This document shows positions 1 through 64,000 of a DNA stretch of 64,000 bases, piece after piece. The position numbers and the translations under genes were made by a program. This stretch comes from Erwinia persicina. Lineage in GTDB: Bacteria > Pseudomonadota > Gammaproteobacteria > Enterobacterales > Enterobacteriaceae. How positions within the stretch are numbered: the first letter of the stretch is position 1; each line of letters starts with the position of its first letter. The notes under the pieces are model-generated. The model made no database searches, had not been told where the DNA came from, and saw nothing but the letters and a program-made list of their open reading frames with translations. The DNA is taken from the NCBI RefSeq assembly GCF_014838825.1, contig NZ_JACYMO010000001.1:1134830-1198829 (forward strand), in the 5' to 3' direction.

Positions 1-647
1 ATATAGCCAAAACCGGCCAGGCTGTAGCTCCATACCAACCGCCGGAGGCCGGAGGTCAGACGCAGGGGATCCGGGGCCGTTTCCGGGCGATGCAGCTGAC
101 CGGTACGCGGCAGTGTTCGCGCTATCAGCATTACCAGGATCAGGGCCAGCACGCCGTAGGCAAACCAGGCCCAGGCGGCACTGACCTGCTGACTGTGCAG
201 CCACACCGCCAGCATGCCGCTGATGAAAATCCCGGTACCCGGGCCAGCAAACACCGCGGCACTCAATCCGGGCCGCTGGTAGCGGTGCAGCTGCTCATTA
301 CTCCACGCCGCAATCAGTACCATCGCCCAGCCGCTGGCCCAGCCCACCAGAAAGCGAACCAGCCCGTGCTGCCACGGGCCGGAGGCCCACGCCGACATCA
401 GCGTCAGTATCACCGCCCCCCAGACGCCCGCCTGCAGACGCCACTCCACCCGCCGCGTCGCCCGCATCGCATCAAAGGAACCGCACAGGTAGCCCAGGTA
501 GTTAAAGGCCGCCACCACGGCAGCGCTGGTCAGCGACAGCTGATGTTCGGCTATCATTAATGGCACCTGTGGCGTAAAGGCAAAGCGCCCTATTCCCATG
601 GCCACCACCAGCGTCAGAAAAGCGCACAAAGCAACACGAACCGCCAT
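1..647 (-). CDS. MFS transporter, YbfB/YjiJ family (partial, 3' end outside window)
   Basis: An open frame on the minus strand runs from an ATG at 647 to the window edge (about 215 residues seen). It encodes alternating hydrophobic segments that begin MAVRVALCAF and include the early GRFAFTP motif typical of YbfB/YjiJ (DUF1228) major facilitator proteins, which are inner-membrane exporters of poorly known substrate. About half of a normal 390-residue protein is visible. It is divergent from a LysR regulator 100 bp away, the usual sign that the regulator controls it. The family assignment is by remembered similarity; the substrate is unknown. Confidence 0.75.
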   Translation of the reverse strand, partial: MAVRVALCAFLTLVVAMGIGRFAFTPQVPLMIAEHQLSLTSAAVVAAFNYLGYLCGSFDAMRATRRVEWRLQAGVWGAVILTLMSAWASGPWQHGLVRFLVGWASGWAMVLIAAWSNEQLHRYQRPGLSAAVFAGPGTGIFISGMLAVWLHSQQVSAAWAWFAYGVLALILVMLIARTLPRTGQLHRPETAPDPLRLTSGLRRLVWSYSLAGFGY

Positions 648-673
648 TTTTAACTCCTGCCCTATTTTAGTTG

Positions 674-692
674 CCATCAGCATGCGTGATGG
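674..692. promoter_or_regulatory. Candidate LysR operator in divergent promoter
   Basis: An interrupted dyad CCATCA-N7-TGATGG lies in the 100-bp gap between the MFS gene and its divergent LysR regulator. Its position and symmetry suit an LTTR operator. No binding data can be inferred beyond that. Confidence 0.35.
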
Positions 693-747
693 TTAGAATC
701 ACGGAAAGTGAATAATACTAACTAAGTTGCTTACGATAAGAGAATAA

Positions 748-1626
748 ATGGATCTGACCCAGCTAAAAATGTTCTGCGCCGTTGCCGACAGCGGTTCGCT
801 GGTGCGGGCTGCCGAGCAGCTGCACCGGGTGCCATCAAACCTCACAACGCGCCTGCGTCAGCTTGAAGAAGAGCTGGGTACCGATCTGTTTATCCGCGAG
901 AAGCAGCGTCTGCGGCTGTCACCGATGGGCCACAATTTCCTCTGCTATGCCCAACGCATTCTCACGCTGAGTGAAGAGGCGCTGAATATGGCGCACGGAG
1001 GCAAACCCGCAGGCAACTTTGCGCTGGGCTCAATGGAGAGCACCGCTGCAACACGGCTGCCGTCTCTGCTGGCGGAGTTTCACCAGCGCTACCCTGCCGT
1101 GAACCTGGCGCTCAGCACCGGCACTTCCGCCGAACTGATTGAAAGAGTGCGTATCGGCACCCTGGCCGCTGCGCTCGCCGATGGTCCGGTTAACGGCGAC
1201 GAACTGAACAGCTGCGTGGCGTTTCAGGAAGAGATGATACTGATCTCCAGCCTGGAGCATCCGTCGATTGTGACGCCCGGGGATGCCGCAGGCTGTACGC
1301 TGTTTGCCTTTCGTCCCGGCTGCTCCTACCGCGTACGTTTTGAAAACTGGTTCCGTGCTGCGAGCATTCAGCCGGGTAACGTAATGGAAATCCAGTCTTA
1401 CCACGCCATGCTGGCCTGCGTCGCCAGCGGAGGGGGAGTGGCCTTACTGCCGGCGGCGCTACTGGCGCAGATGCCCGGCCATGTTCGTGTGCGTCAGCAT
1501 CCACTGCCGCCCGAACTGCGCGATACCGAGACCCGACTGGTGTGGCGTCGCGATGCCTTCACACCGAATGTCGAGGCGCTGAAGTACCTGATTATTGAAC
1601 AATTTGATGAGAAGTCCAGCGATTAA
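748..1626 (+). CDS. LysR-family transcriptional regulator, PtrR/YneJ-like
   Basis: This is a 292-residue LysR-type regulator. Its N-terminal winged helix-turn-helix (about residues 1-60) begins MDLTQLKMFCAVA and carries the HRVPSNLTTRLRQLEEELG recognition region. This closely resembles E. coli PtrR (YneJ), the putrescine-catabolism regulator. An effector-binding domain fills residues 90-290. The gene is divergent from an MFS exporter, which is the likeliest target, and ends 61 bp before frmA on the same strand, so an effect on frmA is also possible. PtrR orthology is only suggestive because sad (yneI) is not adjacent as in E. coli. Confidence 0.85.
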   Translation: MDLTQLKMFCAVADSGSLVRAAEQLHRVPSNLTTRLRQLEEELGTDLFIREKQRLRLSPMGHNFLCYAQRILTLSEEALNMAHGGKPAGNFALGSMESTAATRLPSLLAEFHQRYPAVNLALSTGTSAELIERVRIGTLAAALADGPVNGDELNSCVAFQEEMILISSLEHPSIVTPGDAAGCTLFAFRPGCSYRVRFENWFRAASIQPGNVMEIQSYHAMLACVASGGGVALLPAALLAQMPGHVRVRQHPLPPELRDTETRLVWRRDAFTPNVEALKYLIIEQFDEKSSD

Positions 1627-1675
1627 CAGCTGTTTTCGTCAAGCCTGGTTACGCTTATTACACTATTCCGAATGA

Positions 1676-2815
<1,140 letters not shown>

Positions 2816-2826
2816 GAGAGGAAAGG

Positions 2827-3669
2827 ATGCCATCAACTCTGGAACTGCTTGAAGAACATCGCCTGTTTGGCGGCTGGCAGCAGCGCTATCGCCACCAGTC
2901 TGCCAGCCTGAACTGCGCGATGACCTTCAGTATTTTTTTACCCGGGCCTAAGGGCAGCATGCCCCCTCCGGTGGTGTACTTCCTGGCGGGCCTGACCTGT
3001 AGTGACGAAAATTTCAGCGTCAAATCCGGTGCGCAGCGCGTCGCCGCCGAACTGGGCCTGGTGCTGGTAATGCCGGACACCAGCCCGCGCGGCGATGACG
3101 TGGCAAACGATGACGGCTATGACCTGGGTCAGGGAGCCGGATTCTACCTCAACGCCACCGAAGCGCCGTGGGCAGACCATTTTCGCATGTATGATTACAT
3201 CAACAGCGAACTGCCCGCCCTGATCGCCGGTAATTTCAACGTCAGCGATCGTCAGGCGATCATGGGTCACTCCATGGGCGGCCACGGGGCACTGATGATT
3301 GCCCTGCGCAACCCGGGAAAATTCAGTTCCGCCTCGGCATTCGCGCCGATCGTTAACCCGCTGGAAGTGGCCTGGGGACAGAAAGCTTTCTGCGCCTATC
3401 TGGGAGAGGATGTCAGCACGTGGAAGCAGTATGACAGCTGCTGGCTGATGCGTAACGGCGGCGCGGTGCTGCCGATGCTGGTCGATCAGGGTGACAGCGA
3501 TCAGTTCCTGGCCGATCAGTTACGTCCGGAACGGCTGGAAACCCTCGCGACAGAGCTGAATTACCCGTTAACCGTGCGTATTCAGCCCGGTTACGACCAC
3601 AGCTACTTCTTTATCGCCAGCTTTGTGGAAGATCATCTGCGCTTCCACGCGCAGCATCTGCTGGTGTAA
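2827..3669 (+). CDS. fghA: S-formylglutathione hydrolase (FrmB/YeiG-like)
   Basis: A 280-residue esterase D family alpha/beta hydrolase that splits S-formylglutathione to formate and glutathione, the second step of formaldehyde detoxification. The nucleophile elbow GHSMGGHGA places the catalytic serine at about residue 149. The conserved YFLAGLTC oxyanion region lies near residue 51, and a C-terminal GYDHSYFF supplies the catalytic histidine. An AGAGAGGAAAGG ribosome site lies between it and frmA, so the two are translated from one mRNA. K-12 has yeiG alone at this map position and frmAB elsewhere; here the pair is joined. A bidirectional hairpin follows. Confidence 0.94.
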
Positions 3670-3675
3670 AGAAAA

Positions 3676-3697
3676 GGCCGACCCAAAAAGGTCGGCC
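3676..3697. terminator. Bidirectional intrinsic terminator
   Basis: A perfect 8-bp stem GGCCGACC/GGTCGGCC with a six-base loop lies between the convergent fghA and siderophore ATPase genes. The A-run on the left side gives a U-tract for the minus-strand transcript; the plus side has only CCTT. Confidence 0.75.
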
Positions 3698-3747
3698 CTT
3701 ACATCAGGCTGTCTGCAAGGCGACCTTCTGTTACGGTCGCCCCTGCA

Positions 3748-4533
3748 TCAGAACGCTGGCGCTTCCACCAGGCCGTCAATCAGTACCTGCGGCACGCCCT
3801 GCGAACAGCGCTCAATCCGCCCTTTCACCCCGTATACCCGCGCCAGACTGTCCGGCGTAATCACCTCTTCCGGTAATCCGTCAGCTATCAGCTCACCGTT
3901 TTGCAGCATCAGGACATGTTCACTGTGGCGCAGCGCGATGTTGATATCATGCACCACCACCACCGTCACGATATTGCGCAGGCGGGTCTCGCGGCGCACT
4001 AAATCCATCACGTGGAACTGGTAATTCAGATCCAGGGCGCTTAACGGTTCATCCAGCAGTAACAGCTCCGGGCGGCGGATCAGCGACTGTGCCAGACCGA
4101 CCAGTTGCTTCTGCCCGCCGGAGAGCTGATCAAGGTAGCTCAGGGCAAGATGCGCAATACCCAGCTGCTCCAGCAGGGCCATCACTTCAGCTTCGCTGCT
4201 GGCATTGCTGCGCCCGCCGCTGGCCCGCTGTGCCACGATAATCGACTCCAGCACGTGCAGGTGTACGCCCGCGGGCAGCGACTGTGGCAGATACACCACG
4301 CGCGCCGCGCGGCGAGCGAACGGCAGCGCCATCAGGTCTTCTCCGTTCAGCCACAGCTCGCCGCTGGCACGGTTAAGCCCGGCCATCGAACGCAGCAGCG
4401 TTGATTTCCCGCAGCCGTTAGGGCCCAGCAGAACGGTGATTTTTCCCTGTGGCAGCAGCGGTACGTTAAGATTATCGATGACCTGACGTTTTGGATACCC
4501 GGCATGAAAGCCGCTTATTTTCAGTCCCTGCAT
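3748..4533 (-). CDS. Iron-siderophore ABC transporter ATP-binding protein (FecE-like)
   Basis: A 261-residue ABC ATPase of the ferric-siderophore/B12/haem class. The Walker A motif GPNGCGKST is near residue 38, the signature LSGGQKQLV near residue 138 and the Walker B LLLLDEPLSALD near residue 158. The switch histidine lies in VVVHDIN. It energises uptake across the inner membrane with the permease immediately upstream; the two coding regions share one base. No periplasmic binding protein or TonB receptor is present nearby, so the substrate cannot be named. Expression is probably iron-repressed through the Fur box ahead of the permease. Confidence 0.9.
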   Translation of the reverse strand: MQGLKISGFHAGYPKRQVIDNLNVPLLPQGKITVLLGPNGCGKSTLLRSMAGLNRASGELWLNGEDLMALPFARRAARVVYLPQSLPAGVHLHVLESIIVAQRASGGRSNASSEAEVMALLEQLGIAHLALSYLDQLSGGQKQLVGLAQSLIRRPELLLLDEPLSALDLNYQFHVMDLVRRETRLRNIVTVVVVHDINIALRHSEHVLMLQNGELIADGLPEEVITPDSLARVYGVKGRIERCSQGVPQVLIDGLVEAPAF

Positions 4534-5621
4534 CAGACACTCCCCCGATGGCGCAGAATAATACTCAGGAAGAACGGCACACCCACCAGCGAGGTGACAA
4601 TGCCGACGGGAATGATCACGCCCGGGATCAGGTTCTTCGACACCACCGACGCCATCGACAGCACCAGCGCCCCGGTCAGTGCGCTGGCCGGCAGGTAGAA
4701 GCGGTGATCTTCGCCAAATATCATTCGCGCAATATGCGGTGCAACCAGGCCGATAAAGCCTATCGGGCCGACAAATGCTACCGCCAGCGCAGAGATCACG
4801 CTGATGCGCAGCAGGGTCATCAGACGCAGACGCCGCACGTCAATCCCGAAGCTGACCGCACGATCTTCGCCCAGGCGCAGCGCGGTAAGCTTCCACGCGC
4901 TTAACATGGAGAACGGCACCAGAATCAGCAGGGCAACGCACAGCACGCCGAGTTTTTCCCACGAGGCGCGCGCCAGGCTGCCCATCGTCCAGAACACCAG
5001 GCCCTGCAGGGTGTCTTCACTGGCAATAAACTGCATCATGGAAACCAGCGCATTGAAGGTGAAGACCAGCGCGATACCAAACAGCACCACCCCGGAGGTG
5101 GACACCTGCGTCCAGCGCGTGACCGCATCCAGCATCAGGGCGGCAATCAGCGCAAACACAAAGGCGTTGGCTGAAATAAACCACTGATCGGGGATGCCGG
5201 GGATACCAATGCCCAGCACGATCGCCAGCGCCGCGCCAAAGGCGGCCGCAGAGGAAACACCCAGCGTAAACGGACTGGCGAGGGGGTTATTGAGGATGGT
5301 CTGCATCTCTGCACCGGCCAGCCCCAGCCCCAGGCCGACGATCACCGCCATCAGCGCATAGGGTAGCCGGATGTCCCAGACGATGACCCGCGTGCCGGCA
5401 TCCACCGATTCCGGCGACAGCAGGGTTTGCCACAGCACCGGCAATGACAGCCCTGACGGGCCGAGGGTGAAGTCCAGCACCAGTGAGGCCAGGATCGCCA
5501 CCACCAGTACCGCCATGATCAACAGACGATGGCGCAGTAGCTGGTGATAACGGCCCATGACGCCCTCAGGCGGTACCTTGCCCGCGTGCTGCACGGGTTC
5601 CTGGGTTAAGCTCATACTCAA
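4533..5621 (-). CDS. Iron-siderophore ABC transporter permease (FecCD family)
   Basis: A 362-residue polytopic permease of the FecCD/BtuC family with about ten hydrophobic segments. Family marks include GLGLGLAGAEMQTILNNPLA near residue 100 and the ATPase-contact helix with VGPIGFIGLVAPHIAR near residue 290. It is the only permease of this pair, so it probably acts as a homodimer like BtuC rather than as a FecC/FecD heterodimer. It stands at the site occupied by cirA in E. coli, so a different iron-acquisition gene fills the same chromosomal slot. The start at 5621 lies about 40 bp behind a Fur box. Confidence 0.9.
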   Translation of the reverse strand: MSMSLTQEPVQHAGKVPPEGVMGRYHQLLRHRLLIMAVLVVAILASLVLDFTLGPSGLSLPVLWQTLLSPESVDAGTRVIVWDIRLPYALMAVIVGLGLGLAGAEMQTILNNPLASPFTLGVSSAAAFGAALAIVLGIGIPGIPDQWFISANAFVFALIAALMLDAVTRWTQVSTSGVVLFGIALVFTFNALVSMMQFIASEDTLQGLVFWTMGSLARASWEKLGVLCVALLILVPFSMLSAWKLTALRLGEDRAVSFGIDVRRLRLMTLLRISVISALAVAFVGPIGFIGLVAPHIARMIFGEDHRFYLPASALTGALVLSMASVVSKNLIPGVIIPVGIVTSLVGVPFFLSIILRHRGSV

Positions 5622-5662
5622 TACCTGTTCAGTGTCTGTAATGCCGCTTAAAATAAAGCAAA

Positions 5663-5677
5663 TGATAATACTTATCA
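5663..5677 (-). promoter_or_regulatory. Fur box upstream of siderophore permease
   Basis: TGATAATACTTATCA matches the 7-1-7 Fur heptamer dyad TGATAAT-N-ATTATCA at all but one base. It sits 42-56 bp before the permease start, where a promoter would be, and predicts repression by iron-loaded Fur. Confidence 0.8.
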
Positions 5678-5705
5678 GTAATATTTTGAGTCTTTTTCGT
5701 AACGT

Positions 5706-5730
5706 AAAAAAAGGCGCGGGATGCGCGCCT
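5706..5730 (-). terminator. Intrinsic terminator of lysP
   Basis: Stem AGGCGCG/CGCGCCT with loop GGATG lies just past the lysP stop codon; on the minus strand it is followed by a run of seven U. Confidence 0.85.
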
Positions 5731-5749
5731 CTCTTTACCCTGCCGCCCG

Positions 5750-7216
5750 TTACTTATCGAACGTCGGGAACTCCATCTCGCTGTACTTCACAAAGCGCGT
5801 TTTGCGCGTCAGTTTAAAGCCAAACCAGATAATCAGGAACAGCGGAATGCCAATGTAGGTCGCCGCCACACCACCCCAGTCAATGGTATCCGACAGGAAT
5901 GCCTGATAGTTCTGGCCCAGAGTGATGATCAGGCAGAGCACGAAGGCAAAAATTGGCCCCAGCGGGAAGAAACCTGAACGGTACGGCAGATCTGCCAGGT
6001 CGCGTCCCTGTGCCATATAGCCTTTACGGAAGCGATAATGGCTGATGGCAATGCCCAGCCAGGCGATAAAGCCGGTCATCCCGGAGGTATTCAGTAGCCA
6101 CAAATAAACCGTCTGATTGCCGAACATCGAGGTCAGGAAGCACAGCCCGGCCACCACCGTGGTGGCATACAACGCGTTACGCGGCACTCCGCCCTTCGAC
6201 AGTCTGGCAAAGATGCGCGGCGCTTTACCTTCCGATGCCAGGGTATAAAGCATACGGGTTGAGGCATACATACCGGAGTTCCCCGCTGACAGCACTGCCG
6301 TCAGGATCACGGCATTCATCACTGCCGCCGCCGACAGCAGACCGGCATGCTGGAATACCAGCGTGAACGGGCTGACGCTGATGTCTTTGACATCGTTGCG
6401 CAGCAGGCTGGGGTCGGTATACGGGATGATCAGGCTGATCACCAGGATGGCAAACACATAGAACAGCAGGATACGCCAGAATACCTGACGCACCGCACGC
6501 GGAATATTTTTCGCCGGATCTTCGGATTCACCGGCTGCAATGCCAATCAGCTCGGTGCCCTGGAACGAGAAGCCGACGATCATCGCCACGCCAATCATTG
6601 CTGCAAAGCCTCCGGAGAACGGCGCATCGCCGATTTCCCAGTTATGCCAGCCCGCACTTTCTGCACCGCGCATAATGCCAGCGATCATCGCGACGCCGAC
6701 GATAATAAAGATGATCACGGTCGCGACTTTGATCAGGGAGAACCAGTATTCTGCCTCACCAAAGCCTTTTACCGAGATGTAGTTGAGCAGGAAGATCAGG
6801 CAGAGGAACAGCGCGCTCCAGATCCAGCCTGGAGTATCCGGGAACCACCAGGTCATCACCAACTGGGACGCCACCAGGTCAACGGCGATAGTGACCGCCC
6901 AGTTGTACCAGTAGTTCCAGCCCAGGGCGAAACCAAAGCCTTCTTCGACGTATTTTGCGCCGTAGGTAGAAAAGGAGCCTGAAACAGGCATAAAAGCCGC
7001 CAGTTCACCGAGGCTGGTCATCAGGAAGTACACCATCAGGCCGATCAGCATATAGGAGAGCAGTGCTCCGCCGGGCCCGGCCTGTGAAATGGTGGCACCA
7101 GAAGCGACAAATAAGCCGGTACCAATCGATCCGCCTATGGCGATCATCGTTAAGTGACGCGCTTTCAGAGCCCGTCTTAACCCAGGGGGTTGTGTTGTTT
7201 TTGTGTCATGATCCAT
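5750..7216 (-). CDS. lysP: Lysine-specific permease
   Basis: A 488-residue amino acid-polyamine-organocation family permease with about 12 membrane segments, importing lysine by proton symport; in E. coli LysP also serves as co-sensor of CadC. The N-terminus carries the family motif IAIGGSIGTGLFVASG near residue 25, and length and sequence agree closely with LysP. Gene order lysP-yeiE-yeiH-nfo is as in E. coli. A strong terminator follows. Upstream is an unusual (GGGGAC) repeat tract that could affect its promoter. Confidence 0.96.
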   Translation of the reverse strand: MDHDTKTTQPPGLRRALKARHLTMIAIGGSIGTGLFVASGATISQAGPGGALLSYMLIGLMVYFLMTSLGELAAFMPVSGSFSTYGAKYVEEGFGFALGWNYWYNWAVTIAVDLVASQLVMTWWFPDTPGWIWSALFLCLIFLLNYISVKGFGEAEYWFSLIKVATVIIFIIVGVAMIAGIMRGAESAGWHNWEIGDAPFSGGFAAMIGVAMIVGFSFQGTELIGIAAGESEDPAKNIPRAVRQVFWRILLFYVFAILVISLIIPYTDPSLLRNDVKDISVSPFTLVFQHAGLLSAAAVMNAVILTAVLSAGNSGMYASTRMLYTLASEGKAPRIFARLSKGGVPRNALYATTVVAGLCFLTSMFGNQTVYLWLLNTSGMTGFIAWLGIAISHYRFRKGYMAQGRDLADLPYRSGFFPLGPIFAFVLCLIITLGQNYQAFLSDTIDWGGVAATYIGIPLFLIIWFGFKLTRKTRFVKYSEMEFPTFDK

Positions 7217-7347
7217 GTTTAAACGCTGCGCCTTGCAAAAAATAAGGCGCGATTATAGCAACCTGCCCGGGGTCGTATAGCGATAACACCACGTTATAAG
7301 TTAGCTTCATAATCGGCGGCGAATTATTAGCGCGGCGTGGTGAGGCC

Positions 7348-7390
7348 GGGGGACGGGGGACGGGGACGGGGACGGGGACGGGGACGGGGA
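7348..7390 (+). repeat. GGGGAC hexanucleotide repeat with seven G-runs
   Basis: Seven G-runs (two of five G, five of four G) alternate with AC over 43 bp. The G-rich strand is the template strand for lysP, about 130-175 bp before its start. Four or more such runs meet the sequence rule for a G-quadruplex, and the short repeat unit can change copy number by slippage. Confidence 0.9.
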
Positions 7391-7450
7391 GCGAAAAAAA
7401 GATCGCCCCCTGCCTGAGACAGATTGACGGTGTGTGACGATCCTGCTGTT

Positions 7451-8317
7451 TTATTCCGTGCAGTAACTGAGGAAGCGACTCAATGCTTTAGAAAGGTGCT
7501 TCTGACGGTGATGGATCCGGTACAGCGTTCGCTTCAGCGAAGGGAGTGGGATCGCCACTTCGACCAGCGTGCCCATTTCCAGCTGCTCGGCAATCACACG
7601 GCGGGACAGGCAGCTGATCCCCATGCCGTGCCGCACTGCGTTTTTGATCGCCTCTGAATTCCCCAGTTCCAGCGCCAGATCAAACTGCGGCAGGTGGGAG
7701 AGCAGCAGATAATCGACAATTTCACGGGTGCCTGAACCATGCTCACGCAGGATCCAGGGCGCAGCCGCCAGGCTCTGTAACGACACCGGTTTTCTGAGGA
7801 TCTCTGCCCCCGGGGCGGCGAAGACCACCAGTTCATCTTCCAGCCAGGGTTCAGTCACCAGATCGGCCATGTGACAGGGGCCTTCGATCAGACCAATATC
7901 GACGCGAAAGTCGGCTACGGCAGTGATGACGTCCTGGCTGTTGCCCACACTCAGCTCCAGCGGCAACAGCGGGTAATCGCGGCGATAGCGGGCGATCATC
8001 CCCGGTAGCAGGTAGTTGCCGATGGTGCTGCTGGCTGAGATACGCAGCGCGCCGTTGTCCTCGCGGAACAGTTGTTCAATTTCCAGCGCCTGCTCAAGCA
8101 GACCGACGGCACGCGGATACAGCAGTCGCCCGTGCTCGTTGATCACCAGACGCTTGCCTACCCGGTCAAATAGCTGTACGCCAAGCTGACCTTCCAGATC
8201 GGCCAGCGCCGCGCTGACCGCGGACTGCGATAACGACAGTACCTGAGACGCCTGAGTGGTTGAACCGCTCTTCAGTACCTCGGTAAACACTTCCAGCTGT
8301 CGCAACGTTATATGCAT
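7451..8317 (-). CDS. yeiE: LysR-family transcriptional regulator YeiE
   Basis: A 288-residue LysR regulator: winged HTH at about residues 1-60 ([16 protein letters not shown], then [17 protein letters not shown]) and a periplasmic-binding-protein-like effector domain after residue 90. Sequence and position between lysP and yeiH identify YeiE, reported to influence lysP and to respond to sulfite in related enterobacteria. It is divergent from yeiH across 159 bp, an arrangement expected for direct control of yeiH. Transcription may end at an A-run (7394-7400 on plus, U on minus) just downstream. Confidence 0.93.
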
Positions 8318-8476
8318 GGTCCTTCCCCTGACAAATCATTCTTCATGTGGCCCGTCAAGATGCTACGCAGCGGCCATTCCCTTAACACTTATAGTTGTTA
8401 ATTATAAAAATATAATCAATTTCACTTTTAAGCAAACATCTTTCATTCTGTTCCTGTCATTAATGGAGGAAGAGAT

Positions 8477-9538
8477 ATGGCTGATATCGTGCTCAATAAA
8501 CAACACCATCCGATCGGGAATTTTATTCCAGGTGTGGCGCTGGCCGCAGGGATTTCTGCCCTGGCTATCTGGGCCGCCAGCATCCCTGAAATTGCCTCGC
8601 TGGGGTTGGGCGCACTGACCCTGGCTATCGTGGCGGGGATCGTCACGGGCAATACGCTGTATCCACACATTTCTCAGTATTGCGATGGCGGGATTATCTT
8701 TGCTAAACAGAAGCTGCTCAGACTGGGCATCATTCTTTATGGTTTCCGCTTAACTTTTCAGCAGATTGCGGACGTCGGCGCAAGCGGCATTATCATCGAC
8801 GTTCTGACACTGAGCTCAACCTTTATGCTGGCCTGCTGGCTGGGGCGCAGCGTGCTCGGACTTGACCGCGATACGGCCTGGCTGATTGGCGCGGGCAGCA
8901 GCATTTGTGGTGCCGCCGCCGTGCTGGCTACCGAACCGGTACTGAAAGCCGAGGCGTCAAAGGTTGCCGTGGCGATTGCCACCGTGGTGATCTTCGGTAC
9001 CGTGGCGATTTTCCTTTATCCGCTTCTCTATCCGCTGGTTGTGCAGCTGTTTCCTTGGGTAACGGCGGAAAACTATGGCGTCTACGCAGGGTCAACCATG
9101 CATGAAGTTGCCCAGGTGGTGGCCGCAGGGCATGCCATCAGCCCGGAAACTGAAAACGCAGCGGTCATTGCTAAAATGCTGCGCGTAATGATGCTGGCTC
9201 CGTTTCTGGTCACCCTCGGCTGGTGGATGAAACGTACTCAGCCGGTGACAGAAGGCGCGAAAAAAAGCGCCCTCTCGTTCCCGTGGTTTGCCCTGCTGTT
9301 TATCTTCGTGGCGCTGTTTAACTCTCTGCACCTGCTGCCGGCAGCGACCGTCAGCGCCATTAACCAACTGGACAACTTCCTGCTGGCAATGGCAATGGCG
9401 GCACTCGGTGTAACCACGCAGATCGGACAGTTGAAGCACGCCGGCCTGCGTCCGATCCTGCTGGGGCTGATCCTGTTTGTCTGGCTGATCGTCGGGGGCG
9501 GTGCGATCAACCTGCTGGTTGCGCATTTGATGGCATAA
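8477..9538 (+). CDS. yeiH: UPF0324 family inner-membrane protein YeiH
   Basis: A 353-residue polytopic protein (about ten membrane segments) of the UPF0324/YeiH family. The conserved stretch GAGSSICGAAAVLATEPV lies near residue 136 and STMHEVAQV near residue 200. Family members are putative anion (sulfate or sulfite) exporters, but the function is not established. GGAGGAAGAG precedes the start at 8477. It is divergent from yeiE, whose product is the likely regulator. Confidence 0.93.
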   Translation: MADIVLNKQHHPIGNFIPGVALAAGISALAIWAASIPEIASLGLGALTLAIVAGIVTGNTLYPHISQYCDGGIIFAKQKLLRLGIILYGFRLTFQQIADVGASGIIIDVLTLSSTFMLACWLGRSVLGLDRDTAWLIGAGSSICGAAAVLATEPVLKAEASKVAVAIATVVIFGTVAIFLYPLLYPLVVQLFPWVTAENYGVYAGSTMHEVAQVVAAGHAISPETENAAVIAKMLRVMMLAPFLVTLGWWMKRTQPVTEGAKKSALSFPWFALLFIFVALFNSLHLLPAATVSAINQLDNFLLAMAMAALGVTTQIGQLKHAGLRPILLGLILFVWLIVGGGAINLLVAHLMA

Positions 9539-9602
9539 TTTCCGCACTTTCCGGTTATGATGACCCGCCTGCCATTGAGCAGATCATCAACAGGAGAACG
9601 GC

Positions 9603-10451
9603 ATGAAATATATCGGTGCCCACGTCAGCGCGGCTGGCGGTGTGGATCAGGCGGTACTACGCGCCGTGGAGCTGGAAGCCACGGCCTTCGCGCTTTTTAC
9701 CAAAAACCAGCGCCAGTGGCGCGCGGCCCCGCTGACTGATGAAGTGATTTCGGCCTTTCGTACCGCCTGTGAAAAGCATCACTTCAAGCCAGAACAGATC
9801 CTGCCTCACGACAGCTATCTGATTAACCTTGGCCATCCGGTTTCGGAAGCGCTGGAGAAGTCGCGTGAGGCCTTTCATGATGAGGTGACGCGCTGCATGC
9901 AGCTGGGGCTGACATTGCTTAACTTCCACCCCGGCAGCCATCTGCACCAGATCAGTGAAGAAGCGTGTCTCAAGCGCATCGCTGAGTCGATCAATATCGT
10001 GCTGGACAAAACCGAGGGCGTGACGGCAGTGATTGAAAATACCGCTGGCCAGGGCAGTAACCTCGGGTTCCGCTTTGAGCATCTGGCCGCCATTATCGAC
10101 GGCGTGGAAGATAAATCCCGCGTTGGCGTCTGCATTGACACCTGCCACGCCTTTGCCGGTGGTTACGATCTGCGTAGTGAAGAAGAGTGTGTGCAGACCT
10201 TTGCGGAATTTGAACGCATTGTCGGCTTTCAGTATCTGCGCGGCATGCACCTGAACGATGCGAAAAGCGAATTTAACAGCCGGGTCGATCGCCACCATAG
10301 CCTGGGTGAAGGCAATATCGGTAAAACGGTGTTCAGCTGGCTGATGAAGGATGCGCGTTTTGACGGTATCCCGATGATTCTGGAGACGGTCAATCCGGAT
10401 ATCTGGAAAGATGAGATTGCCTGGCTGAAGTCAGAGCAACACTCTGCCTGA
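9603..10451 (+). CDS. nfo: Endonuclease IV
   Basis: A 282-residue AP endonuclease of the xylose-isomerase-like TIM-barrel fold that cleaves 5' to abasic sites in base excision repair using three zinc ions. Motifs seen are the N-terminal [18 protein letters not shown] near residue 108, ENTAGQG near residue 145, [13 protein letters not shown] near residue 177 and the LETVNPDIW end. Length equals E. coli Nfo within a few residues. AGGAGAACGGC precedes the ATG. It is convergent with fruA through a shared terminator. Confidence 0.97.
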
Positions 10452-10462
10452 ACGAAGAAATG

Positions 10463-10502
10463 AAAAAGGGGCTGACCAGAGAAGAAGGTCAGCCCCTTTT
10501 TT
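10463..10502. terminator. Bidirectional terminator between nfo and fruA
   Basis: A 10-bp perfect stem GGGGCTGACC/GGTCAGCCCC is flanked by A5 on the left and T6 on the right, so it can stop both convergent transcripts. Confidence 0.92.
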
Positions 10503-10520
10503 GTCATCCCGTTTCCAGGA

Positions 10521-12218
10521 TTAGACCTTAAGCGCTTCCGCTTCCGGGCGTTTCAACACCGCGTAAGACAGACCGGCCACCAGCGTACCGATAATAATCG
10601 CCGCCAGGTAACCCACGACTGGGGTGATTGCGCCAGGGATCAGCAGGACAAACAGACCGCCGTGAGGGGCCATCAGTTTGGCACCAATCGCCATCGACAT
10701 CGCACCGGTCACCGCGCCGCCGATAATGCAGCAAGGTAATACGCGCATCGGGTCACGGGCCGCAAACGGGATAGCCCCTTCGGAGATAAAGCACAGGCCC
10801 AGTACCAGCGCCGCTTTGCCGCCTTCCTGCTGACCTTTGTTAAATTTCCGGCGGGCAACCAGCGTTGCCAGACCCATCGCCAGCGGTGGCACCATACCGG
10901 CCGCCATAATCGCTGCCATCGGTGCGTAGGTTTGCGAACTGAGCAGCCCCACACCGAACGCATAGGCCACTTTGTTTACCGGGCCCCCCATGTCGGTACA
11001 CATCATGCCGCCGAGGATAGCGCCCAGCACCACGGCGTTAGCCGTACCCATGTTCGCCAGCCACGCGGTCAGACCCGACATAATACCCGCGACCGGCTTA
11101 CCGACCACGTAAATCATCAGCAGACCGGTAATCAGGCTCGCTACCAGGGGAATGATCAGAATCGGCTTCAGCGCTTCCATACTGGTCGGCAGTTTGACCT
11201 TCGAGCTGAGGAACTTCGCCGCATAACCGGCAATGAAACCAGCGATGATACCGCCAAGGAAACCGGCATTAATGCTGGTCGCCAGCATGCCGCCAATCAG
11301 ACCCGGGGTCAGACCCGGACGGTCGGCAATGGAGAAGGCAATAAAGCCTGCCAGCACCGGTACCATTAGTGCAAAGGCACTGCTGCCACCAATCTGCATC
11401 AGCGCAGCGGCCAGCGTACCCTGCTCTTTAAACGCCGTAATACCAAAGGCGAAGGAAAGTGCGATACTCAGACCACCAGCGACCACCATCGGCAGCATGT
11501 AAGACACGCCGGTTAGCAGGTGACGGTATGCGCCTGCTTTCTCTTTTTTCTCATCCGGGGCAGAGGACTGACCGCCCTGAGGCTGGTAAACCCGGGCTTC
11601 TGCCACGGCTTTATCCAGTTCCTGAGCCGTTTTCTTCAGCGCCAGGCCGGTTGAGGTACGGTACATTGGCTTGCCGGCAAATTTTGCCAGATCAACTTCA
11701 ATGTCTGCGGCCACAATCACCAGATCGGCCGCCGCAACTTCTTCAGGGGTGATGGCATTGCCCGCACCTACTGAGCCCCGGGTTTCCACCTTCACCCACC
11801 AGCCGCGTTTTTTCGCTTCAGTATCGATGGCCTCAGCGGCCATAAAGGTATGTGCCACGCCGGTTGGACAGGCGGTAATGGCCACGACGCGTTTAGGTCC
11901 GGTTGCGGCCGCCGGCGCAGCCACTGCTGGCTGGGCGGTGGCTGCTGGTGCCTGATAAGGGCGGGCATCCGTTTGCGCTTTTGCCAGCACTTCTGCCGGT
12001 TGACGCAGTAATTGCTCAATATCTGCCAAGTAGATGGCTTTGCCGTTCAGGTTGCTGTCAGCCGGAATGTTCTTGCCCGCGACAATAACCTGATCTGCTT
12101 CTGCCGGATTATCGGTCAGCGTCAGTCCTGCGCTTGCCGCAGCCGCAGTAGTTATATTTTTAGCCAGGTAGCCCGTTGCCAGCCCAAGAGAGGAATCGAT
12201 TATCAGCAGCGTTTTCAT
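10521..12218 (-). CDS. fruA: PTS fructose transporter subunit IIB'BC
   Basis: A 565-residue fructose permease of the phosphotransferase system that imports fructose as fructose-1-phosphate. An N-terminal IIB-like domain (about 1-85) precedes the IIB domain with phospho-cysteine Cys117 in TACPTGVAHTF, then a IIC membrane domain (about 235-560). The start is placed at 12218 (MKTLLIIDSSLG) because AGGAGACGCATA stands before it and E. coli FruA begins the same way; a longer frame to 12263 overlaps fruK. It is the last gene of fruBKA, and its control rests with Cra at the fruB promoter. Confidence 0.96.
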   Translation of the reverse strand: MKTLLIIDSSLGLATGYLAKNITTAAAASAGLTLTDNPAEADQVIVAGKNIPADSNLNGKAIYLADIEQLLRQPAEVLAKAQTDARPYQAPAATAQPAVAAPAAATGPKRVVAITACPTGVAHTFMAAEAIDTEAKKRGWWVKVETRGSVGAGNAITPEEVAAADLVIVAADIEVDLAKFAGKPMYRTSTGLALKKTAQELDKAVAEARVYQPQGGQSSAPDEKKEKAGAYRHLLTGVSYMLPMVVAGGLSIALSFAFGITAFKEQGTLAAALMQIGGSSAFALMVPVLAGFIAFSIADRPGLTPGLIGGMLATSINAGFLGGIIAGFIAGYAAKFLSSKVKLPTSMEALKPILIIPLVASLITGLLMIYVVGKPVAGIMSGLTAWLANMGTANAVVLGAILGGMMCTDMGGPVNKVAYAFGVGLLSSQTYAPMAAIMAAGMVPPLAMGLATLVARRKFNKGQQEGGKAALVLGLCFISEGAIPFAARDPMRVLPCCIIGGAVTGAMSMAIGAKLMAPHGGLFVLLIPGAITPVVGYLAAIIIGTLVAGLSYAVLKRPEAEALKV

Positions 12219-12234
12219 TATGCGTCTCCTGCTG

Positions 12235-13176
12235 TTAGTTAATGAAAGGTTGTAGGTCGACACGCGCCATCATTGCGGCCAACTGGGTACGATCGGTAAC
12301 ACCCACATTGCTCTGGCTGACGGCCATGGCCGCAACAGCAGTTGCAAGGCGCAGCGTGTGCTCGCTGGATTCACGCATCAGCAGGCCGTAAATCAGCCCG
12401 CCGACCATCGAATCGCCAGCACCCACGGTGCTTACAACTTCACAGGCAGGTGGTTTTGCAATCCATTCGCCTGAAGCATTCACCCACAGCGCCCCTTCGG
12501 CACCCAGAGAGATCACCACATGAGCGATACCCTGCTCACGCAGCGCATGTGCTGCTTCAATCACATCTTGTAATGTCGGTAATTTGCGGCCCGCCCAGAT
12601 TTCCAGCTCACGGCGGTTAGGTTTAACCAGCCACGGCGCGGCTTTCAGGCCCGCGACCAGCGCCTCACGGCTGCTGTCGAAGATAATGCACGGGCAGTGG
12701 GTGCGCAGCTGCGTCATCCACTCGGTGAACGCGTCCGGGTCCACGCCGGCCGGCAGACTGCCGCTGACGCAGACCATATCGAACTGGCCCAGCCAGGTTA
12801 GCGAGTCAGCGGTAAAGCGGTCCCAGTCCTGTGCAGTCACGTCAAAACCAGAGAAGTTCAGGTCAGTCACCTCGCCGTCTTTCTCGGTGAGTTTGACGTT
12901 GATACGGGTACGGCCTTCCACTACCTGGAAGCGGTTCGCAATGCCCAGCTCGCTGAACAGGTGCTGGAAGCCGTCCTGGTTCTCTTTGCCGAGGAAACCG
13001 CCAACAGTCACATCAATGCCCAGGTCTTTCAGTACCTTAGCAACGTTGATGCCCTTACCTGCCGCGTGCAGCCCGGTGGTTTTCACCAGGTTAACTTCGC
13101 CGTGTTCGATTTCCGGGGTATACCCCACCAGGTCGTAAGCCGGGTTCAGGGTGATGGTGGCAACACGTCTGCTCAT
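12235..13176 (-). CDS. fruK: 1-phosphofructokinase
   Basis: A 313-residue PfkB-family kinase that phosphorylates fructose-1-phosphate to fructose-1,6-bisphosphate. The family signature [13 protein letters not shown] is near residue 250 and contains the catalytic aspartate; the N-terminal NPAYDLVG and the [10 protein letters not shown] motif bind substrate. It overlaps the fruB stop by four bases, giving translational coupling. The substrate fructose-1-phosphate is also the inducer that releases Cra. Confidence 0.96.
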
Positions 13177-14306
13177 GCCGCACCCTCGCCCAGACCGGCA
13201 GCGATCGCTTCACCGACAGCATCCAGTGCCGCACGGGCATCTTCACCGCTGGCGGTGAAACGCAGGCGATGGCCTTTTTTCACGCCCAGGGCGACCACTT
13301 TCATCAGGCTGCGGCCGTTAGCCGGTTTCCCGCTGCCATCAAGGTTGGTGACGGTCACATCACAATTAAACTGTTTGATTACGCTGACCAGCGCCGTACC
13401 CGGACGGGCATGCAAACCGTGTTCGTTACGGATAGTGAACTCTTCGGTCAGCACATCAGCCTGCTCGGAAACTTCACTGGTCAGTAGCGCCAGGATACCG
13501 GCGGCATCCGCACTCAGCAGGCGGTCAGCCTTCTGCTTAATCAACAGATCGCTTAAGTAGTTCAGCACGTTCAGCGGCTGATCGTCGGTAACGGACACGG
13601 TGATCAGCATGGACGCTGTTTCACCGTTAACGCTGAAGGGTGCCGCCGCACGGCTGATGGCCACCGCGCTGGCAAGATTGCCGTTCGTGCTGTCACTGAG
13701 CCAGATACCCTGCCCCAGGTTCAGCGGTTTGCCGGCAATCACGTCGCTGACGAAAGAGGCGTCTACCGCTCCCGCCTGCTGCAGACGTCCGGCATTCAGT
13801 GCCTGAAGGGTCATCAGGTCGCTGGCGGCGACATCGGTACTGATCAGCGAGGTGTCAAATTTGAATTCTGCGGCCAGCTTTTCTCCCATCAGGATGCTGC
13901 GCAGGGTTTCAGCCGAGTCGGTGGTACGCAGCTGTTCGGCCACGCTGTCATCGCTCAACACGTGCGTCAGCTGACGCAGCAGCGCCAGATGTTCGTCTGA
14001 CTTTGCGGCAATCCCGATCACCACATATGCCGTCTGGTCTTCACCCCAGGCGATGCCCTGTGGGAACTGGAAGACCTGAACGCCGGTTTTTAACACCAGA
14101 TCGCGGGTGTCGGTGGTGCCGTGAGGAATGGCAATGCCATTACCGAGGTAGGTGGAGGTCTGCTGCTCACGCGCGAGCATCCCGTCGACATACCCTTCGC
14201 CAACGTTACCGGCGGCGGTTAGTGCGGCGGCCACCTGACGAATGGCATCGTGTTTGTCGCCAGCCTGGGCTCCAGGCTTAATGGCGTTGAGTTCTAACTG
14301 GAACAT
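13173..14306 (-). CDS. fruB: PTS fructose-specific IIA/FPr diphosphoryl transfer protein
   Basis: A 377-residue cytoplasmic protein that carries phosphate from enzyme I to FruA. The EIIA domain (about 1-145) has the phospho-histidine His62 in IPHGTTD. A central linker domain follows, and the C-terminal HPr-like (FPr) domain has His299 in GLHARP. Architecture and length match E. coli FruB. It is the first gene of fruBKA, with two Cra operators upstream. Confidence 0.97.
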
Positions 14307-14327
14307 GGTTCTCCTCGCTGCTGAATT

Positions 14328-14339
14328 TGAATCGTTTCA
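14328..14339. promoter_or_regulatory. Cra (FruR) operator proximal to fruB
   Basis: TGAATCGTTTCA is a one-mismatch version of the symmetrical Cra site TGAAACGTTTCA, 22 bp before the fruB start codon. Confidence 0.85.
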
Positions 14340-14394
14340 GCTAATTTGAGAAAAAAAGCGCTATCCCGGGACTAACAAGCTGACGAGACAACGC

Positions 14395-14406
14395 TGAAAC
14401 GTTTCA
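14395..14406. promoter_or_regulatory. Cra (FruR) operator, distal, perfect palindrome
   Basis: TGAAACGTTTCA is a perfect Cra palindrome 67 bp beyond the proximal site. Two Cra sites ahead of fruB are also known in E. coli. Confidence 0.9.
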
Positions 14407-14679
14407 ATGAGTGTGGTGCCTTTACGGGATTTGTTGCAAGTTTTACTGTGAACGACGTAGCAGATTTTTGATGTCCCGCACATTTCATCCTTTCTTTTCA
14501 GAAAAAAGCGCGGCAGAAGGGAGAAAAGCTGAAGGGGTGCTGACAGGCACAATAGCGCATAAAGGGTGCAAAAAGTGCGCAATCAGGGCATTGGCGAGCC
14601 TTCTATTGAAAAACCATTCCCGCTTTTCGCATTACGGCGTAAAATCTCGCCGTTTTTTCCTCTTCAGGCCAATCAAAAC

Positions 14680-15885
14680 ATGTCTCTTCCTGCTGCGCCC
14701 GCCCGTTCCCTGCCCGACAGCAAGTCGGTGGCCTTTCTTGTTGTGGCGTTTATTTCCGGACTGGCGGGGGCGTTGCAAACCCCGACACTCAGCCTGTTCC
14801 TCAGCACGGAAGTGCAGGTGCGCCCGTTTATGGTCGGCCTGTTCTTCACGCTCAGCGCGGTGATTGGCATCGTCGTCAGCCAGCTGCTGGCCCGCTATTC
14901 CGACCGCCGGGGTGACCGCAAAACGCTGATCCTCTACTGCTGTCTGCTGGGTGCCATGGCCTCCCTGCTTTTTGCCTGGAACCGTAACTATTTTATCCTG
15001 CTGTTCGTCGGCGTGTTGCTCTCCAGCTTTGGCAGCAGCGCCACGTCGCAGATGTTTGCACTGGCGCGTGAGCACTCCGATAAGATCGGACGGGAGAATG
15101 TGATGTTCAGCTCGGTGATGCGCGCGCAGATCTCACTGGCGTGGATGGTTGGCCCACCGCTGGCCTTTGCCCTCGCTCTGGGCTACGGTTTTCGCACCAT
15201 GTACCTTTGCGCCGCTATCGCCTTTGTGCTCTGTGCCGTTATCGTGCGTTATCTGCTGCCTTCGATGCGTAAAACCACGGTGATCCTGAGCCAGCCTCTA
15301 CAGGCGCCGCGCCGCCACCGCCGCGCCACCCTGATGCTGTTTATTGCCTGCACCCTGATGTGGTCGAGCAACGGTCTGTATCTGATCACGATGCCGCTGT
15401 ATGTGGTGAATGAACTGCACCTGCCGGAGAAACTGGCGGGGCTGATGATGGGGCTGGCCGCCGGACTGGAGATCCCGGTTATGCTGCTGGCCGGTTATTT
15501 TGCCCGGCGCTGCGGTAAGCGGCGATTGATGTGCGGCGCGGCTTTCTGCGGATTCCTGTTTTACAGTGGCACGCTGCTGTTCAACGGAGAAACGTCGATG
15601 CTGCTGCTTCAGGGGTTGAACGCGATGTTTATTGGTGTGGTGGCGGCCATCGGCATGATCTACTTCCAGGACATGATGCCAGGCCAGGCCGGTGCGGCCA
15701 CGACGCTGTTCACCAACTCAACCCGTATGGGCTGGATTGTTGGCGGGTCGCTGGCGGGGATGGTGGCAGAAGTGTGGAGTTTCCATGCCGTTTTCTGGTT
15801 TGCCGTGGTGATGATGGCGGCCTCCCTGCTCTGCCTGTTACGGGTGCCGGAGCCGGACGCGGAGGAAAACGCCACTGCCGCCTGA
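14680..15885 (+). CDS. setB: Sugar efflux MFS transporter, SetB-like
   Basis: A 401-residue major facilitator with 12 predicted membrane segments, of the SET family that exports glucosides and lactose-like sugars. Typical passages are ISGLAGALQTPTLSLFL near residue 25, the loop SDRRGDRKTL near residue 87 and LMWSSNGLYLI near residue 225. The start is set at 14680 (MSLPAAPAR) by comparison with E. coli SetB; the frame extends further upstream but that part is not conserved. Position next to fruB matches the E. coli order. Confidence 0.93.
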   Translation: MSLPAAPARSLPDSKSVAFLVVAFISGLAGALQTPTLSLFLSTEVQVRPFMVGLFFTLSAVIGIVVSQLLARYSDRRGDRKTLILYCCLLGAMASLLFAWNRNYFILLFVGVLLSSFGSSATSQMFALAREHSDKIGRENVMFSSVMRAQISLAWMVGPPLAFALALGYGFRTMYLCAAIAFVLCAVIVRYLLPSMRKTTVILSQPLQAPRRHRRATLMLFIACTLMWSSNGLYLITMPLYVVNELHLPEKLAGLMMGLAAGLEIPVMLLAGYFARRCGKRRLMCGAAFCGFLFYSGTLLFNGETSMLLLQGLNAMFIGVVAAIGMIYFQDMMPGQAGAATTLFTNSTRMGWIVGGSLAGMVAEVWSFHAVFWFAVVMMAASLLCLLRVPEPDAEENATAA

Positions 15886-15886
15886 A

Positions 15887-16141
15887 TCAGGGCGCGGTCT
15901 GCGCCTCCAGATCCAGCAAATAAATCATCGACTGCGCGCGGCTGTGCCCGCACATGGCGGCCTCGGGTTGCAAGCTTGCACAGACGGGTGGACGCAGCGG
16001 TGAACCGAAAATTTTGCAGCGCATCAGTTCGTCGAGCTGCACACAGGGCGTGTTGGCTGGTTTACCATTCGGATGACCCGGGATCGGCGATGAAATTGAA
16101 GGGGCCGTACAGCAGGCACCACAGGCGGCACGACACTCCAT
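15887..16141 (-). CDS. yeiW: YkgJ-type cysteine-cluster protein YeiW
   Basis: An 84-residue protein opening [11 protein letters not shown] and continuing with [11 protein letters not shown], the N-terminal cysteine cluster (Cys3, 7, 10, 11) of the UPF0153/YkgJ family, thought to bind zinc or iron-sulfur. More cysteines follow at CKIF, VCASL and MCGHS. The homologue YeiW stands at the same place in enterobacteria. GGAGGTCAGTC precedes the ATG. No function is established. Confidence 0.88.
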
Positions 16142-16346
16142 GACTGACCTCCGGAAGGAAAGCGCGACAATAGCAGTCCGCCGGGGCGAATACTATGCTT
16201 GTTTTGTGACGGAACCCTTGCGGCCAATACGCTGCTGCGCGTTCCGCCAGGCACATATTTTCTCCAGGCCATCTTGCCTGGGGACAGCGGCGCGAGTAAC
16301 GTGTCGCGATAAATTTCCTCATCCTTTTCCATACGAGACCTGTTTT

Positions 16347-16919
16347 ATGCCAAGAGCTAACGAAATCAAAAAAGGCATGGCCGTGAGTTTTAACGGCAAG
16401 CTGCTGTTAGTGAAAGATATTGATGTGCAAAGCCCAAGCGCACGTGGCGCATCCACGCTGTATAAGATGCGTTTCACTGATATCCGCAGCGGAATGAAAG
16501 TGGAAGAGCGCTTTAAGGGCGATGACATCATCGACACCATTTCTCTCAGCCGCCGTCAGGTCACCTTCTCCTACATTGACGGGGATGAATACGTCTTTAT
16601 GGATGACGAAGACTATACGCCTTATAACTTTAAGCAGGAGCAGATTGAAGATGAGCTGCTGTTCCTGCCGGAAGGCGGTATTCCTGGCATTCAGGTTCTG
16701 ACGATGGACGGCCAGATCCTCGCGCTGGAACTGCCGCAGACGGTAGATATGGAAATTGTTGAAACCACCCCCGGCATAAAGGGTGCTTCAGCCAGTGCCC
16801 GAACCAAACCGGCAAAAATGGCGACAGGTCTGATTGTTCAGGTGCCCGAGTACCTCAGCAACGGTGATAAGATCCGTATCCACATCCCCGAACGTCGTTA
16901 CATGAGCCGTGCCGACTAG
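16347..16919 (+). CDS. yeiP: Elongation factor P-like protein EfpL (YeiP)
   Basis: A 190-residue EF-P paralogue that binds the ribosome between P and E sites and relieves stalling. Three OB-like domains are expected: KOW-like N-terminus, central EFP domain and C-terminal domain with [14 protein letters not shown] near residue 145. The tip loop reads [12 protein letters not shown], so Arg33 replaces the lysine modified in classical EF-P and no EpmA modification is expected. The start at 16347 ([10 protein letters not shown]) agrees with the family; the open frame extends upstream without homology. A terminator follows. Confidence 0.96.
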
Positions 16920-16924
16920 AGACG

Positions 16925-16956
16925 TCAAAAAAGGGGCTGTCACCTGACCGCCCCTT
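16925..16956. terminator. Terminator between yeiP and the fimbrial-like gene
   Basis: Stem AAGGGGC/GCCCCTT with a 12-base loop is preceded by A6. On the minus strand it gives a hairpin and U-tract; on the plus strand the T-tract is short. Confidence 0.7.
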
Positions 16957-16974
16957 AATGTTACATTATAACAA

Positions 16975-17292
16975 TTATCGATACTCCATTGTGAGTATTC
17001 CCAATCGGTGTTCAGCATCCAGCCAATGCAGTTGGCTATGGCCGATATTATAAGGCATAGGCTTTGAAGCGCGGGTGTTTAGCGCCAGTGTTGTCACCTG
17101 TGTCTGCCCGTTACGCAGACAGGAAACCTGAACCGATCTTTGATTGATTTCAGATTGGCAGGGGGATTCAACAATGCTGCCCGTAAAAAGAATAGTGCCT
17201 GAATTTGCTGTTTCCTGACTATTCCCTGCCAATGAATTGCTCGTCCATGAGGCAAAAAGCATAACGGCAACGGCCGCATGAATGCTGTTCAT
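16975..17292 (-). CDS. Small secreted fimbrial-subunit-like protein
   Basis: A 105-residue protein with a signal peptide (about residues 1-22, ending NSLAG). The next part reads GTILFTGSIVESPCQ, the start of a type 1 pilin-like fold, and a second cysteine follows in VSCLRNG, allowing the usual N-terminal disulfide. A normal subunit is about 160-180 residues, so this is short and lacks the rest of the barrel. No chaperone or usher gene is near. It could be a relic, or a periplasmic protein that borrowed the fold. Homology beyond the N-terminal motif is uncertain. Confidence 0.65.
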   Translation of the reverse strand: MNSIHAAVAVMLFASWTSNSLAGNSQETANSGTILFTGSIVESPCQSEINQRSVQVSCLRNGQTQVTTLALNTRASKPMPYNIGHSQLHWLDAEHRLGILTMEYR

Positions 17293-17420
17293 TTTTCACC
17301 TCGTTGGTAACATTTATTTTCTTTTCTCTTTTACCTTAGCCAATAACGCGCGATCTCGTGATGAAAACAAATACAGCTGAAGAACAGTAAATATCATTAA
17401 AGTTTTACTAAGGAGCGCAC

Positions 17421-18389
17421 ATGACCCGCGTCAATCTGATCACCGGCTTCCTGGGGAGTGGCAAAACCACGACCCTGCGCCATCTGCTGGCGGGTAAACC
17501 TGCGGGCGAACAGTGGGCCGTACTGGTCAACGAGTTTGGCGAAATTGGTATAGACGGCGCGCTGCTGGCCGAGACGGGGGCGGTGCTGAAGGAGATCCCT
17601 GGCGGCTGCATGTGCTGCGTGAATGGCCTGCCGATGCAGGTCGGGCTGAACAGGCTGTTGACGCAGGTCAAACCTGACCGGCTGCTGATTGAACCCACCG
17701 GACTCGGGCATCCCAGACAGATCCTCGATATGTTGTCAGCTGCGGTCTATGAGCCCTGGATAGACCTGCGCGCCACGCTGTGCCTGCTGGATCCGCGACA
17801 GCTGGCGGATGAACGGGTCATCCACAATGAGAACTTTCGCGACCAGCTGGCCGCCGCCGATATTATTATTGCCAATAAGCAGGACCGCTGGGCAGAGACT
17901 GACCGGGAAGTACTCCGGCGCTGGCATCAGCATGCTGCGCCCTCGCGCCAGCTGATCGCTACCGATCACGGCCAGATTGACCCGGCGCTGCTGGACCTTC
18001 CCCGGACCAACCTCCAGGTATTGCCAGCCCCGTCGCACCATCACTCTGCCGCCCGGTCCGGCCTGGCCGCCCTGAAGCTGAACGACGCGGCCCGCTGGCG
18101 ACGCGCGCTCAATCAGGGCCAGGGATATCACGCCTGCGGCTGGATCTTCGACAGTGAAACGGTTTTTGCTACCACAGGTCTGCTGGAGTGGGCCAGGCTG
18201 GCCCCGGTATCGCGGGTGAAAGGCGTGCTGCGTATCGCGGAAGGGCTGGTGAGCATTAATCGCCAGGGCGCAGATTTCCATATTGAAACCCGCCAGTCTG
18301 CGCCGCCGGACAGCAGAATAGAGCTCATTCATGAAGAACCTGCCGACTGGAATGATTTGCAAACAGCTCTGTTGAATCTTCGTTTATAA
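17421..18389 (+). CDS. zigA: COG0523 zinc-binding GTPase YeiR/ZigA
   Basis: A 322-residue G3E-family metallochaperone GTPase. The P-loop GFLGSGKTT is at residues 9-17, the metal motif CMCC at 63-66, and NKQD near 152 supplies guanine specificity; a C-terminal CobW_C domain follows (about 225-320). It is thought to deliver zinc to client proteins under limitation. AAGGAGCGCAC precedes the start at 17421. The lpxT gene follows after 50 bp in the same direction. No Zur site was recognised upstream. Confidence 0.92.
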   Translation: MTRVNLITGFLGSGKTTTLRHLLAGKPAGEQWAVLVNEFGEIGIDGALLAETGAVLKEIPGGCMCCVNGLPMQVGLNRLLTQVKPDRLLIEPTGLGHPRQILDMLSAAVYEPWIDLRATLCLLDPRQLADERVIHNENFRDQLAAADIIIANKQDRWAETDREVLRRWHQHAAPSRQLIATDHGQIDPALLDLPRTNLQVLPAPSHHHSAARSGLAALKLNDAARWRRALNQGQGYHACGWIFDSETVFATTGLLEWARLAPVSRVKGVLRIAEGLVSINRQGADFHIETRQSAPPDSRIELIHEEPADWNDLQTALLNLRL

Positions 18390-18439
18390 TGTCAGGCATA
18401 CTCTACGCGCGACTTTCCTGAAAAAAACCTTAAAACGAT

Positions 18440-19147
18440 ATGACTATTAAACGTTTATTACTCATCCTGCTGCTGAATGTGCTTGGCCTGGCACTGTTTT
18501 TCTCCTGGTATCTGCCCGTCGATCACGGGCAGTGGTTCACGCTGGATAAAACTATTTTCTACTGGTTCAACCAGCGTCTGGTGACGAACCAGGTACTGCT
18601 GTGGCTGGTGGCCATCACCAACTTCCGCGCGTTTGATGGCGTATCGCTTCTGGCTATGGGGGCTCTGTACCTGCACTTCTGGCGTCGGGAGACGCCTCAG
18701 GGCCGTCGCCGCATGTTTGCTATCGGCATCACCATGCTGATCACGGCGGTTGGCCTGAACCAGCTTGGTCATCAGATCCCGGTATCACACGCCAGTCCGA
18801 CGAAGTTCTTCCCGCAGGTGAATCACGTCACTCAGCTCACCGGCATCCCCACCAAGGACGCTTCGGCAGACAGTTTCCCGGGCGATCACGGTATGATGCT
18901 GATGATATTCGCCTGCTTTATGCTGCGGTACTTCACCCGTCGCGCCTTTGCCTTGTCGGTGCTGATTGTGCTGGTCTTTGCCCTGCCGCGCGTGATGATT
19001 GGAGCACACTGGTTTACCGATATTGCGGTGGGTTCCCTGTCTATAGTGCTGGTGGGCATGAGCTGGTGGTTGCTGACACCGGCCAGTGATTATCTGGTGA
19101 ACTGGCTGTACCGTAATCTGCCGGGGAAATATAAACCGGTTAAATAA
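18440..19147 (+). CDS. lpxT: Kdo2-lipid A phosphotransferase LpxT (YeiU)
   Basis: A 235-residue PAP2-superfamily membrane enzyme that moves phosphate from undecaprenyl diphosphate to the 1-position of lipid A at the periplasmic face. PAP2 motifs are present: SFPGDHG near residue 148 and the histidine motif RVMIGAHWFTD near residue 185. Six hydrophobic segments are visible. Neighbours zigA and mepS match the E. coli order. Confidence 0.93.
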   Translation: MTIKRLLLILLLNVLGLALFFSWYLPVDHGQWFTLDKTIFYWFNQRLVTNQVLLWLVAITNFRAFDGVSLLAMGALYLHFWRRETPQGRRRMFAIGITMLITAVGLNQLGHQIPVSHASPTKFFPQVNHVTQLTGIPTKDASADSFPGDHGMMLMIFACFMLRYFTRRAFALSVLIVLVFALPRVMIGAHWFTDIAVGSLSIVLVGMSWWLLTPASDYLVNWLYRNLPGKYKPVK

Positions 19148-19655
19148 ATCCTTATTTCCCGCCCGCAGATAACAGGATGCTGCGTCTTTCACCCTGCCGT
19201 CAGCGAAATCATCTGTCGGCAAAATACGAGAGATCCAGCTCCTTATCTTCCACCCTGATCTCAGCGCAAACCCCTGAAAGTCGCACCTGTCCAGCCAGAT
19301 AATTCTGATTTTTGCTTGACCCGTGGCATGTCGCAGCAAAGTTGCGGTTAAGCACAAACAGATAAGCTGATAATTGACGATATTGTAATCAATTCGTTAC
19401 TTAATGATTTCACATCACAAAAACCTACAAAAAAGTGCTCAAAAGCCCTCGCCATGCGCTTTGTAATCGGGTAACCTCGTCTTCGATTAGGCGAAATGGC
19501 TAAAGTATTTCGGTATGTTACATTTTAAATTGTGCTCAATAACACATTTTAACGTTTTCCGAATTGTCTTACCCTCCGGCACTAATTAATCTCGTCTCGT
19601 TTCGCAATTCTGCTAACGACTGCGTCGTTAAGGACTTCAAGGGATCACAAAAATA
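19148..19655. other. Gene-free interval upstream of mepS
   Basis: A 508-bp AT-richer stretch holds no convincing coding frame. It must contain the mepS promoter and leader; the last 20 bp hold AAGGGATCACAAAAATA before the start codon. I see no RNA gene or repeat here that I can name. Confidence 0.6.
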
Positions 19656-20228
19656 ATGGTCAAGTCTCAACCTATACTGAGATATATCTTGCGGGTGCTC
19701 CCCGCGGTCGCATTAGCGACACTGTTGTCAGCCTGTAGTTCGAACAGCGGACACAATGAACAAACTGATACTCATGCAGTTAAAAACCAGAATGGTTTTT
19801 TACTTCAAGCGTCTCAGGATGAATTCGAACAGATGGTTCAGAATGTGGATATTAAATCCCGCCTGATGGACCAGTATGCGGACTGGAAAGGTGTACGATA
19901 TCGTCTTGGCGGCACCAGCAAGCGTGGCATTGATTGCTCTGCGTTTGTCCAGACTACCTTCCGTGAACAGTTTGGTCTGGATCTCCCACGCTCGACCTAT
20001 GAGCAGGAAGATACCGGAAAAAGTATCCAGCGCGCGAAACTGCGCCCCGGTGATCTGGTGTTGTTCCGTGCAGGCTCCACGGGCCGTCATGTCGGTATTT
20101 ATATCGGTAATGACAACTTCGTTCATGCCTCCACAAGCAGCGGTGTGATGATTTCGAACCTGAATGACTCCTACTGGAAAAACCGCTACCGCGATGCCCG
20201 CCGGGTACTGAGCCGAACGCAGAGCTGA
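19656..20228 (+). CDS. mepS: Murein DD-endopeptidase MepS (Spr), lipoprotein
   Basis: A 190-residue outer-membrane lipoprotein of the NlpC/P60 family that cuts D-Ala-mDAP cross-links to let the sacculus grow. The lipobox LLSAC puts the acylated cysteine at residue 27. The catalytic triad is visible as Cys94 (IDCSAF), His145 (RHVGIY) and His157 (FVHAST). In E. coli its level is set by NlpI-Prc proteolysis. A strong terminator follows, so it is probably monocistronic. Confidence 0.96.
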
Positions 20229-20265
20229 TTTCATTCCCTTGAAGTCTGCGAACACGAGATAAGAA

Positions 20266-20291
20266 AACGCTGCCCTGGCAGCGTTTTTTTT
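20266..20291 (+). terminator. Intrinsic terminator of mepS
   Basis: Stem AACGCTGC/GCAGCGTT with a four-base loop is followed by eight T. Confidence 0.93.
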
Positions 20292-20543
20292 GTCTTTTAT
20301 TCCCGCCCCTCACCTGCCCTGCTGACGGTCTGCCCGCCCGATATTTTCAGGAATAGCCGTAAAACGGTTCCGCGACGATCCATCCTGAGGATAATCTGAG
20401 GGGGTAAAAGTAAAAGCGTTGACTTATCAACAATAAGATAGAGACAGAATCCCCCCTCCGTTATATTCTCACTGGCTGACACCAGAATAAAATGGCGCGC
20501 AACCCATAATAATAAAACCGGCGAAAACGGGAGAGATCACCGA
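20292..20543. other. Non-coding leader of the EAL gene
   Basis: This AT-rich interval between the mepS terminator and pdeN has TTGACT near 20418 as a possible -35 element. No gene is seen. Confidence 0.5.
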
Positions 20544-22130
20544 ATGCCACTATCTACCCCCGTCAGGCGGCAGGTGACTCAGCCGCGCAAGATAGTCTTT
20601 CTCAGTACAACCACAGGTTTTCTCTTTTTTCTGCTGTTTATCATCATCATGCTGACGCTGACCTGGAATCGCCGATCTGCAGAGCATGACCGCCTTGCCA
20701 GCTATACACAGAGTTATGTGGCCAGTGTATTCGCTGATCTGCGCGGTACTCTGCAACCCCTTCAGGCACACACCCTGTCATCCTGTGAGCAGGTGCGTAA
20801 CGACCTCACGCAGCGTTCAGCCTTTGCCCCTAACGTGCGGGCGATTCTGTTAGTCAGTAAGAATAATGCCTTTTGTTCCTCGGCAACCGGGCCGATGCAG
20901 ATGGATATCCATCAGATTTCCCCCCATACCGATATCAGCAACATGACGGATATTCGTCTGATCCCGGGTACGCCGATGATGCGCGGCAACCCCGCTATCG
21001 TCCTGTGGCTTAAAAATCCTGCACAGCCAGGCAGCGGCGTCTTTACCACCCTCAATATCAACCTCACCCCCTATCTTTTACTGGCATCGCGCGATCAGCA
21101 AATCAGCGGCATAGCGATGGCGGCCGGTGAGAGTGCGATGACCAGCTGGAGTGAGCGGGTCATAAAGCGAAGCGCCCTGCCACAGCATGCGTTGCGGACC
21201 ATCGCCATACCGGGATACCCCCTGATCCTCTATCTGTATGGCGATGCCCTGCCACAGCGTGATATCCCTGTTATTCTGCTGGCCGGACTGGTGTTAGGGC
21301 TGTTAGTCACCTGCGGATGTTTCCAGCTGTTCACGCTTCGCCTGCGCCCTGGCAAAGAGATCATGCTGGGTATCAAGCGCGGTGAGTTTCACGTTGAGTA
21401 TCAGCCGGTCATTGAAACCCATAACGGCAAGCCTTACGGACTGGAGGCGCTGCTGCGCTGGACGCATCCAACGGAAGGGCGTATTCCGCCCGATTCGTTT
21501 ATCAGCTATGCCGAAGGGCAGAACCTGATTGTGCCGCTGACCCGGCATCTGTTTACGCTGGTGGCACAGGATGCACATCGCCTGTGCAAGGTGGCCCCGG
21601 CCGGGACGCGGATGGGGGTCAATCTGTCCTCTCATCATCTTAGCCACCCCAGCTTTCGCCAGGACGTGCTGGACTGGATAGCCATGATGCCGCCAAACCA
21701 TTTTGAATATGTCTTTGAAATCACTGAAAGTGCGATGGTCAATGATAATAACGCTGATAAAATATTTGACTGGATCCGCCAGCAGAATATCCGCATCGCC
21801 ATTGATGACTTCGGCACCGGCCACAGCGCGTTAATCTATCTTGAGAAATTCCAGTTTGATTACCTTAAAATTGATCGCGGTTTTGTGCAGAGTATCGGAA
21901 TGGAAACAGTGAATACCCCCGTACTGGATGCCGTGCTCACGCTGGCGAAAAAACTCAATCTTAAAACGGTCGCGGAGGGGGTAGAGACCGCCGGGCAGGC
22001 CCTGTGGCTGATTAATCGTGGCGTTACGCACCTGCAGGGCTTCCTGTTCAGCCGCCCGCTTAACGTGCCGCAGCTGGTCGACTATTATCGGCAGGAACCC
22101 GTACCGTCCCTTAGCGGGGCGCGGGAATGA
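20544..22130 (+). CDS. pdeN: Cyclic-di-GMP phosphodiesterase PdeN (Rtn), CSS-EAL
   Basis: A 528-residue inner-membrane protein. Two membrane helices (about 18-40 and 241-264) enclose a periplasmic CSS domain with Cys111-Ser-Ser, the redox-sensing motif whose disulfide blocks activity. The cytoplasmic EAL domain starts near 280: the EAL signature is EALLRW at 301, metal and general-base residues lie in IDDFGTGHS, and VAEGVET follows. All the residues expected for an active phosphodiesterase appear present. It would lower c-di-GMP and so favour motility over biofilm. The gene lies between mepS and yejA as in E. coli. Confidence 0.94.
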   Translation: MPLSTPVRRQVTQPRKIVFLSTTTGFLFFLLFIIIMLTLTWNRRSAEHDRLASYTQSYVASVFADLRGTLQPLQAHTLSSCEQVRNDLTQRSAFAPNVRAILLVSKNNAFCSSATGPMQMDIHQISPHTDISNMTDIRLIPGTPMMRGNPAIVLWLKNPAQPGSGVFTTLNINLTPYLLLASRDQQISGIAMAAGESAMTSWSERVIKRSALPQHALRTIAIPGYPLILYLYGDALPQRDIPVILLAGLVLGLLVTCGCFQLFTLRLRPGKEIMLGIKRGEFHVEYQPVIETHNGKPYGLEALLRWTHPTEGRIPPDSFISYAEGQNLIVPLTRHLFTLVAQDAHRLCKVAPAGTRMGVNLSSHHLSHPSFRQDVLDWIAMMPPNHFEYVFEITESAMVNDNNADKIFDWIRQQNIRIAIDDFGTGHSALIYLEKFQFDYLKIDRGFVQSIGMETVNTPVLDAVLTLAKKLNLKTVAEGVETAGQALWLINRGVTHLQGFLFSRPLNVPQLVDYYRQEPVPSLSGARE

Positions 22131-22225
22131 CCGGGGTAACCCTTTTAATATCATTGTGTCATCGTGGTTTTACTGCCAGGCTGGCGAAATTAACCAATTT
22201 GTTTCAGGTGGGAGTCTGTTGAACC

Positions 22226-24034
22226 ATGATTATGCGGTGTTTTGTCTTAGTCATCGTCAGCCTGTTTGCGGCCAGCGTGCAGGCCGAGAAAATCAATCAA
22301 AGTGACAGTTTTGCCCAGCTCGGCGTAGCGAAGTATGCCGGGGGTTTCACCCATTTTGATTATGCCAACCCGGCTGCGCCGAAAGGCGGCAGAGTCACCC
22401 TGTCGGCCATCGGTACCTATGATAATTTCAACCGCTTCGCGATGCGCGGCAGCCCGGGCGTCGGCACCGAATCACTCTATGACCACCTGTTTACCTCCTC
22501 GGATGACGAAGTGGGCAGCCTGTATCCACTGATTGCGGAGTTTGCCCGCTACCCTGATGATTTTCGCTGGGTGGAAGTGACAATCAATCCCCGCGCACGT
22601 TTTCAGGATGGTTCACCCATTACTGCAGCGGATGTGGCCTTCACTTTCCACATGTTTATGACCCAGGGCGTGCCGCAGTATCGTGTGTTCTATAAAGGCG
22701 TCACGGCAAAAGCCCTCTCCCGCCTCACCGTGCGCTTCGATCTGCCAAAAGGTGACCGCGATAAGATACTGTCTCTGCTCGCCTCTCCGGTATTTCCGGA
22801 AAAATTCTGGAAGGATCATAACCTCGGCGAACCGTTGCCTGCGCCGCCGTTATCCAGTGGCCCCTATCAGATCACCGCTTATAAAGTGGGCCAGTCGATC
22901 ACCTATTCCCGGGTAAAAAATTACTGGGCGGCGGATCTGCCGGTCAATAAAGGTCGCTATAACTTCGATACCATCCGCTATGACTATTATCTGGACGATA
23001 ACGTGGCGTTTGAAGCCTTTAAAGCCGGTGCGTTTGATTTCCGCACCGAAGGGGCGGCGAAAAAGTGGGCCACTCAGTACACCGGCACTAACTTCGATCG
23101 CGGTTATATCCGCAAAGAAGAGCTGCCTAACACGGTGGCAACCAATACCCAGTGGCTGGCATTTAACACGCAAAAACCTCAGTTTGCCGACCGCCGGGTG
23201 CGGGAAGCCCTGTCCCTGCTGTTTGATTTTGAATGGATGAACAAAGCGCTGTTTTATAACGCCTACAAACGTGTGGACAGCTATTTCCAGAATACTGAAT
23301 ACGCGGCGCGTCACTACCCGGATGCTAAAGAACTGGAAATCCTCGGCCCGTTGAAGGGGCAGTATCCACCAGAGGTGATAGACCAGATCTATCAGCCACC
23401 AACCTCTGACGGTTCCGGCTACGACCGGCCCAAATTACTCCAGGCGCTGTCACTGCTGAAGCAGGCGGGATGGGAGCTGAAAAATCAGCGCCTGGTGAAC
23501 GTCAAAACCGGCAAGCCTTTTGCTTTTGAACTGCTGCTGCGCAGCGGCGGTAATGACCAGTGGGTGCTGCCTTTCCAGCATAATCTGTCACGTGTCGGGA
23601 TCACCATGTCAGTACGCCAGGTGGACAGTTCGCAGTATCTGGCACGCCTGCGCAAACGTGACTTTGATATGCTGCCAACCGTTTACTCCGCTTTCCCGAC
23701 TCCGGATACCGGCCTGCAGTTTTACTGGGCAACCGCTTATATGGATTCCAGCTACAACACGCCAGGCGTCAGCAGCCCGCTGATTGACGATCTGATCGCC
23801 CGCATTAACCAGCATCAGGGCGATGCCCCGGCGCTGCTGACGCTGGGCCGGGTTCTGGATCGTGTCCTGCTGTGGAACTATTACATGATACCGATGTGGT
23901 ATACCGCCAACGACCGTTATGCCTACTGGAACAAGTTTTCGATGCCCGTGACGCGCCCGACCTATGCGCAGGGTTTCGATAACTGGTGGTACGATGTCAA
24001 CAAAGCCGCACAGTTGCCGGCGCAACGTCGCTAA
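22226..24034 (+). CDS. yejA: Periplasmic oligopeptide-binding protein YejA
   Basis: A 602-residue class C solute-binding protein (SBP_bac_5) with a signal peptide of about 20 residues ending VQA. It delivers peptides to YejBEF; the E. coli and Salmonella systems import microcin C and other peptides. [12 protein letters not shown] near residue 44 and the long [18 protein letters not shown] region near 250 are nearly identical in E. coli YejA. ATG at 22226 or 22232 could start it. It is the first gene of yejABEF. Confidence 0.95.
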
Positions 24035-24045
24035 GGAGTCTGACT

Positions 24046-25140
24046 GTGGGTGCTTATTTACTTCGTCGATTACTGCTGATCGTCCCTACACTGTGGGCGA
24101 TTATCACCATTAACTTTTTTATTGTGCAGATCGCGCCGGGCGGCCCGGTGGATCAGGCGATTGCCAATATTGAATTCGGCCAGACTACCGGGATGCCGGG
24201 TGCCGCCGGGGAAGGATCGGCTCACGGCCGCAGCGCCCTCAATGCGTCCCCGGGAGAGGGTGAGTATCGCGGTTCACGCGGCCTTGACCCTGAAGTCATC
24301 GCAGAAATTACCCGTCGTTACGGCTTCGATAAGCCGCTGCATGAGCGTTACTTCACCATGCTGTGGAACTACGTGCGGTTTGATTTCGGCGACAGTCTTT
24401 TCCGCAGCAGTTCAGTGATCCAGCTGATCAAAGAGAGCCTGCCGGTCTCGGTCACGCTCGGGCTGTGGAGCACACTCATTATCTACCTGGTGTCGATCCC
24501 GCTGGGGATAAAAAAAGCGGTGCGCAACGGCAGCGCCTTTGATATGTGGAGCAGCACGCTGATCATCATCGGCTATGCTATTCCGTCTTTCCTGTTCGGT
24601 ATTATCTTGATTGTGGTGTTTGCCGGGGGCAGCTACCTTGACTGGTTCCCACTGCGCGGGCTGGTCTCGCCGCAGTTTGACAGCCTGCCGTGGTATGGCA
24701 AAGTGACCGACTATCTCTGGCATATCTGCCTGCCGGTGCTGGCAACGGTCATCGGCGGCTTCGCCACCCTCACCATGCTGACGAAAAATTCGTTTATGGA
24801 TGAAATCCGCAAGCAGTATGTGGTGACCGCCCGGGCTAAAGGGCTGGACGAGAAAAAAATTCTCTACCGCCATGTCTTCCGTAACGCCATGCTGTTAGTC
24901 ATCGCCGGATTCCCTGCCACCTTTATCAGCATGTTTTTCACCGGTTCACTGCTGATTGAAGTGATGTTCTCCCTCAACGGCCTCGGGCTGCTGGGCTACG
25001 ATGCTACCATTCAGCGCGATTATCCGGTGATGTTCGGCACGCTGTATATTTTTACTCTGATTGGCCTGCTGCTGAATATTCTCAGCGATATTACCTATAC
25101 GCTGGTTGACCCGCGCATTGATTTCGAGGGCCGCTCATGA
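24046..25140 (+). CDS. yejB: Peptide ABC transporter permease YejB
   Basis: A 364-residue permease of the DppB/OppB type with six membrane segments and the EAA-like loop with ARAKGL near residue 263. The start is GTG at 24046 ([10 protein letters not shown]), chosen because AAGGAG stands 6 bp upstream and E. coli YejB begins at the same residue; an upstream in-frame ATG would overlap yejA. The stop overlaps the yejE start as ATGA. Confidence 0.94.
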
Positions 25141-26162
25141 GCCGTTTAAACCCGATTAATCAGGCGCGCTGGGCGCGTTTTCGCCATAACCGTCGGGGCT
25201 ACTGGTCACTGTGGATCTTTGCCGTGCTGTTTATTGTCTGCCTGGGCGCGGAGCTGCTGGCCAATGATAAGCCGTTAATCGTGCATTATCAGGACCGCAC
25301 TTACTTCCCGCTGCTGGTGAAGTATCAGGAGAGCGATTTCGGTGGCCCGCTGGCAACCCCGGCCGACTATCAGGATCCCTGGCTGAAATCCCGTCTGAGT
25401 CAGAGCGGCTGGGCACTCTGGGCCCCGATCCGCTTTGGTGATGATACGATTAATTTTGCCAGCACGGTGCCCTTCCCTTCGCCACCGTCAGCGCAAAACT
25501 GGTTAGGCACGGATGCTAACGGCGGCGACGTGCTGTCACGCATCCTGTATGGCACACGCATCTCACTGCTGTTCGGGCTGATGCTGACAGTAGCTTCCAG
25601 CGTGATAGGCATTTTTGCCGGGGCGGTGCAGGGCTACTTTGGCGGCCGGGTCGACCTGTGGGGACAGCGCTTTATCGAGGTCTGGTCTGGAATGCCCACC
25701 CTGTTCCTGATTATTCTGCTCTCCAGCGTGATACAGCCGGGTTTCTGGTGGCTGCTGGGTATCACCGTGCTCTTTGGCTGGATGGGCCTGGTGGGCGTGG
25801 TGCGGGCAGAGTTCCTGCGCACCCGTAACTTTGACTATATCCGGGCTGCACAGGCGATGGGGGTCAGCGACTGGCGCATTATGTCCCGGCATATGTTGCC
25901 AAACGCCATGGTAGCGACCCTGACCTACCTGCCCTTTATTCTCTGCGGGTCGATTACCACCCTGACCTCACTGGATTTCCTCGGCTTTGGCCTGCCGCTG
26001 GGATCGCCTTCGCTGGGTGAGCTGCTGTTACAGGGCAAAAATAACCTGCAGGCACCGTGGCTGGGCCTGACCGCGTTCTTCTCACTGGCGATCCTACTGT
26101 CGCTGTTAATCTTTATTGGTGAAGCGGTACGCGACGCCTTTGACCCGAGCAAGGTGTATTGA
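25137..26162 (+). CDS. yejE: Peptide ABC transporter permease YejE
   Basis: A 341-residue DppC/OppC-type permease. It has an N-terminal membrane helix, a long periplasmic segment typical of YejE, then five helices with the loop [13 protein letters not shown]. The gene overlaps yejB by four bases and is followed by yejF after one base, so the operon is tightly coupled. It pairs with YejB to form the membrane channel. Confidence 0.95.
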
Positions 26163-26163
26163 T

Positions 26164-27747
26164 ATGGCGCTGCTTACCATTCAGGATCTCAGTATTGCTT
26201 TTCGCCAGGGCGGCGAAGAGCGCCGGGTAGTGGACGGGCTGTCCCTGTCGGTGGACGCCGGTGAAACGCTGGCGCTGGTGGGCGAGTCCGGTTCAGGAAA
26301 AAGCGTGACTGCCCTGTCGGTGATGCGCCTGCTGCCCACTCCGCCAGTGGTTTACCCGCAGGGGGATATTCTCTTTGACGGACAGAGTGTGCTGCACGCC
26401 GATGAACGCACGCTGCGCGGGCTGAGGGGGAATCGCATCGCGATGATCTTCCAGGAGCCGATGGTATCGCTTAACCCACTGCACAACATTGAAAAACAGC
26501 TGTACGAGGTACTGTCACTGCATCGCGGAATGCGCCGTGAGGCGGCGCGGGCCGAAATGCTGACCTGTCTGGATCGCGTCGGCATCCGTCAGGCAGCCAG
26601 CCGCCTGAACGATTTCCCGCATCAGCTTTCCGGCGGCGAACGCCAGCGCGTGATGATTGCGATGGCGCTGCTGACCCAGCCCGAACTGTTGATCGCAGAT
26701 GAGCCTACTACCGCGCTGGATGTCACCGTGCAGGCACAGATCCTCACGCTGCTGAAAGAGCTGAAGCAGGAGCTCAATATGGGGCTGTTGTTTATTACGC
26801 ATAACCTGAATATTGTTCAGCGTCTGGCAGACAGCGTCACCGTGATGCGCAACGGGCAGGCGGTAGAACACAATACCACTCGCCAGCTGTTCAGCGCCCC
26901 GCAGCACGCCTATACCCAGCAGCTGCTGAATGCCGAACCCGAAGGACAGCCTGACCCGGCAGATGCGCACGCAGAGCCGCTGTTGCGCGTGGAAAATCTG
27001 GCTGTCGCCTTTCCGATTAAGCAGGGGCTGATGAGGCGCACGGTGGGCTACCATCACGCTCTGAAATCCCTCAGTTTTACCCTGCGGCCGGGCGAAAGCC
27101 TCGGCCTGGTGGGCGAGTCAGGCTCCGGTAAAAGCACGACCGGACTGGCCCTGCTGCGCCTGCTGCACTCGGAGGGTGAAATCTGGTTTAACCAGCAGCC
27201 GCTGCACCGGTGGAACCGCCGGGAAATGCTGCCGGTACGCCGTCAGATCCAGGTGGTGTTCCAGGATCCCAACTCGTCACTGAATCCCCGGCTGAACGTA
27301 TTGCAGATTATTGCCGAAGGCCTGCAGGTACATCACCCTGAGCTGAACGCAGCCGAACGCGAGACGCGGGTGATCACCGCCATGCAGGATGTTGGGCTGG
27401 ATCCGGATACACGTCAACGCTATCCGTCCGAGTTTTCCGGCGGTCAGCGCCAGCGCATCGCGATTGCCCGCGCGCTGATCCTGCAGCCGCAACTGATCAT
27501 CCTTGATGAGCCAACCTCATCCCTTGATCGATCGGTGCAGAAGCAGATCCTTGCACTGCTGAAAAAGCTTCAGCAGCAGCACCGACTGGCGTATATCTTT
27601 ATCAGTCACGATCTGCGCGTGGTGCGGTCGCTGTGCCATCAGGTGGTGGTACTGCGTCAGGGAGAAGTGGTGGAACAGGGCGGGTGTGAGGCGATTTTCA
27701 GCGCACCGCAGCAGAGTTATACGCAACAGCTGCTGGCACTGGCCTGA
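26164..27747 (+). CDS. yejF: Peptide ABC transporter, fused double ATPase YejF
   Basis: A 527-residue protein with two ABC domains in one chain, the equivalents of DppD and DppF. Walker A motifs GESGSGKS occur near residues 41 and 319. Signatures LSGGERQRV and FSGGQRQRI and two Walker B motifs ([20 protein letters not shown]) are intact, so both sites look active. The start at 26164 is the first ATG after the yejE stop and matches E. coli. It ends the yej operon. Confidence 0.96.
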
Positions 27748-27758
27748 GGGACAGACGT

Positions 27759-28103
27759 TCAGGCACGACGGTCAATAAGAAAAGGTTCGGCAATACCCAC
27801 GCCGAAGCTTTTCAGCCGGCAGGTGGTGGCGGACTCATCGTCGCGATGCACAAACAGGCAGGGTTCCCCTTCCCACTCGACAACGGAACAGGCCAGTTGG
27901 ATCTCAGCCAGCGCAGCTTCAATTTTTTGCATGATTTCCCACGCACAGGCACCGTCATGACTCAGCAGACGCAGCCCTATCAGGTCATCTTCACTGTTCA
28001 GCCCGTTCAGCGCCTGCGCTTCGATCACCTGCCCGATGGGGCTGGCGCACCAGCGATAGCGTTGCGGCAAACGATGTACCACCGAATGTTGTAGCGTATT
28101 CAA
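27759..28103 (-). CDS. yejG: Conserved hypothetical protein YejG
   Basis: A 114-residue soluble protein with no known domain. The ends are highly conserved with E. coli YejG: LQHSVVHRLPQRYRW at the N-terminus and CRLKSFGVGIAEPF at the C-terminus. Function unknown. It is convergent with yejF, with only 11 bp between the stops. Confidence 0.9.
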   Translation of the reverse strand: MNTLQHSVVHRLPQRYRWCASPIGQVIEAQALNGLNSEDDLIGLRLLSHDGACAWEIMQKIEAALAEIQLACSVVEWEGEPCLFVHRDDESATTCRLKSFGVGIAEPFLIDRRA

Positions 28104-28430
28104 CAGGGTTCCCCAGAGCGATTTTTAAACAATTTTTTCACAAATAATTCACAAGGTAAATCATCATTTCGCACTAGCCGTTCAAGCTACTAATAACTGG
28201 TACTATTTACCCTGCAGACAGTGACCGGCTGACGAAAAAAAACCTGTCTCCGGCCTTTTTTTGAGAGCAAGATCTCATTTATTTGTTACTTTTACCGCGT
28301 TCGTGAGGCGATAACAATCGTTTTTAAACCGATATTGTTACTTTTTTCAGGTAAGGTTTTTACAAATAAGCAACATGGCGAGGCAGCCTGCGCGTGCAGG
28401 GCGACGATACGTCGTCGCCCTGATGCGGAG
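28104..28430. other. Gene-free AT-rich interval between yejG and bcr
   Basis: These 327 bp hold the yejG promoter region, several T-runs (for example 28257-28263) and a GC hairpin before bcr. No gene or RNA that I can name is visible. Confidence 0.55.
28398..28421 (-). terminator. Hairpin downstream of bcr
   Basis: A perfect 10-bp stem AGGGCGACGA/TCGTCGCCCT with loop TACG lies nine bases past the bcr stop. No U-tract follows, so termination may be weak or Rho-aided. Confidence 0.55.
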
Positions 28431-29633
28431 TCAGCCAGCGGCCTGGGTATGGCGAGGGCGTGAAGCGTAGATAAACAGCAGGATTGAAACCGTGGCGCAG
28501 ATAAAGATCGCGCCTACCATCGGCCAGGCGCTGGTGAAGGTAAAGGTCGACAGCAGTGCTCCCGCCAGCGCTCCGACGCCAAAGCGTAGCGTCCCTGCCA
28601 GCGAGGATGCCGTTCCGGCCATGTGGGGGAACTCCTCCAGTATCACCGCCATCGCGTTGGAGGAGACCATCGCCACGCAGCCGATAAACATCGCCACGCC
28701 AAATACCAGCGGTAAAAAGCCAAGATTAAGCGCGCTGACCACCACCAGCCAGACCCCCATCGAGAACTGGATCAGCAGACCAAAACGGAACATCACCAGC
28801 GGGCCAAAGCGGCGTACGCAGCGGCTGTTCAGCAGCGTCATCAGGAACAGGAATACCACGTTCAGGGCAAAGTAATAGCCAAAGTCCTGCGGCGATATAT
28901 GGTTCAGTTCTATATAGACAAACGGCCCGACATTCAGGAAGGAAAACAGCCCGGCAAACGAAAATCCGCTTGCCAGCATATAGCTGAACACGCGCTTATG
29001 ACGGAAAAGCGACAGGAAGTTACGCAGCGTGGTTCGCAGACTGAAGGGCTGCCGCTTCTCTTTTGGCAGCGTCTCTTTTATCTGGGTCACTACCAGCAGC
29101 GTGGTGACCACCGCTGCGGCAGAGATCGTCCAGAAAATCGCGTGCCAGCTCCAGATCAGTAGCATCCAGCCGCCGACGATCGGCGCCAGCAGCGGCGCGA
29201 TGGTCGTCACCAGCATGACAAAGGACATCATCCGTGAAAACTCCTCTTTCGAGTAGCTGTCACGCATCAGGGCGCTGATCACCACGCTGCCCGCCGCCGC
29301 CGACAGGCCGTGCAGGAAACGCAGCGTGATCAGCTGATCGATGGTTTGTGCCAGCGCACAGGCGGCGGCGGCAATGGCAAAGATCAGCGTTCCCGCCGCG
29401 ATCACCGGCTTGCGGCCAAAACTGTCTGCCAGCGGTCCGTAAATTAACTGGCCCAGCGCAAAGCCGAGGATATAGGCATTCAGCGTCATCTGAACGCTGC
29501 CCGCCGGGACCGAGAACTCACGCGCAATCTGCGGTAAGGCCGGAAGATACATATCGATCGACAGCGGCATCAGCATGGCCAGCAGGCCGAGGATCACCAC
29601 TAACCCGGTGGACGAGTTTTTATCTTTTGCCAC
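28431..29633 (-). CDS. bcr: Bcr/CflA family drug efflux MFS transporter
   Basis: A 400-residue DHA1-type multidrug exporter with 12 membrane segments (bicyclomycin, sulfonamides and dipeptides for E. coli Bcr). The signature [11 protein letters not shown] is near residue 27 and the motif A loop [12 protein letters not shown] near residue 66. It follows rsuA by 30 bp in the same direction, as in E. coli, and is probably cotranscribed with it. Confidence 0.93.
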
Positions 29634-29663
29634 GCACTGCCCCTTTGATCGACAAAAAGTTAA

Positions 29664-30368
29664 CTAGCGCGTCAGTCCGACGCTGGCAATTTCTTCTTCC
29701 GTTAACGGCCGGTACTCGCCGGGTTCCATGTCAGCATCGAGCTGAATGGCACCGATGCGCTCACGATGCAGTCCGACAACGTGATTACCAACGGCAGCAA
29801 ACATCCGTTTGACCTGGTGATAGCGCCCTTCACTGATCGTCAGGCGAACCTGGTGCGGGTCGATCACCTCCAGCGTTGCCGGTTTGGTCAGCGTTTTTTC
29901 ATTATGCAGTTGAACCCCGTCAGCAAACTGCTGCGCAGTGTCATCACTGAGCGGGGATTCCAGCGTCACCAGATAGGTTTTCTCGCAGTGGTGGCGCGGA
30001 GAGGTGATGCGGTGTGACCACTGACCGTCATCGGTCATCAGCACCAAACCAGTGGTGTCGATATCCAGGCGTCCGGCGGCATGAAGCTTGTAGGCCGAGG
30101 GTTCCTCCAGGAAGAACAGCACCGTAGGATGATCCGGATCTTCTGTAGAACAGACGTAGCCCACCGGCTTGTTCAGCATAAAGTAGCGCGGGCCGTGCTG
30201 CTGTTGCAGCGGGTTGCCATCATATTCAACCGCGCTGTCCGGGCTCAGTTTAAATGCACTATCGCGTACAACGTCACCGTCTACGGTCACTTTCTTTGCA
30301 CGAATCTCACGCCCGGCGATGACACGGCTGACTTCCAGTTGCTGGGATATAAATTTATCAAGTCGCAT
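29664..30368 (-). CDS. rsuA: 16S rRNA pseudouridine(516) synthase RsuA
   Basis: A 234-residue pseudouridine synthase that modifies U516 of 16S rRNA. An N-terminal S4 domain ([15 protein letters not shown]) precedes the catalytic domain, whose motif [14 protein letters not shown] near residue 100 contains the nucleophilic aspartate. Length agrees with the E. coli enzyme. It heads the rsuA-bcr unit and is divergent from radD. Confidence 0.95.
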
Positions 30369-30572
30369 TAACTCTGCACTGCCTGTAATTAGTTTGGAAT
30401 GGAAACGGACGATAATCGTCTTATGATGTGGCGCAGGGCGCTCATCGGGAATGGAGACGTCAACAGATAAGCCACAAGTATAGCGGCAGAAGCCACTGAG
30501 GCACAGAGGGTATCGTATTCTTATGGCGCTTTCATGGCATAATGTCCCTTTGTTGCTGCTTTACAGGTCTTC

Positions 30573-32327
30573 ATGTCGTTTACCTTACGCCCCTATCAGC
30601 AGGAAGCCGTTGATGCCACTATCAGCTACTTCCGCCACTCCTCCCAGCCTGCGGCGATCGTCCTGCCCACCGGGGCGGGCAAAAGCCTGGTGATCGCGGA
30701 ACTGGCGCGCGTGGCGCGTGGACGCGTGCTGGTGCTGGCTCATGTCAAAGAGCTGGTTGCTCAGAACCATGCTAAATATCAGGCTTACGGGCTGGAGGCC
30801 GATATCTTCGCCGCCGGACTACAGCGTAAAGAGAGCCAGGCCAAAGTGGTCTTTGGCAGCGTGCAGTCCGTCGCCCGGAATCTGGCACAGTTCAGCGCAG
30901 AGTTCTCCCTGCTGATCATCGATGAGTGCCATCGTATCAGCGATGCGGAAGACAGCCAGTATCAGCAAATTATCAATCAGCTGCGTCAGCACAATCCGCA
31001 ACTGCGGCTGCTGGGACTGACCGCCACCCCTTACCGGCTGGGGAAAGGCTGGATTTATCAGTTTCATTATCACGGTATGGTCAGAGGCAACGAACGCGCT
31101 TTCTTCCGTGACTGTATTTATGAGCTGCCGCTGCGCTATATGATTAAGCATGGCTTCCTGGTCCCGCCTGAGCGGCTGGATATGCCGGTGGTACAGTACG
31201 ATTTCAGCCGTTTGCAGGCGCAGGAAAATGGCCTGTTCAGCGAGGCGGACCTGAATCGAGAGCTCAGGCAGCAACAGCGTATCACCCCACATATCATCCA
31301 GCAGATTGTGGAATTCGCCCAACAGCGCGAAGGGGTAATGATTTTCGCCGCGACGGTCGAACATGCCCGCGAAGTACTCGGTCTGCTGCCCGGCAGCAAA
31401 GCGCTGATCAGCGCCGGTACGCCTGCCGCGGAGCGTGATGCCATGATTACCGCATTTAAAGCCCGCGAACTACGCTACATGGTGAACGTTGCCGTGCTGA
31501 CAACCGGATTTGATGCCCCGCATGTCGACCTGATCGCGATTCTGCGTCCGACCGAATCGGTCAGCCTGTATCAGCAAATTGTCGGGCGCGGGCTGCGCCT
31601 GAGCCCGGGTAAGACCGACTGTCTGATCCTCGATTATGCCGGAAACCCTCACGATCTTTTTACGCCTGAAGTGGGCGCACCGAAGGGAAAAAGCGACAAC
31701 CAGCCGGTACAGGTCTTCTGTCCGGGCTGTGGCTTTGCCAACACCTTTTGGGGAAAGGCGACTGAAGATGGCACGATTATCGAACATTTTGGCCGTCGCT
31801 GTCAGGGGGTGCTGGAAGACGATGACGGGCAGCGCGAACAGTGCGACTACCGTTTTCGCTTTAAAAACTGTCCGCACTGTCACGCTGAAAATGATATTGC
31901 CGCGCGGCGCTGCCGGGAGTGCGATGCCATTCTGGTCGACCCGGATGATATGTTGAAAGCCGCGCTGAAGCTGAAGGACGCTCTGGTGCTGCGCTGCGCT
32001 GCGATGGTGCTGGAAAGCGGCAGTGATGCCCAGGGAGAATGGCTCAAGGCGCGCTACTTTGATGAAGAGGCCACGGAGGTCAGCGAACGTTTCCGACTGA
32101 AAACCCCGGCCCAGCGCACCGCCTTTGAGCAGCTGTTCCTGCGCCCTCATCAGCGTGCCCCTGGGGTCCCGCTGGGGTGGAAGAACGCCGCTGATATTCT
32201 CGCGCTCCAGCCGCTGCTGCGCCACCCCGATTTTGTCGTTGCGCGTAAACAGCGCCATTTCTGGCAGATTCGTGAGAAAGTATTCGATTATCAAGGACGC
32301 TTTCGGCGGGCGAACGAATTGCGCTAA
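30573..32327 (+). CDS. radD: DEAD/H helicase-like repair protein RadD (YejH)
   Basis: A 584-residue superfamily 2 ATPase acting in double-strand break repair and recombination in E. coli. Walker A PTGAGKS is near residue 31, the DECH box near residue 115 and the helicase C domain with [10 protein letters not shown] near residue 335. Two zinc-finger-like cysteine sets lie in the C-terminal third (CPGC near 385; CPHCH and CREC near 435-455). Length equals YejH. It is divergent from rsuA and upstream of rplY. Confidence 0.94.
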
Positions 32328-32497
32328 AACGGGCTTCCGGCGTGGCGCTGCCTGCATTATGACGTATTACATTGCCTGTATGGGCAAAGCCGGGTATAAT
32401 CCCGCCCGCTTTTGCCTGGCTCTGCCGGACAAAAGCTGAACACTCCACCTGTTGCTGGGTCGCCTGTAGCAGGAATAAAACTTGAAGAGACTTAAAA

Positions 32498-32782
32498 ATG
32501 TTCACTATTAATGTTGAAGCTCGTAAAGAGCAGGGCAAGGGTGCGAGCCGCCGCCTGCGTTTAGCTAACAAATTCCCGGCCATCATCTATGGCGGAAATG
32601 AAGCAGCTGTTGCTATCGAACTGGACCACGACTCCGTACTGAACCTGCAGGCGAAGCCTGGTTTCTACGACGAAGTTCTGACCCTGGTTGTTGATGGCAA
32701 AGAAACCAAAGTAAAAGTGCAGGCTGTTCAGCGTCACCCGTTCAAGCCAAAACTGCACCACATCGACTTCGTTCGCGCTTAA
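32498..32782 (+). CDS. rplY: 50S ribosomal protein L25
   Basis: A 94-residue 5S rRNA-binding ribosomal protein of the short gammaproteobacterial type, beginning [15 protein letters not shown] and ending [13 protein letters not shown]. The 170-bp leader from radD holds GGTATAAT (32392-32399), a good -10 element. E. coli L25 regulates its own mRNA through the leader; whether this leader does so was not assessed. A strong terminator follows. Confidence 0.97.
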
Positions 32783-32802
32783 TCGCTCGTTCGTTTGATG
32801 TG

Positions 32803-32834
32803 AAAAAAACGCCGCTTTATGCGGCGTTTTTTTT
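32803..32834. terminator. Bidirectional terminator between rplY and yejK
   Basis: Stem AAAACGCCGC/GCGGCGTTTT with loop TTTAT is flanked by A-run and T-run, suitable for both convergent genes. Confidence 0.93.
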
Positions 32835-32957
32835 CGTCTGAAGCAGCCCGGTCGGTTTGCCTTGCGCTGCGGCAGAAGATGACCTTTTCCGCTCATTGCG
32901 ACAACAGAATGCGAAGCGGGCCGCAAAAGCAGGCCCGCCACCCGGGTAACGGGTCGG

Positions 32958-33962
32958 TTATTTGCCGCTGGTGCGGCGCTGTAGCTGGTCACGCAGGTTA
33001 GGCGGCGTACCTTTGATGGTCAGGGTATCCGTGGCCGGATCCCAGAAGATACGCTCACCTAACAGCATCGCATCGAAATTAAGCGTCAGCCCGCCGCCGC
33101 TACCGGCAAATTTAGTCAGCTGGCGCAGCGTGCCACGGTCGGCCGGGAAGCTCTCCTCCAGCTCATAGCCCTGCTCCTGGGTAAAGGCCTGGAAGGTTTT
33201 CTCCCCCAGCGGAGCCAGCTCGTCAGACAGCTCTTTGAGCGCGATCTCCTCACCGGATTTAAGCTGCTCATTGCAGTAGGCCGACACCTGCTGACGATAA
33301 TTCTGTCGCTCGTTTTTATCCAGGCTGGCCTCTGCGCAATAATCATCAACCGCCTGAAGCAGACCCCGGTTTTGCGCTTTGGTGTCCAGCCCGACGCTGG
33401 CACCGAGGAAATCCATAAAGAAATCGGCAACCTTGCGCCCTACCCGTCCGCGCAGGAAGGTGAGATAGCGCGTTGACTCCGGGTTGGTTTCCCACTCGGT
33501 CAGATCGATGCGCGCCACAATATCGGCATGGTTGATATCCAGATAGTGGGTGCTGCTGATATCCAGCTCTTCGTTAACACGCATGCTGTTCTGGCTGCTC
33601 AGTACCGCAATCAGCAGGTACTCCACCGCCAGATAGCGATAGTGGCCAAACAACACCACGCCACCTTCCGCGAACGGATATTTGCTGAGCTCGTCGCGCA
33701 GTCGCGCACTGGCGGCGCGGCTGAAAGCAAGGAAGTCATTTTCACCCTTACGACAGTTGCGCAGCGCATCGGCCAGCTCGCTCTCCTCATTGAACAGGCC
33801 ATAGGCTTTGCTCTTGGCGCTGTAAACCCGATGCAGCTCTTCCATCATTGCCGTTACCGGCGCATTGGACGGTAGCAGTGAATCACGCAGAACCAGTTCC
33901 AGCGTCTGTTCGTCGCGCTTGATCATCTGGTGAAGGGCAATCTGGGCGATATCCAGACTCAT
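32958..33962 (-). CDS. yejK: Nucleoid-associated protein YejK (NdpA)
   Basis: A 334-residue nucleoid-associated protein of the 37-kDa NdpA family. The start is placed at 33962 ([12 protein letters not shown]) after GGAGAGTTTACC, as in E. coli; 13 further in-frame codons upstream lack support. Conserved passages include [18 protein letters not shown] near residue 145 and [14 protein letters not shown] near the C-terminus. It is divergent from yejL. Confidence 0.95.
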
Positions 33963-34132
33963 GGTAAACTCTCCTTTAGACACAGGCGCGTATTCAATCA
34001 CTGTGCGCCCTTTCGATCAACTGCCAGAATGATGTGCAGTTCATTCGCGTTTCTTTGCGATAAAAAAGCAGAAAAAAGCGCGTCCTTACGGTAAGATAGC
34101 GCTTTTTAAACCTCAGTAATAAAATAGACGTT

Positions 34133-34360
34133 ATGGCACAATCATCCCGCTACAGCAACGAGCGCGTGGAGAAGATCCTCGCAGAAATGGTCCAGGTCCT
34201 GGAAACAAACCAGACCCCAACCGATCTTTCCCTGATGGTTCTGGGAAATATGGTGACCAACTTACTGAATACCAGCGTGGCGCCGGCACAACGCCAGGCG
34301 ATGGCACGTTCGTTTGCCGAGGCCCTGCAGGCTTCGGTACGCGATGACAAAGCCCACTGA
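34133..34360 (+). CDS. yejL: UPF0352 family protein YejL
   Basis: A 75-residue helical protein beginning [15 protein letters not shown], typical of UPF0352/YejL, with unknown function. It is followed by yejM after 21 bp, a linkage conserved in enterobacteria and suggesting an operon. Confidence 0.94.
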
Positions 34361-34381
34361 TGAGACGATCCTGATCCTAAT

Positions 34382-36133
34382 ATGGTAACAAATCGGCAGC
34401 GCTACCGTGAAAAAGTCTCCCAGATGATTAGCTGGGGGCACTGGTTCGCCCTGTTTAACATCATTTTTGCCTTCATTCTGGGCAGCCGTTACCTGTTCGT
34501 TTCCGACTGGCCAGCCTCGCTGGCCGGACGCATTTACGCCTTCAGCAGCTGGATTGGCCATTTCAGTTTTATTGTTTTCGCCGCCTATTTGCTGATTGTT
34601 TTCCCGCTCACATTCGTGGTGATGTCGCAGCGGCTGCTGCGTTTTCTCTCGGCGATTATCGCTACCGCCGGAATGACGCTGATCCTGGTCGACAGCGCGG
34701 TGTTTGCCCGCTTCCACCTGCACCTCAACCCGGTAGTCTGGGAACTGGTGGTCAACCCCGATCAAAGTGAGATGGCGCGTGACTGGCAGCTGATGTTTAT
34801 CAGCGTTCCGGCTATCTTCCTGGTCGAAATGTTGTTCGCCACCTGGAGCTGGCAGAAGCTGCGCAGCCTGAATCGCCGCCGTTTTGGTAAACCGCTGGCC
34901 GCACTGTTTATCAGCGCCTTCTTTGCCAGCCACCTGATGTACATCTGGGCCGACGCCAATTTCTATCGTCCTGTGACCATGCAGCGTTCTAACCTGCCCC
35001 TCTCTTATCCGATGACCGCGCGGCGGTTTCTGGAAAAACACGGCCTGCTGGATGCGCAGGAGTATCAGCGCCGCCTGGTGCAGCAGGGTAATCCTGAAGC
35101 CGTGTCCGTTGCCTACCCGTTGAATGACATTACCTTCCGGGACAGAGGCACGCGTAATAACCTGCTGGTGATCACCGTTGACGGCCTGAATGAGGCGTCT
35201 ATGACGAAGTCACTGCCAAACCTGACACGCTTCGCCGAGAGCAACGTGCGCTTCAGCCAGCATTTCAGCTCTGGTACCAGTGAAGATACCGGGCTGTTCG
35301 GGCTGTTTTACGGCATTTCGCCAAGCTATATGGACGGTGTGCTGTCATCGCGCATCCCGTCCACGCTGATTAACGCGCTGGGGCAGCAGGGTTATCAGTT
35401 CGGTCTGTTTGCCAGCGATGGCTTTAACTCGCCGCTCTATCGTCAGGCTCTGCTCACCGACTTCTCTTTACCGGCAACGCAGAGCCAGTCGAATGCGGAA
35501 ACCACCCGTCAGTGGCAGCGCTGGCTGGAAGGGCATAAAAGCGAAGATACGCCGTGGTTCTCCTATCTGTCGCTGTCCACCTCTGACGACAGCGATGCCG
35601 CAGAGAAGTACAATGCACGACGCTACAACCGCGCAGCAGCCAGCGTCGACCAGCAGATCCAGAATGTGCTGACCACGCTGGAGCAGAAAGGATTACTGGC
35701 CAATACCGTGGTGGTGATCACTGCCCAGCACGGCGTGGTGCTGGATGGCGAAGCAGGTCAGGGAAACCGGGAAATGTTGCAGGTGCCGCTGGTGGTTCAC
35801 TGGCCGCAGACACCGGCGCAGACCATCAATAAGCTGACCGACCATCAGGATATTATGACCACCCTGATGCAGCGCCTCCTGCATGTCAGTACGCCAGCCG
35901 CGGACTATTCACAGGGCGAAGATTTGTTTGCCGCTCAGCGCCGCCACAACTGGGTGGCCAGCAGCACCAACCATCAACTGCTGATAACGACACCTCAGGA
36001 GACGCTGGTGCTGGATAACAATGGCAACTATGCCGCATGGAATTTACAGGGACAGAAACTGAAGGATCATAAACCCCAGCTGGCGCTTCTGCTTCAGGTT
36101 CTGACGGACGAAAAACGCTTTATTGCCGATTAA
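34382..36133 (+). CDS. yejM: LPS biosynthesis modulator YejM (PbgA/LapC)
   Basis: A 583-residue inner-membrane protein with five N-terminal membrane helices (about 20-185) and a periplasmic sulfatase-like domain (about 240-583). It senses lipopolysaccharide and restrains LapB/FtsH degradation of LpxC. TVDGLNEASM near residue 263 sits where active sulfatases hold metal ligands, but the classical catalytic Cys/Ser motif is not seen, as expected for a non-enzymatic family member. It is essential in E. coli. Confidence 0.95.
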   Translation: MVTNRQRYREKVSQMISWGHWFALFNIIFAFILGSRYLFVSDWPASLAGRIYAFSSWIGHFSFIVFAAYLLIVFPLTFVVMSQRLLRFLSAIIATAGMTLILVDSAVFARFHLHLNPVVWELVVNPDQSEMARDWQLMFISVPAIFLVEMLFATWSWQKLRSLNRRRFGKPLAALFISAFFASHLMYIWADANFYRPVTMQRSNLPLSYPMTARRFLEKHGLLDAQEYQRRLVQQGNPEAVSVAYPLNDITFRDRGTRNNLLVITVDGLNEASMTKSLPNLTRFAESNVRFSQHFSSGTSEDTGLFGLFYGISPSYMDGVLSSRIPSTLINALGQQGYQFGLFASDGFNSPLYRQALLTDFSLPATQSQSNAETTRQWQRWLEGHKSEDTPWFSYLSLSTSDDSDAAEKYNARRYNRAAASVDQQIQNVLTTLEQKGLLANTVVVITAQHGVVLDGEAGQGNREMLQVPLVVHWPQTPAQTINKLTDHQDIMTTLMQRLLHVSTPAADYSQGEDLFAAQRRHNWVASSTNHQLLITTPQETLVLDNNGNYAAWNLQGQKLKDHKPQLALLLQVLTDEKRFIAD

Positions 36134-36168
36134 CTGTATAAATCTAAAGCAGTCAAGACGTTAGCATC

Positions 36169-36196
36169 TTGCATTCAGGAAGAAGTTCAGTAATAT
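36169..36196 (+). promoter_or_regulatory. Candidate promoter of tRNA-Pro
   Basis: TTGCAT and TAATAT separated by 16 bp end 11 bp before the tRNA, placing a start near its 5' end. Confidence 0.55.
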
Positions 36197-36207
36197 AGTT
36201 TCAACGT

Positions 36208-36284
36208 CGGCGCGTAGCGCAGCCTGGTAGCGCATCGTCATGGGGTGGCGAGGGTCGAGAGTTCAAATCTCTCCGTGCCGACCA
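36208..36284 (+). tRNA. proL: tRNA-Pro, anticodon GGG
   Basis: A 77-nt cloverleaf with encoded CCA. The acceptor stem CGGCGCG/CGTGCCG has one G-U pair, the D stem is GCGC/GCGC, the anticodon arm TCGTC-ATGGGGT-GGCGA holds GGG at 36242-36244, and the T arm is GAGAG-TTCAAAT-CTCTC. It is nearly the same as E. coli proL and sits behind yejM as there. It marks the left edge of the accessory block; no copy of its 3' end was noticed elsewhere in the window. Confidence 0.97.
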
Positions 36285-36478
36285 ATTTTTACCTTCCCCA
36301 CAGTAACCTCCCTGTATCACCACCTTTCCGACCCGGGTCCGCATTGTGGCACTTGCCACTGCCTTGACAGGGTTTACTCAGCGTCAAACCCTGCCCGACC
36401 ACTGGCCTCAAACCATTGTGACTATTTATCCAATCACGCCGAATTAAAGCCCGTTTTATCCGTGGGAAAACACCTTTA

Positions 36479-37624
36479 TCAGTGGAAATGTGAATGCCCG
36501 CCGAACCCCTCTGAACGGCTGTTATCCGCACCGTAACCGTGCCCACCGAAAGCATGGCTGTGAGCGTTGTCACTGCCACGATTATCGCCGCTAACCCGAC
36601 CTGTCGCCTTGTCATGGCTGACACCGTTACCACGACCTTCATGGATCAACGCGGGGATATGCGGTACCGCAACCTGGACGTCAGGGGCCAGGACAGACGC
36701 AGGTAACGTTTTGGTCACCCCTGCCAGCGTCACGTTAACCTGCGTGGTGGGCTGCAGAGAAGATGCCGCAACATTGATCGTAGCCGCCGCATATTTAGCG
36801 GCTGTCAGGGAAGCCTGAATCCCCTGCATCTGAGTTTGTACGGAAGAAGGCATGCCGCCCGTCACTGGTTTACCCGTAGGATCTTGCTTAACACCCGCGA
36901 CCATTGAGACCGGGTTAACCTGTGTGGTCGGCTGCAGAGAAGATGCCGCAACATTGATCGTAGCCGCCGCATATTTAGTGGCGGTCAGGGAAGCTTGAAT
37001 CCCCTGCATCTGAGTTTGTACGGAAGAAGGCATACCGCCCGTCACCGGTTTACCCGTAGGATCTTGCTTAACACCCGCGACCATTGAGACCGGCGTGCCG
37101 GTAGGGTCATTTTTCACCCTATTCACCATTGAGACCGGATTACCCTGCGGATTGGTGATGTTACCCGGCTGCTGGACCCAGCCAGCAGACTGATTATTTT
37201 TCGCGTCCGTATAGGACTGACCATAACCCGAAGACGGCTGACTGGCTGGCTGGCTCACTTCATTTTTCGCGTCCGTATAAGACTGACCATAACCCGAAGA
37301 CGGCTGACTGGCTGGCTGGTTCACTTCATTTTTCGCGTCCGTATAAGCTTGTCCAAACGTTTTCTGATGGGCGTCCTGAACCTGCTGGCGCCTGTAGGCA
37401 CCAAAATCCTGCTGACTGACCTGCTGACGCTGTACGCTTGCCTGGCCAGCGACTGCGCCAGCCTGCAGGGCAGCGGCGCTGTTTGTGCCGCTGTGCAACT
37501 GGACAGCATGGACATTCTCTGTCTGCCGATCGGCATTAGCATTAGCCTCGCTCAGGGACATTTGTGCGCCCGCAGAGACAGAAAAAAGAGATACAGCACA
37601 CATTGCTAACACTTTACCATTCAT
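36479..37624 (-). CDS. Secreted repeat protein with Gly/His-rich tail, function unknown
   Basis: I do not recognise this 381-residue protein. A signal peptide (1-20, ending SAGA) is followed by a Gln/Ala-rich region. A 22-residue repeat starting GQ(A/S)YTDAKNEV occurs at 91-112, 113-134 and partly 135-144. A 60-residue repeat with SMVAGVKQDPTGKPVTGG occurs at 178-237 and 238-297. The tail (about 330-381) is Gly/His/Ser-rich, ends GGHSHFH and could bind metal. No cysteine lies outside the signal peptide. It is convergent with tRNA-Pro and alone, with no export genes beside it. Periplasmic or surface location is inferred from the signal peptide only. Confidence 0.8.
   Translation of the reverse strand: MNGKVLAMCAVSLFSVSAGAQMSLSEANANADRQTENVHAVQLHSGTNSAAALQAGAVAGQASVQRQQVSQQDFGAYRRQQVQDAHQKTFGQAYTDAKNEVNQPASQPSSGYGQSYTDAKNEVSQPASQPSSGYGQSYTDAKNNQSAGWVQQPGNITNPQGNPVSMVNRVKNDPTGTPVSMVAGVKQDPTGKPVTGGMPSSVQTQMQGIQASLTATKYAAATINVAASSLQPTTQVNPVSMVAGVKQDPTGKPVTGGMPSSVQTQMQGIQASLTAAKYAAATINVAASSLQPTTQVNVTLAGVTKTLPASVLAPDVQVAVPHIPALIHEGRGNGVSHDKATGRVSGDNRGSDNAHSHAFGGHGYGADNSRSEGFGGHSHFH
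36734..37093 (-). repeat. Two tandem copies of a 180-bp unit
   Basis: Copies 36734-36913 and 36914-37093 are in exact 180-bp register and differ at about seven positions by eye. Each encodes 60 residues of the secreted repeat protein. The near-identity suggests recent duplication or gene conversion. Confidence 0.92.
37193..37354 (-). repeat. 66-bp tandem repeat, two full and one partial copy
   Basis: Units at 37289-37354 and 37223-37288, plus a partial unit 37193-37222, encode the 22-residue GQSYTDAKNEV repeat. It contains runs of GGCT/CTGG prone to slippage. Confidence 0.9.
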
Positions 37625-37970
37625 GACTTTAGCCTCTGATTATATTAAGTCAGTGCAATCACTAACCACTGACTAATCTAAGCCTTGTTATGAATGTATC
37701 TCTTGATTAAAGTCAATAAATCGTGATGAAAGTCACAAATAAGTCACTATGTTTGCATTAATGCCGCGCTGCCGCCCACCAGCAGGCTTAGCCCCTCTTC
37801 GTCAGTATGAAATTAGCCCACTCACCCCACATCGCTTGCACGAGCGGGGTGACAATAAGGCTCTTCAGACGAGGTTCAGAAGTGAGCAGTACCGCCCACA
37901 GCGTGCTTATTAACAGACTGACTTTTGCAGGGGTTAAAACACAGAAAATTCAGATCGTGCTTTTACGTAA
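37625..37970. other. Gene-free interval ahead of the repeat protein
   Basis: It contains the AT-rich promoter region of the minus-strand repeat protein (to about 37760) and then sequence without a supported gene. A 78-codon plus-strand frame here has no start context or recognisable product. Confidence 0.5.
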
Positions 37971-37998
37971 GAAAAATGTCCGGCGGGTAAACCGGACA
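37971..37998 (-). terminator. Terminator of the XRE-cupin regulator
   Basis: Stem TGTCCGG/CCGGACA with an 8-base loop is followed on the minus strand by ATTTTTC, 14 bp past the regulator's stop. Confidence 0.8.
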
Positions 37999-38011
37999 AA
38001 CAGAAACGTCT

Positions 38012-38614
38012 TTATTTCTGTCGCTCTGCTACTGTCATGGTGAACATAAGTGTGGTGTTACCGGCATTGGTATAATGGTGGGGGGCGTCAGTTCTGGCTA
38101 CAGCGGCACAGCCTTTCTCTATCCTCAATTCTGTACCGTCCACCTGAAGGGTTAATGTTCCTTCCTCAACATGGAACAACTCGAATGTGCCTGCGGGGTG
38201 TCCGGGAGAAGAAAAAAGCTCCCCGGGATACATCTCCCAGCGCCAGAGCTCGACCATATCTGGCCCACTGGTCCCGGCCAGTAGCCGTGCCGTCCCCCCG
38301 CGATCGCCCCGCCACAGCACCGGGATCTCATCCTGCTTAACAAGATGGACCGCCGGTTTACCCGCGACATCGACAATATCCGCCACTGATAGGCCCATCG
38401 CAGCAGAGATTTTGCATAAGATGGCAATACTGGGGTTGGCTGTGCCCTTTTCAATTTCAACCAGCATCCCTTTACTGACGCCTGCCCGACGTGATAACTC
38501 ATCGAGGGTAAATTTTTGCAGCTTACGGAAATTTTTTATTCTGGCGGCCAGCGCGTGGCTCACCGATTTCACATCAGCGCCCGAATAAGTCGATATATTG
38601 ACTTTTCCCGTCAT
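38012..38614 (-). CDS. XRE-family regulator with C-terminal cupin domain
   Basis: A 200-residue regulator: XRE helix-turn-helix at about residues 20-75 (KFTLDELSRRAGVSKGMLVEIE) and a cupin beta-barrel at about 115-195 (HPAGTFELFHVEEGTLTL). This architecture usually senses a small ligand through the cupin. It is divergent from a B3/B4-domain gene with 43 bp between the starts, and two direct repeats fill that gap, so it probably controls both. No good ribosome site precedes the ATG at 38614; a downstream start before the VSHALAARIKNFRK stretch is possible. Ligand unknown. Confidence 0.85.
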   Translation of the reverse strand: MTGKVNISTYSGADVKSVSHALAARIKNFRKLQKFTLDELSRRAGVSKGMLVEIEKGTANPSIAILCKISAAMGLSVADIVDVAGKPAVHLVKQDEIPVLWRGDRGGTARLLAGTSGPDMVELWRWEMYPGELFSSPGHPAGTFELFHVEEGTLTLQVDGTELRIEKGCAAVARTDAPHHYTNAGNTTLMFTMTVAERQK

Positions 38615-38646
38615 TAGTCATTACCATGCAATAAAATAGTCATTAC
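38615..38646. promoter_or_regulatory. Paired direct repeat TAGTCATTAC in divergent promoter
   Basis: TAGTCATTAC occurs at 38615-38624 and 38637-38646, 22 bp apart (two helical turns), inside the 43-bp gap between the XRE-cupin gene and the B3/B4 gene. The layout fits an operator for the adjacent regulator. Confidence 0.55.
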
Positions 38647-38657
38647 AGGATTATCTG

Positions 38658-39344
38658 ATGCTTAACATCCACCCGTCAATCCATCCCGACATTGCCACCA
38701 TCGCCCCCCACTTCAGGGCGCTGAGTATCGTGGTTGAGGCCGCCCCGCTGGTGAATGCGGCCATCGGCCAGCAGGCCCTGGCCGCCGCCTGTCAGGGCGT
38801 GCTGGTCGATGCCCCCTGGGCCGGGGCGCATCTCAGCGCCTGGTCTGAGGTCTTCAAAGCCTTTGGCGCTAAACCCAAACGCACACCCTGTTCGGCGGAA
38901 GCCTTACGCAAGCGCGTTCTGAAAGACGGCACCCTACCCGCCATCGACCCGGTCGTGGATCTGTATAATGCAATCAGCATTAAATATGCGCTGCCGGTGG
39001 GCGGGGAAAACAGTGCCGCCTATGTCGGCCAGCCCAGACTGATCGTTGCGGAAGGGACAGAGCAGTTTGACACCCTAAAAGACGGTGAGCCGGTGTATGA
39101 AACGGCAGAAGCCGGGGAAGTGATCTGGTGTGATGACGTCGGCGTGACCTGCCGCCGCTGGAACTGGCGCCAGGGCGTTCGCACGCGGTTAGATGCCAGC
39201 GCCCGGCAGATGTGGTTTATTCTGGAAAGTCTGCCGGAGATGCCACTGGACGCACTGCACCGCGCCGGCGATGAACTGGTCGACGGCCTGCAGCAGATGA
39301 TGCCAGGAGCAAAAATCGAGCAACGGTTAATCACCCTCGACTGA
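38658..39344 (+). CDS. B3/B4 (tRNA synthetase-like) domain protein
   Basis: A 228-residue protein matching the stand-alone B3/B4 domain family, related to the B3/B4 editing region of phenylalanyl-tRNA synthetase beta chain. Typical are KAFGAKPKRTPCSAEALRKRV near residue 71 and VDLYNAISIKYALPVGGEN near residue 100. Members are suspected to bind or edit aminoacyl substrates, but none is well characterised. It is divergent from the XRE-cupin regulator, a pairing I recall as recurrent in proteobacteria. Confidence 0.82.
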   Translation: MLNIHPSIHPDIATIAPHFRALSIVVEAAPLVNAAIGQQALAAACQGVLVDAPWAGAHLSAWSEVFKAFGAKPKRTPCSAEALRKRVLKDGTLPAIDPVVDLYNAISIKYALPVGGENSAAYVGQPRLIVAEGTEQFDTLKDGEPVYETAEAGEVIWCDDVGVTCRRWNWRQGVRTRLDASARQMWFILESLPEMPLDALHRAGDELVDGLQQMMPGAKIEQRLITLD

Positions 39345-39540
39345 CTGTTTTACCATCAGCGTTTCGCCACCGGAGAGCTTCCCTGCTGTTTTTACAGGCG
39401 ATTATTCGTCACCGGGCAGGAAATCCCCGCCGTAAAACGTGGCGAAACTCTCAATCTCTGTCTCTGCAACAAAACTGTCACAGTAATATCATACGCTGTC
39501 GTTACACTTTTATGGCATTGTGTAGACAGAGATAACTCAA

Positions 39541-39747
39541 ATGGCAATGATTAAAGCTAAGAGCTTCAAAGATGCGGAAGAGCTGCTCCACTCAGGTATT
39601 AGTAAGGTGGAGCTGGCTTATGATATCGACAGTGACGATTTTTTCCGGCTTGCCAGCCAGTGGTGCGATCGCGGTGCCAAAATCTCCAAAGGGCATGACC
39701 ATTTTGTCGTATCGCTGAAAAGCTTCGCGATCCCACCGAATCATTAA
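39541..39747 (+). CDS. Hypothetical protein, 68 aa
   Basis: A 68-residue frame starting MAMIKAKSFKDAEELLHSG with a mixed helical, acidic middle (YDIDSDDFFRLASQW). No signal peptide or membrane segment is seen and I do not recognise the family. The coding look is ordinary and the start follows an AGAGATAACTCAA stretch. It stands alone between the B3/B4 gene and the phosphopantetheinyl transferase gene; a long inverted repeat begins 22 bp after its stop. Confidence 0.6.
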   Translation: MAMIKAKSFKDAEELLHSGISKVELAYDIDSDDFFRLASQWCDRGAKISKGHDHFVVSLKSFAIPPNH

Positions 39748-39769
39748 TTCCAGGCGTTTTTTGATATCC

Positions 39770-39819
39770 AGCCACTAACCTGTTTAAATAATTTATCGTT
39801 TTTGCACAGGTTAGTGGCT
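39770..39819. promoter_or_regulatory. Perfect 14-bp inverted repeat abutting a start codon
   Basis: AGCCACTAACCTGT (39770-39783) and ACAGGTTAGTGGCT (39806-39819) are exact inverse copies around a 22-bp AT-rich centre. The right arm ends at the base before the phosphopantetheinyl transferase ATG and contains its likely AGG ribosome site. It could be an operator dyad, a translation-blocking RNA hairpin, or a terminator stem for the preceding gene (no T-run follows). Confidence 0.8.
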
Positions 39820-40554
39820 ATGTCTGCACTGAACATTTCGTCCTCCTCCCCCTTTATTACTGACTTTTCGCTGCAACCGCTGCCTGACACCCCAGATATC
39901 AGCCTGCTGGACGTGCGTTATGACGTCGCTCATTTTAATGAATCTCTGTTTGGCCAGCTGAATATTCCGCCACCTGATCACCTGCAGCGTGCGGTTAAAA
40001 AGCGTCGTGCGGAATACCTCGCCAGCCGCTACGGCCTGCAACAGGCGCTGGCCAGCTGGGGGATTGCGGATTTTATATTGAGTAACGGGCCGGATCGCGC
40101 TCCGCGCTGGCCGCAGGGTGTTAACGGCTCTCTGTCTCATACCCATCAGCAAATATGTGCTCTGCTGACGCCGCGTCAGGACGTGATGCCGGGCGTGGAC
40201 TGTGAAACGATCATGACGGAAGAGATGGCCCGCGAAACCGGGAGAATGTTCATCGATGATGGGGAAAAAAAGCGGCTGGCGCAGTGTGAGGTGCCCTTCG
40301 CCACCGCGCTGACGGTGGCGTTCTCAGTGAAAGAGAGTCTGTATAAGGCGCTCTATCCGCAGATAAAGCAGTTTATGGATTTCAGCGCCGCGGAGATAGT
40401 GGCCTGCACTGGGGATTTGCAGTATCTCCGTCTGCGCCTGACACAAACATTTTCCCCGACAATGACCGTCGGGCGCATCTTCGAAGGCAGAGCCCTGCTG
40501 CACGCCGATCGCGTGATGACCTGGGTTACCGCCTCGTCGTCGACGGAAAATTAA
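39820..40554 (+). CDS. 4'-phosphopantetheinyl transferase, EntD-type
   Basis: A 244-residue Sfp/EntD-class enzyme that moves phosphopantetheine from CoA to carrier proteins of siderophore or other nonribosomal synthesis. Metal and CoA motifs are seen: GVDCE at 125-129 and FSVKESLYK at 168-176, 40 or so residues apart as the family requires; SLSHTHQQ near 105 matches the upstream family motif. The start is taken at ATG 39820; a TTG 18 bp upstream lies inside the inverted repeat. No carrier-protein or siderophore synthase gene is nearby, so the partner is elsewhere. Confidence 0.85.
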   Translation: MSALNISSSSPFITDFSLQPLPDTPDISLLDVRYDVAHFNESLFGQLNIPPPDHLQRAVKKRRAEYLASRYGLQQALASWGIADFILSNGPDRAPRWPQGVNGSLSHTHQQICALLTPRQDVMPGVDCETIMTEEMARETGRMFIDDGEKKRLAQCEVPFATALTVAFSVKESLYKALYPQIKQFMDFSAAEIVACTGDLQYLRLRLTQTFSPTMTVGRIFEGRALLHADRVMTWVTASSSTEN

Positions 40555-40721
40555 CGCGATTCATCCGGGCGCTGTTGCAGCGGAGGAAGATCGTGCAGAT
40601 GAACGCCATACAGTTCACCCATCGGCATCATTGCTTCGATCACCCGACAGCTGTCCAGCGTGGCCATACCTGAGGGTGCCTGAAAGAATCGCGTGAAGTG
40701 CAGCCAGATACCATTCATCAT
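40551..40721 (-). CDS. Possible small protein, 56 aa
   Basis: A minus-strand frame from ATG 40721, preceded by AGAGGAACAG, encodes 56 residues (MMNGIWLHFTRFF, with LYGVHLHDLPPLQ near the end). Its stop codon interlocks with that of the convergent phosphopantetheinyl transferase (TTAA). The frame stays open upstream to 40790. No family is recognised; it may be a chance frame. Confidence 0.35.
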   Translation of the reverse strand: MMNGIWLHFTRFFQAPSGMATLDSCRVIEAMMPMGELYGVHLHDLPPLQQRPDESR

Positions 40722-40919
40722 CTGTTCCTCTGTGAAGTGGACCTCTATTAAACCTGACGCTTTCTGCCCGGCAAAATATCCATTTTGCACAGCCTTTGCC
40801 AGTTCCCGGCATAAGCCCCCAATCCCATTTCTGAACTGATCTAAGCCAGAATTGTTGTTTTACAGCGGCGGGTGCGGCTTCAATAATTGCCGGCAACTGA
40901 TACCGTTCAAGGACGCATT

Positions 40920-41918
40920 ATGGCTTACCGACTGAGCTTACTGGATAAGAGTCCGCTTGCCGAGGGCGAAACCGCCGTGACGGCGCTGGCACGAACCCTG
41001 GCGCTGGCACAGCGCGCAGAGGCGCTCGGCTATCATCGCATCTGGCTGGCAGAGCACCATAACACCCCGTCGCTGGCCAGCCCGTCGCCGGAAATACTGA
41101 TCGCCTGGATTCTGGCGCACACCCGTCACATTCGAGTGGGTTCCGGCGGCGTGATGTTGCAGCACTACAGTCCGTATAAAGTGGCAGAGAACTTCAATCT
41201 GCTGGCCTCCCTGGCCCCGGGCCGGGTCGATCTTGGCATCGGTAAAGCTCCCGGCGGGCTGCCGCTGTCCACGAAAGCCTTGCAACAGGGTATTGACCCC
41301 GACGTGAAGGGAGACTTTGCCAGCCAGCTACGCGCGCTGGATCAGTGGCTGACGGCCTCCCCTGCCCCTGAAGGTGAAGATCCGTTACTGGCGACGCCGC
41401 TGCCTCCGCGTCCGGCAACCCGCTTTCTGCTGGGAGCCAGTGAAGCCAGCGCTCAGCTGGCCGCAGAGCTGAACTGGCAGTTTGTCTTTGCTGCCCACCT
41501 GAATGGAGACAGGCAGGAACTGGACCGCGCACTGACGGCTTTCCGCACGCTCAGCCAGGGGCAATCTGCGCTGCTGGCCGTGCAGATCATCGTTGCCGAT
41601 AGCGAAGCGGAAGCCGATCTGCTGGCGGCCGATTTACAGCACTTCCGCGTACATGTAGATAACGGCCAGAGCGTCACGGTGGGCAATCTGGCCCAGGCCG
41701 AAGCCTTTATCCGCCAGTCCGGTGCGAAACAACACCGGATTGAACCGCGTGAAGCCGCCGTACTGAAAGGCACTGCTGCACAGGTTCACGACCAGCTGGA
41801 CGCGCTGCATCAGCGTTTCGGGGTGGAAGAATTCATTATTGATATCCCGATTGCCGCCGGTGTACCACGCCTGAAATCCCTGCAACTGCTGGCCACCCAC
41901 CAGCCGGTAGCCGCTTAA
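40920..41918 (+). CDS. Luciferase-like FMN-dependent monooxygenase
   Basis: A 332-residue LLM-class flavin enzyme, beginning MAYRLSLLDKSPLAEGE. Family motifs are RIWLAEHHNTPSLASPSPE near residue 43, RVGSGGVMLQHYSPYKVAENF near 73 and GRVDLGIGKAPGG near 103. Length and the single-subunit form resemble Bacillus YtmO (about 330 residues) more than the longer YxeK. It heads a six-gene operon with an M20 deacylase, a GNAT and an amino-acid ABC importer, so an S-alkylated cysteine derivative is a reasonable substrate. ATG 40920 follows AAGGACGC; an earlier ATG at 40887 is not needed. Confidence 0.88.
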   Translation: MAYRLSLLDKSPLAEGETAVTALARTLALAQRAEALGYHRIWLAEHHNTPSLASPSPEILIAWILAHTRHIRVGSGGVMLQHYSPYKVAENFNLLASLAPGRVDLGIGKAPGGLPLSTKALQQGIDPDVKGDFASQLRALDQWLTASPAPEGEDPLLATPLPPRPATRFLLGASEASAQLAAELNWQFVFAAHLNGDRQELDRALTAFRTLSQGQSALLAVQIIVADSEAEADLLAADLQHFRVHVDNGQSVTVGNLAQAEAFIRQSGAKQHRIEPREAAVLKGTAAQVHDQLDALHQRFGVEEFIIDIPIAAGVPRLKSLQLLATHQPVAA

Positions 41919-41929
41919 GGAGCCCAACC

Positions 41930-43060
41930 ATGACCCTCTCTCTGACCCGGCAGCTGGTGGCCTGGCGCCGCGAACTGCATCAGTACCCGGAACTGTCCAA
42001 TGAGGAGTTTGCCACCACGGAGCGCATCACAGGCTGGCTGAACGAGGCTGGGATCCGGCTGCTGCCTTTCGGACTGAACACCGGCGTAGTGGCCGAGATT
42101 GGCGAGGGTGAACCACTGATTGCCCTGCGCGCCGATATTGATGCCCTGCCCATTGACGAGATCGTGCCGGTGCCGTTCCGTTCGCAGCACCCGGGCGTGA
42201 TGCACGCCTGCGGCCACGACGTACACACCGCCGTAATGCTGGGCGCAGCCAGGCTGCTGAAAGCGCGGGAAAAAAGCCTGCCCGGCCGCGTACGTCTGCT
42301 GTTCCAGCCCGCAGAAGAGCGCTTCGGCGGCGCGAAGACCCTGATCGATGCGGGTGCGCTGGCGGGCGTCGCGGCGATCTTCGGCATGCACAATGCGCCG
42401 GAGCTGCCGGTGGGCACCTTTGCCACGCGCGGCGGTGCGTTTTACGCCAATGTCGACCGTTTTGATATCAACGTGTACGGCAAGGGTGCGCACGCCGCCC
42501 GTCCGCAGGAAGGAGTGGATGCCATTGTGATCGCCAGTCAGATCGTCAGTGCCTTACAGACCCTGGTCAGCCGCAGCTACAGCCCGCTGGAGTCGGTGGT
42601 GGTCAGCGTAACGCGTATTGAGGGCGGGAATACCTGGAACGTATTGCCGCAGCAGGTAGTACTGGAAGGCACGGTACGCACCCATAACGACGACATCCGC
42701 AGCGAACTACCGCAGCGGCTGCGTCAGTTGATAACCGGTATTGCCGCAGGGCTGGGTGCCCGTGCTGAACTGAACTGGCACCCCGGCCCGCCGGCCTTGA
42801 TCAACACCGCGCACTGGGCAGAATTCAGCAAGCAGGTGGCTGCCCGTCAGGGTTACGACGTGCAGGAGGCCGAGCTGCAAATGGGCGGCGAAGATTTTGC
42901 CTTTTATCTGCATAACACGCCGGGCACCTTTGTCAGCATCGGCAGCAACAGCGAGTTCGGTCTGCACCATCCTGGCTTTAACCCGGATGAGGCCCTGCTC
43001 TCGCCAGCCGCCGGGTACTTCAGCCAGCTGGCGGAAGCGGCACTTAATGAGATCGCTTAA
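41930..43060 (+). CDS. M20D-family amidohydrolase (YxeP-like N-deacylase)
   Basis: A 376-residue metal-dependent amidohydrolase of peptidase family M20D, the class that removes N-acyl groups from amino acids (hippurate hydrolase, IAA-amino acid hydrolase, Bacillus YxeP). Metal-ligand motifs are visible: MHACGHDVHTAV near residue 91, LLFQPAEE near 124, FGMHNAPELP near 150 and GGEDFAFYL near 320. In this operon it would remove an acetyl group from an intermediate. AAGGAGCCAACC precedes the start, 11 bp after the monooxygenase. Confidence 0.9.
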   Translation: MTLSLTRQLVAWRRELHQYPELSNEEFATTERITGWLNEAGIRLLPFGLNTGVVAEIGEGEPLIALRADIDALPIDEIVPVPFRSQHPGVMHACGHDVHTAVMLGAARLLKAREKSLPGRVRLLFQPAEERFGGAKTLIDAGALAGVAAIFGMHNAPELPVGTFATRGGAFYANVDRFDINVYGKGAHAARPQEGVDAIVIASQIVSALQTLVSRSYSPLESVVVSVTRIEGGNTWNVLPQQVVLEGTVRTHNDDIRSELPQRLRQLITGIAAGLGARAELNWHPGPPALINTAHWAEFSKQVAARQGYDVQEAELQMGGEDFAFYLHNTPGTFVSIGSNSEFGLHHPGFNPDEALLSPAAGYFSQLAEAALNEIA

Positions 43061-43116
43061 CGGGCAGTAACCGGCCCTTTTCATCTGCAGTTTCATCATA
43101 ATAAGAGTCAGTCACT

Positions 43117-44058
43117 ATGAAAAAAACATCCGTATTACTGGGCCTGCTCAGTGCATCCCTGTGGCTTGGCACCACGGCAAACGCAGAAACCGTCAACATT
43201 AATGGCACCGGCATCAGCGTCGAGGCGAATGCAGCGCCCGTGCATGCGCCGGTCAATCCCGAGGCGGTGGCCCTGCTGCCGAAGAACCTTAAACTGGCCG
43301 TGCCGGGCAAGTTTACCGTGGCGGTGGCCGCGCTGAACTCCCCGCCGCTGACCCTGTTTTCTGATGACAACAAAACCCTGCAGGGCAGTGAAGTGGATAT
43401 CGCCCGCCTGGTCGCCGACAGCCTCGGGCTGGAGCTGAACGTGGTGCCGACCTCCTGGGAAGACTGGCCGCTGGGTGTCAGCTCCGGCAAATATGATGCC
43501 GCCATCACCAATGTCACCGTCACCAAAGCGCGCAAAGAAAAATTCGATTTCGCTACCTACCGCAAAGATTCCCTCGGTTTCTACGTGAAATCGGACAGCA
43601 AAATCACTTCACTGACCAAAGCCGAAGACATTGCCGGACTGCGCATTATTGTTGGTTCCGGCACCAATCAGGAAGCGATCCTGCTGGCCTGGGATGAAGA
43701 GAATCAGAAAAAAGGGCTGAAGCCGTTCACGCCTAACTACGTGAAAGATGATGCGGCCCAGACGCTGGCATTACAGTCCGGTCGTGCCGATGCCTATTTC
43801 GGGCCGAACGTCATTGGTGCCTGGAAAGCCGCACTGACCGGTAAAACAAAACGGGTGGGCACCGTGGATGGCGGCTGGCCGAAAGCGGCACATATCGCGG
43901 TGACACTGAAAAAAGACAACGGGCTGGTGGCCGCCGTAAACGCTGCGCTAAATGGCGTGATCAAAGGCGGCGAGTACGACAAAGTCCTCAACCGCTGGGG
44001 CGAGGGTATCGAGCGCCTCGATCGTTCTGAAATCAACCCGCCGGGGCTGGGTGACTAA
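43117..44058 (+). CDS. Amino-acid ABC transporter substrate-binding protein
   Basis: A 313-residue periplasmic binding protein of the SBP_bac_3 family (polar amino acids). A signal peptide (1-23, ending ANA) leads to two lobes with GSEVDIARLVADSLGLEL near residue 90 and YDAAITNVTVTKAR near 126. It is longer at the N-terminus than cystine-binding FliY/TcyJ by about 40 residues. It supplies the permease and ATPase encoded downstream in the same operon. Confidence 0.9.
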   Translation: MKKTSVLLGLLSASLWLGTTANAETVNINGTGISVEANAAPVHAPVNPEAVALLPKNLKLAVPGKFTVAVAALNSPPLTLFSDDNKTLQGSEVDIARLVADSLGLELNVVPTSWEDWPLGVSSGKYDAAITNVTVTKARKEKFDFATYRKDSLGFYVKSDSKITSLTKAEDIAGLRIIVGSGTNQEAILLAWDEENQKKGLKPFTPNYVKDDAAQTLALQSGRADAYFGPNVIGAWKAALTGKTKRVGTVDGGWPKAAHIAVTLKKDNGLVAAVNAALNGVIKGGEYDKVLNRWGEGIERLDRSEINPPGLGD

Positions 44059-44069
44059 CGGAGGTCAGT

Positions 44070-44594
44070 ATGAGCCATGAACAATTTCGCCAGCTGTCAC
44101 CGGAGGCACCGGAGCTGGCATCTATTATTGACGGACTCTTCGGAGAATACAGCGCCCGCTACGGTGACTTTTTTGCCCGGGATGCCGAAGTCGAACTGAC
44201 CGAATGGTATCTGCCCCCGCAGGGGATGTTTGTAGTACTGGAGCGCGACGGGGTCATTATTGCGATGGGGGCTTATAAGGCTTTCGACGCGGAGACGGCC
44301 GAATTAAAGCGTATCTGGACCCGCAGCGATCTGCGCCGTCAGGGGCTGGCGCTGAAAGTGCTGGTTGAACTGGAGCGACGGGCCGGGCTGGCGGGTTACC
44401 GACAGGTTTATCTGACCACCGGATTTCGTCAGCCGGAAGCGGTACGCCTCTATTTATCACACGGCTATCAGCCACAGTTCGACACGCAGCGTGACCCGGA
44501 AGAGTACAGCCTGCCGCCTTACGATGGCCGCCTGCGTTTTACCAAAGCACTTCACCATCACGCCGAGTCAGGAGCCGCCCATGAAACCGAATGA
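44070..44594 (+). CDS. GNAT-family N-acetyltransferase
   Basis: A 174-residue acetyl-CoA-dependent transferase. The GNAT core shows ELKRIWTRSDLRRQGLALKVL near residue 74, with RRQGLA matching the acetyl-CoA motif A. GGAGGTCAGT precedes the start. It lies inside the ABC operon between binding protein and permease and overlaps the permease start by 14 bp. In the Bacillus yxe/ytm loci the GNAT acetylates the imported S-modified cysteine; the same role is inferred here. Confidence 0.85.
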   Translation: MSHEQFRQLSPEAPELASIIDGLFGEYSARYGDFFARDAEVELTEWYLPPQGMFVVLERDGVIIAMGAYKAFDAETAELKRIWTRSDLRRQGLALKVLVELERRAGLAGYRQVYLTTGFRQPEAVRLYLSHGYQPQFDTQRDPEEYSLPPYDGRLRFTKALHHHAESGAAHETE

Positions 44595-45483
44595 AACCCT
44601 GCGCGTGGTGCCTGCCCGCTATCCGCTGCGGCTGGTTGGGGCGGTTGTTGCCCTGTTTATTCTGGCCGTGGTGATCCAGTCCATCGCCTTTAATCCGCGC
44701 TGGGAATGGTCGGTATTTGCCCACTGGTTCTTTGCACCCGCGATCCTCAGCGGTCTCGGGCAGACGCTGCTGCTGACGCTGATCGCCAGCCTGCTGAGTA
44801 TTCTGCTGGGCGTGGGGCTGGCGCTGGCCCGCCTCTCCTCCTCTTGGTTGCTCTCCGGCCTGGCGTTCGGCTATATCTGGCTGTTCCGTTCGCTGCCGCT
44901 GATCGTGGTACTGATTATTCTTTATAACTTCTCCTATCTCTACGACACCCTGTCACTTGGCGTTCCCTTTACCCCGTTGACGCTGGTGGAGTATAAAACC
45001 ATTGATGTCCTGGGGCAGTTCAGCACGGCGGTGATCGGGCTGACGCTGGTGCAGGCAGCCTATACCGCCGAGATTATACGTGGCGGTATTACCGGCGTGG
45101 ATCAGGGGCAGTTTGAAGCGGCCGCTGCGCTGGGTCTGCCCTCTTCTCGCCGCACGCTGCGCATTATTCTGCCGCAGGCGCTGCGTTCCATTATTCCGAC
45201 CGGGTTTAACGAAATTATCAGCCTCGCCAAAGGCACTGCGATGGTGTACGTACTGGCGATGCCGGAGCTCTTTTACACCATCCAGATGGTTTATAACCGC
45301 ACGCAACAGGTGATCCCGCTGCTGATGGTAGCAGCAGTCTGGTATCTGCTGATCACCACCGTGCTGTCAGTTTTGCAATACTACGTTGAACGCTGGCTGG
45401 CACGCGGGGCCACCCGTGAGCCGGTCAGCCGCCTCTCATCTACCCGGCTGCATGCCGCCATCGCCCCCGTCAGGAGCTCATAA
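44581..45483 (+). CDS. Amino-acid ABC transporter permease
   Basis: A 300-residue HisM/GlnP-type permease with about five membrane segments and the EAA loop EAAAALGLPSSRRTLRIILPQALR near residue 180. Only one permease gene is present, so it may act as a homodimer. The start at 44581 (MKPNETLRVV) is inside the end of the GNAT gene and follows AGGAGCCGCCC. The stop shares a base with the ATPase start. Confidence 0.9.
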   Translation: MKPNETLRVVPARYPLRLVGAVVALFILAVVIQSIAFNPRWEWSVFAHWFFAPAILSGLGQTLLLTLIASLLSILLGVGLALARLSSSWLLSGLAFGYIWLFRSLPLIVVLIILYNFSYLYDTLSLGVPFTPLTLVEYKTIDVLGQFSTAVIGLTLVQAAYTAEIIRGGITGVDQGQFEAAAALGLPSSRRTLRIILPQALRSIIPTGFNEIISLAKGTAMVYVLAMPELFYTIQMVYNRTQQVIPLLMVAAVWYLLITTVLSVLQYYVERWLARGATREPVSRLSSTRLHAAIAPVRSS

Positions 45484-46277
45484 TGTCTGAAGCTATCGAT
45501 CTGCACAGTGAGGCCACGCTGGGTCATATTTCCATTGCCGGGGTCAGTAAAAGCTATGGCCGTTTTAAGGCACTGGACGAGGTATCGCTGGAACTCCCCC
45601 CTGGCTCTGTCACGGTGATCCTCGGGCCGTCAGGCTCAGGGAAGTCCACGCTGCTGCGCGCCATCAACCATCTGGAGCGGGTGGATGAAGGGCTTATCCG
45701 CATTGATGGTGACTACATTGGTTACCGGCGCAAAGGGAATAAGCTGTATGAGCTGAAGGAGAAGGCGATCCTCCGGCAGCGTATCGGTGTGGGCTATGTG
45801 TTCCAGAATTTCAATTTGTTCCCTCATCTCACGGTGCTGGAAAATATTATCGAAGCGCCCCTGGCCCATAAGCAATTAACGCGGGCGGCGGCAGAAGAAC
45901 GGGCGTTACAGCTGCTCGACACCGTTGGCCTGCGGCATAAAGCCGGGGCATGGCCGCGCCATCTTTCCGGCGGTCAGCAACAGCGCGTGGCGATTGCCCG
46001 GGCGCTGGCGTTAAATCCGAAGGTTATCCTGTTTGATGAACCGACATCGGCGCTTGATCCGGAGCTGGTCGGCGAGGTACTGGACACCATCAAACAGCTG
46101 GCACGCTCCGGGAGGACGCTGGTCGTGGTGACTCATGAGATCGGTTTTGCCCGTGAAGTTGCGGATAACGTGGTGTTTATGGTCGAAGGGAAGATTGTGG
46201 AACAGGGCAGCGCCTGGCAGGTGCTGAACCAGCCGCAGCATCCGCGGACGCGGCGTTTTCTGGCGAAGGTATTGTGA
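45483..46277 (+). CDS. Amino-acid ABC transporter ATP-binding protein
   Basis: A 264-residue ATPase of the GlnQ/HisP class: Walker A GPSGSGKST near residue 50, signature LSGGQQQRV near 162, Walker B VILFDEPTSALD near 180 and switch histidine in VVVTHE. It overlaps the permease by one base and ends the six-gene operon. A 9-bp hairpin lies 35 bp after its stop. Confidence 0.92.
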   Translation: MSEAIDLHSEATLGHISIAGVSKSYGRFKALDEVSLELPPGSVTVILGPSGSGKSTLLRAINHLERVDEGLIRIDGDYIGYRRKGNKLYELKEKAILRQRIGVGYVFQNFNLFPHLTVLENIIEAPLAHKQLTRAAAEERALQLLDTVGLRHKAGAWPRHLSGGQQQRVAIARALALNPKVILFDEPTSALDPELVGEVLDTIKQLARSGRTLVVVTHEIGFAREVADNVVFMVEGKIVEQGSAWQVLNQPQHPRTRRFLAKVL

Positions 46278-46311
46278 GGCCAGCCTGCGCCACCGTTCAC
46301 ACCATCAGCAC

Positions 46312-46338
46312 GGGACGACCGGGGAAATGGGTCGTCCC
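46312..46338 (+). terminator. Hairpin after the S-compound operon
   Basis: Stem GGGACGACC/GGTCGTCCC with a nine-base loop lies between the convergent ATPase gene and yojI. It has no T-tract, so efficient intrinsic termination is doubtful. Confidence 0.5.
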
Positions 46339-46413
46339 CTGCAGGGCAACAGTGACCGCCGTGGTGGCCGGCCCTCTGTACCGGTCGGCCAGCAACCCGG
46401 ACGTTGCCTGAAA

Positions 46414-48066
46414 CTACCCCAGCGTCTCGGTACGCTTGACCGCATCGAGGGTAGCGGCATCACGCTCGGTGCCCGTCAGCTCGGTCAGCGTTCCGTCGCG
46501 CATTTCCAGCAGACGGTCAGCGTGCAGGAAATAGTGATCGTCATGACTGATGGCAAACACCGTTTTCCCCAGTGACTGCAGCCACGGCAGCAGTTCACGG
46601 TAGAAGATACGGCGGAAGTGCGGATCCTGATCGGCGGCCCACTCGTCGAGCAGCAGAATGTCGCGCTGCTCGGCGGTCGCCAGCAGCAGCGCCAGGCGCT
46701 TGGTCTGCCCTTTCGACAGCTGCAGGTTCAGCACCCGATTGCCTTCCAGCTTGATCTTATCCTGCATTTTCAGCCGTTCCAGCCAGCTTTGTACCAGCGC
46801 CGGATCAACGGCCTGCCCGCGATCGTCAATCAGGCGGTCAAACAGATGCACGTCGGTAAATACCGCCGAGAACAGACGGCGATAGCTCTCCATTGATTCA
46901 GTGTCTACCCTTTGTCCGTCCAGCAGGATCTCGCCAGACACCGGCTGATACAGCCCGGTCAGTAGCATCGCCAGCGTGGATTTACCGCTGCCGTTCCCCC
47001 CGATCAGGAACACCAGTTCACCACGCTTCAGGGTCATATTCACCGGGCCGACGTGAAAACCGTTGTCGCCGTAGTGAAACACCAGATTGCGCAGCTCCAG
47101 CGTCTGCCAGTTTTTCGCCGCCGGCAGCTGGGGGAATTCAGCCTCATAAGCCGCCAGATTAAAGGTGTTCAGCTTGTCAAACGCCACCTGCGCTGTTAAC
47201 AGCGTGGGCAGTGCGCCCACCGCCGACAGCATGGGGGTGCGCAGGAACAGCAGGGTCAGGGAATAGGTCGCGGCCACGGCCGTATCCGCCCAGCCCAGGC
47301 TGTTCGCCAGGTAAAATGCCAGGCCAATGGCACCCAGCATCATAATGTTTGACCAGTTCACGGCGCTGAGGTGGTAGGTATCGGCCCGCACAATATGGTG
47401 GCGATAGGTCCGGGCATCTTCACCGTAGACGTTTTCAAAGATCTGCTGCGCACGCTGGCGGTTCAGCGCCAGTTCTTTGCGCCCTTCGATAATGATCTGG
47501 AAGTCATGGTAGAGGCGGTCTTCTGTCGCACGCAGTACCGCCATATGCTGATACACCCGCGCCACCAGCAGCCAGCCGCCGATAATCGTCACCGCCACCC
47601 ACACGGAGGTCACCACCATCATTTTCGGTGACAGCCAGGCCAGATAGGCCGCAGAGCCCAGCGTCAGAATGATGCCCTGAATCAGCTCCGGCAGACGCAC
47701 AAAGGCGATGGTGATATTGCGCACATCACTGGTCAGGCTGGCCAGCAGCTGGGCGTTACCAATCTGCTCAATGCGCTCAACGCGCGTGTCGAGAATACGT
47801 TTGATAAATTCGCCGCGCAGGCGATAGACAAAATGGTGGCCGAGCAGGGTCAGCGCCAGCTGCGATCCGAGGGTCACCGCCATCAGCAGCAGCAGCAGGC
47901 CGAGAAACTGCGGTAACACCATCACCGAAGAATTGAGTGTCACGATCAGTTCGCGGTTAATAAACGCAATCAGACCAATTCCCAGCGCGGCACTGAGAAG
48001 GCTGAGGGCAATAACCAGAATAAACGGCCAGCGATACTGCTTATAAACAACGTGAAGCAACTCCAT
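46414..48066 (-). CDS. yojI: Cyclic/antimicrobial peptide ABC exporter YojI
   Basis: A 550-residue half-transporter: six membrane segments (about 1-310) fused to an ATPase domain with Walker [10 protein letters not shown] near residue 355, LSKGQTKRL as the signature (lysine in place of the usual second Gly) and DEWAADQD after Walker B. E. coli YojI exports microcin J25 with TolC, and its signature is also LSKGQ. The start is placed at 48066 ([15 protein letters not shown]) by comparison; 22 upstream codons are unconserved. It precedes alkB-apbE-ompC as in E. coli. Confidence 0.93.
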
Positions 48067-48161
48067 GAAAACGTCCCGGCAGGTAAAAAGCAGCTTGCAG
48101 TTTAATGAGAAGCAAGACGAGATCAATAACAATTCTCATTCGGACGTATTCAGGCCGCGCG

Positions 48162-48803
48162 CTAGCGTGCGCGGCGGAAAGTCAGGTTATAGCGAAAAGG
48201 TCCCGTCAGCGGATGAATACCCGGTTTTAGCGGGAGGATGCCGTGGTAGCGCAGGCGCGAGGGCCCTCCCCATACCACCACATCGCCCTGCTCCAGCAGC
48301 ACCCGCTGGCAGGCATCAGCGCGATCGAACCCGCCAAATAAAAACACCGCCGGGAGCCCAAGCGACACCGAGACAATCGGCTGGCGCAGATCGCGCTCAT
48401 CTTTATCCTGATGCAGCGTCAGCTTTGCGCCGGGCTCATAGCGGTTAATCAGGCAGGCGTCCGGGTTGAAGCCGCTGAACCCGGCTTCAGCCGCACAGGC
48501 GACGGCCAGTTCGCGGAAGGCCGGCGGCATGGCTGGCCAGCGCTGGCCGCTGACCTCATCCTGCGCACTGTACTGATACCCGCGCGAATCGGTGGACCAC
48601 CCGAGATCGCCGCAGTTGGTCATGGCGACCGACATCCGGTGGCCGCCCGGCGTAATGCGGTGTTCAAAAGGATTGAGCGCGGCGATCGCCTCCACCTGCG
48701 CCATCAGCTCAGTGGCGCATTCGCGGGCGCGACGGCGGAGGATCACAGCCCCTTCGGTGAGCGGTTCCTGCCACGGGGCATCGTCAGCAAACAGATCGAA
48801 CAT
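48162..48803 (-). CDS. alkB: Alpha-ketoglutarate-dependent DNA demethylase AlkB
   Basis: A 213-residue Fe(II)/2-oxoglutarate dioxygenase that removes 1-methyladenine and 3-methylcytosine. The iron ligands appear in LHQDKDE (His, Asp) and in the later histidine of RYHGILPL; RYNLTFR binds 2-oxoglutarate. ATG 48803 is chosen because AGGAG lies five bases before it; the GTG two codons earlier overlaps that site. In E. coli alkB follows ada in one operon; here no ada precedes it and apbE is 17 bp upstream. Confidence 0.93.
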   Translation of the reverse strand: MFDLFADDAPWQEPLTEGAVILRRRARECATELMAQVEAIAALNPFEHRITPGGHRMSVAMTNCGDLGWSTDSRGYQYSAQDEVSGQRWPAMPPAFRELAVACAAEAGFSGFNPDACLINRYEPGAKLTLHQDKDERDLRQPIVSVSLGLPAVFLFGGFDRADACQRVLLEQGDVVVWGGPSRLRYHGILPLKPGIHPLTGPFRYNLTFRRAR

Positions 48804-48820
48804 AAACACTCCTCAGGCTG

Positions 48821-49870
48821 TCAGTGTGCGGGTGACGGCTGAATAAAGGCGGCAAACTGCGGCGACATCCAGCTGGTGAACTGGTCGCCCTGTTTAAAAA
48901 TCAGATAGACCGCCAGCTTTTCACGCAGCGCCAGCGCTTTGGCTTTTTCCGTGCCCAGCACCATCAGCCCGGTATCCCAGCCATCTGCTTCCAGCGCGGT
49001 GGTGGCGATCACCGTAGCAGATACCAGCCGGTGCTGGATCGGCCGGCCGGTGGCTGGATCTATCACGTGTGAGATACGCTTCCCGTCCAGTTCATAATAG
49101 TTACGATAGCTGCCGGAGGTGCTGATGCCGTGCCCCTGCAGATCGACTATCGCCTGCACCGCATTCTCCTGATCGGTGGGTTTCTGGATCGCCACCTGCC
49201 AGGCATTGCCCTGGGCATTTTTGCCGCGCGTCAGCACCGCACCGCCCACAGAGACCAGATACTGATTAATCCCCTCCTGCTCCATCAGGCGGGCAAGATG
49301 GTCGGTGGCAAACCCTTCCCCGACGGTAGACAGGTCAACGTAGAGTCCGGGCAGATCCTTCTGCAGCCAGGACTGCCCGGCCGTGTTGATCACCTGCAAA
49401 TGCGCCAGCCCGGTCTGTGCCCGGGCGGCATCGATCTCCTGCTGCGTTGGTGTTTTTACGGGTTGTTTATCGGGACCAAAGCCCCACAGATTGACCAGCG
49501 GTCCGATGGTGATGTCCATCGCCCCCGCCGTCTGCTGACCAATACGCAGCGACAGGGTTATGATATCGGCCATATTATCACTCACCGGCTGTGGCGCACT
49601 GCCGCGATACTGGTTAAAACGTGACAGTACGGAGTCACTTTTCCAGGTGGAGAGTTCGCGATCGTCCTGGTCGAGCTGCAGCTGAATGGCGTTTTGCAGC
49701 GCTTCCCGGCGTTCAGGCGCCACACCCGCCAGACTTACCCTCCAGAATGTTCCCATTGTTCGGCCTTCGAGTACCATCCCGTCAGATCCCGCTGAGGGCT
49801 GAGGGTTGTCACAGCCTGCCAGCAAGCAAACCACCATTAAACCTAAAAAATACCGCCAATTACTCTTCAT
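48821..49870 (-). CDS. apbE: FAD:protein FMN transferase, lipoprotein ApbE
   Basis: A 349-residue periplasmic flavin transferase that attaches FMN to threonines of Rnf/Nqr subunits. Lipobox LLAGC puts the lipidated cysteine at residue 20. The ApbE signature includes GRTMGTFWRV near residue 36, AGAMDITIGPLVNLWGFG near 115 and the C-terminal SHVIDPATGRPI with metal-binding aspartates. It is close to alkB and probably shares its transcript. Confidence 0.93.
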   Translation of the reverse strand: MKSNWRYFLGLMVVCLLAGCDNPQPSAGSDGMVLEGRTMGTFWRVSLAGVAPERREALQNAIQLQLDQDDRELSTWKSDSVLSRFNQYRGSAPQPVSDNMADIITLSLRIGQQTAGAMDITIGPLVNLWGFGPDKQPVKTPTQQEIDAARAQTGLAHLQVINTAGQSWLQKDLPGLYVDLSTVGEGFATDHLARLMEQEGINQYLVSVGGAVLTRGKNAQGNAWQVAIQKPTDQENAVQAIVDLQGHGISTSGSYRNYYELDGKRISHVIDPATGRPIQHRLVSATVIATTALEADGWDTGLMVLGTEKAKALALREKLAVYLIFKQGDQFTSWMSPQFAAFIQPSPAH

Positions 49871-50028
49871 ATCTGCCTGTAATCTTGATTAAAAACTGGT
49901 CCGAACCGGGCTTTGCCGCAGAGAAAACTCAGATTCGACACCTTGATCTTAGCGTCGTACGTCACCAGGATAGGTGCTGTACAGGGCATCCCGGTGCCCA
50001 TCATTCACTATTATAAAGGAGAGCCATA

Positions 50029-50139
50029 ATGATCTATTACGCGCTTCTCATGGTTTCCATTGCTGTGATTATCTTTGCAGGCTTTAAGCATTACAAGCAC
50101 ACCCATACCCGGCAGCTTCATCGTCCACGCCATCGTTAA
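50029..50139 (+). CDS. Small single-span membrane protein, 36 aa
   Basis: ATG at 50029 follows AAAGGAGAGCC and opens a 36-codon frame: a hydrophobic helix (about residues 2-18, YALLMVSIAVIIFAG) and a His/Arg-rich tail. I do not recognise it. It lies in the apbE-ompC interval, divergent from apbE, and is followed by a 6-bp hairpin (50155-50171). Strong ribosome site and clean membrane topology support a real gene. Confidence 0.55.
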   Translation: MIYYALLMVSIAVIIFAGFKHYKHTHTRQLHRPRHR

Positions 50140-50269
50140 GGCTTCTGTGACCTCCCCCGGCCCTACCGGGGTGAGATCACCGGCACTGTTATGGTGCAGC
50201 CTGCCCCCGTCAGCCCCCCTTATCCTGCTCTTTTCCCCCTGAACCGCCAGACAACCGCAATGAAATGAC

Positions 50270-50286
50270 CTGGCACGTTTTCTGCA
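50270..50286 (+). promoter_or_regulatory. Sigma-54-like promoter
   Basis: CTGGCACG-TTTT-CTGC has GG and GC in exact -24/-12 spacing (ten bases between) and matches the RpoN consensus TGGCACG-N4-TTGC at ten of eleven fixed bases. The start of transcription would be near 50297, 25 bp before a small ORF with a ribosome site. Such a match is expected about once by chance in a window this size, so context is the main support. Confidence 0.5.
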
Positions 50287-50321
50287 ATGTGAAGATCACT
50301 GTTCACTGTGGGGAAGAATGA

Positions 50322-50471
50322 ATGCGCAATAAACACGCGATCAAAGAGAACCAGGTCAGGCGTCGCCTGCTGCGCTTTTCACTGTTTACACTGGGTGGCA
50401 TCGGGCTGGAAGGCAGTTGTCTGCCGATAAAAGAAGAGAACAGCAGGAAGAAGCCGGACGCCATCGCCTGA
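50322..50471 (+). CDS. Small basic protein, 49 aa, behind a sigma-54-like promoter
   Basis: ATG 50322 after GGGGAAGA opens a 49-residue frame beginning MRNKHAIKENQVRRRLLRF. A short hydrophobic stretch (LFTLGGIGLEG, about 21-31) lies between basic ends. No family is recognised. It is convergent with ompC; the paired hairpins that terminate ompC lie just beyond its stop. Confidence 0.5.
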   Translation: MRNKHAIKENQVRRRLLRFSLFTLGGIGLEGSCLPIKEENSRKKPDAIA

Positions 50472-50481
50472 ACCGGCCAAT

Positions 50482-50513
50482 AAAAAAGGCCGATCGCTTC
50501 AGACGATCGGCCT
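50482..50513 (-). terminator. Terminator of ompC, distal hairpin with U-tract
   Basis: Stem AGGCCGATCG/CGATCGGCCT with a seven-base loop; on the minus strand it is followed by six U. Confidence 0.92.
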
Positions 50514-50522
50514 CTGCCTCAG

Positions 50523-50549
50523 GGGCTGACCGGCGGTTCCGGTCAGCCC
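50523..50549 (-). terminator. Hairpin just after ompC
   Basis: An 11-bp perfect stem GGGCTGACCGG/CCGGTCAGCCC with a five-base loop lies between the ompC stop and the U-tract terminator. It may act as a 3' stabilising hairpin. Confidence 0.75.
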
Positions 50550-50569
50550 TGGTGTTACCCCGTTCGGGA

Positions 50570-51676
50570 TCAGAACTGGTAAACGAGGCCTAACCCCACC
50601 ACGTTGTCGGTATTAATACCGGCCGCCTGGGTGAAGTTGTTGTCGTCCAGCAGGTTGATCTGGTAATCAACATAGGTCGACATGTTTTTGTTGAAGAAGT
50701 AGGTCGCGCCCACGTCAACGTACTGTTTCAGGTTCTGGGTACCCCAGTTCTGAATGTCGGTCGCGCGCGAGGTCACGTAGGCCAGAGACGGACGCAGGCC
50801 GAAGTCGAACTGATACTGGGCAACCAGCTCCCAGTTATCGGCTTTATCCGCAAAGCCGTAGGCCGCAGGGTTGTCGGTGCTGCCGAAACGGGTGGCGTTA
50901 TACGAACGGGTATACATAGCCGCCAGGTAGACGTTGTTTGCATCGTATTTCAGGCCGCCAGAGTAAGCATCGGCTTTATCGCCGTTGCCCAGCAGCGCGT
51001 TGCTGTTCTGGGTATCCGTACGGTCAGAAGAGAACATAGCGGCACCGGCGCTTAAACCGGGAACGATCTCATAAGTCGCTGACAGGCCGTAGCCGTCGCC
51101 GTTCTGCGCAGTCGCGCTGCGATTCCCGGCCACTTCGGCGTTGCTGTCGTTCTTACCCTGATACTGGATGGCGAAGTTAAGACCGTCCACCAGACCAAAG
51201 AAGTTATTGTTACGGTAGGTCGCGACGCCCGTGGCACGCTGGAACATAAAGTTATCCGCACCGTAGGTATCCCCACCGAACTCAGGCAGGACGTCGGTCC
51301 ATGCGCCGATGTCATACAGCACGCCGTAGTTACGACCATAATCGAGAGAGCCGGCATCACCGAATTTCAGACCGGCGAAGCCCACGCGGGTGTAGCTGTC
51401 AGCGGTTCCCTGGCTTTCGGCGTTGTTCAGCGCGGCCTGGTATTCCCACTGGCCGTAACCGGTCAGCTGATCGGAAATCTGCGTTTCGCCTTTGAAGCCA
51501 AAGCGGACATAAGACTGGTCACCGTCTGAACCGGCGTCGTCAGAGAAATAGTGCAGACCGTCAACTTTACCGAAAAGATCCAGCTTGTTACCGTCTTTAT
51601 TGTAGATTTCTGCTGCGCCTGCTGTACCGGCAACCAGCAGTGCTGGAACCATCAGGGAAAGAACGCGAAGTTTCAT
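50570..51676 (-). CDS. ompC: General porin OmpC
   Basis: A 368-residue outer-membrane trimeric porin: signal peptide 1-21 ([17 protein letters not shown]...), mature start [16 protein letters not shown], constriction loop motif LPEFGGD near residue 135 and terminal Phe in GLVYQF. The start at 51676 follows GAGGGTATTAAA; the frame extends 17 codons further without homology. The upstream sequence closely resembles the OmpR-bound ompC promoter of E. coli and micF is divergent, so OmpC is preferred over OmpF. Confidence 0.95.
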
Positions 51677-51800
51677 TTTAATACCCTCTCGATTATAAGA
51701 TTTATTTTGCCACTGCGTGCCGATCAATCATTTTAAGCACTTCGTGTCATCTTAAGGCGAGTAGGGTAAATATCCATCAAGAAAATGATACTAAACTTCC

Positions 51801-51843
51801 GAAAATGTTTCATTGAGATTCAAACATATCTCAAAATGTAAAT
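51801..51843 (-). promoter_or_regulatory. OmpR-binding region and promoter of ompC
   Basis: On the minus strand this reads TTTACATTTTGAGATATG and then TCAATGAAACATTTTC, leading into TTTAGTATCAT. It matches in order the OmpR C1-C3 sites and start-proximal block I recall from E. coli ompC. OmpR-phosphate activation at high osmolarity is predicted. Confidence 0.75.
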
Positions 51844-51985
51844 ATCGGGGAACTTTTCAACAGCACAAACAGATAAAAAATAGCGCACCTAAAGACAAGA
51901 AATAAGATAATTCTTGTTATTCATCGCATTACAGCAATCTGTAATATTAGGCACTGAATGATAAAAATTTCCTGTTACTAACAGC

Positions 51986-51991
51986 TATTAT
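51986..51991 (+). promoter_or_regulatory. -10 element of micF
   Basis: TATTAT ends seven bases before the expected MicF 5' end. The -35 region (AT-rich) is poor, in keeping with an activator-dependent promoter. Confidence 0.65.
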
Positions 51992-51997
51992 TATCCC

Positions 51998-52093
51998 GCT
52001 ATCATCATTTATTGAATTATTATCTTCATTCACCCCGAATGAGCTGTACCATCTAATATTATTGTTGCCAGGCCTTGTGCCTGGCATTTTTTT
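51998..52093 (+). ncRNA. micF: MicF antisense small RNA
   Basis: Divergent from ompC, the sequence starts GCTATCATCATT, identical to the 5' seed of E. coli MicF that pairs with ompF mRNA. A middle block TTCATTCACCCC recalls the MicF body. It ends in an 8-bp terminator hairpin TGCCAGGC/GCCTGGCA followed by seven T. Length about 96 nt versus 93 in E. coli. It needs Hfq and would repress ompF, which is not in the window. Confidence 0.85.
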
Positions 52094-52258
52094 GCTCTTT
52101 TTTTGGAAATTTCAGGTACCCCGACCTGCGTGGGCCCAGCAGAATAGTCCTCTCTGCCCCCGGAATATTATCCGCGTGATTGCGCCCCTTTGAACCTGCT
52201 CTGCGGGCATACCGTCCCGGCAGCCCGGTGCGACATCACGCCCTCTCCGGCAACGGGA

Positions 52259-53428
52259 TTACCGTTCGCGCATCGACTCTTTTACCTTATTCAGCGGTTT
52301 GATCAGGTAATCCATCACAGACTTCTGACCGGTTTTGATTTCCACGTTGGCCACCATGCCCGGTACGATCGGAAACTTACGCCCGGCCTTATTGGTCAGC
52401 TCCGCCCTGTCGGTGCGCACGTAGACACGGTAATAGTACTGGTCCCGTTTCACCTCGTCCTGCAGGGTATCGGGGGAGACGGTTTCCACCTCTCCCCGCA
52501 GATCGCCGTAAATCGACGAGTCGTAGGCGGTGACCTTGACGGTGGCCGCCAGCCCCGGACGAATGTAGGCAATATCACGCGGGTTAATGCGCGTTTCAAT
52601 CAGCAGCTGATCCTCCAGAGGGACAATCTCCATCAGCTTACCCCCCGGCTGCAGCACGCCACCGACGGTGGTGACCTGAATATCCTTTACTATTCCCCGC
52701 ACCGGCGAGTAAATCGTGGCGCGGGTCAGCTGATCCTCTTTCCCGGTCATTACCTGAAGCTGCGCATCCAGATCCGCATTGTTTTTGACCTGCTCTTCGC
52801 GCGCCCGGACGGCATAGTCGTTGCGCGCTTCATCAATTTTCCCCTGCAGCTCGGCCACCTGACGGCGCAGGCGGATCACTTCCACCTCCCCTGCCGCCCC
52901 TTTAGCCACCAGCGGCTGCGTCATCCGCAGCTCATCCTGTACCAGTTTCTTCGACTGCTCCAGATTGCTGACGGTCTCCTGCAGGTTACGTCGGCGGGAC
53001 TGGAACAGCTGGGTTTCACGCGCCACGAGGTCAGGTTCTTTCAGGGTTTCCGCACTGAATTTCAGCGAAGCGCCGGTCAGTTCAGCCCGCAGTCGCTCTG
53101 CCGATGCCCGCAGCGTGCGGGCCCGTGCCGCTGCTTCACCAAAGTTGGACTGGAAGCGGGTTGGATCCAGTTTTGCCAGTATCTGCCCCTTTTCTACAAT
53201 ATTGCCTTCATGCACGTTGAGTTCGTCGACGATGCCGCCGTCCAGGCTTTCTATCACCTGTGCGCGGCTGAGCGGCGTGACTTTGCCCGTTCCGACCGTC
53301 ACCTCATCCAGAATGGCGAAATGCGCCCAGACGCAGAACAGCACCAGCGCGGCAGTACAGACCCAGATGATGGCTGAGGTACGCCGTTCATTCTGTTTCA
53401 TGCTGCGATCCATCAGAACAAGGCTCAT
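52259..53428 (-). CDS. Type I secretion membrane fusion protein (HlyD/LapC/BapD-like)
   Basis: A 389-residue periplasmic adaptor: one N-terminal membrane helix (about 20-40), coiled-coil arm (about 90-240) and beta-barrel domain with the HlyD-family signature near the end (PIVPGMVANVEIKTGQKSV). It links the inner-membrane ABC exporter to the TolC-like channel. The start overlaps the exporter stop by four bases. It is the last gene of the adhesin secretion operon and converges on micF. Confidence 0.93.
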   Translation of the reverse strand: MSLVLMDRSMKQNERRTSAIIWVCTAALVLFCVWAHFAILDEVTVGTGKVTPLSRAQVIESLDGGIVDELNVHEGNIVEKGQILAKLDPTRFQSNFGEAAARARTLRASAERLRAELTGASLKFSAETLKEPDLVARETQLFQSRRRNLQETVSNLEQSKKLVQDELRMTQPLVAKGAAGEVEVIRLRRQVAELQGKIDEARNDYAVRAREEQVKNNADLDAQLQVMTGKEDQLTRATIYSPVRGIVKDIQVTTVGGVLQPGGKLMEIVPLEDQLLIETRINPRDIAYIRPGLAATVKVTAYDSSIYGDLRGEVETVSPDTLQDEVKRDQYYYRVYVRTDRAELTNKAGRKFPIVPGMVANVEIKTGQKSVMDYLIKPLNKVKESMRER

Positions 53429-55581
53429 GCTGCATCTCCTTTAGGACTGGCCGACGCCTGTGCGGTCTGGGTGGCAGCACGTTTCAGAATGTCATCTTTC
53501 GGGCCGTCGGCAATCACTCTGCCGTTATCCATAACGATAATGCGGTCGACCATTTTTAGCAGCGCAGGACGGTGCGTAACCAGTACCAGAGTCCGGCCGC
53601 TCAGCCAGCCCTGCATCTGGCGGATCACGTGCTCTTCCAGCTGCTCATCCATCGAGGCGGTCGGCTCGTCCATCAGCACCACCTGCGGCTGGCGCAGGAT
53701 CATACGGCTGAGCATCACCATCTGTCGCTGTCCGCCGGACAGGCCGCGCCCGCCCTCATTAATGATGCGGTCCAGGCTGGCAGCATCCTGCTGCACCAGG
53801 CTCAGCGCCCCGCTGATGCGCAGCGCATTCAGCATATCCTGCTCGCTGGCATGGGGATTCCCCAGCATCAGGTTCTGACGCAGCGTGCCAAAGAACAGAC
53901 GGGAGTCCTGCGACAGCCAGCCAAGCTGGCGACGCAGATCCACCGGGTCGATGCGCCGCAGATCAACGCCGTCGACAATCACTTTCCCCTGGGAGGCCAG
54001 CGCCTGCCCGGCCAGCAGTTTCAGCAGCGTGGATTTTCCGGCCCCGACCCGGCCGAGTATCGCAATGCGTTCGCCCGGTTTTATTTGCAGCTGATTAATA
54101 GCAATAACGTTTTTGACATTTTCCTCGTCGTAACTGTACTGCACGCCGCGCAGGTCATAATGCCCGGTCAGCGTCGGGCAGTGGGCCATGTCGCCCTCTT
54201 CCGGCTGGTCGAGCGGTTTCTTCAGCAGTTCATCCAGCCCGGTCATCGCACTCTTGGCGTGCTGCCAGCGCGAGAACACCATGGTCAGCTGCATCAGTGG
54301 GGCTATGGTGCGCGAAGAGAGCATACTGCTGGCGACCAGCGTCCCGGTGGTGATCTGCCCGTCAAGCACCAGATAGACCCCGAAGACCAGCATACTGGCA
54401 TAGGTCAGTTGCTGAACACTGGAGGCCCAGCCGGTCAGACGCGCGCCCCACAGGCGCTGCTTCATCCCAATCGCCGCACTCACTTCATGGGTCTGTTCCC
54501 ACTGGCGCTGGAAATAGGGTTCGGCCTGCAGTGATTTGATATCTTCAATGCCTTCAATGGTTTCCACCAGAATAGCGTTACGCAGCGCCCCTTCGCGCAG
54601 CCCCTCTTTCGCCAGCTTCGCCATCGGGATCTGGATCAGCAGGCCGGGGATGACGATCAGCGGGATCGCCAGCAGCGGCACGATCACCAGCGGCCCGCCA
54701 ATAAACGCCATAATAAACAGGAACAGGATAACAAACGGCATGTCGGCCGCTGCCCCGACGGTGGTGGAGGTCAGCAGCTCACGTACCTGATCGATTTCAC
54801 GCAGCTGGGAGATAAACGACCCCGTTGATTTTGGCCGTGCCTCATTGCGGATATTCATCGCCCGTGCAAACAGCATGGAGGAGACTTTCAGATCGATGCG
54901 TTTTCCCATCATATCCGACACCTGGGTACGCATCAGGCGGATCAGATATTCCACCACCGCGGCAATCAGCACGCCGCCGAACAGTACCCAAAGCGTGGCT
55001 TCTGACTGCGCCGGGATCACCCGGTCATAAATCTGCATCGAGAACAGGATGCCCGCCAGCGCCAGCACGTTACCGACAATTGACGCCAGCGAGATCTCAC
55101 CGATCTTGTGCCCCATGCCTTTAAAATTTTGCCAGAACCAGTGTTTCTTGTAGGGCTGAACAAACTCATCGATGCGCGCATCGCGCCCGCGTGCGGCGAC
55201 GCCGATAATGCCGACCTCCGGCTGGCTCTGCTCCAGCAGCGACGCCAGTTCGCTTTCACGCACGACATCGCCACCGTCGCTCAGCCAGTAGCGGGCATTG
55301 CCCTCCCCATCAATGCTTTCAATCACCACCACGCTGCCGCTGTCCATAATCAGCACCACGGGTGTCACCTCCTGTCGCCAGCGTATTTTGTCACGCGGGG
55401 ACATGGTGAGATGCAGACCGAGCAGCCCTGCCAGGCGCTCCAGCTGCTGCGGCGGGGTAAGATGCTCGAACCAGCGCATCTGCTGGCGCAGGGTCTTGCC
55501 ATCGGCCGGTTTACCAAAACGGGCCGCCACGCGCAGCATCGCATCGATCCAGTTTTCCGTGGTTGCGGTTTTCTTCGTCAT
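53425..55581 (-). CDS. Type I secretion ABC exporter (LapB/BapC-like)
   Basis: A 718-residue fusion: N-terminal C39-like domain (about 1-140), six membrane segments (about 160-440) and an ATPase with GRVGAGKST near residue 508, LSGGQRQMV near 610 and VVLMDEPTASMD near 628. The C39-like domain has no cysteine, so it cannot be a peptidase and probably only docks the substrate, as in LapB and HlyB. It exports the giant adhesin in one step. It starts 38 bp after the channel gene. Confidence 0.94.
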   Translation of the reverse strand: MTKKTATTENWIDAMLRVAARFGKPADGKTLRQQMRWFEHLTPPQQLERLAGLLGLHLTMSPRDKIRWRQEVTPVVLIMDSGSVVVIESIDGEGNARYWLSDGGDVVRESELASLLEQSQPEVGIIGVAARGRDARIDEFVQPYKKHWFWQNFKGMGHKIGEISLASIVGNVLALAGILFSMQIYDRVIPAQSEATLWVLFGGVLIAAVVEYLIRLMRTQVSDMMGKRIDLKVSSMLFARAMNIRNEARPKSTGSFISQLREIDQVRELLTSTTVGAAADMPFVILFLFIMAFIGGPLVIVPLLAIPLIVIPGLLIQIPMAKLAKEGLREGALRNAILVETIEGIEDIKSLQAEPYFQRQWEQTHEVSAAIGMKQRLWGARLTGWASSVQQLTYASMLVFGVYLVLDGQITTGTLVASSMLSSRTIAPLMQLTMVFSRWQHAKSAMTGLDELLKKPLDQPEEGDMAHCPTLTGHYDLRGVQYSYDEENVKNVIAINQLQIKPGERIAILGRVGAGKSTLLKLLAGQALASQGKVIVDGVDLRRIDPVDLRRQLGWLSQDSRLFFGTLRQNLMLGNPHASEQDMLNALRISGALSLVQQDAASLDRIINEGGRGLSGGQRQMVMLSRMILRQPQVVLMDEPTASMDEQLEEHVIRQMQGWLSGRTLVLVTHRPALLKMVDRIIVMDNGRVIADGPKDDILKRAATQTAQASASPKGDAA

Positions 55582-55619
55582 AAAAACAGCCTTATCGGGT
55601 TGTCATTCGCACAGCGTCA

Positions 55620-56969
55620 TCACAGGGAGGGCAGCGTCTGCCCGCTGTTTGCTTCCCGATCCACGCCTAAAATATCCAGCAGATTATCCACGGCTGCGGC
55701 GTAGCGAACCGTGGCATCCCAGCCGTCGTACAGCGCCGTCAGACGGCTGCTGTCGGCCTGGAAAACATCCTGTTCGACACTGAGCAGATCATTGAGGCTG
55801 CGCTTATTCAGTTTATATTCATCAGCGTACACATCCCGCGTATGGTCGGCGCTGCGTAGCTGCTCCTCCCCGGCCTCTTTGCGCTGCTGCGCACCGATCA
55901 TGTCGGCATAGGCGGTGGAGGCATTCTGATTAATTTGCAGTTTTGACTGCTGGATGGCGGCTTCTGCCGCGGCACGGTCGCCCTCGGCGGCACGGGTTCT
56001 GGCATTGACCAGCCCGCCCTGATAGAGCGGTGCTTCCACCTGTAATTGCAGTTCGTCGTCCCAGTAAGAACGGCTTTCGTTCTCATAGCGGGTGCGCCCC
56101 GCCTGCACTTTGATGGTCGGCCAGTGGTTCGACTGGGCCTGGCGTACCCGCTCCAGCGCGGCCTCCTGTCTGGCCTGCGCACTGCGCACGGCGGCACTCT
56201 TTTCATAGGCGATCTTATCCAGCGTCACCTGCTGGTTAAGCAGCGCCTGCGGTAGCTCGGGCAGGTTTTCGGACACCACGCCCGTCAGCACCGTCAGCTG
56301 CGCCCGCGCCGAACGCGCCTGCGCACGATACTGTTCCATGCTGGCATTCATGCCGGCGATACGGGTCTGCGCCTGCAACACGTCAGACTGCGAACTTAAT
56401 CCGGCATCGGCCCGCAGTCTGGCCATATCCCTGACCCGCTGTAACGAGGCGATGTTCAGCCGGGCGGCATCCACCAGCGCCTGGTAGCGCTTCACCGCCA
56501 GATAGGCCTGAAGGGTATCCTGGGCCACGACGGTCATGGTGTCATACAGCGCGAAGCGATAGGCATCGGACAGCTTATGCTGCTCGTCGATAGCCCCGCC
56601 GGTGCGGCCAAAGTCATACAGCAGCTGGCTGAGGGTGATCCCGCCGGAGCCGCTGTTATTCAGGCTGCCTGCGGAGTCGGTCTGCTGCGATCGCCCCCCG
56701 CTCGCCACCAGAGAGACCTGCGGATACCATGCACTTTTTGCAGCATCGAGATCGGCTTCCCCTACGCGGATCTGGGCTGCGGCTTCAGAAATTTTCGGAT
56801 TGCGGGCAAACGCACGCAGAATGGCATCCCGCAGCGTCAGGCTGGCAATCTGCTCTTCCGTGGGCGCAGCACGCCAGTTAAATTCGGCCACCGGCTCCTG
56901 TTTCGCCGCCTGCAGGGCGGGGGTAAACAGGCAGGTCGTCAAGCACAGCACAATTACCCTGTTTTTCAT
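55620..56969 (-). CDS. TolC-family outer-membrane channel (LapE/BapB-like)
   Basis: A 449-residue protein with a signal peptide (about 1-21, ending ALQA) and two outer-membrane efflux (OEP) repeats: paired long helices with ISEAAAQIRVGEADLDAAKSAW near residue 60 and LNKRSLNDLLSVEQDVFQA near 390. It forms the exit duct for the adhesin. ATG 56969 (MKNRVIVL) is chosen for its signal peptide; upstream in-frame codons to 57038 are unlikely. First of the three secretion genes downstream of the adhesin. Confidence 0.92.
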   Translation of the reverse strand: MKNRVIVLCLTTCLFTPALQAAKQEPVAEFNWRAAPTEEQIASLTLRDAILRAFARNPKISEAAAQIRVGEADLDAAKSAWYPQVSLVASGGRSQQTDSAGSLNNSGSGGITLSQLLYDFGRTGGAIDEQHKLSDAYRFALYDTMTVVAQDTLQAYLAVKRYQALVDAARLNIASLQRVRDMARLRADAGLSSQSDVLQAQTRIAGMNASMEQYRAQARSARAQLTVLTGVVSENLPELPQALLNQQVTLDKIAYEKSAAVRSAQARQEAALERVRQAQSNHWPTIKVQAGRTRYENESRSYWDDELQLQVEAPLYQGGLVNARTRAAEGDRAAAEAAIQQSKLQINQNASTAYADMIGAQQRKEAGEEQLRSADHTRDVYADEYKLNKRSLNDLLSVEQDVFQADSSRLTALYDGWDATVRYAAAVDNLLDILGVDREANSGQTLPSL

Positions 56970-57037
56970 TTTGCACACCTGTGATCCTGACATTCCGGGC
57001 CAGAGGCGGGCTCTGCCACGCCTCTTCTGCCCCACCA

Positions 57038-57238
57038 TTACGCGTTTTTTTTCAATAGATGTAGCCGGGCAAGTCCGTCATGATGCGGACTTTTTTCAGG
57101 GATCAGGCAGGCAAGAGACGGAAAATCTGTGGGGAATAAGGCATCGCCACGCGCGCACACGAGGCGGTTGCGCTGCCGGCAGACGCCAGCAACGATGGTG
57201 TTCAGGCCGCAATAATGGGCCAGATAACGCTGAGTCAT
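57038..57238 (-). CDS. Doubtful small ORF between adhesin and secretion genes
   Basis: A 66-codon frame beginning MTQRYLAHYCGLNTIV lies between the adhesin and the channel gene. It has no recognised domain or clear ribosome site and contains a plus-strand terminator-like hairpin. It may be chance. Confidence 0.25.
   Translation of the reverse strand: MTQRYLAHYCGLNTIVAGVCRQRNRLVCARGDALFPTDFPSLACLIPEKSPHHDGLARLHLLKKNA
57071..57096 (+). terminator. Plus-strand intrinsic-terminator-like hairpin
   Basis: AAGTCCG/CGGACTT with an 8-base loop runs into six T on the plus strand, although no plus-strand gene is known upstream of it. Confidence 0.55.
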
Positions 57239-57549
57239 GGTGTATCCCCTTGTGCACCGGTCAATCAGTCAACGCCTGCGGGGAATGACCGGCTGAACGC
57301 CGTTTTTCCACGCAAAACATTAGCCAGCGCCACAAAAATAGCGCCAGGCGTTACCCGGTGTACAACGGATCACAATGTAATCCATAACAAGGAAAAGGAT
57401 GAAAACTGCTTTTCTTTTAGTTTTTCAATCACACAACGAATAACAGCGGCCGAAGCCGCTGCTGGATTGTCTCGTTAACAATCTATCACTTCTTCTTAAC
57501 TTTAGACACCCTGAGCGGGAATGCGACCCGCCCGGGCGTTATTTTTTCT
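57239..57549. other. Gene-free interval downstream of the adhesin
   Basis: It contains a hairpin CAGCGGC-CGAA-GCCGCTG (57444-57461) and an AT-rich part (57360-57440) that could hold a promoter for the secretion genes. No supported gene is seen. Confidence 0.5.
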
Positions 57550-60500
57550 TTATACGACATGGACCTGCAGATTGTGCTGGATCAGAACATCACCAAGCGT
57601 GTTGTCCGACGACAGCGCCGAGTTGTGGTAAACGTCAAAGGTCTGCCCTTCGACCGTGCGTTGTCCGGTGGTGGCCCAGACGCCACCCTCGGTATTGGCC
57701 AGCGTCACCTGATCACCCAGCGTCCCTTTGATAAACAGGTCATCGGTCGGCTTATCGGTGATGTTCAGCGCTTCGTTCAGATCCAGCTTGATGCTGTTAC
57801 TGCCCGAAAGGCCCAGGTCAATAATCTCCACGTTCTCGATTTTCAGCCCGAGCGCGGTGAGATCCAGCGTCATATGCTCGCCGTTTAACACCAGCGTATC
57901 AATACCGGCACCCCCGTCGATGTGCGTGAAGTCCAGCGTAGTCGCACTGATCGTGTCGCTGCCTTCACTGCCGGTGACGGATTCACCGTGCAGCGTCTGA
58001 CCGTCGGCCAGCAGAATGGATACCCCACCGATGGTGTAGCTGCCGTCGTCCACCGCCGCCGCCGTCTCAGCCACCGCCGCCGTGGAGGCCGCTGCGCTGG
58101 TGCTGGCACTGTCGGTACTGCTGGTATCACTGTCGGTCACCAGCGTTGACGCCACTTTCGCCGCTGTATGCACGGTCGTGGCCGCACTGCTCTCCTCTGT
58201 AGTGGCTGAAGACGTATGGTTTGACACCACGGCCAGAGAATCGTCAGATGCGGCGGCCATCATGACTGCCGAGGTACTGGCCAGCGGGATCAGAGAACCC
58301 AGCAGCAGTGTGGTCACCGTCGAGGCCGGGTTACCTGCGGTATCCACCGCCGTGACGGTCACCACCGAACTCAGGTTCAGCGAACTCAGCAGTCCACCGA
58401 CGAACTTGGCACTGTAGCGCCCGTTAGAGCCCACCGTCGCCGTCATCGACTGCGACTGCCCACTCTGAGTCAATGTGATATTCACCGTTGTTCCGGTGGC
58501 CAGCCGCAGGGTACCGCCCGAAATCGTCAGGCCGGTCAGCAACACACTCAACAGGCTGGCAACCGGGTCGACCCCGATGACCGGCAGGTTCTGTGTGACG
58601 CTGGTAAAGCTGGCGCTGGTATTGGCGACGTTACCCGCCCGGTCGGTAACCGAAATGGCCGCCGAATGAACGCCGTCGCTCAGGCCGGACAGCCCGGCAG
58701 GTGGTACCGTCACACTCCAGCTCCCATTGCTGCCGACGGCGGCGCTGTAGACGTTGCCTTCAATCACCACCCTGACCGTACCGCCAGCGGCATTGGTGGA
58801 GGTACCGGTAATGGTCTGCGCCGTACCCGATTCTGCCAGGTTGAGGTAGCCATCGCTAAAGCCAGCGGTGGTGCCCAGAGTGACGGTAGGCGTACTGTGC
58901 GTGCCAACAATCACCGATGCCGATCCGCTGGCCGACTTGCCCGCGCCGTTAGTCAGTTCCGCCGTGATGGACTGCGTGGCATCCGCCAGCGCCAGCAGAG
59001 CCGAAGACGGTACCGATACGCTCCAGGTGCCGTTGGCCGCCACGATAGCCGTTAAGGTGGCCGCACCCACGTGCACCGAGATGGTCGACCCTTCCGCATT
59101 GGTGGCCGTGCCGGATATGGTCTGGGCGGTCAGGGCTTCTACCGCATTCAGACCACCATCACCAAACAGGGTACCGATACTGATCGATGGCGGTGTCTGC
59201 GCAATGACCGACGCGGTGCTGCTGCCCGTGGCGGTGTTGCCGTACGGATCCGCCAGCGTGGCATTTACAGTCAGCGGACCGTTTGGCAACGCACTGAGGT
59301 CGGCTTTCGGAACGCTGACGCTCCAGCTGCCGCTGCTGCCGACGGTGGTGCTGTAGGATTTGCCGTTGATGCTGAAGGTGACCGTTGACCCCGCCACGGC
59401 ATTGGTGGTGGTCCCGCTGATGGTCTGCGCTACCGCCAGCTCAGATGCGCTCAGTATGCCGTCACCGAACAGCGTGTTCACGGTGAGCGTTGGCTGCGTG
59501 GTCACCCCGATGGTGACACCCAGGCTGCTGTTCGCCGTATTACCGACCACATCAGTGACGGTGGCAGACACCGTCAGGTTACCCGTTGCCAGTGACAGCA
59601 GTTGCAGGGAACTGAGCGCCACGCTGAAGTTACCGCTGGCATCGGTGACCGCTTCCAGCGAGAGTGCGCCGAGCTTGATATCGACCCGGGTACCCGCCGC
59701 CACGTTATTCACGCGACCACTGAGCAGTTGCCCCAGTGAGGAGAGCGCTTCTGAAACACTCAAAATACCGTCACCAAACAGCGGATTGATCGTCACTGAT
59801 GGCAGCGAGTGGATGCCGACAATGGCATTCAGTGCATTGCTGGTGCTGTTGCCCGCCGTATCAGTCACGGTCACCTTCAGCGATAGGCTGCCGTCACCCA
59901 GGCTGGCCAGCATGGACGGCGTCAACCCGAGACTGAAGACGCCGTTCGCGTCCGCCGTGGCCGCAACCAGCGGCGTGGTACTGTTCCCTACCGTGACCAC
60001 CACGCGGGCTCCTCCGCTGGTCACCCCGCTGATCAGCTGAGTCGTCAGCGCATCGGCCGCATTCAGCAGGCCATCACCAAACAGCTGCGTCTGGTTGAGG
60101 GTCAGCGATGGCGGCGTCAGGCTTAACTGCAACCCGCCTGTGGCTGTCGCCGTGTTCCCGGCAATATCCGTCACCTGTGCAGAAACGGTCAGCGCATTGC
60201 CTGTCAGCAGCTGCAGCTGTCCCAGCGACAGGCTGGTACTGAACTTACCGCTGGCATCGACCGTGGCCTGAACATCCACCAGGCCGCCCAGATTCACCGT
60301 CACGATGGATCCTGCCGCGACGTTTTTCACCGTACCGGTGATCAGCTGGCTGGCAAAATTGGTGATATCAGCAAGATTCAGCACGCCATCACCGAAGATG
60401 GTGTTCAGCGTGATTTCAGGCTGCTTGTTAAACACACCGACAGTGACTGAATTGCTGGCGGTATTCCCCGCCGGATCCACCACTTTGACCCCCAGCGAGA

Positions 60501-63500
60501 GATTGCCGGTGCCCAGCGCCAGCAGATCGAGAGGTGAGAGATTCACGCTCCATGCGCCCCCCGCCTGAACGGTTGTGGTGTAGGCTTTCGCTCCCAGCGT
60601 CACGGTAACGGTCGATCCCGCCACTGCATTCAGCGTACCGCCGATGGTCTGCCCGGCCTGAGCTTCCAGCACGTTAATCAGGTTATCCGTGCCGAACAGG
60701 TTGGTCAGCGTACCGACAACCGGAAGGTTATTGATGATGTTGGTGACCGACGCCGTTGCGTTAGCCACGTTACCCACTACATCCGTCAGTACCAGGTCCA
60801 GCGGTACCGTCCCGTCCCCTAATGCCGCCAGCGCATCGGTCGGTACCACCAGCGTCCAGCGACCGCCCTGGCCAACCGTGGCGGTGACGATCTCACCGTT
60901 ACCCAGCGTCAGTGACACTAAGCCGCCGATAGCCGACACGGCGGTCCCGGTGATCAGCTGGTCAAGCCCCGCCTCGGCGGCCCCCAGATAACCGGACAGT
61001 CCGGTTTCCCCAAACACCGTATCCACGTTCAGAGCCAGCAGGCTGTTGAACACCTTGTTGACGGTGATCGAAGCGCTAGTCTGGTTACCGTTTTCATCCT
61101 GGACTCTCACCGTAAGCAGATTACCGCCCTGCAGCAGATCGGCCAGTGCCGTCGGCGTCAGGGCAAGGCTGAAGGCCCCGTTCAGGACGGTTCCCTGCGC
61201 CAGCGGCGTGCCGCTGTTGCCCAGATAGACAGAAATCGTCTGTCCGTCGGCCCCCTCCACCTTCCCGGTCAGCGTTTGCGTCAGTACCGCCTGGACCGAG
61301 TTGAGAACGTTATTGCCCAGCAGAGCATCCACATCCAGCAGCGGTGCTACCGTATCAATGACGACCAGCCGTGTTGCATCGCCTGTGTTACCTGCGGCGT
61401 CTTTCACGCTGGCCGTAATGGTGCCTCCCCCCTGGCTCAGCGCCTGCAGGTCAGCCGAAGGTACGTTCACCGTCCAGGTGCCGCCCGCCTGCACCACAGC
61501 GGTGTAAGTTTTGCTGCCCAGCGTAACGGAAACCGTACTGCCGATATCCGATGCCGTACCGGTGATGGTCTGCGACACCGCCGCTTCTGTGGCGGTCAGG
61601 GTGTTATCCCCGGCAAACTGCGTAATCGCTACCGTCGGCGGCACAACATCGATCAGCAGGGTGCTGGTGGCGGAAACGCTGGTCCCGTTATCCGGGGTAA
61701 AGGTGACGACCACGGTTTGCGAACCCGTTCCAAGCAGCGCGTTTGCCAGCGGCTCGCTGCTGAAGTTATTGTTCGCACGCAGCGCATCAACCGGGATGGT
61801 GGCGACCTCTACGCCCCCCACTGTAATGGAGATCACACCAGACACCGTCAGAGGCACGTTATTCAGTGCCCCGGACAGCGTAGTGGTGACCGGGTCGAGG
61901 GCATTGACGATATTGTCCCCGTTAACCGGCACCAGGGTGATAAAGGCATCCTGGGTTGGATTGATATTTAACGCTACCGTGTCGTTCAGGGTGGTAGTGT
62001 TACCCGCCGCGTCGGTGATGGCCACGCTGTAGCTTCCGTTAACGGCGATCAGTTCGGTCAGAGCCTCAGCCCCCACGTTAATCGTCCACTTGCCATCCGC
62101 GCCCACCACTCCGGTCAGGGTACGCGTACCGATGGTCAGCGTGACCGTGGCACCCGCGTCATTCACACCCGATGTCCCGGTCAGCGTCTGCGTATTCAGA
62201 CTTTCCACGTAATCCAGGATGTTGTCGCCGGCAAAGGAGAGCGCAGTGATCGCCGGGGGCAGCGTATCGATAATAAAGCCTTCCGTCAGGGTATTGGTGT
62301 TCCCCCCCGGGTCGGTGACGGTGATCACCACATTCTGCTGACTTTCTCCCAGCCCACGAATATCCGCCATCTCACCGGCGGTTAAGGTCAGCGACCAGGT
62401 TCCGTCGTTATTCACCACGGCAGGCAACCCCGCCAGACCGCCAAAGGAGACGCTGACACTCTGTCCTGCGCCAACCGCCCCCGTTGTCCCGGTCAGCACG
62501 GCTCCGGCCAGCGTATCTTCATTGAGATAGCCATTATCAAACGGCACGGCCAGCGTGGGCTGCGGCAGCGTCAGATAGGCATTGAAGTCCAGCGTTTCCG
62601 TCGCCGGGTTGCCGGCAGCATCAATCACCGTCACGGTAATCTGGTGTGCCCCATTGCTCAGACCACTTAACGCGCCCTGCGGCAGCGTGACCGTCCATGT
62701 TCCACTGGCATCCACCACGCCGTCGTAGACCACCCCGTTGATATCCACCTTCAGCGTGACGGTCTGATCCTGACCGGCCACGACCGGAATACCGGTGGTA
62801 CCAGTGATGATCACCGCTCCCGCCGCTTCGCTGATGCCGAGGCCCGGGCCAAACGGGTTCACAATGGTCGGATCCGGCAGGTTCAGTATGGCATCGAAGC
62901 TACCGCTGACCGGTACGCTGTTACCGTAGCTATCCGTTGCAACGACGCTGATCGTATGGGTGGTATTCGCCAGCCCGGTCAGCGTCGCCGGGTCAAGATT
63001 CAGTGACCAGCTTCCGTCCACATTGACCGTCGCATTCACCGGCGTGCCGCCGTCAATACTGACCGTCACTTTCTGCCCGGTGCCGGTAATACCGGTCGAT
63101 CCGCGCAGCACCTGACCCGCCGTGGCCTCAGCAAGGCTCAGCAAGCCGTCAACAAACGGGGTATTAATGACAGGGTCTGGCACATCGTTAATCGCCACCG
63201 TGAGCGAGGTCGTTACAGGCGCTCCGACGTTACCGGCACCATCCGTCACCGTGACGGACACCGGCCAGTTTCCGTCCGGCAGCGTGGTCAGTGTGCCTGC
63301 GGGCAACTCCAGGCTCCAGGTATTGCCGGTAATGATGGCTTCAATCGGTGTACCGTTGACGTTAACAATCACCCGGGTACCTGCCACATCACCGCTGTAG
63401 GTCACACTGCCCCCCAGCGTAATGCCGCCAGCCACTTCATTCAGCGTCAGAATGCCGTCACCCGCCAGCGGCAATCCACCGAGGGTAACCGTCGGCAGAC

Positions 63501-64000
63501 CGGTGACAATTGCACCGAACTCCAGGGAGGCATCTGCTACGTTACCCGCCGCATCCCGGACCACAATCACAATTTCGTGGTCAGGACTGTTGCCCAGGTT
63601 GAGCAACTGCTGTGGCGTTAATATGGCCGTCCAGACTCCGTTAGCATCGACGGTGGCAGCGTAAGGCGTTCCGTTGATGGTCAGTACAATCGTCTGTCCT
63701 GCGCCCGTCGCGCCTGTCGTACCGGTCAGCGTCTGCGTCAGCGCAGCTTCGGCCACGTTCAGCAGGCCATCGCCAAACGGCTGGTCAATCACCGGATTAA
63801 GTGTCGTGGTCAGCACCAGCTCGGCATCGACCGAGACGCTGACCGGGTTCACCGCATCCACGGTGGAGACGCTGACCTGGATGATACCGTTGCCCTGTCC
63901 CACCAGCGCTCCCGCCGGGAGCGTAACCGTCCAGCCCCCCTGACCATCCAGCACCGCCGGAATATTGGTCAGCGTACCGACGCTGACCACCAGGCTTGCG
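57550..64000 (-). CDS. Giant Bap-type Ig-repeat adhesin (partial, N-terminus outside window)
   Basis: The reading frame is open from the window end to 57550, giving more than 2140 residues of the C-terminal part. About 18 full Ig-like units of roughly 95-110 residues follow one another, each with an opening like LFGDGxLNxxEA, then QTIxGT, GxWSVxVP and DxAGN. A Ser/Thr/Ala-rich linker (58055-58300) precedes a C-terminal type I secretion domain with one degenerate RTX-like motif GGAGIDTL and the ending IQHNLQVHVV. It resembles Salmonella BapA. Three secretion genes follow on the same strand in bapBCD order. Role inferred: biofilm and surface attachment. Confidence 0.92.
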   Translation of the reverse strand, partial: ASLVVSVGTLTNIPAVLDGQGGWTVTLPAGALVGQGNGIIQVSVSTVDAVNPVSVSVDAELVLTTTLNPVIDQPFGDGLLNVAEAALTQTLTGTTGATGAGQTIVLTINGTPYAATVDANGVWTAILTPQQLLNLGNSPDHEIVIVVRDAAGNVADASLEFGAIVTGLPTVTLGGLPLAGDGILTLNEVAGGITLGGSVTYSGDVAGTRVIVNVNGTPIEAIITGNTWSLELPAGTLTTLPDGNWPVSVTVTDGAGNVGAPVTTSLTVAINDVPDPVINTPFVDGLLSLAEATAGQVLRGSTGITGTGQKVTVSIDGGTPVNATVNVDGSWSLNLDPATLTGLANTTHTISVVATDSYGNSVPVSGSFDAILNLPDPTIVNPFGPGLGISEAAGAVIITGTTGIPVVAGQDQTVTLKVDINGVVYDGVVDASGTWTVTLPQGALSGLSNGAHQITVTVIDAAGNPATETLDFNAYLTLPQPTLAVPFDNGYLNEDTLAGAVLTGTTGAVGAGQSVSVSFGGLAGLPAVVNNDGTWSLTLTAGEMADIRGLGESQQNVVITVTDPGGNTNTLTEGFIIDTLPPAITALSFAGDNILDYVESLNTQTLTGTSGVNDAGATVTLTIGTRTLTGVVGADGKWTINVGAEALTELIAVNGSYSVAITDAAGNTTTLNDTVALNINPTQDAFITLVPVNGDNIVNALDPVTTTLSGALNNVPLTVSGVISITVGGVEVATIPVDALRANNNFSSEPLANALLGTGSQTVVVTFTPDNGTSVSATSTLLIDVVPPTVAITQFAGDNTLTATEAAVSQTITGTASDIGSTVSVTLGSKTYTAVVQAGGTWTVNVPSADLQALSQGGGTITASVKDAAGNTGDATRLVVIDTVAPLLDVDALLGNNVLNSVQAVLTQTLTGKVEGADGQTISVYLGNSGTPLAQGTVLNGAFSLALTPTALADLLQGGNLLTVRVQDENGNQTSASITVNKVFNSLLALNVDTVFGETGLSGYLGAAEAGLDQLITGTAVSAIGGLVSLTLGNGEIVTATVGQGGRWTLVVPTDALAALGDGTVPLDLVLTDVVGNVANATASVTNIINNLPVVGTLTNLFGTDNLINVLEAQAGQTIGGTLNAVAGSTVTVTLGAKAYTTTVQAGGAWSVNLSPLDLLALGTGNLSLGVKVVDPAGNTASNSVTVGVFNKQPEITLNTIFGDGVLNLADITNFASQLITGTVKNVAAGSIVTVNLGGLVDVQATVDASGKFSTSLSLGQLQLLTGNALTVSAQVTDIAGNTATATGGLQLSLTPPSLTLNQTQLFGDGLLNAADALTTQLISGVTSGGARVVVTVGNSTTPLVAATADANGVFSLGLTPSMLASLGDGSLSLKVTVTDTAGNSTSNALNAIVGIHSLPSVTINPLFGDGILSVSEALSSLGQLLSGRVNNVAAGTRVDIKLGALSLEAVTDASGNFSVALSSLQLLSLATGNLTVSATVTDVVGNTANSSLGVTIGVTTQPTLTVNTLFGDGILSASELAVAQTISGTTTNAVAGSTVTFSINGKSYSTTVGSSGSWSVSVPKADLSALPNGPLTVNATLADPYGNTATGSSTASVIAQTPPSISIGTLFGDGGLNAVEALTAQTISGTATNAEGSTISVHVGAATLTAIVAANGTWSVSVPSSALLALADATQSITAELTNGAGKSASGSASVIVGTHSTPTVTLGTTAGFSDGYLNLAESGTAQTITGTSTNAAGGTVRVVIEGNVYSAAVGSNGSWSVTVPPAGLSGLSDGVHSAAISVTDRAGNVANTSASFTSVTQNLPVIGVDPVASLLSVLLTGLTISGGTLRLATGTTVNITLTQSGQSQSMTATVGSNGRYSAKFVGGLLSSLNLSSVVTVTAVDTAGNPASTVTTLLLGSLIPLASTSAVMMAAASDDSLAVVSNHTSSATTEESSAATTVHTAAKVASTLVTDSDTSSTDSASTSAAASTAAVAETAAAVDDGSYTIGGVSILLADGQTLHGESVTGSEGSDTISATTLDFTHIDGGAGIDTLVLNGEHMTLDLTALGLKIENVEIIDLGLSGSNSIKLDLNEALNITDKPTDDLFIKGTLGDQVTLANTEGGVWATTGQRTVEGQTFDVYHNSALSSDNTLGDVLIQHNLQVHVV
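58310..64000 (-). repeat. Array of about 18 Ig-like coding repeats
   Basis: Units of about 290-330 bp encode the adhesin repeats. Those at about 58860-60700 share the opening LFGDG and are more alike than the N-ward ones (openings such as PFDNGYLNE or SFAGDNILD). The repeats are diverged at DNA level, unlike a recent tandem expansion. Confidence 0.85.

Follow-up and report, generated by a model that had tools for sequence, protein, structure and literature searches.

In a 64,000-nucleotide stretch of Erwinia persicina DNA (the window), a six-gene operon probably covers the steps of import, N-acetylation, S-oxygenation and deacetylation in a cmo-type S-alkylcysteine salvage pathway, with the C-S-cleaving enzyme encoded elsewhere; we give this reading a probability of roughly 0.57. 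The broader assignment to salvage of an S-modified cysteine is well supported by the closeness of the M20 protein to YxeP among solved chains, its retained metal-site motifs and the YtnJ homologue of sister operons; by predicted class, an N-acetyltransferase, an ABC importer and an M20 deacetylase stand together in one operon.

The operon, as the first-pass annotation had described it, is intact and correctly placed, with all six genes on the plus strand (Table 1). Successive genes are separated by gaps of 11, 56 and 11 bp, and the last two junctions are overlaps of 14 and 1 bp. Pfam and NCBIfam profiles bear out the gene classes claimed earlier, with one refinement to the HisM/GlnQ-type transporter: its permease, ATPase and binding protein score highest with NCBIfam equivalogs for subunits of cystine transporters and not of His/Gln ones, all under their curated cut-offs. 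Of 80 related loci, 7 (L001 to L007) carry these six genes collinearly, and most of the others have them with one extra gene inserted, so the arrangement is not due to chance. Values of dN/dS between 0.007 and 0.141 across the operon genes (17 gene comparisons with three relatives, omitting the L003 binding protein gene; the L003 permease stretch, as excised, contained a stop) indicate purifying selection. No regulator was said to adjoin the operon, and indeed the nearest helix-turn-helix gene seen is two genes upstream.

Table 1. Coordinates of the operon, its surroundings and the remote monooxygenase gene (window positions unless a contig is given)
Feature	Position	Strand	Evidence or remark
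XRE-cupin protein, nearest HTH gene	38012-38614		two genes upstream of operon
GCAAAATATCCATTTTGC, inverted-repeat-like possible operator	40771..40788	.	upstream of operon; AAATA and CATTT core conserved in window and L001-L007
Promoter-like block: TTGTTGTTTTAC (to 40863), then AATAAT (40882-40887)	40846..40887	+	
LLM1, MsnO8-family flavin monooxygenase, proposed CmoO-type S-oxygenase	40920..41918	+	TIGR03558, 333.7 bits (cut-off 166.95)
M20D deacylase, proposed N-acetylcysteine deacetylase	41930..43060	+	TIGR01891, 377 bits; YxeP top solved match
M20-SBP junction, position of CmoJ-type gene in 72/80 related loci, vacant in window	43061..43116	.	locus comparison
Periplasmic binding protein, SBP_bac_3	43117..44058	+	PF00497; top equivalog a cystine-binding protein, under cut-off
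GNAT acetyltransferase, proposed N-acetyltransferase of S-modified cysteine	44070..44594	+	PF00583
Amino-acid-type ABC permease	44581..45483	+	PF00528; TIGR01726 over cut-off; start (ATG at 44581) selected by us
ABC ATPase, closest equivalog TcyN	45483..46277	+	NF008428, 307.9 bits, under cut-off of 406
CmoJ-family monooxygenase, closest relative in the genome of the operon-type CmoJ enzyme	G000:C1:283424-284761		892 kb from operon; 55% to operon-type enzyme

The gene inserted between the M20 and binding-protein genes of related loci, part of which are truncated at contig ends, encodes a second flavin monooxygenase. Its top solved match in these sister operons is B. subtilis YtnJ (569 bits), a protein we equate with CmoJ, the monooxygenase acting on the C-S bond of the sulfoxide. 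Neither the window operon nor 8 of the 80 related loci contain this CmoJ-type gene, a lineage-specific absence. A partial match in one genome (G128), considered as a decaying copy, proved to be a stretch of N in the assembled sequence. Because the gene for the C-S-cleaving partner is missing, the operon is probably not the self-sufficient "compact version" it had been taken for.

LLM1 is the probable S-oxygenase, proposed to be of the CmoO type. At 43-44% it matches LLM proteins whose genes lie in clusters with those of CmoJ types in two Bacillota records; in Paenibacillus, relatives of the ATPase, LLM1 and M20 genes occur in that order, with a CmoJ type one frame beyond. The roles of CmoO and CmoJ in S-alkylcysteine salvage have been described (PMC10863075). 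The LLM1 gene is under purifying selection (dN/dS of 0.083-0.141), and a tree of hand-picked LLM1 rows with two very long branches settles little. No protein named CmoO occurs in the best 120 of 6429 and the best 120 of 7065 homologue matches, which are close relatives only. A near search of E. coli genomes gave no match at the sensitivity used.

The two monooxygenases co-occur. In a set of 119 genomes that takes one from each genus, 22 carry LLM1 and all 22 have a CmoJ type (E<=1e-150), as do 2 of the 97 that lack LLM1 (9 of 97 at the looser E<=1e-100); in 20 of the 22 the two genes start no more than about 2.5 kb apart. Within the genus, 25 of 26 genomes with LLM1 have a CmoJ type and none of the 11 others does, a number that rises to one of these 11 at E<=1e-100. 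Fisher values are 5e-22 (family) and 1e-8 (genus), both ignoring descent, with E-value cuts picked after the lists were inspected. This co-occurrence, together with the YtnJ-like gene in most related loci, favors reliance of the operon on the remote CmoJ-family gene.

That remote gene may well serve this operon. It is under purifying selection (dN/dS of 0.048-0.087 in three comparisons), and five congeneric genomes have its orthologues next to a second gene of the LLM1 type; in a tree of hand-picked rows, the remote gene and these orthologues form one clade (100/100). We count the clade and the dN/dS values in favor of a split pathway, along with the Paenibacillus gene order and the resemblance of the M20 protein to YxeP. 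Several observations count against it, however. Among solved structures the remote gene scores highest with 3sdo, which bears the name nitrilotriacetate monooxygenase (545 bits), and lower with YtnJ (479 bits). The remote gene is 55% to the operon-type enzyme; it has a GNAT neighbor of its own, and the operon promoter block was not found there. Another genome (G024) carries a cassette of a remote-type gene, M20, GNAT and transporter without LLM1. Finally, an Erwinia genome (G136) has the whole operon, but its remote gene is reduced to a fragment (residues 3-160 of 446).

In the split pathway, the ABC transporter would import an S-modified cysteine, which the GNAT would N-acetylate. LLM1, using reduced FMN from a separate reductase, would oxidize the sulfur to a sulfoxide, and the remote monooxygenase may cleave the C-S bond to leave a sulfenic acid. 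Cellular thiols could then convert the sulfenic acid to N-acetylcysteine, from which the M20 enzyme would release cysteine.

An unlikely alternative is that the six genes suffice, LLM1 cleaving the C-S bond itself or yielding a product that falls apart, so that a CmoJ type is unneeded. The retention of the operon without this gene in L001 to L007, where LLM1 is constrained, fits such a scheme, as does the G136 genome, and both YxeK and 2SL are missing from 11 of 102 yxe loci (PMC9706529). The co-occurrence of the two monooxygenases in every LLM1-bearing genus and all but one congeneric genome argues otherwise. It is correspondingly doubtful that the Erwinia-group MsnO8-type enzyme took over the whole of C-S cleavage, by a breakdown chemistry unlike that of YxeK, of 2SL or of the CmoO/CmoJ pair; the operon would then be self-contained, its single monooxygenase being of a new kind.

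The M20 protein is proposed, from its sequence, to be an N-acetylcysteine deacetylase of the YxeP/ScmP type (M20D). Among solved chains it scores highest with YxeP (376 bits), with which it has the metal-site motifs HACGHD, PAEE, MHN and HHP in common; a plant IAA-amino acid hydrolase homologue is second (251 bits). The auxin-amide family, raised earlier as a possible home for this protein, is thus the weaker match. Since N-acetylcysteine deacetylation is shared by several such pathways (PMC12757645), the M20 enzyme cannot identify the substrate. M20D enzymes and GNATs are versatile, and the second-best match leaves some room for a different plant-derived N-acyl or amino compound to be taken up and modified, such as an auxin-amide or a toxic amino acid acetylated for detoxification. 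We nevertheless regard a non-cysteine role as quite unlikely: YxeP leads by about 126 bits, the closest transporter equivalogs are of the cystine type, and a YtnJ homologue is present in sister operons.

A likeness to both yxe and ytm had been proposed. The logic of S-modified cysteine salvage and the YxeP-like M20 protein hold up, but the kinship is with ytm (cmo) and not with yxe. With the B. subtilis ytm/ytn (cmo) system, which uses CmoO and CmoJ, the operon shares a GNAT, a cystine-type amino-acid ABC transporter, an MsnO8-sized monooxygenase and an M20 deacetylase; sister operons in other Enterobacterales additionally carry the YtnJ (CmoJ) homologue and often a second binding protein. The window operon has neither, and its closest CmoJ relative is unlinked. 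The Bacillus cmo locus has two permease genes, a redoxin and a riboflavin-related gene, whereas the operon has one permease gene and lacks the other two. B. subtilis yxe (scm) follows the same logic, in which acetylation is followed by breakdown and deacetylation (PMC9706529, PMC12757645), but LLM1 is of the MsnO8 subfamily and not NtaA/DszA. The 2SL variant of yxe in Dickeya and Enterococcus shares this logic too (PMC9706529), but there a fumarase-class lyase performs the breakdown. Neither a YxeK-type monooxygenase nor a 2SL lyase is among the six genes.

S-(2-succino)cysteine, earlier suggested as a substrate, would call for a yxe-like pathway with a different breakdown enzyme; although the M20 match, the shared gene classes and the remote gene (NtaA/DszA type, to which YxeK belongs) are compatible with it, this is improbable because the operon has no lyase and no NtaA/DszA-type monooxygenase, only four Lyase_1 matches occur in the genome, and the extra enzyme of sister operons is nearest YtnJ while the M20 enzyme is uninformative. 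A 2SL elsewhere in the genome was rejected on these four matches, the number to be expected from purB, argH, fumC and aspA.

Upstream of the operon, TGTTGTTTTAC and AATAAT are unchanged in all eight aligned Erwinia-group sequences (window and L001 to L007). A check for CysB/Cbl sites used this alignment plus 14 and 12 further loci hand-picked from the 80, and each alignment shows a conserved promoter-like block, to which no CysB site is assigned. In a whole-genome search, the block gave no regulon at up to three mismatches (18 matches versus 17 for a reversed control); at up to one mismatch it occurs once in the genome, at the operon only.

If correct, this reading is a caution against inferring a pathway from a single operon, as a gene absent locally is found at a distance. 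Many Enterobacterales would then have the two-flavoenzyme S-alkylcysteine pathway established in Bacillus, and the split makes the division of labor between the two monooxygenases testable. With a paralogue in a sister cassette able to stand in, the operon would have persisted after its own gene for cleavage was lost.

The tightly packed operon encodes, in order, a flavin monooxygenase (LLM1), an M20D deacylase (M20), a binding protein (SBP), a GNAT protein, a permease and an ATPase. These domain classes, named in the first-pass annotation, are borne out by domain and family profile matches, and no regulator gene touches the operon, as had also been claimed. The genome that contains the window (G000) is 4.8 Mb in 60 contigs, and the top named relative of the operon GNAT is from Erwinia persicina (98%).

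Features of the window, of its genome (G000; C, contig) and of compared loci (L)
Feature	Location	Strand	Remarks
Repetitive, apparently secreted protein	window 36479-37624	-	long near-identical internal repeats; adjoins tRNA-Pro gene
Phosphopantetheinyl transferase gene	window 39802-40554		upstream of operon
B3/4-domain gene			upstream of operon; domain match
XRE-cupin gene			upstream of operon; domain match
Six-gene operon	window 40920-46277	+
Putative ABC exporter, AlkB-like, ApbE-like and porin genes		opposite	downstream of operon; by reading
Remote CmoJ-type gene	G000:C1:283424-284761
Reductase	G000:C2:176242
Second cluster	L099 5406-10650 (G000:C12)	-	transporter of the operon's family; NtaA-type monooxygenase (44% to CmoJ type); protein with weak 2-methylcitrate dehydratase (PrpD) family match
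Further cluster	L100 3575-13488 (G000:C1, about 253-263 kb)		three luciferase-like monooxygenases, putative sigma-54-type regulator, ABC transporter; probably another organosulfur pathway
Pantoea allii operon M20 gene	L078 3506-4650		spans two reading frames; second M20 gene upstream on other strand

Querying the genomes of named species with the operon GNAT yielded 108 relatives; the 80 top-ranking loci were retained and scored using the window proteins and those of one Enterobacter locus. An extra gene of ~437 codons lies between M20 and SBP in 72 of these 80 loci, and a second binding-protein gene lies 3' of the ATPase in at least 53. By profile match, the extra product is an NtaA/DmoA-family monooxygenase, and the solved chains that match it best are those of MoxC and of B. 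subtilis YtnJ (569 bits for all), the latter of which we take to be CmoJ. This CmoJ type is missing from eight loci: seven of the Erwinia group (L001-L007), one of which carries the label Pantoea coffeiphila, and that of Winslowiella arboricola (L010), which also lacks M20. The closest CmoJ-type relative in G000 is a remote gene, 55% to the Enterobacter enzyme (next-best in G000, 44%). Because its top solved match, 3sdo, named nitrilotriacetate monooxygenase, outranks YtnJ (545 versus 479 bits), its product is, judged from sequence, a CmoJ-family member and not plain CmoJ.

The operon and the remote gene most likely act as one split salvage pathway. Among 119 genomes of the family, one per genus, LLM1 (E<=1e-80) is present in 22, and the CmoJ type (E<=1e-150) occurs in all 22 of these versus 2 of the 97 others, or 9 of 97 at E<=1e-100, where 42-47% relatives are included. 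In one of the two (G014) an LLM1 fragment adjoins the CmoJ type; the other (G024) carries its CmoJ types on short contigs, among them a cassette of CmoJ type, M20, GNAT and transporter that lacks LLM1. The two starts are within ~2.5 kb in 20 of the 22 genomes, and the split pairs are those of G000 (892 kb) and G025 (1.37 Mb). Within the genus, LLM1 (E<=1e-60) occurs in 26 of 37 genomes, and the CmoJ type (E<=1e-150) in 25 of those versus none of the 11 others (one, G130, at E<=1e-100). The exception, G136, has a full operon and the remote gene only as a fragment. This is the strongest single fact against a split pathway, although that species may also be in the course of losing the pathway.

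In all four loci inspected (G000, G131, G138 and G150), a gene for a different kind of GNAT follows the remote gene. In five congeneric genomes (G132, G142, G144, G146 and G147) its orthologue adjoins a second LLM1-type gene, with related transporter genes divergent from the pair and, in G132, GNAT and M20 as well. A tree built from 39 rows chosen by hand groups the remote gene with these paired orthologues in a single clade (100/100), which joins the operon type before the Bacillota types with moderate support only (82/83). The pairing and the tree therefore establish at least two paralogous LLM1/CmoJ-type cassettes; on the simplest account, each has lost one member in the window lineage, the CmoJ-type gene in one case and the LLM1-type gene in the other. 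An Ewingella plasmid shows a third arrangement, in which LLM1, GNAT and CmoJ type stand with a dipeptide-type transporter, which the G142 version lacks.

Compared with E. persicina NBRC 102418 (L001), the window matches at 83-90% over LLM1 and M20 (window 41000-43000) and mostly at 91-98% over the remainder of a 13-kb match. dS is 0.49-0.68 for these two genes and 0.13-0.23 for the other four, and the stretch has the appearance of a recombination tract whose end lies close to the M20-SBP junction.

LLM1 belongs to the MsnO8 family and is 34% to a paralogue in G000, presumably YhbW-like from its NCBIfam resemblance, below the 43-44% to relatives clustered with CmoJ types in two Bacillota plasmid records retrieved with YtnJ. 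In Paenibacillus, ATPase is followed by LLM1, then by M20 (51%), a further frame and CmoJ type (63%). In Bacillus, CmoO is an S-oxygenase and CmoJ, with homologues YxeK and DszA, a sulfoxide C-S monooxygenase (PMC10863075); CmoO (O34846) is labelled N-acetyl-S-alkylcysteine monooxygenase in PMC11354265. The Listeria ytmI operon is described in PMC9239247 as encoding a cystine/cysteine transporter together with a YtmO monooxygenase and an FMN reductase whose function is unclear. Of the 102 yxe loci counted in PMC9706529, 11 lack both YxeK and the lyase 2SL. No description of this enterobacterial operon was recognised among the titles and abstract openings that searches of an open-access library listed, subscription papers lying outside this coverage.

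In the proposed pathway, the substrate would be imported and N-acetylated, LLM1 would carry out S-oxygenation, the remote enzyme would cleave the C-S bond, and reduction and deacetylation by M20 would follow. Reduced flavin could come from the C2 reductase, which is 38% to a putative FMN reductase gene product beside LLM1 in Niallia, or from Fre. M20 is uninformative on which S-substituent is removed, because ScmP (YxeP), YhaA and YtnL all deacetylate N-acetylcysteine (PMC12757645). Glutathione conjugates would fit the glutathione S-transferase-like gene near the operon in 32 of the best 80 loci, a neighbour absent from the window. Plant S-alkylcysteine sulfoxides are another possible substrate; for their use the CmoJ type would suffice, and the lack of LLM1 from the G024 cassette could be explained in this way.
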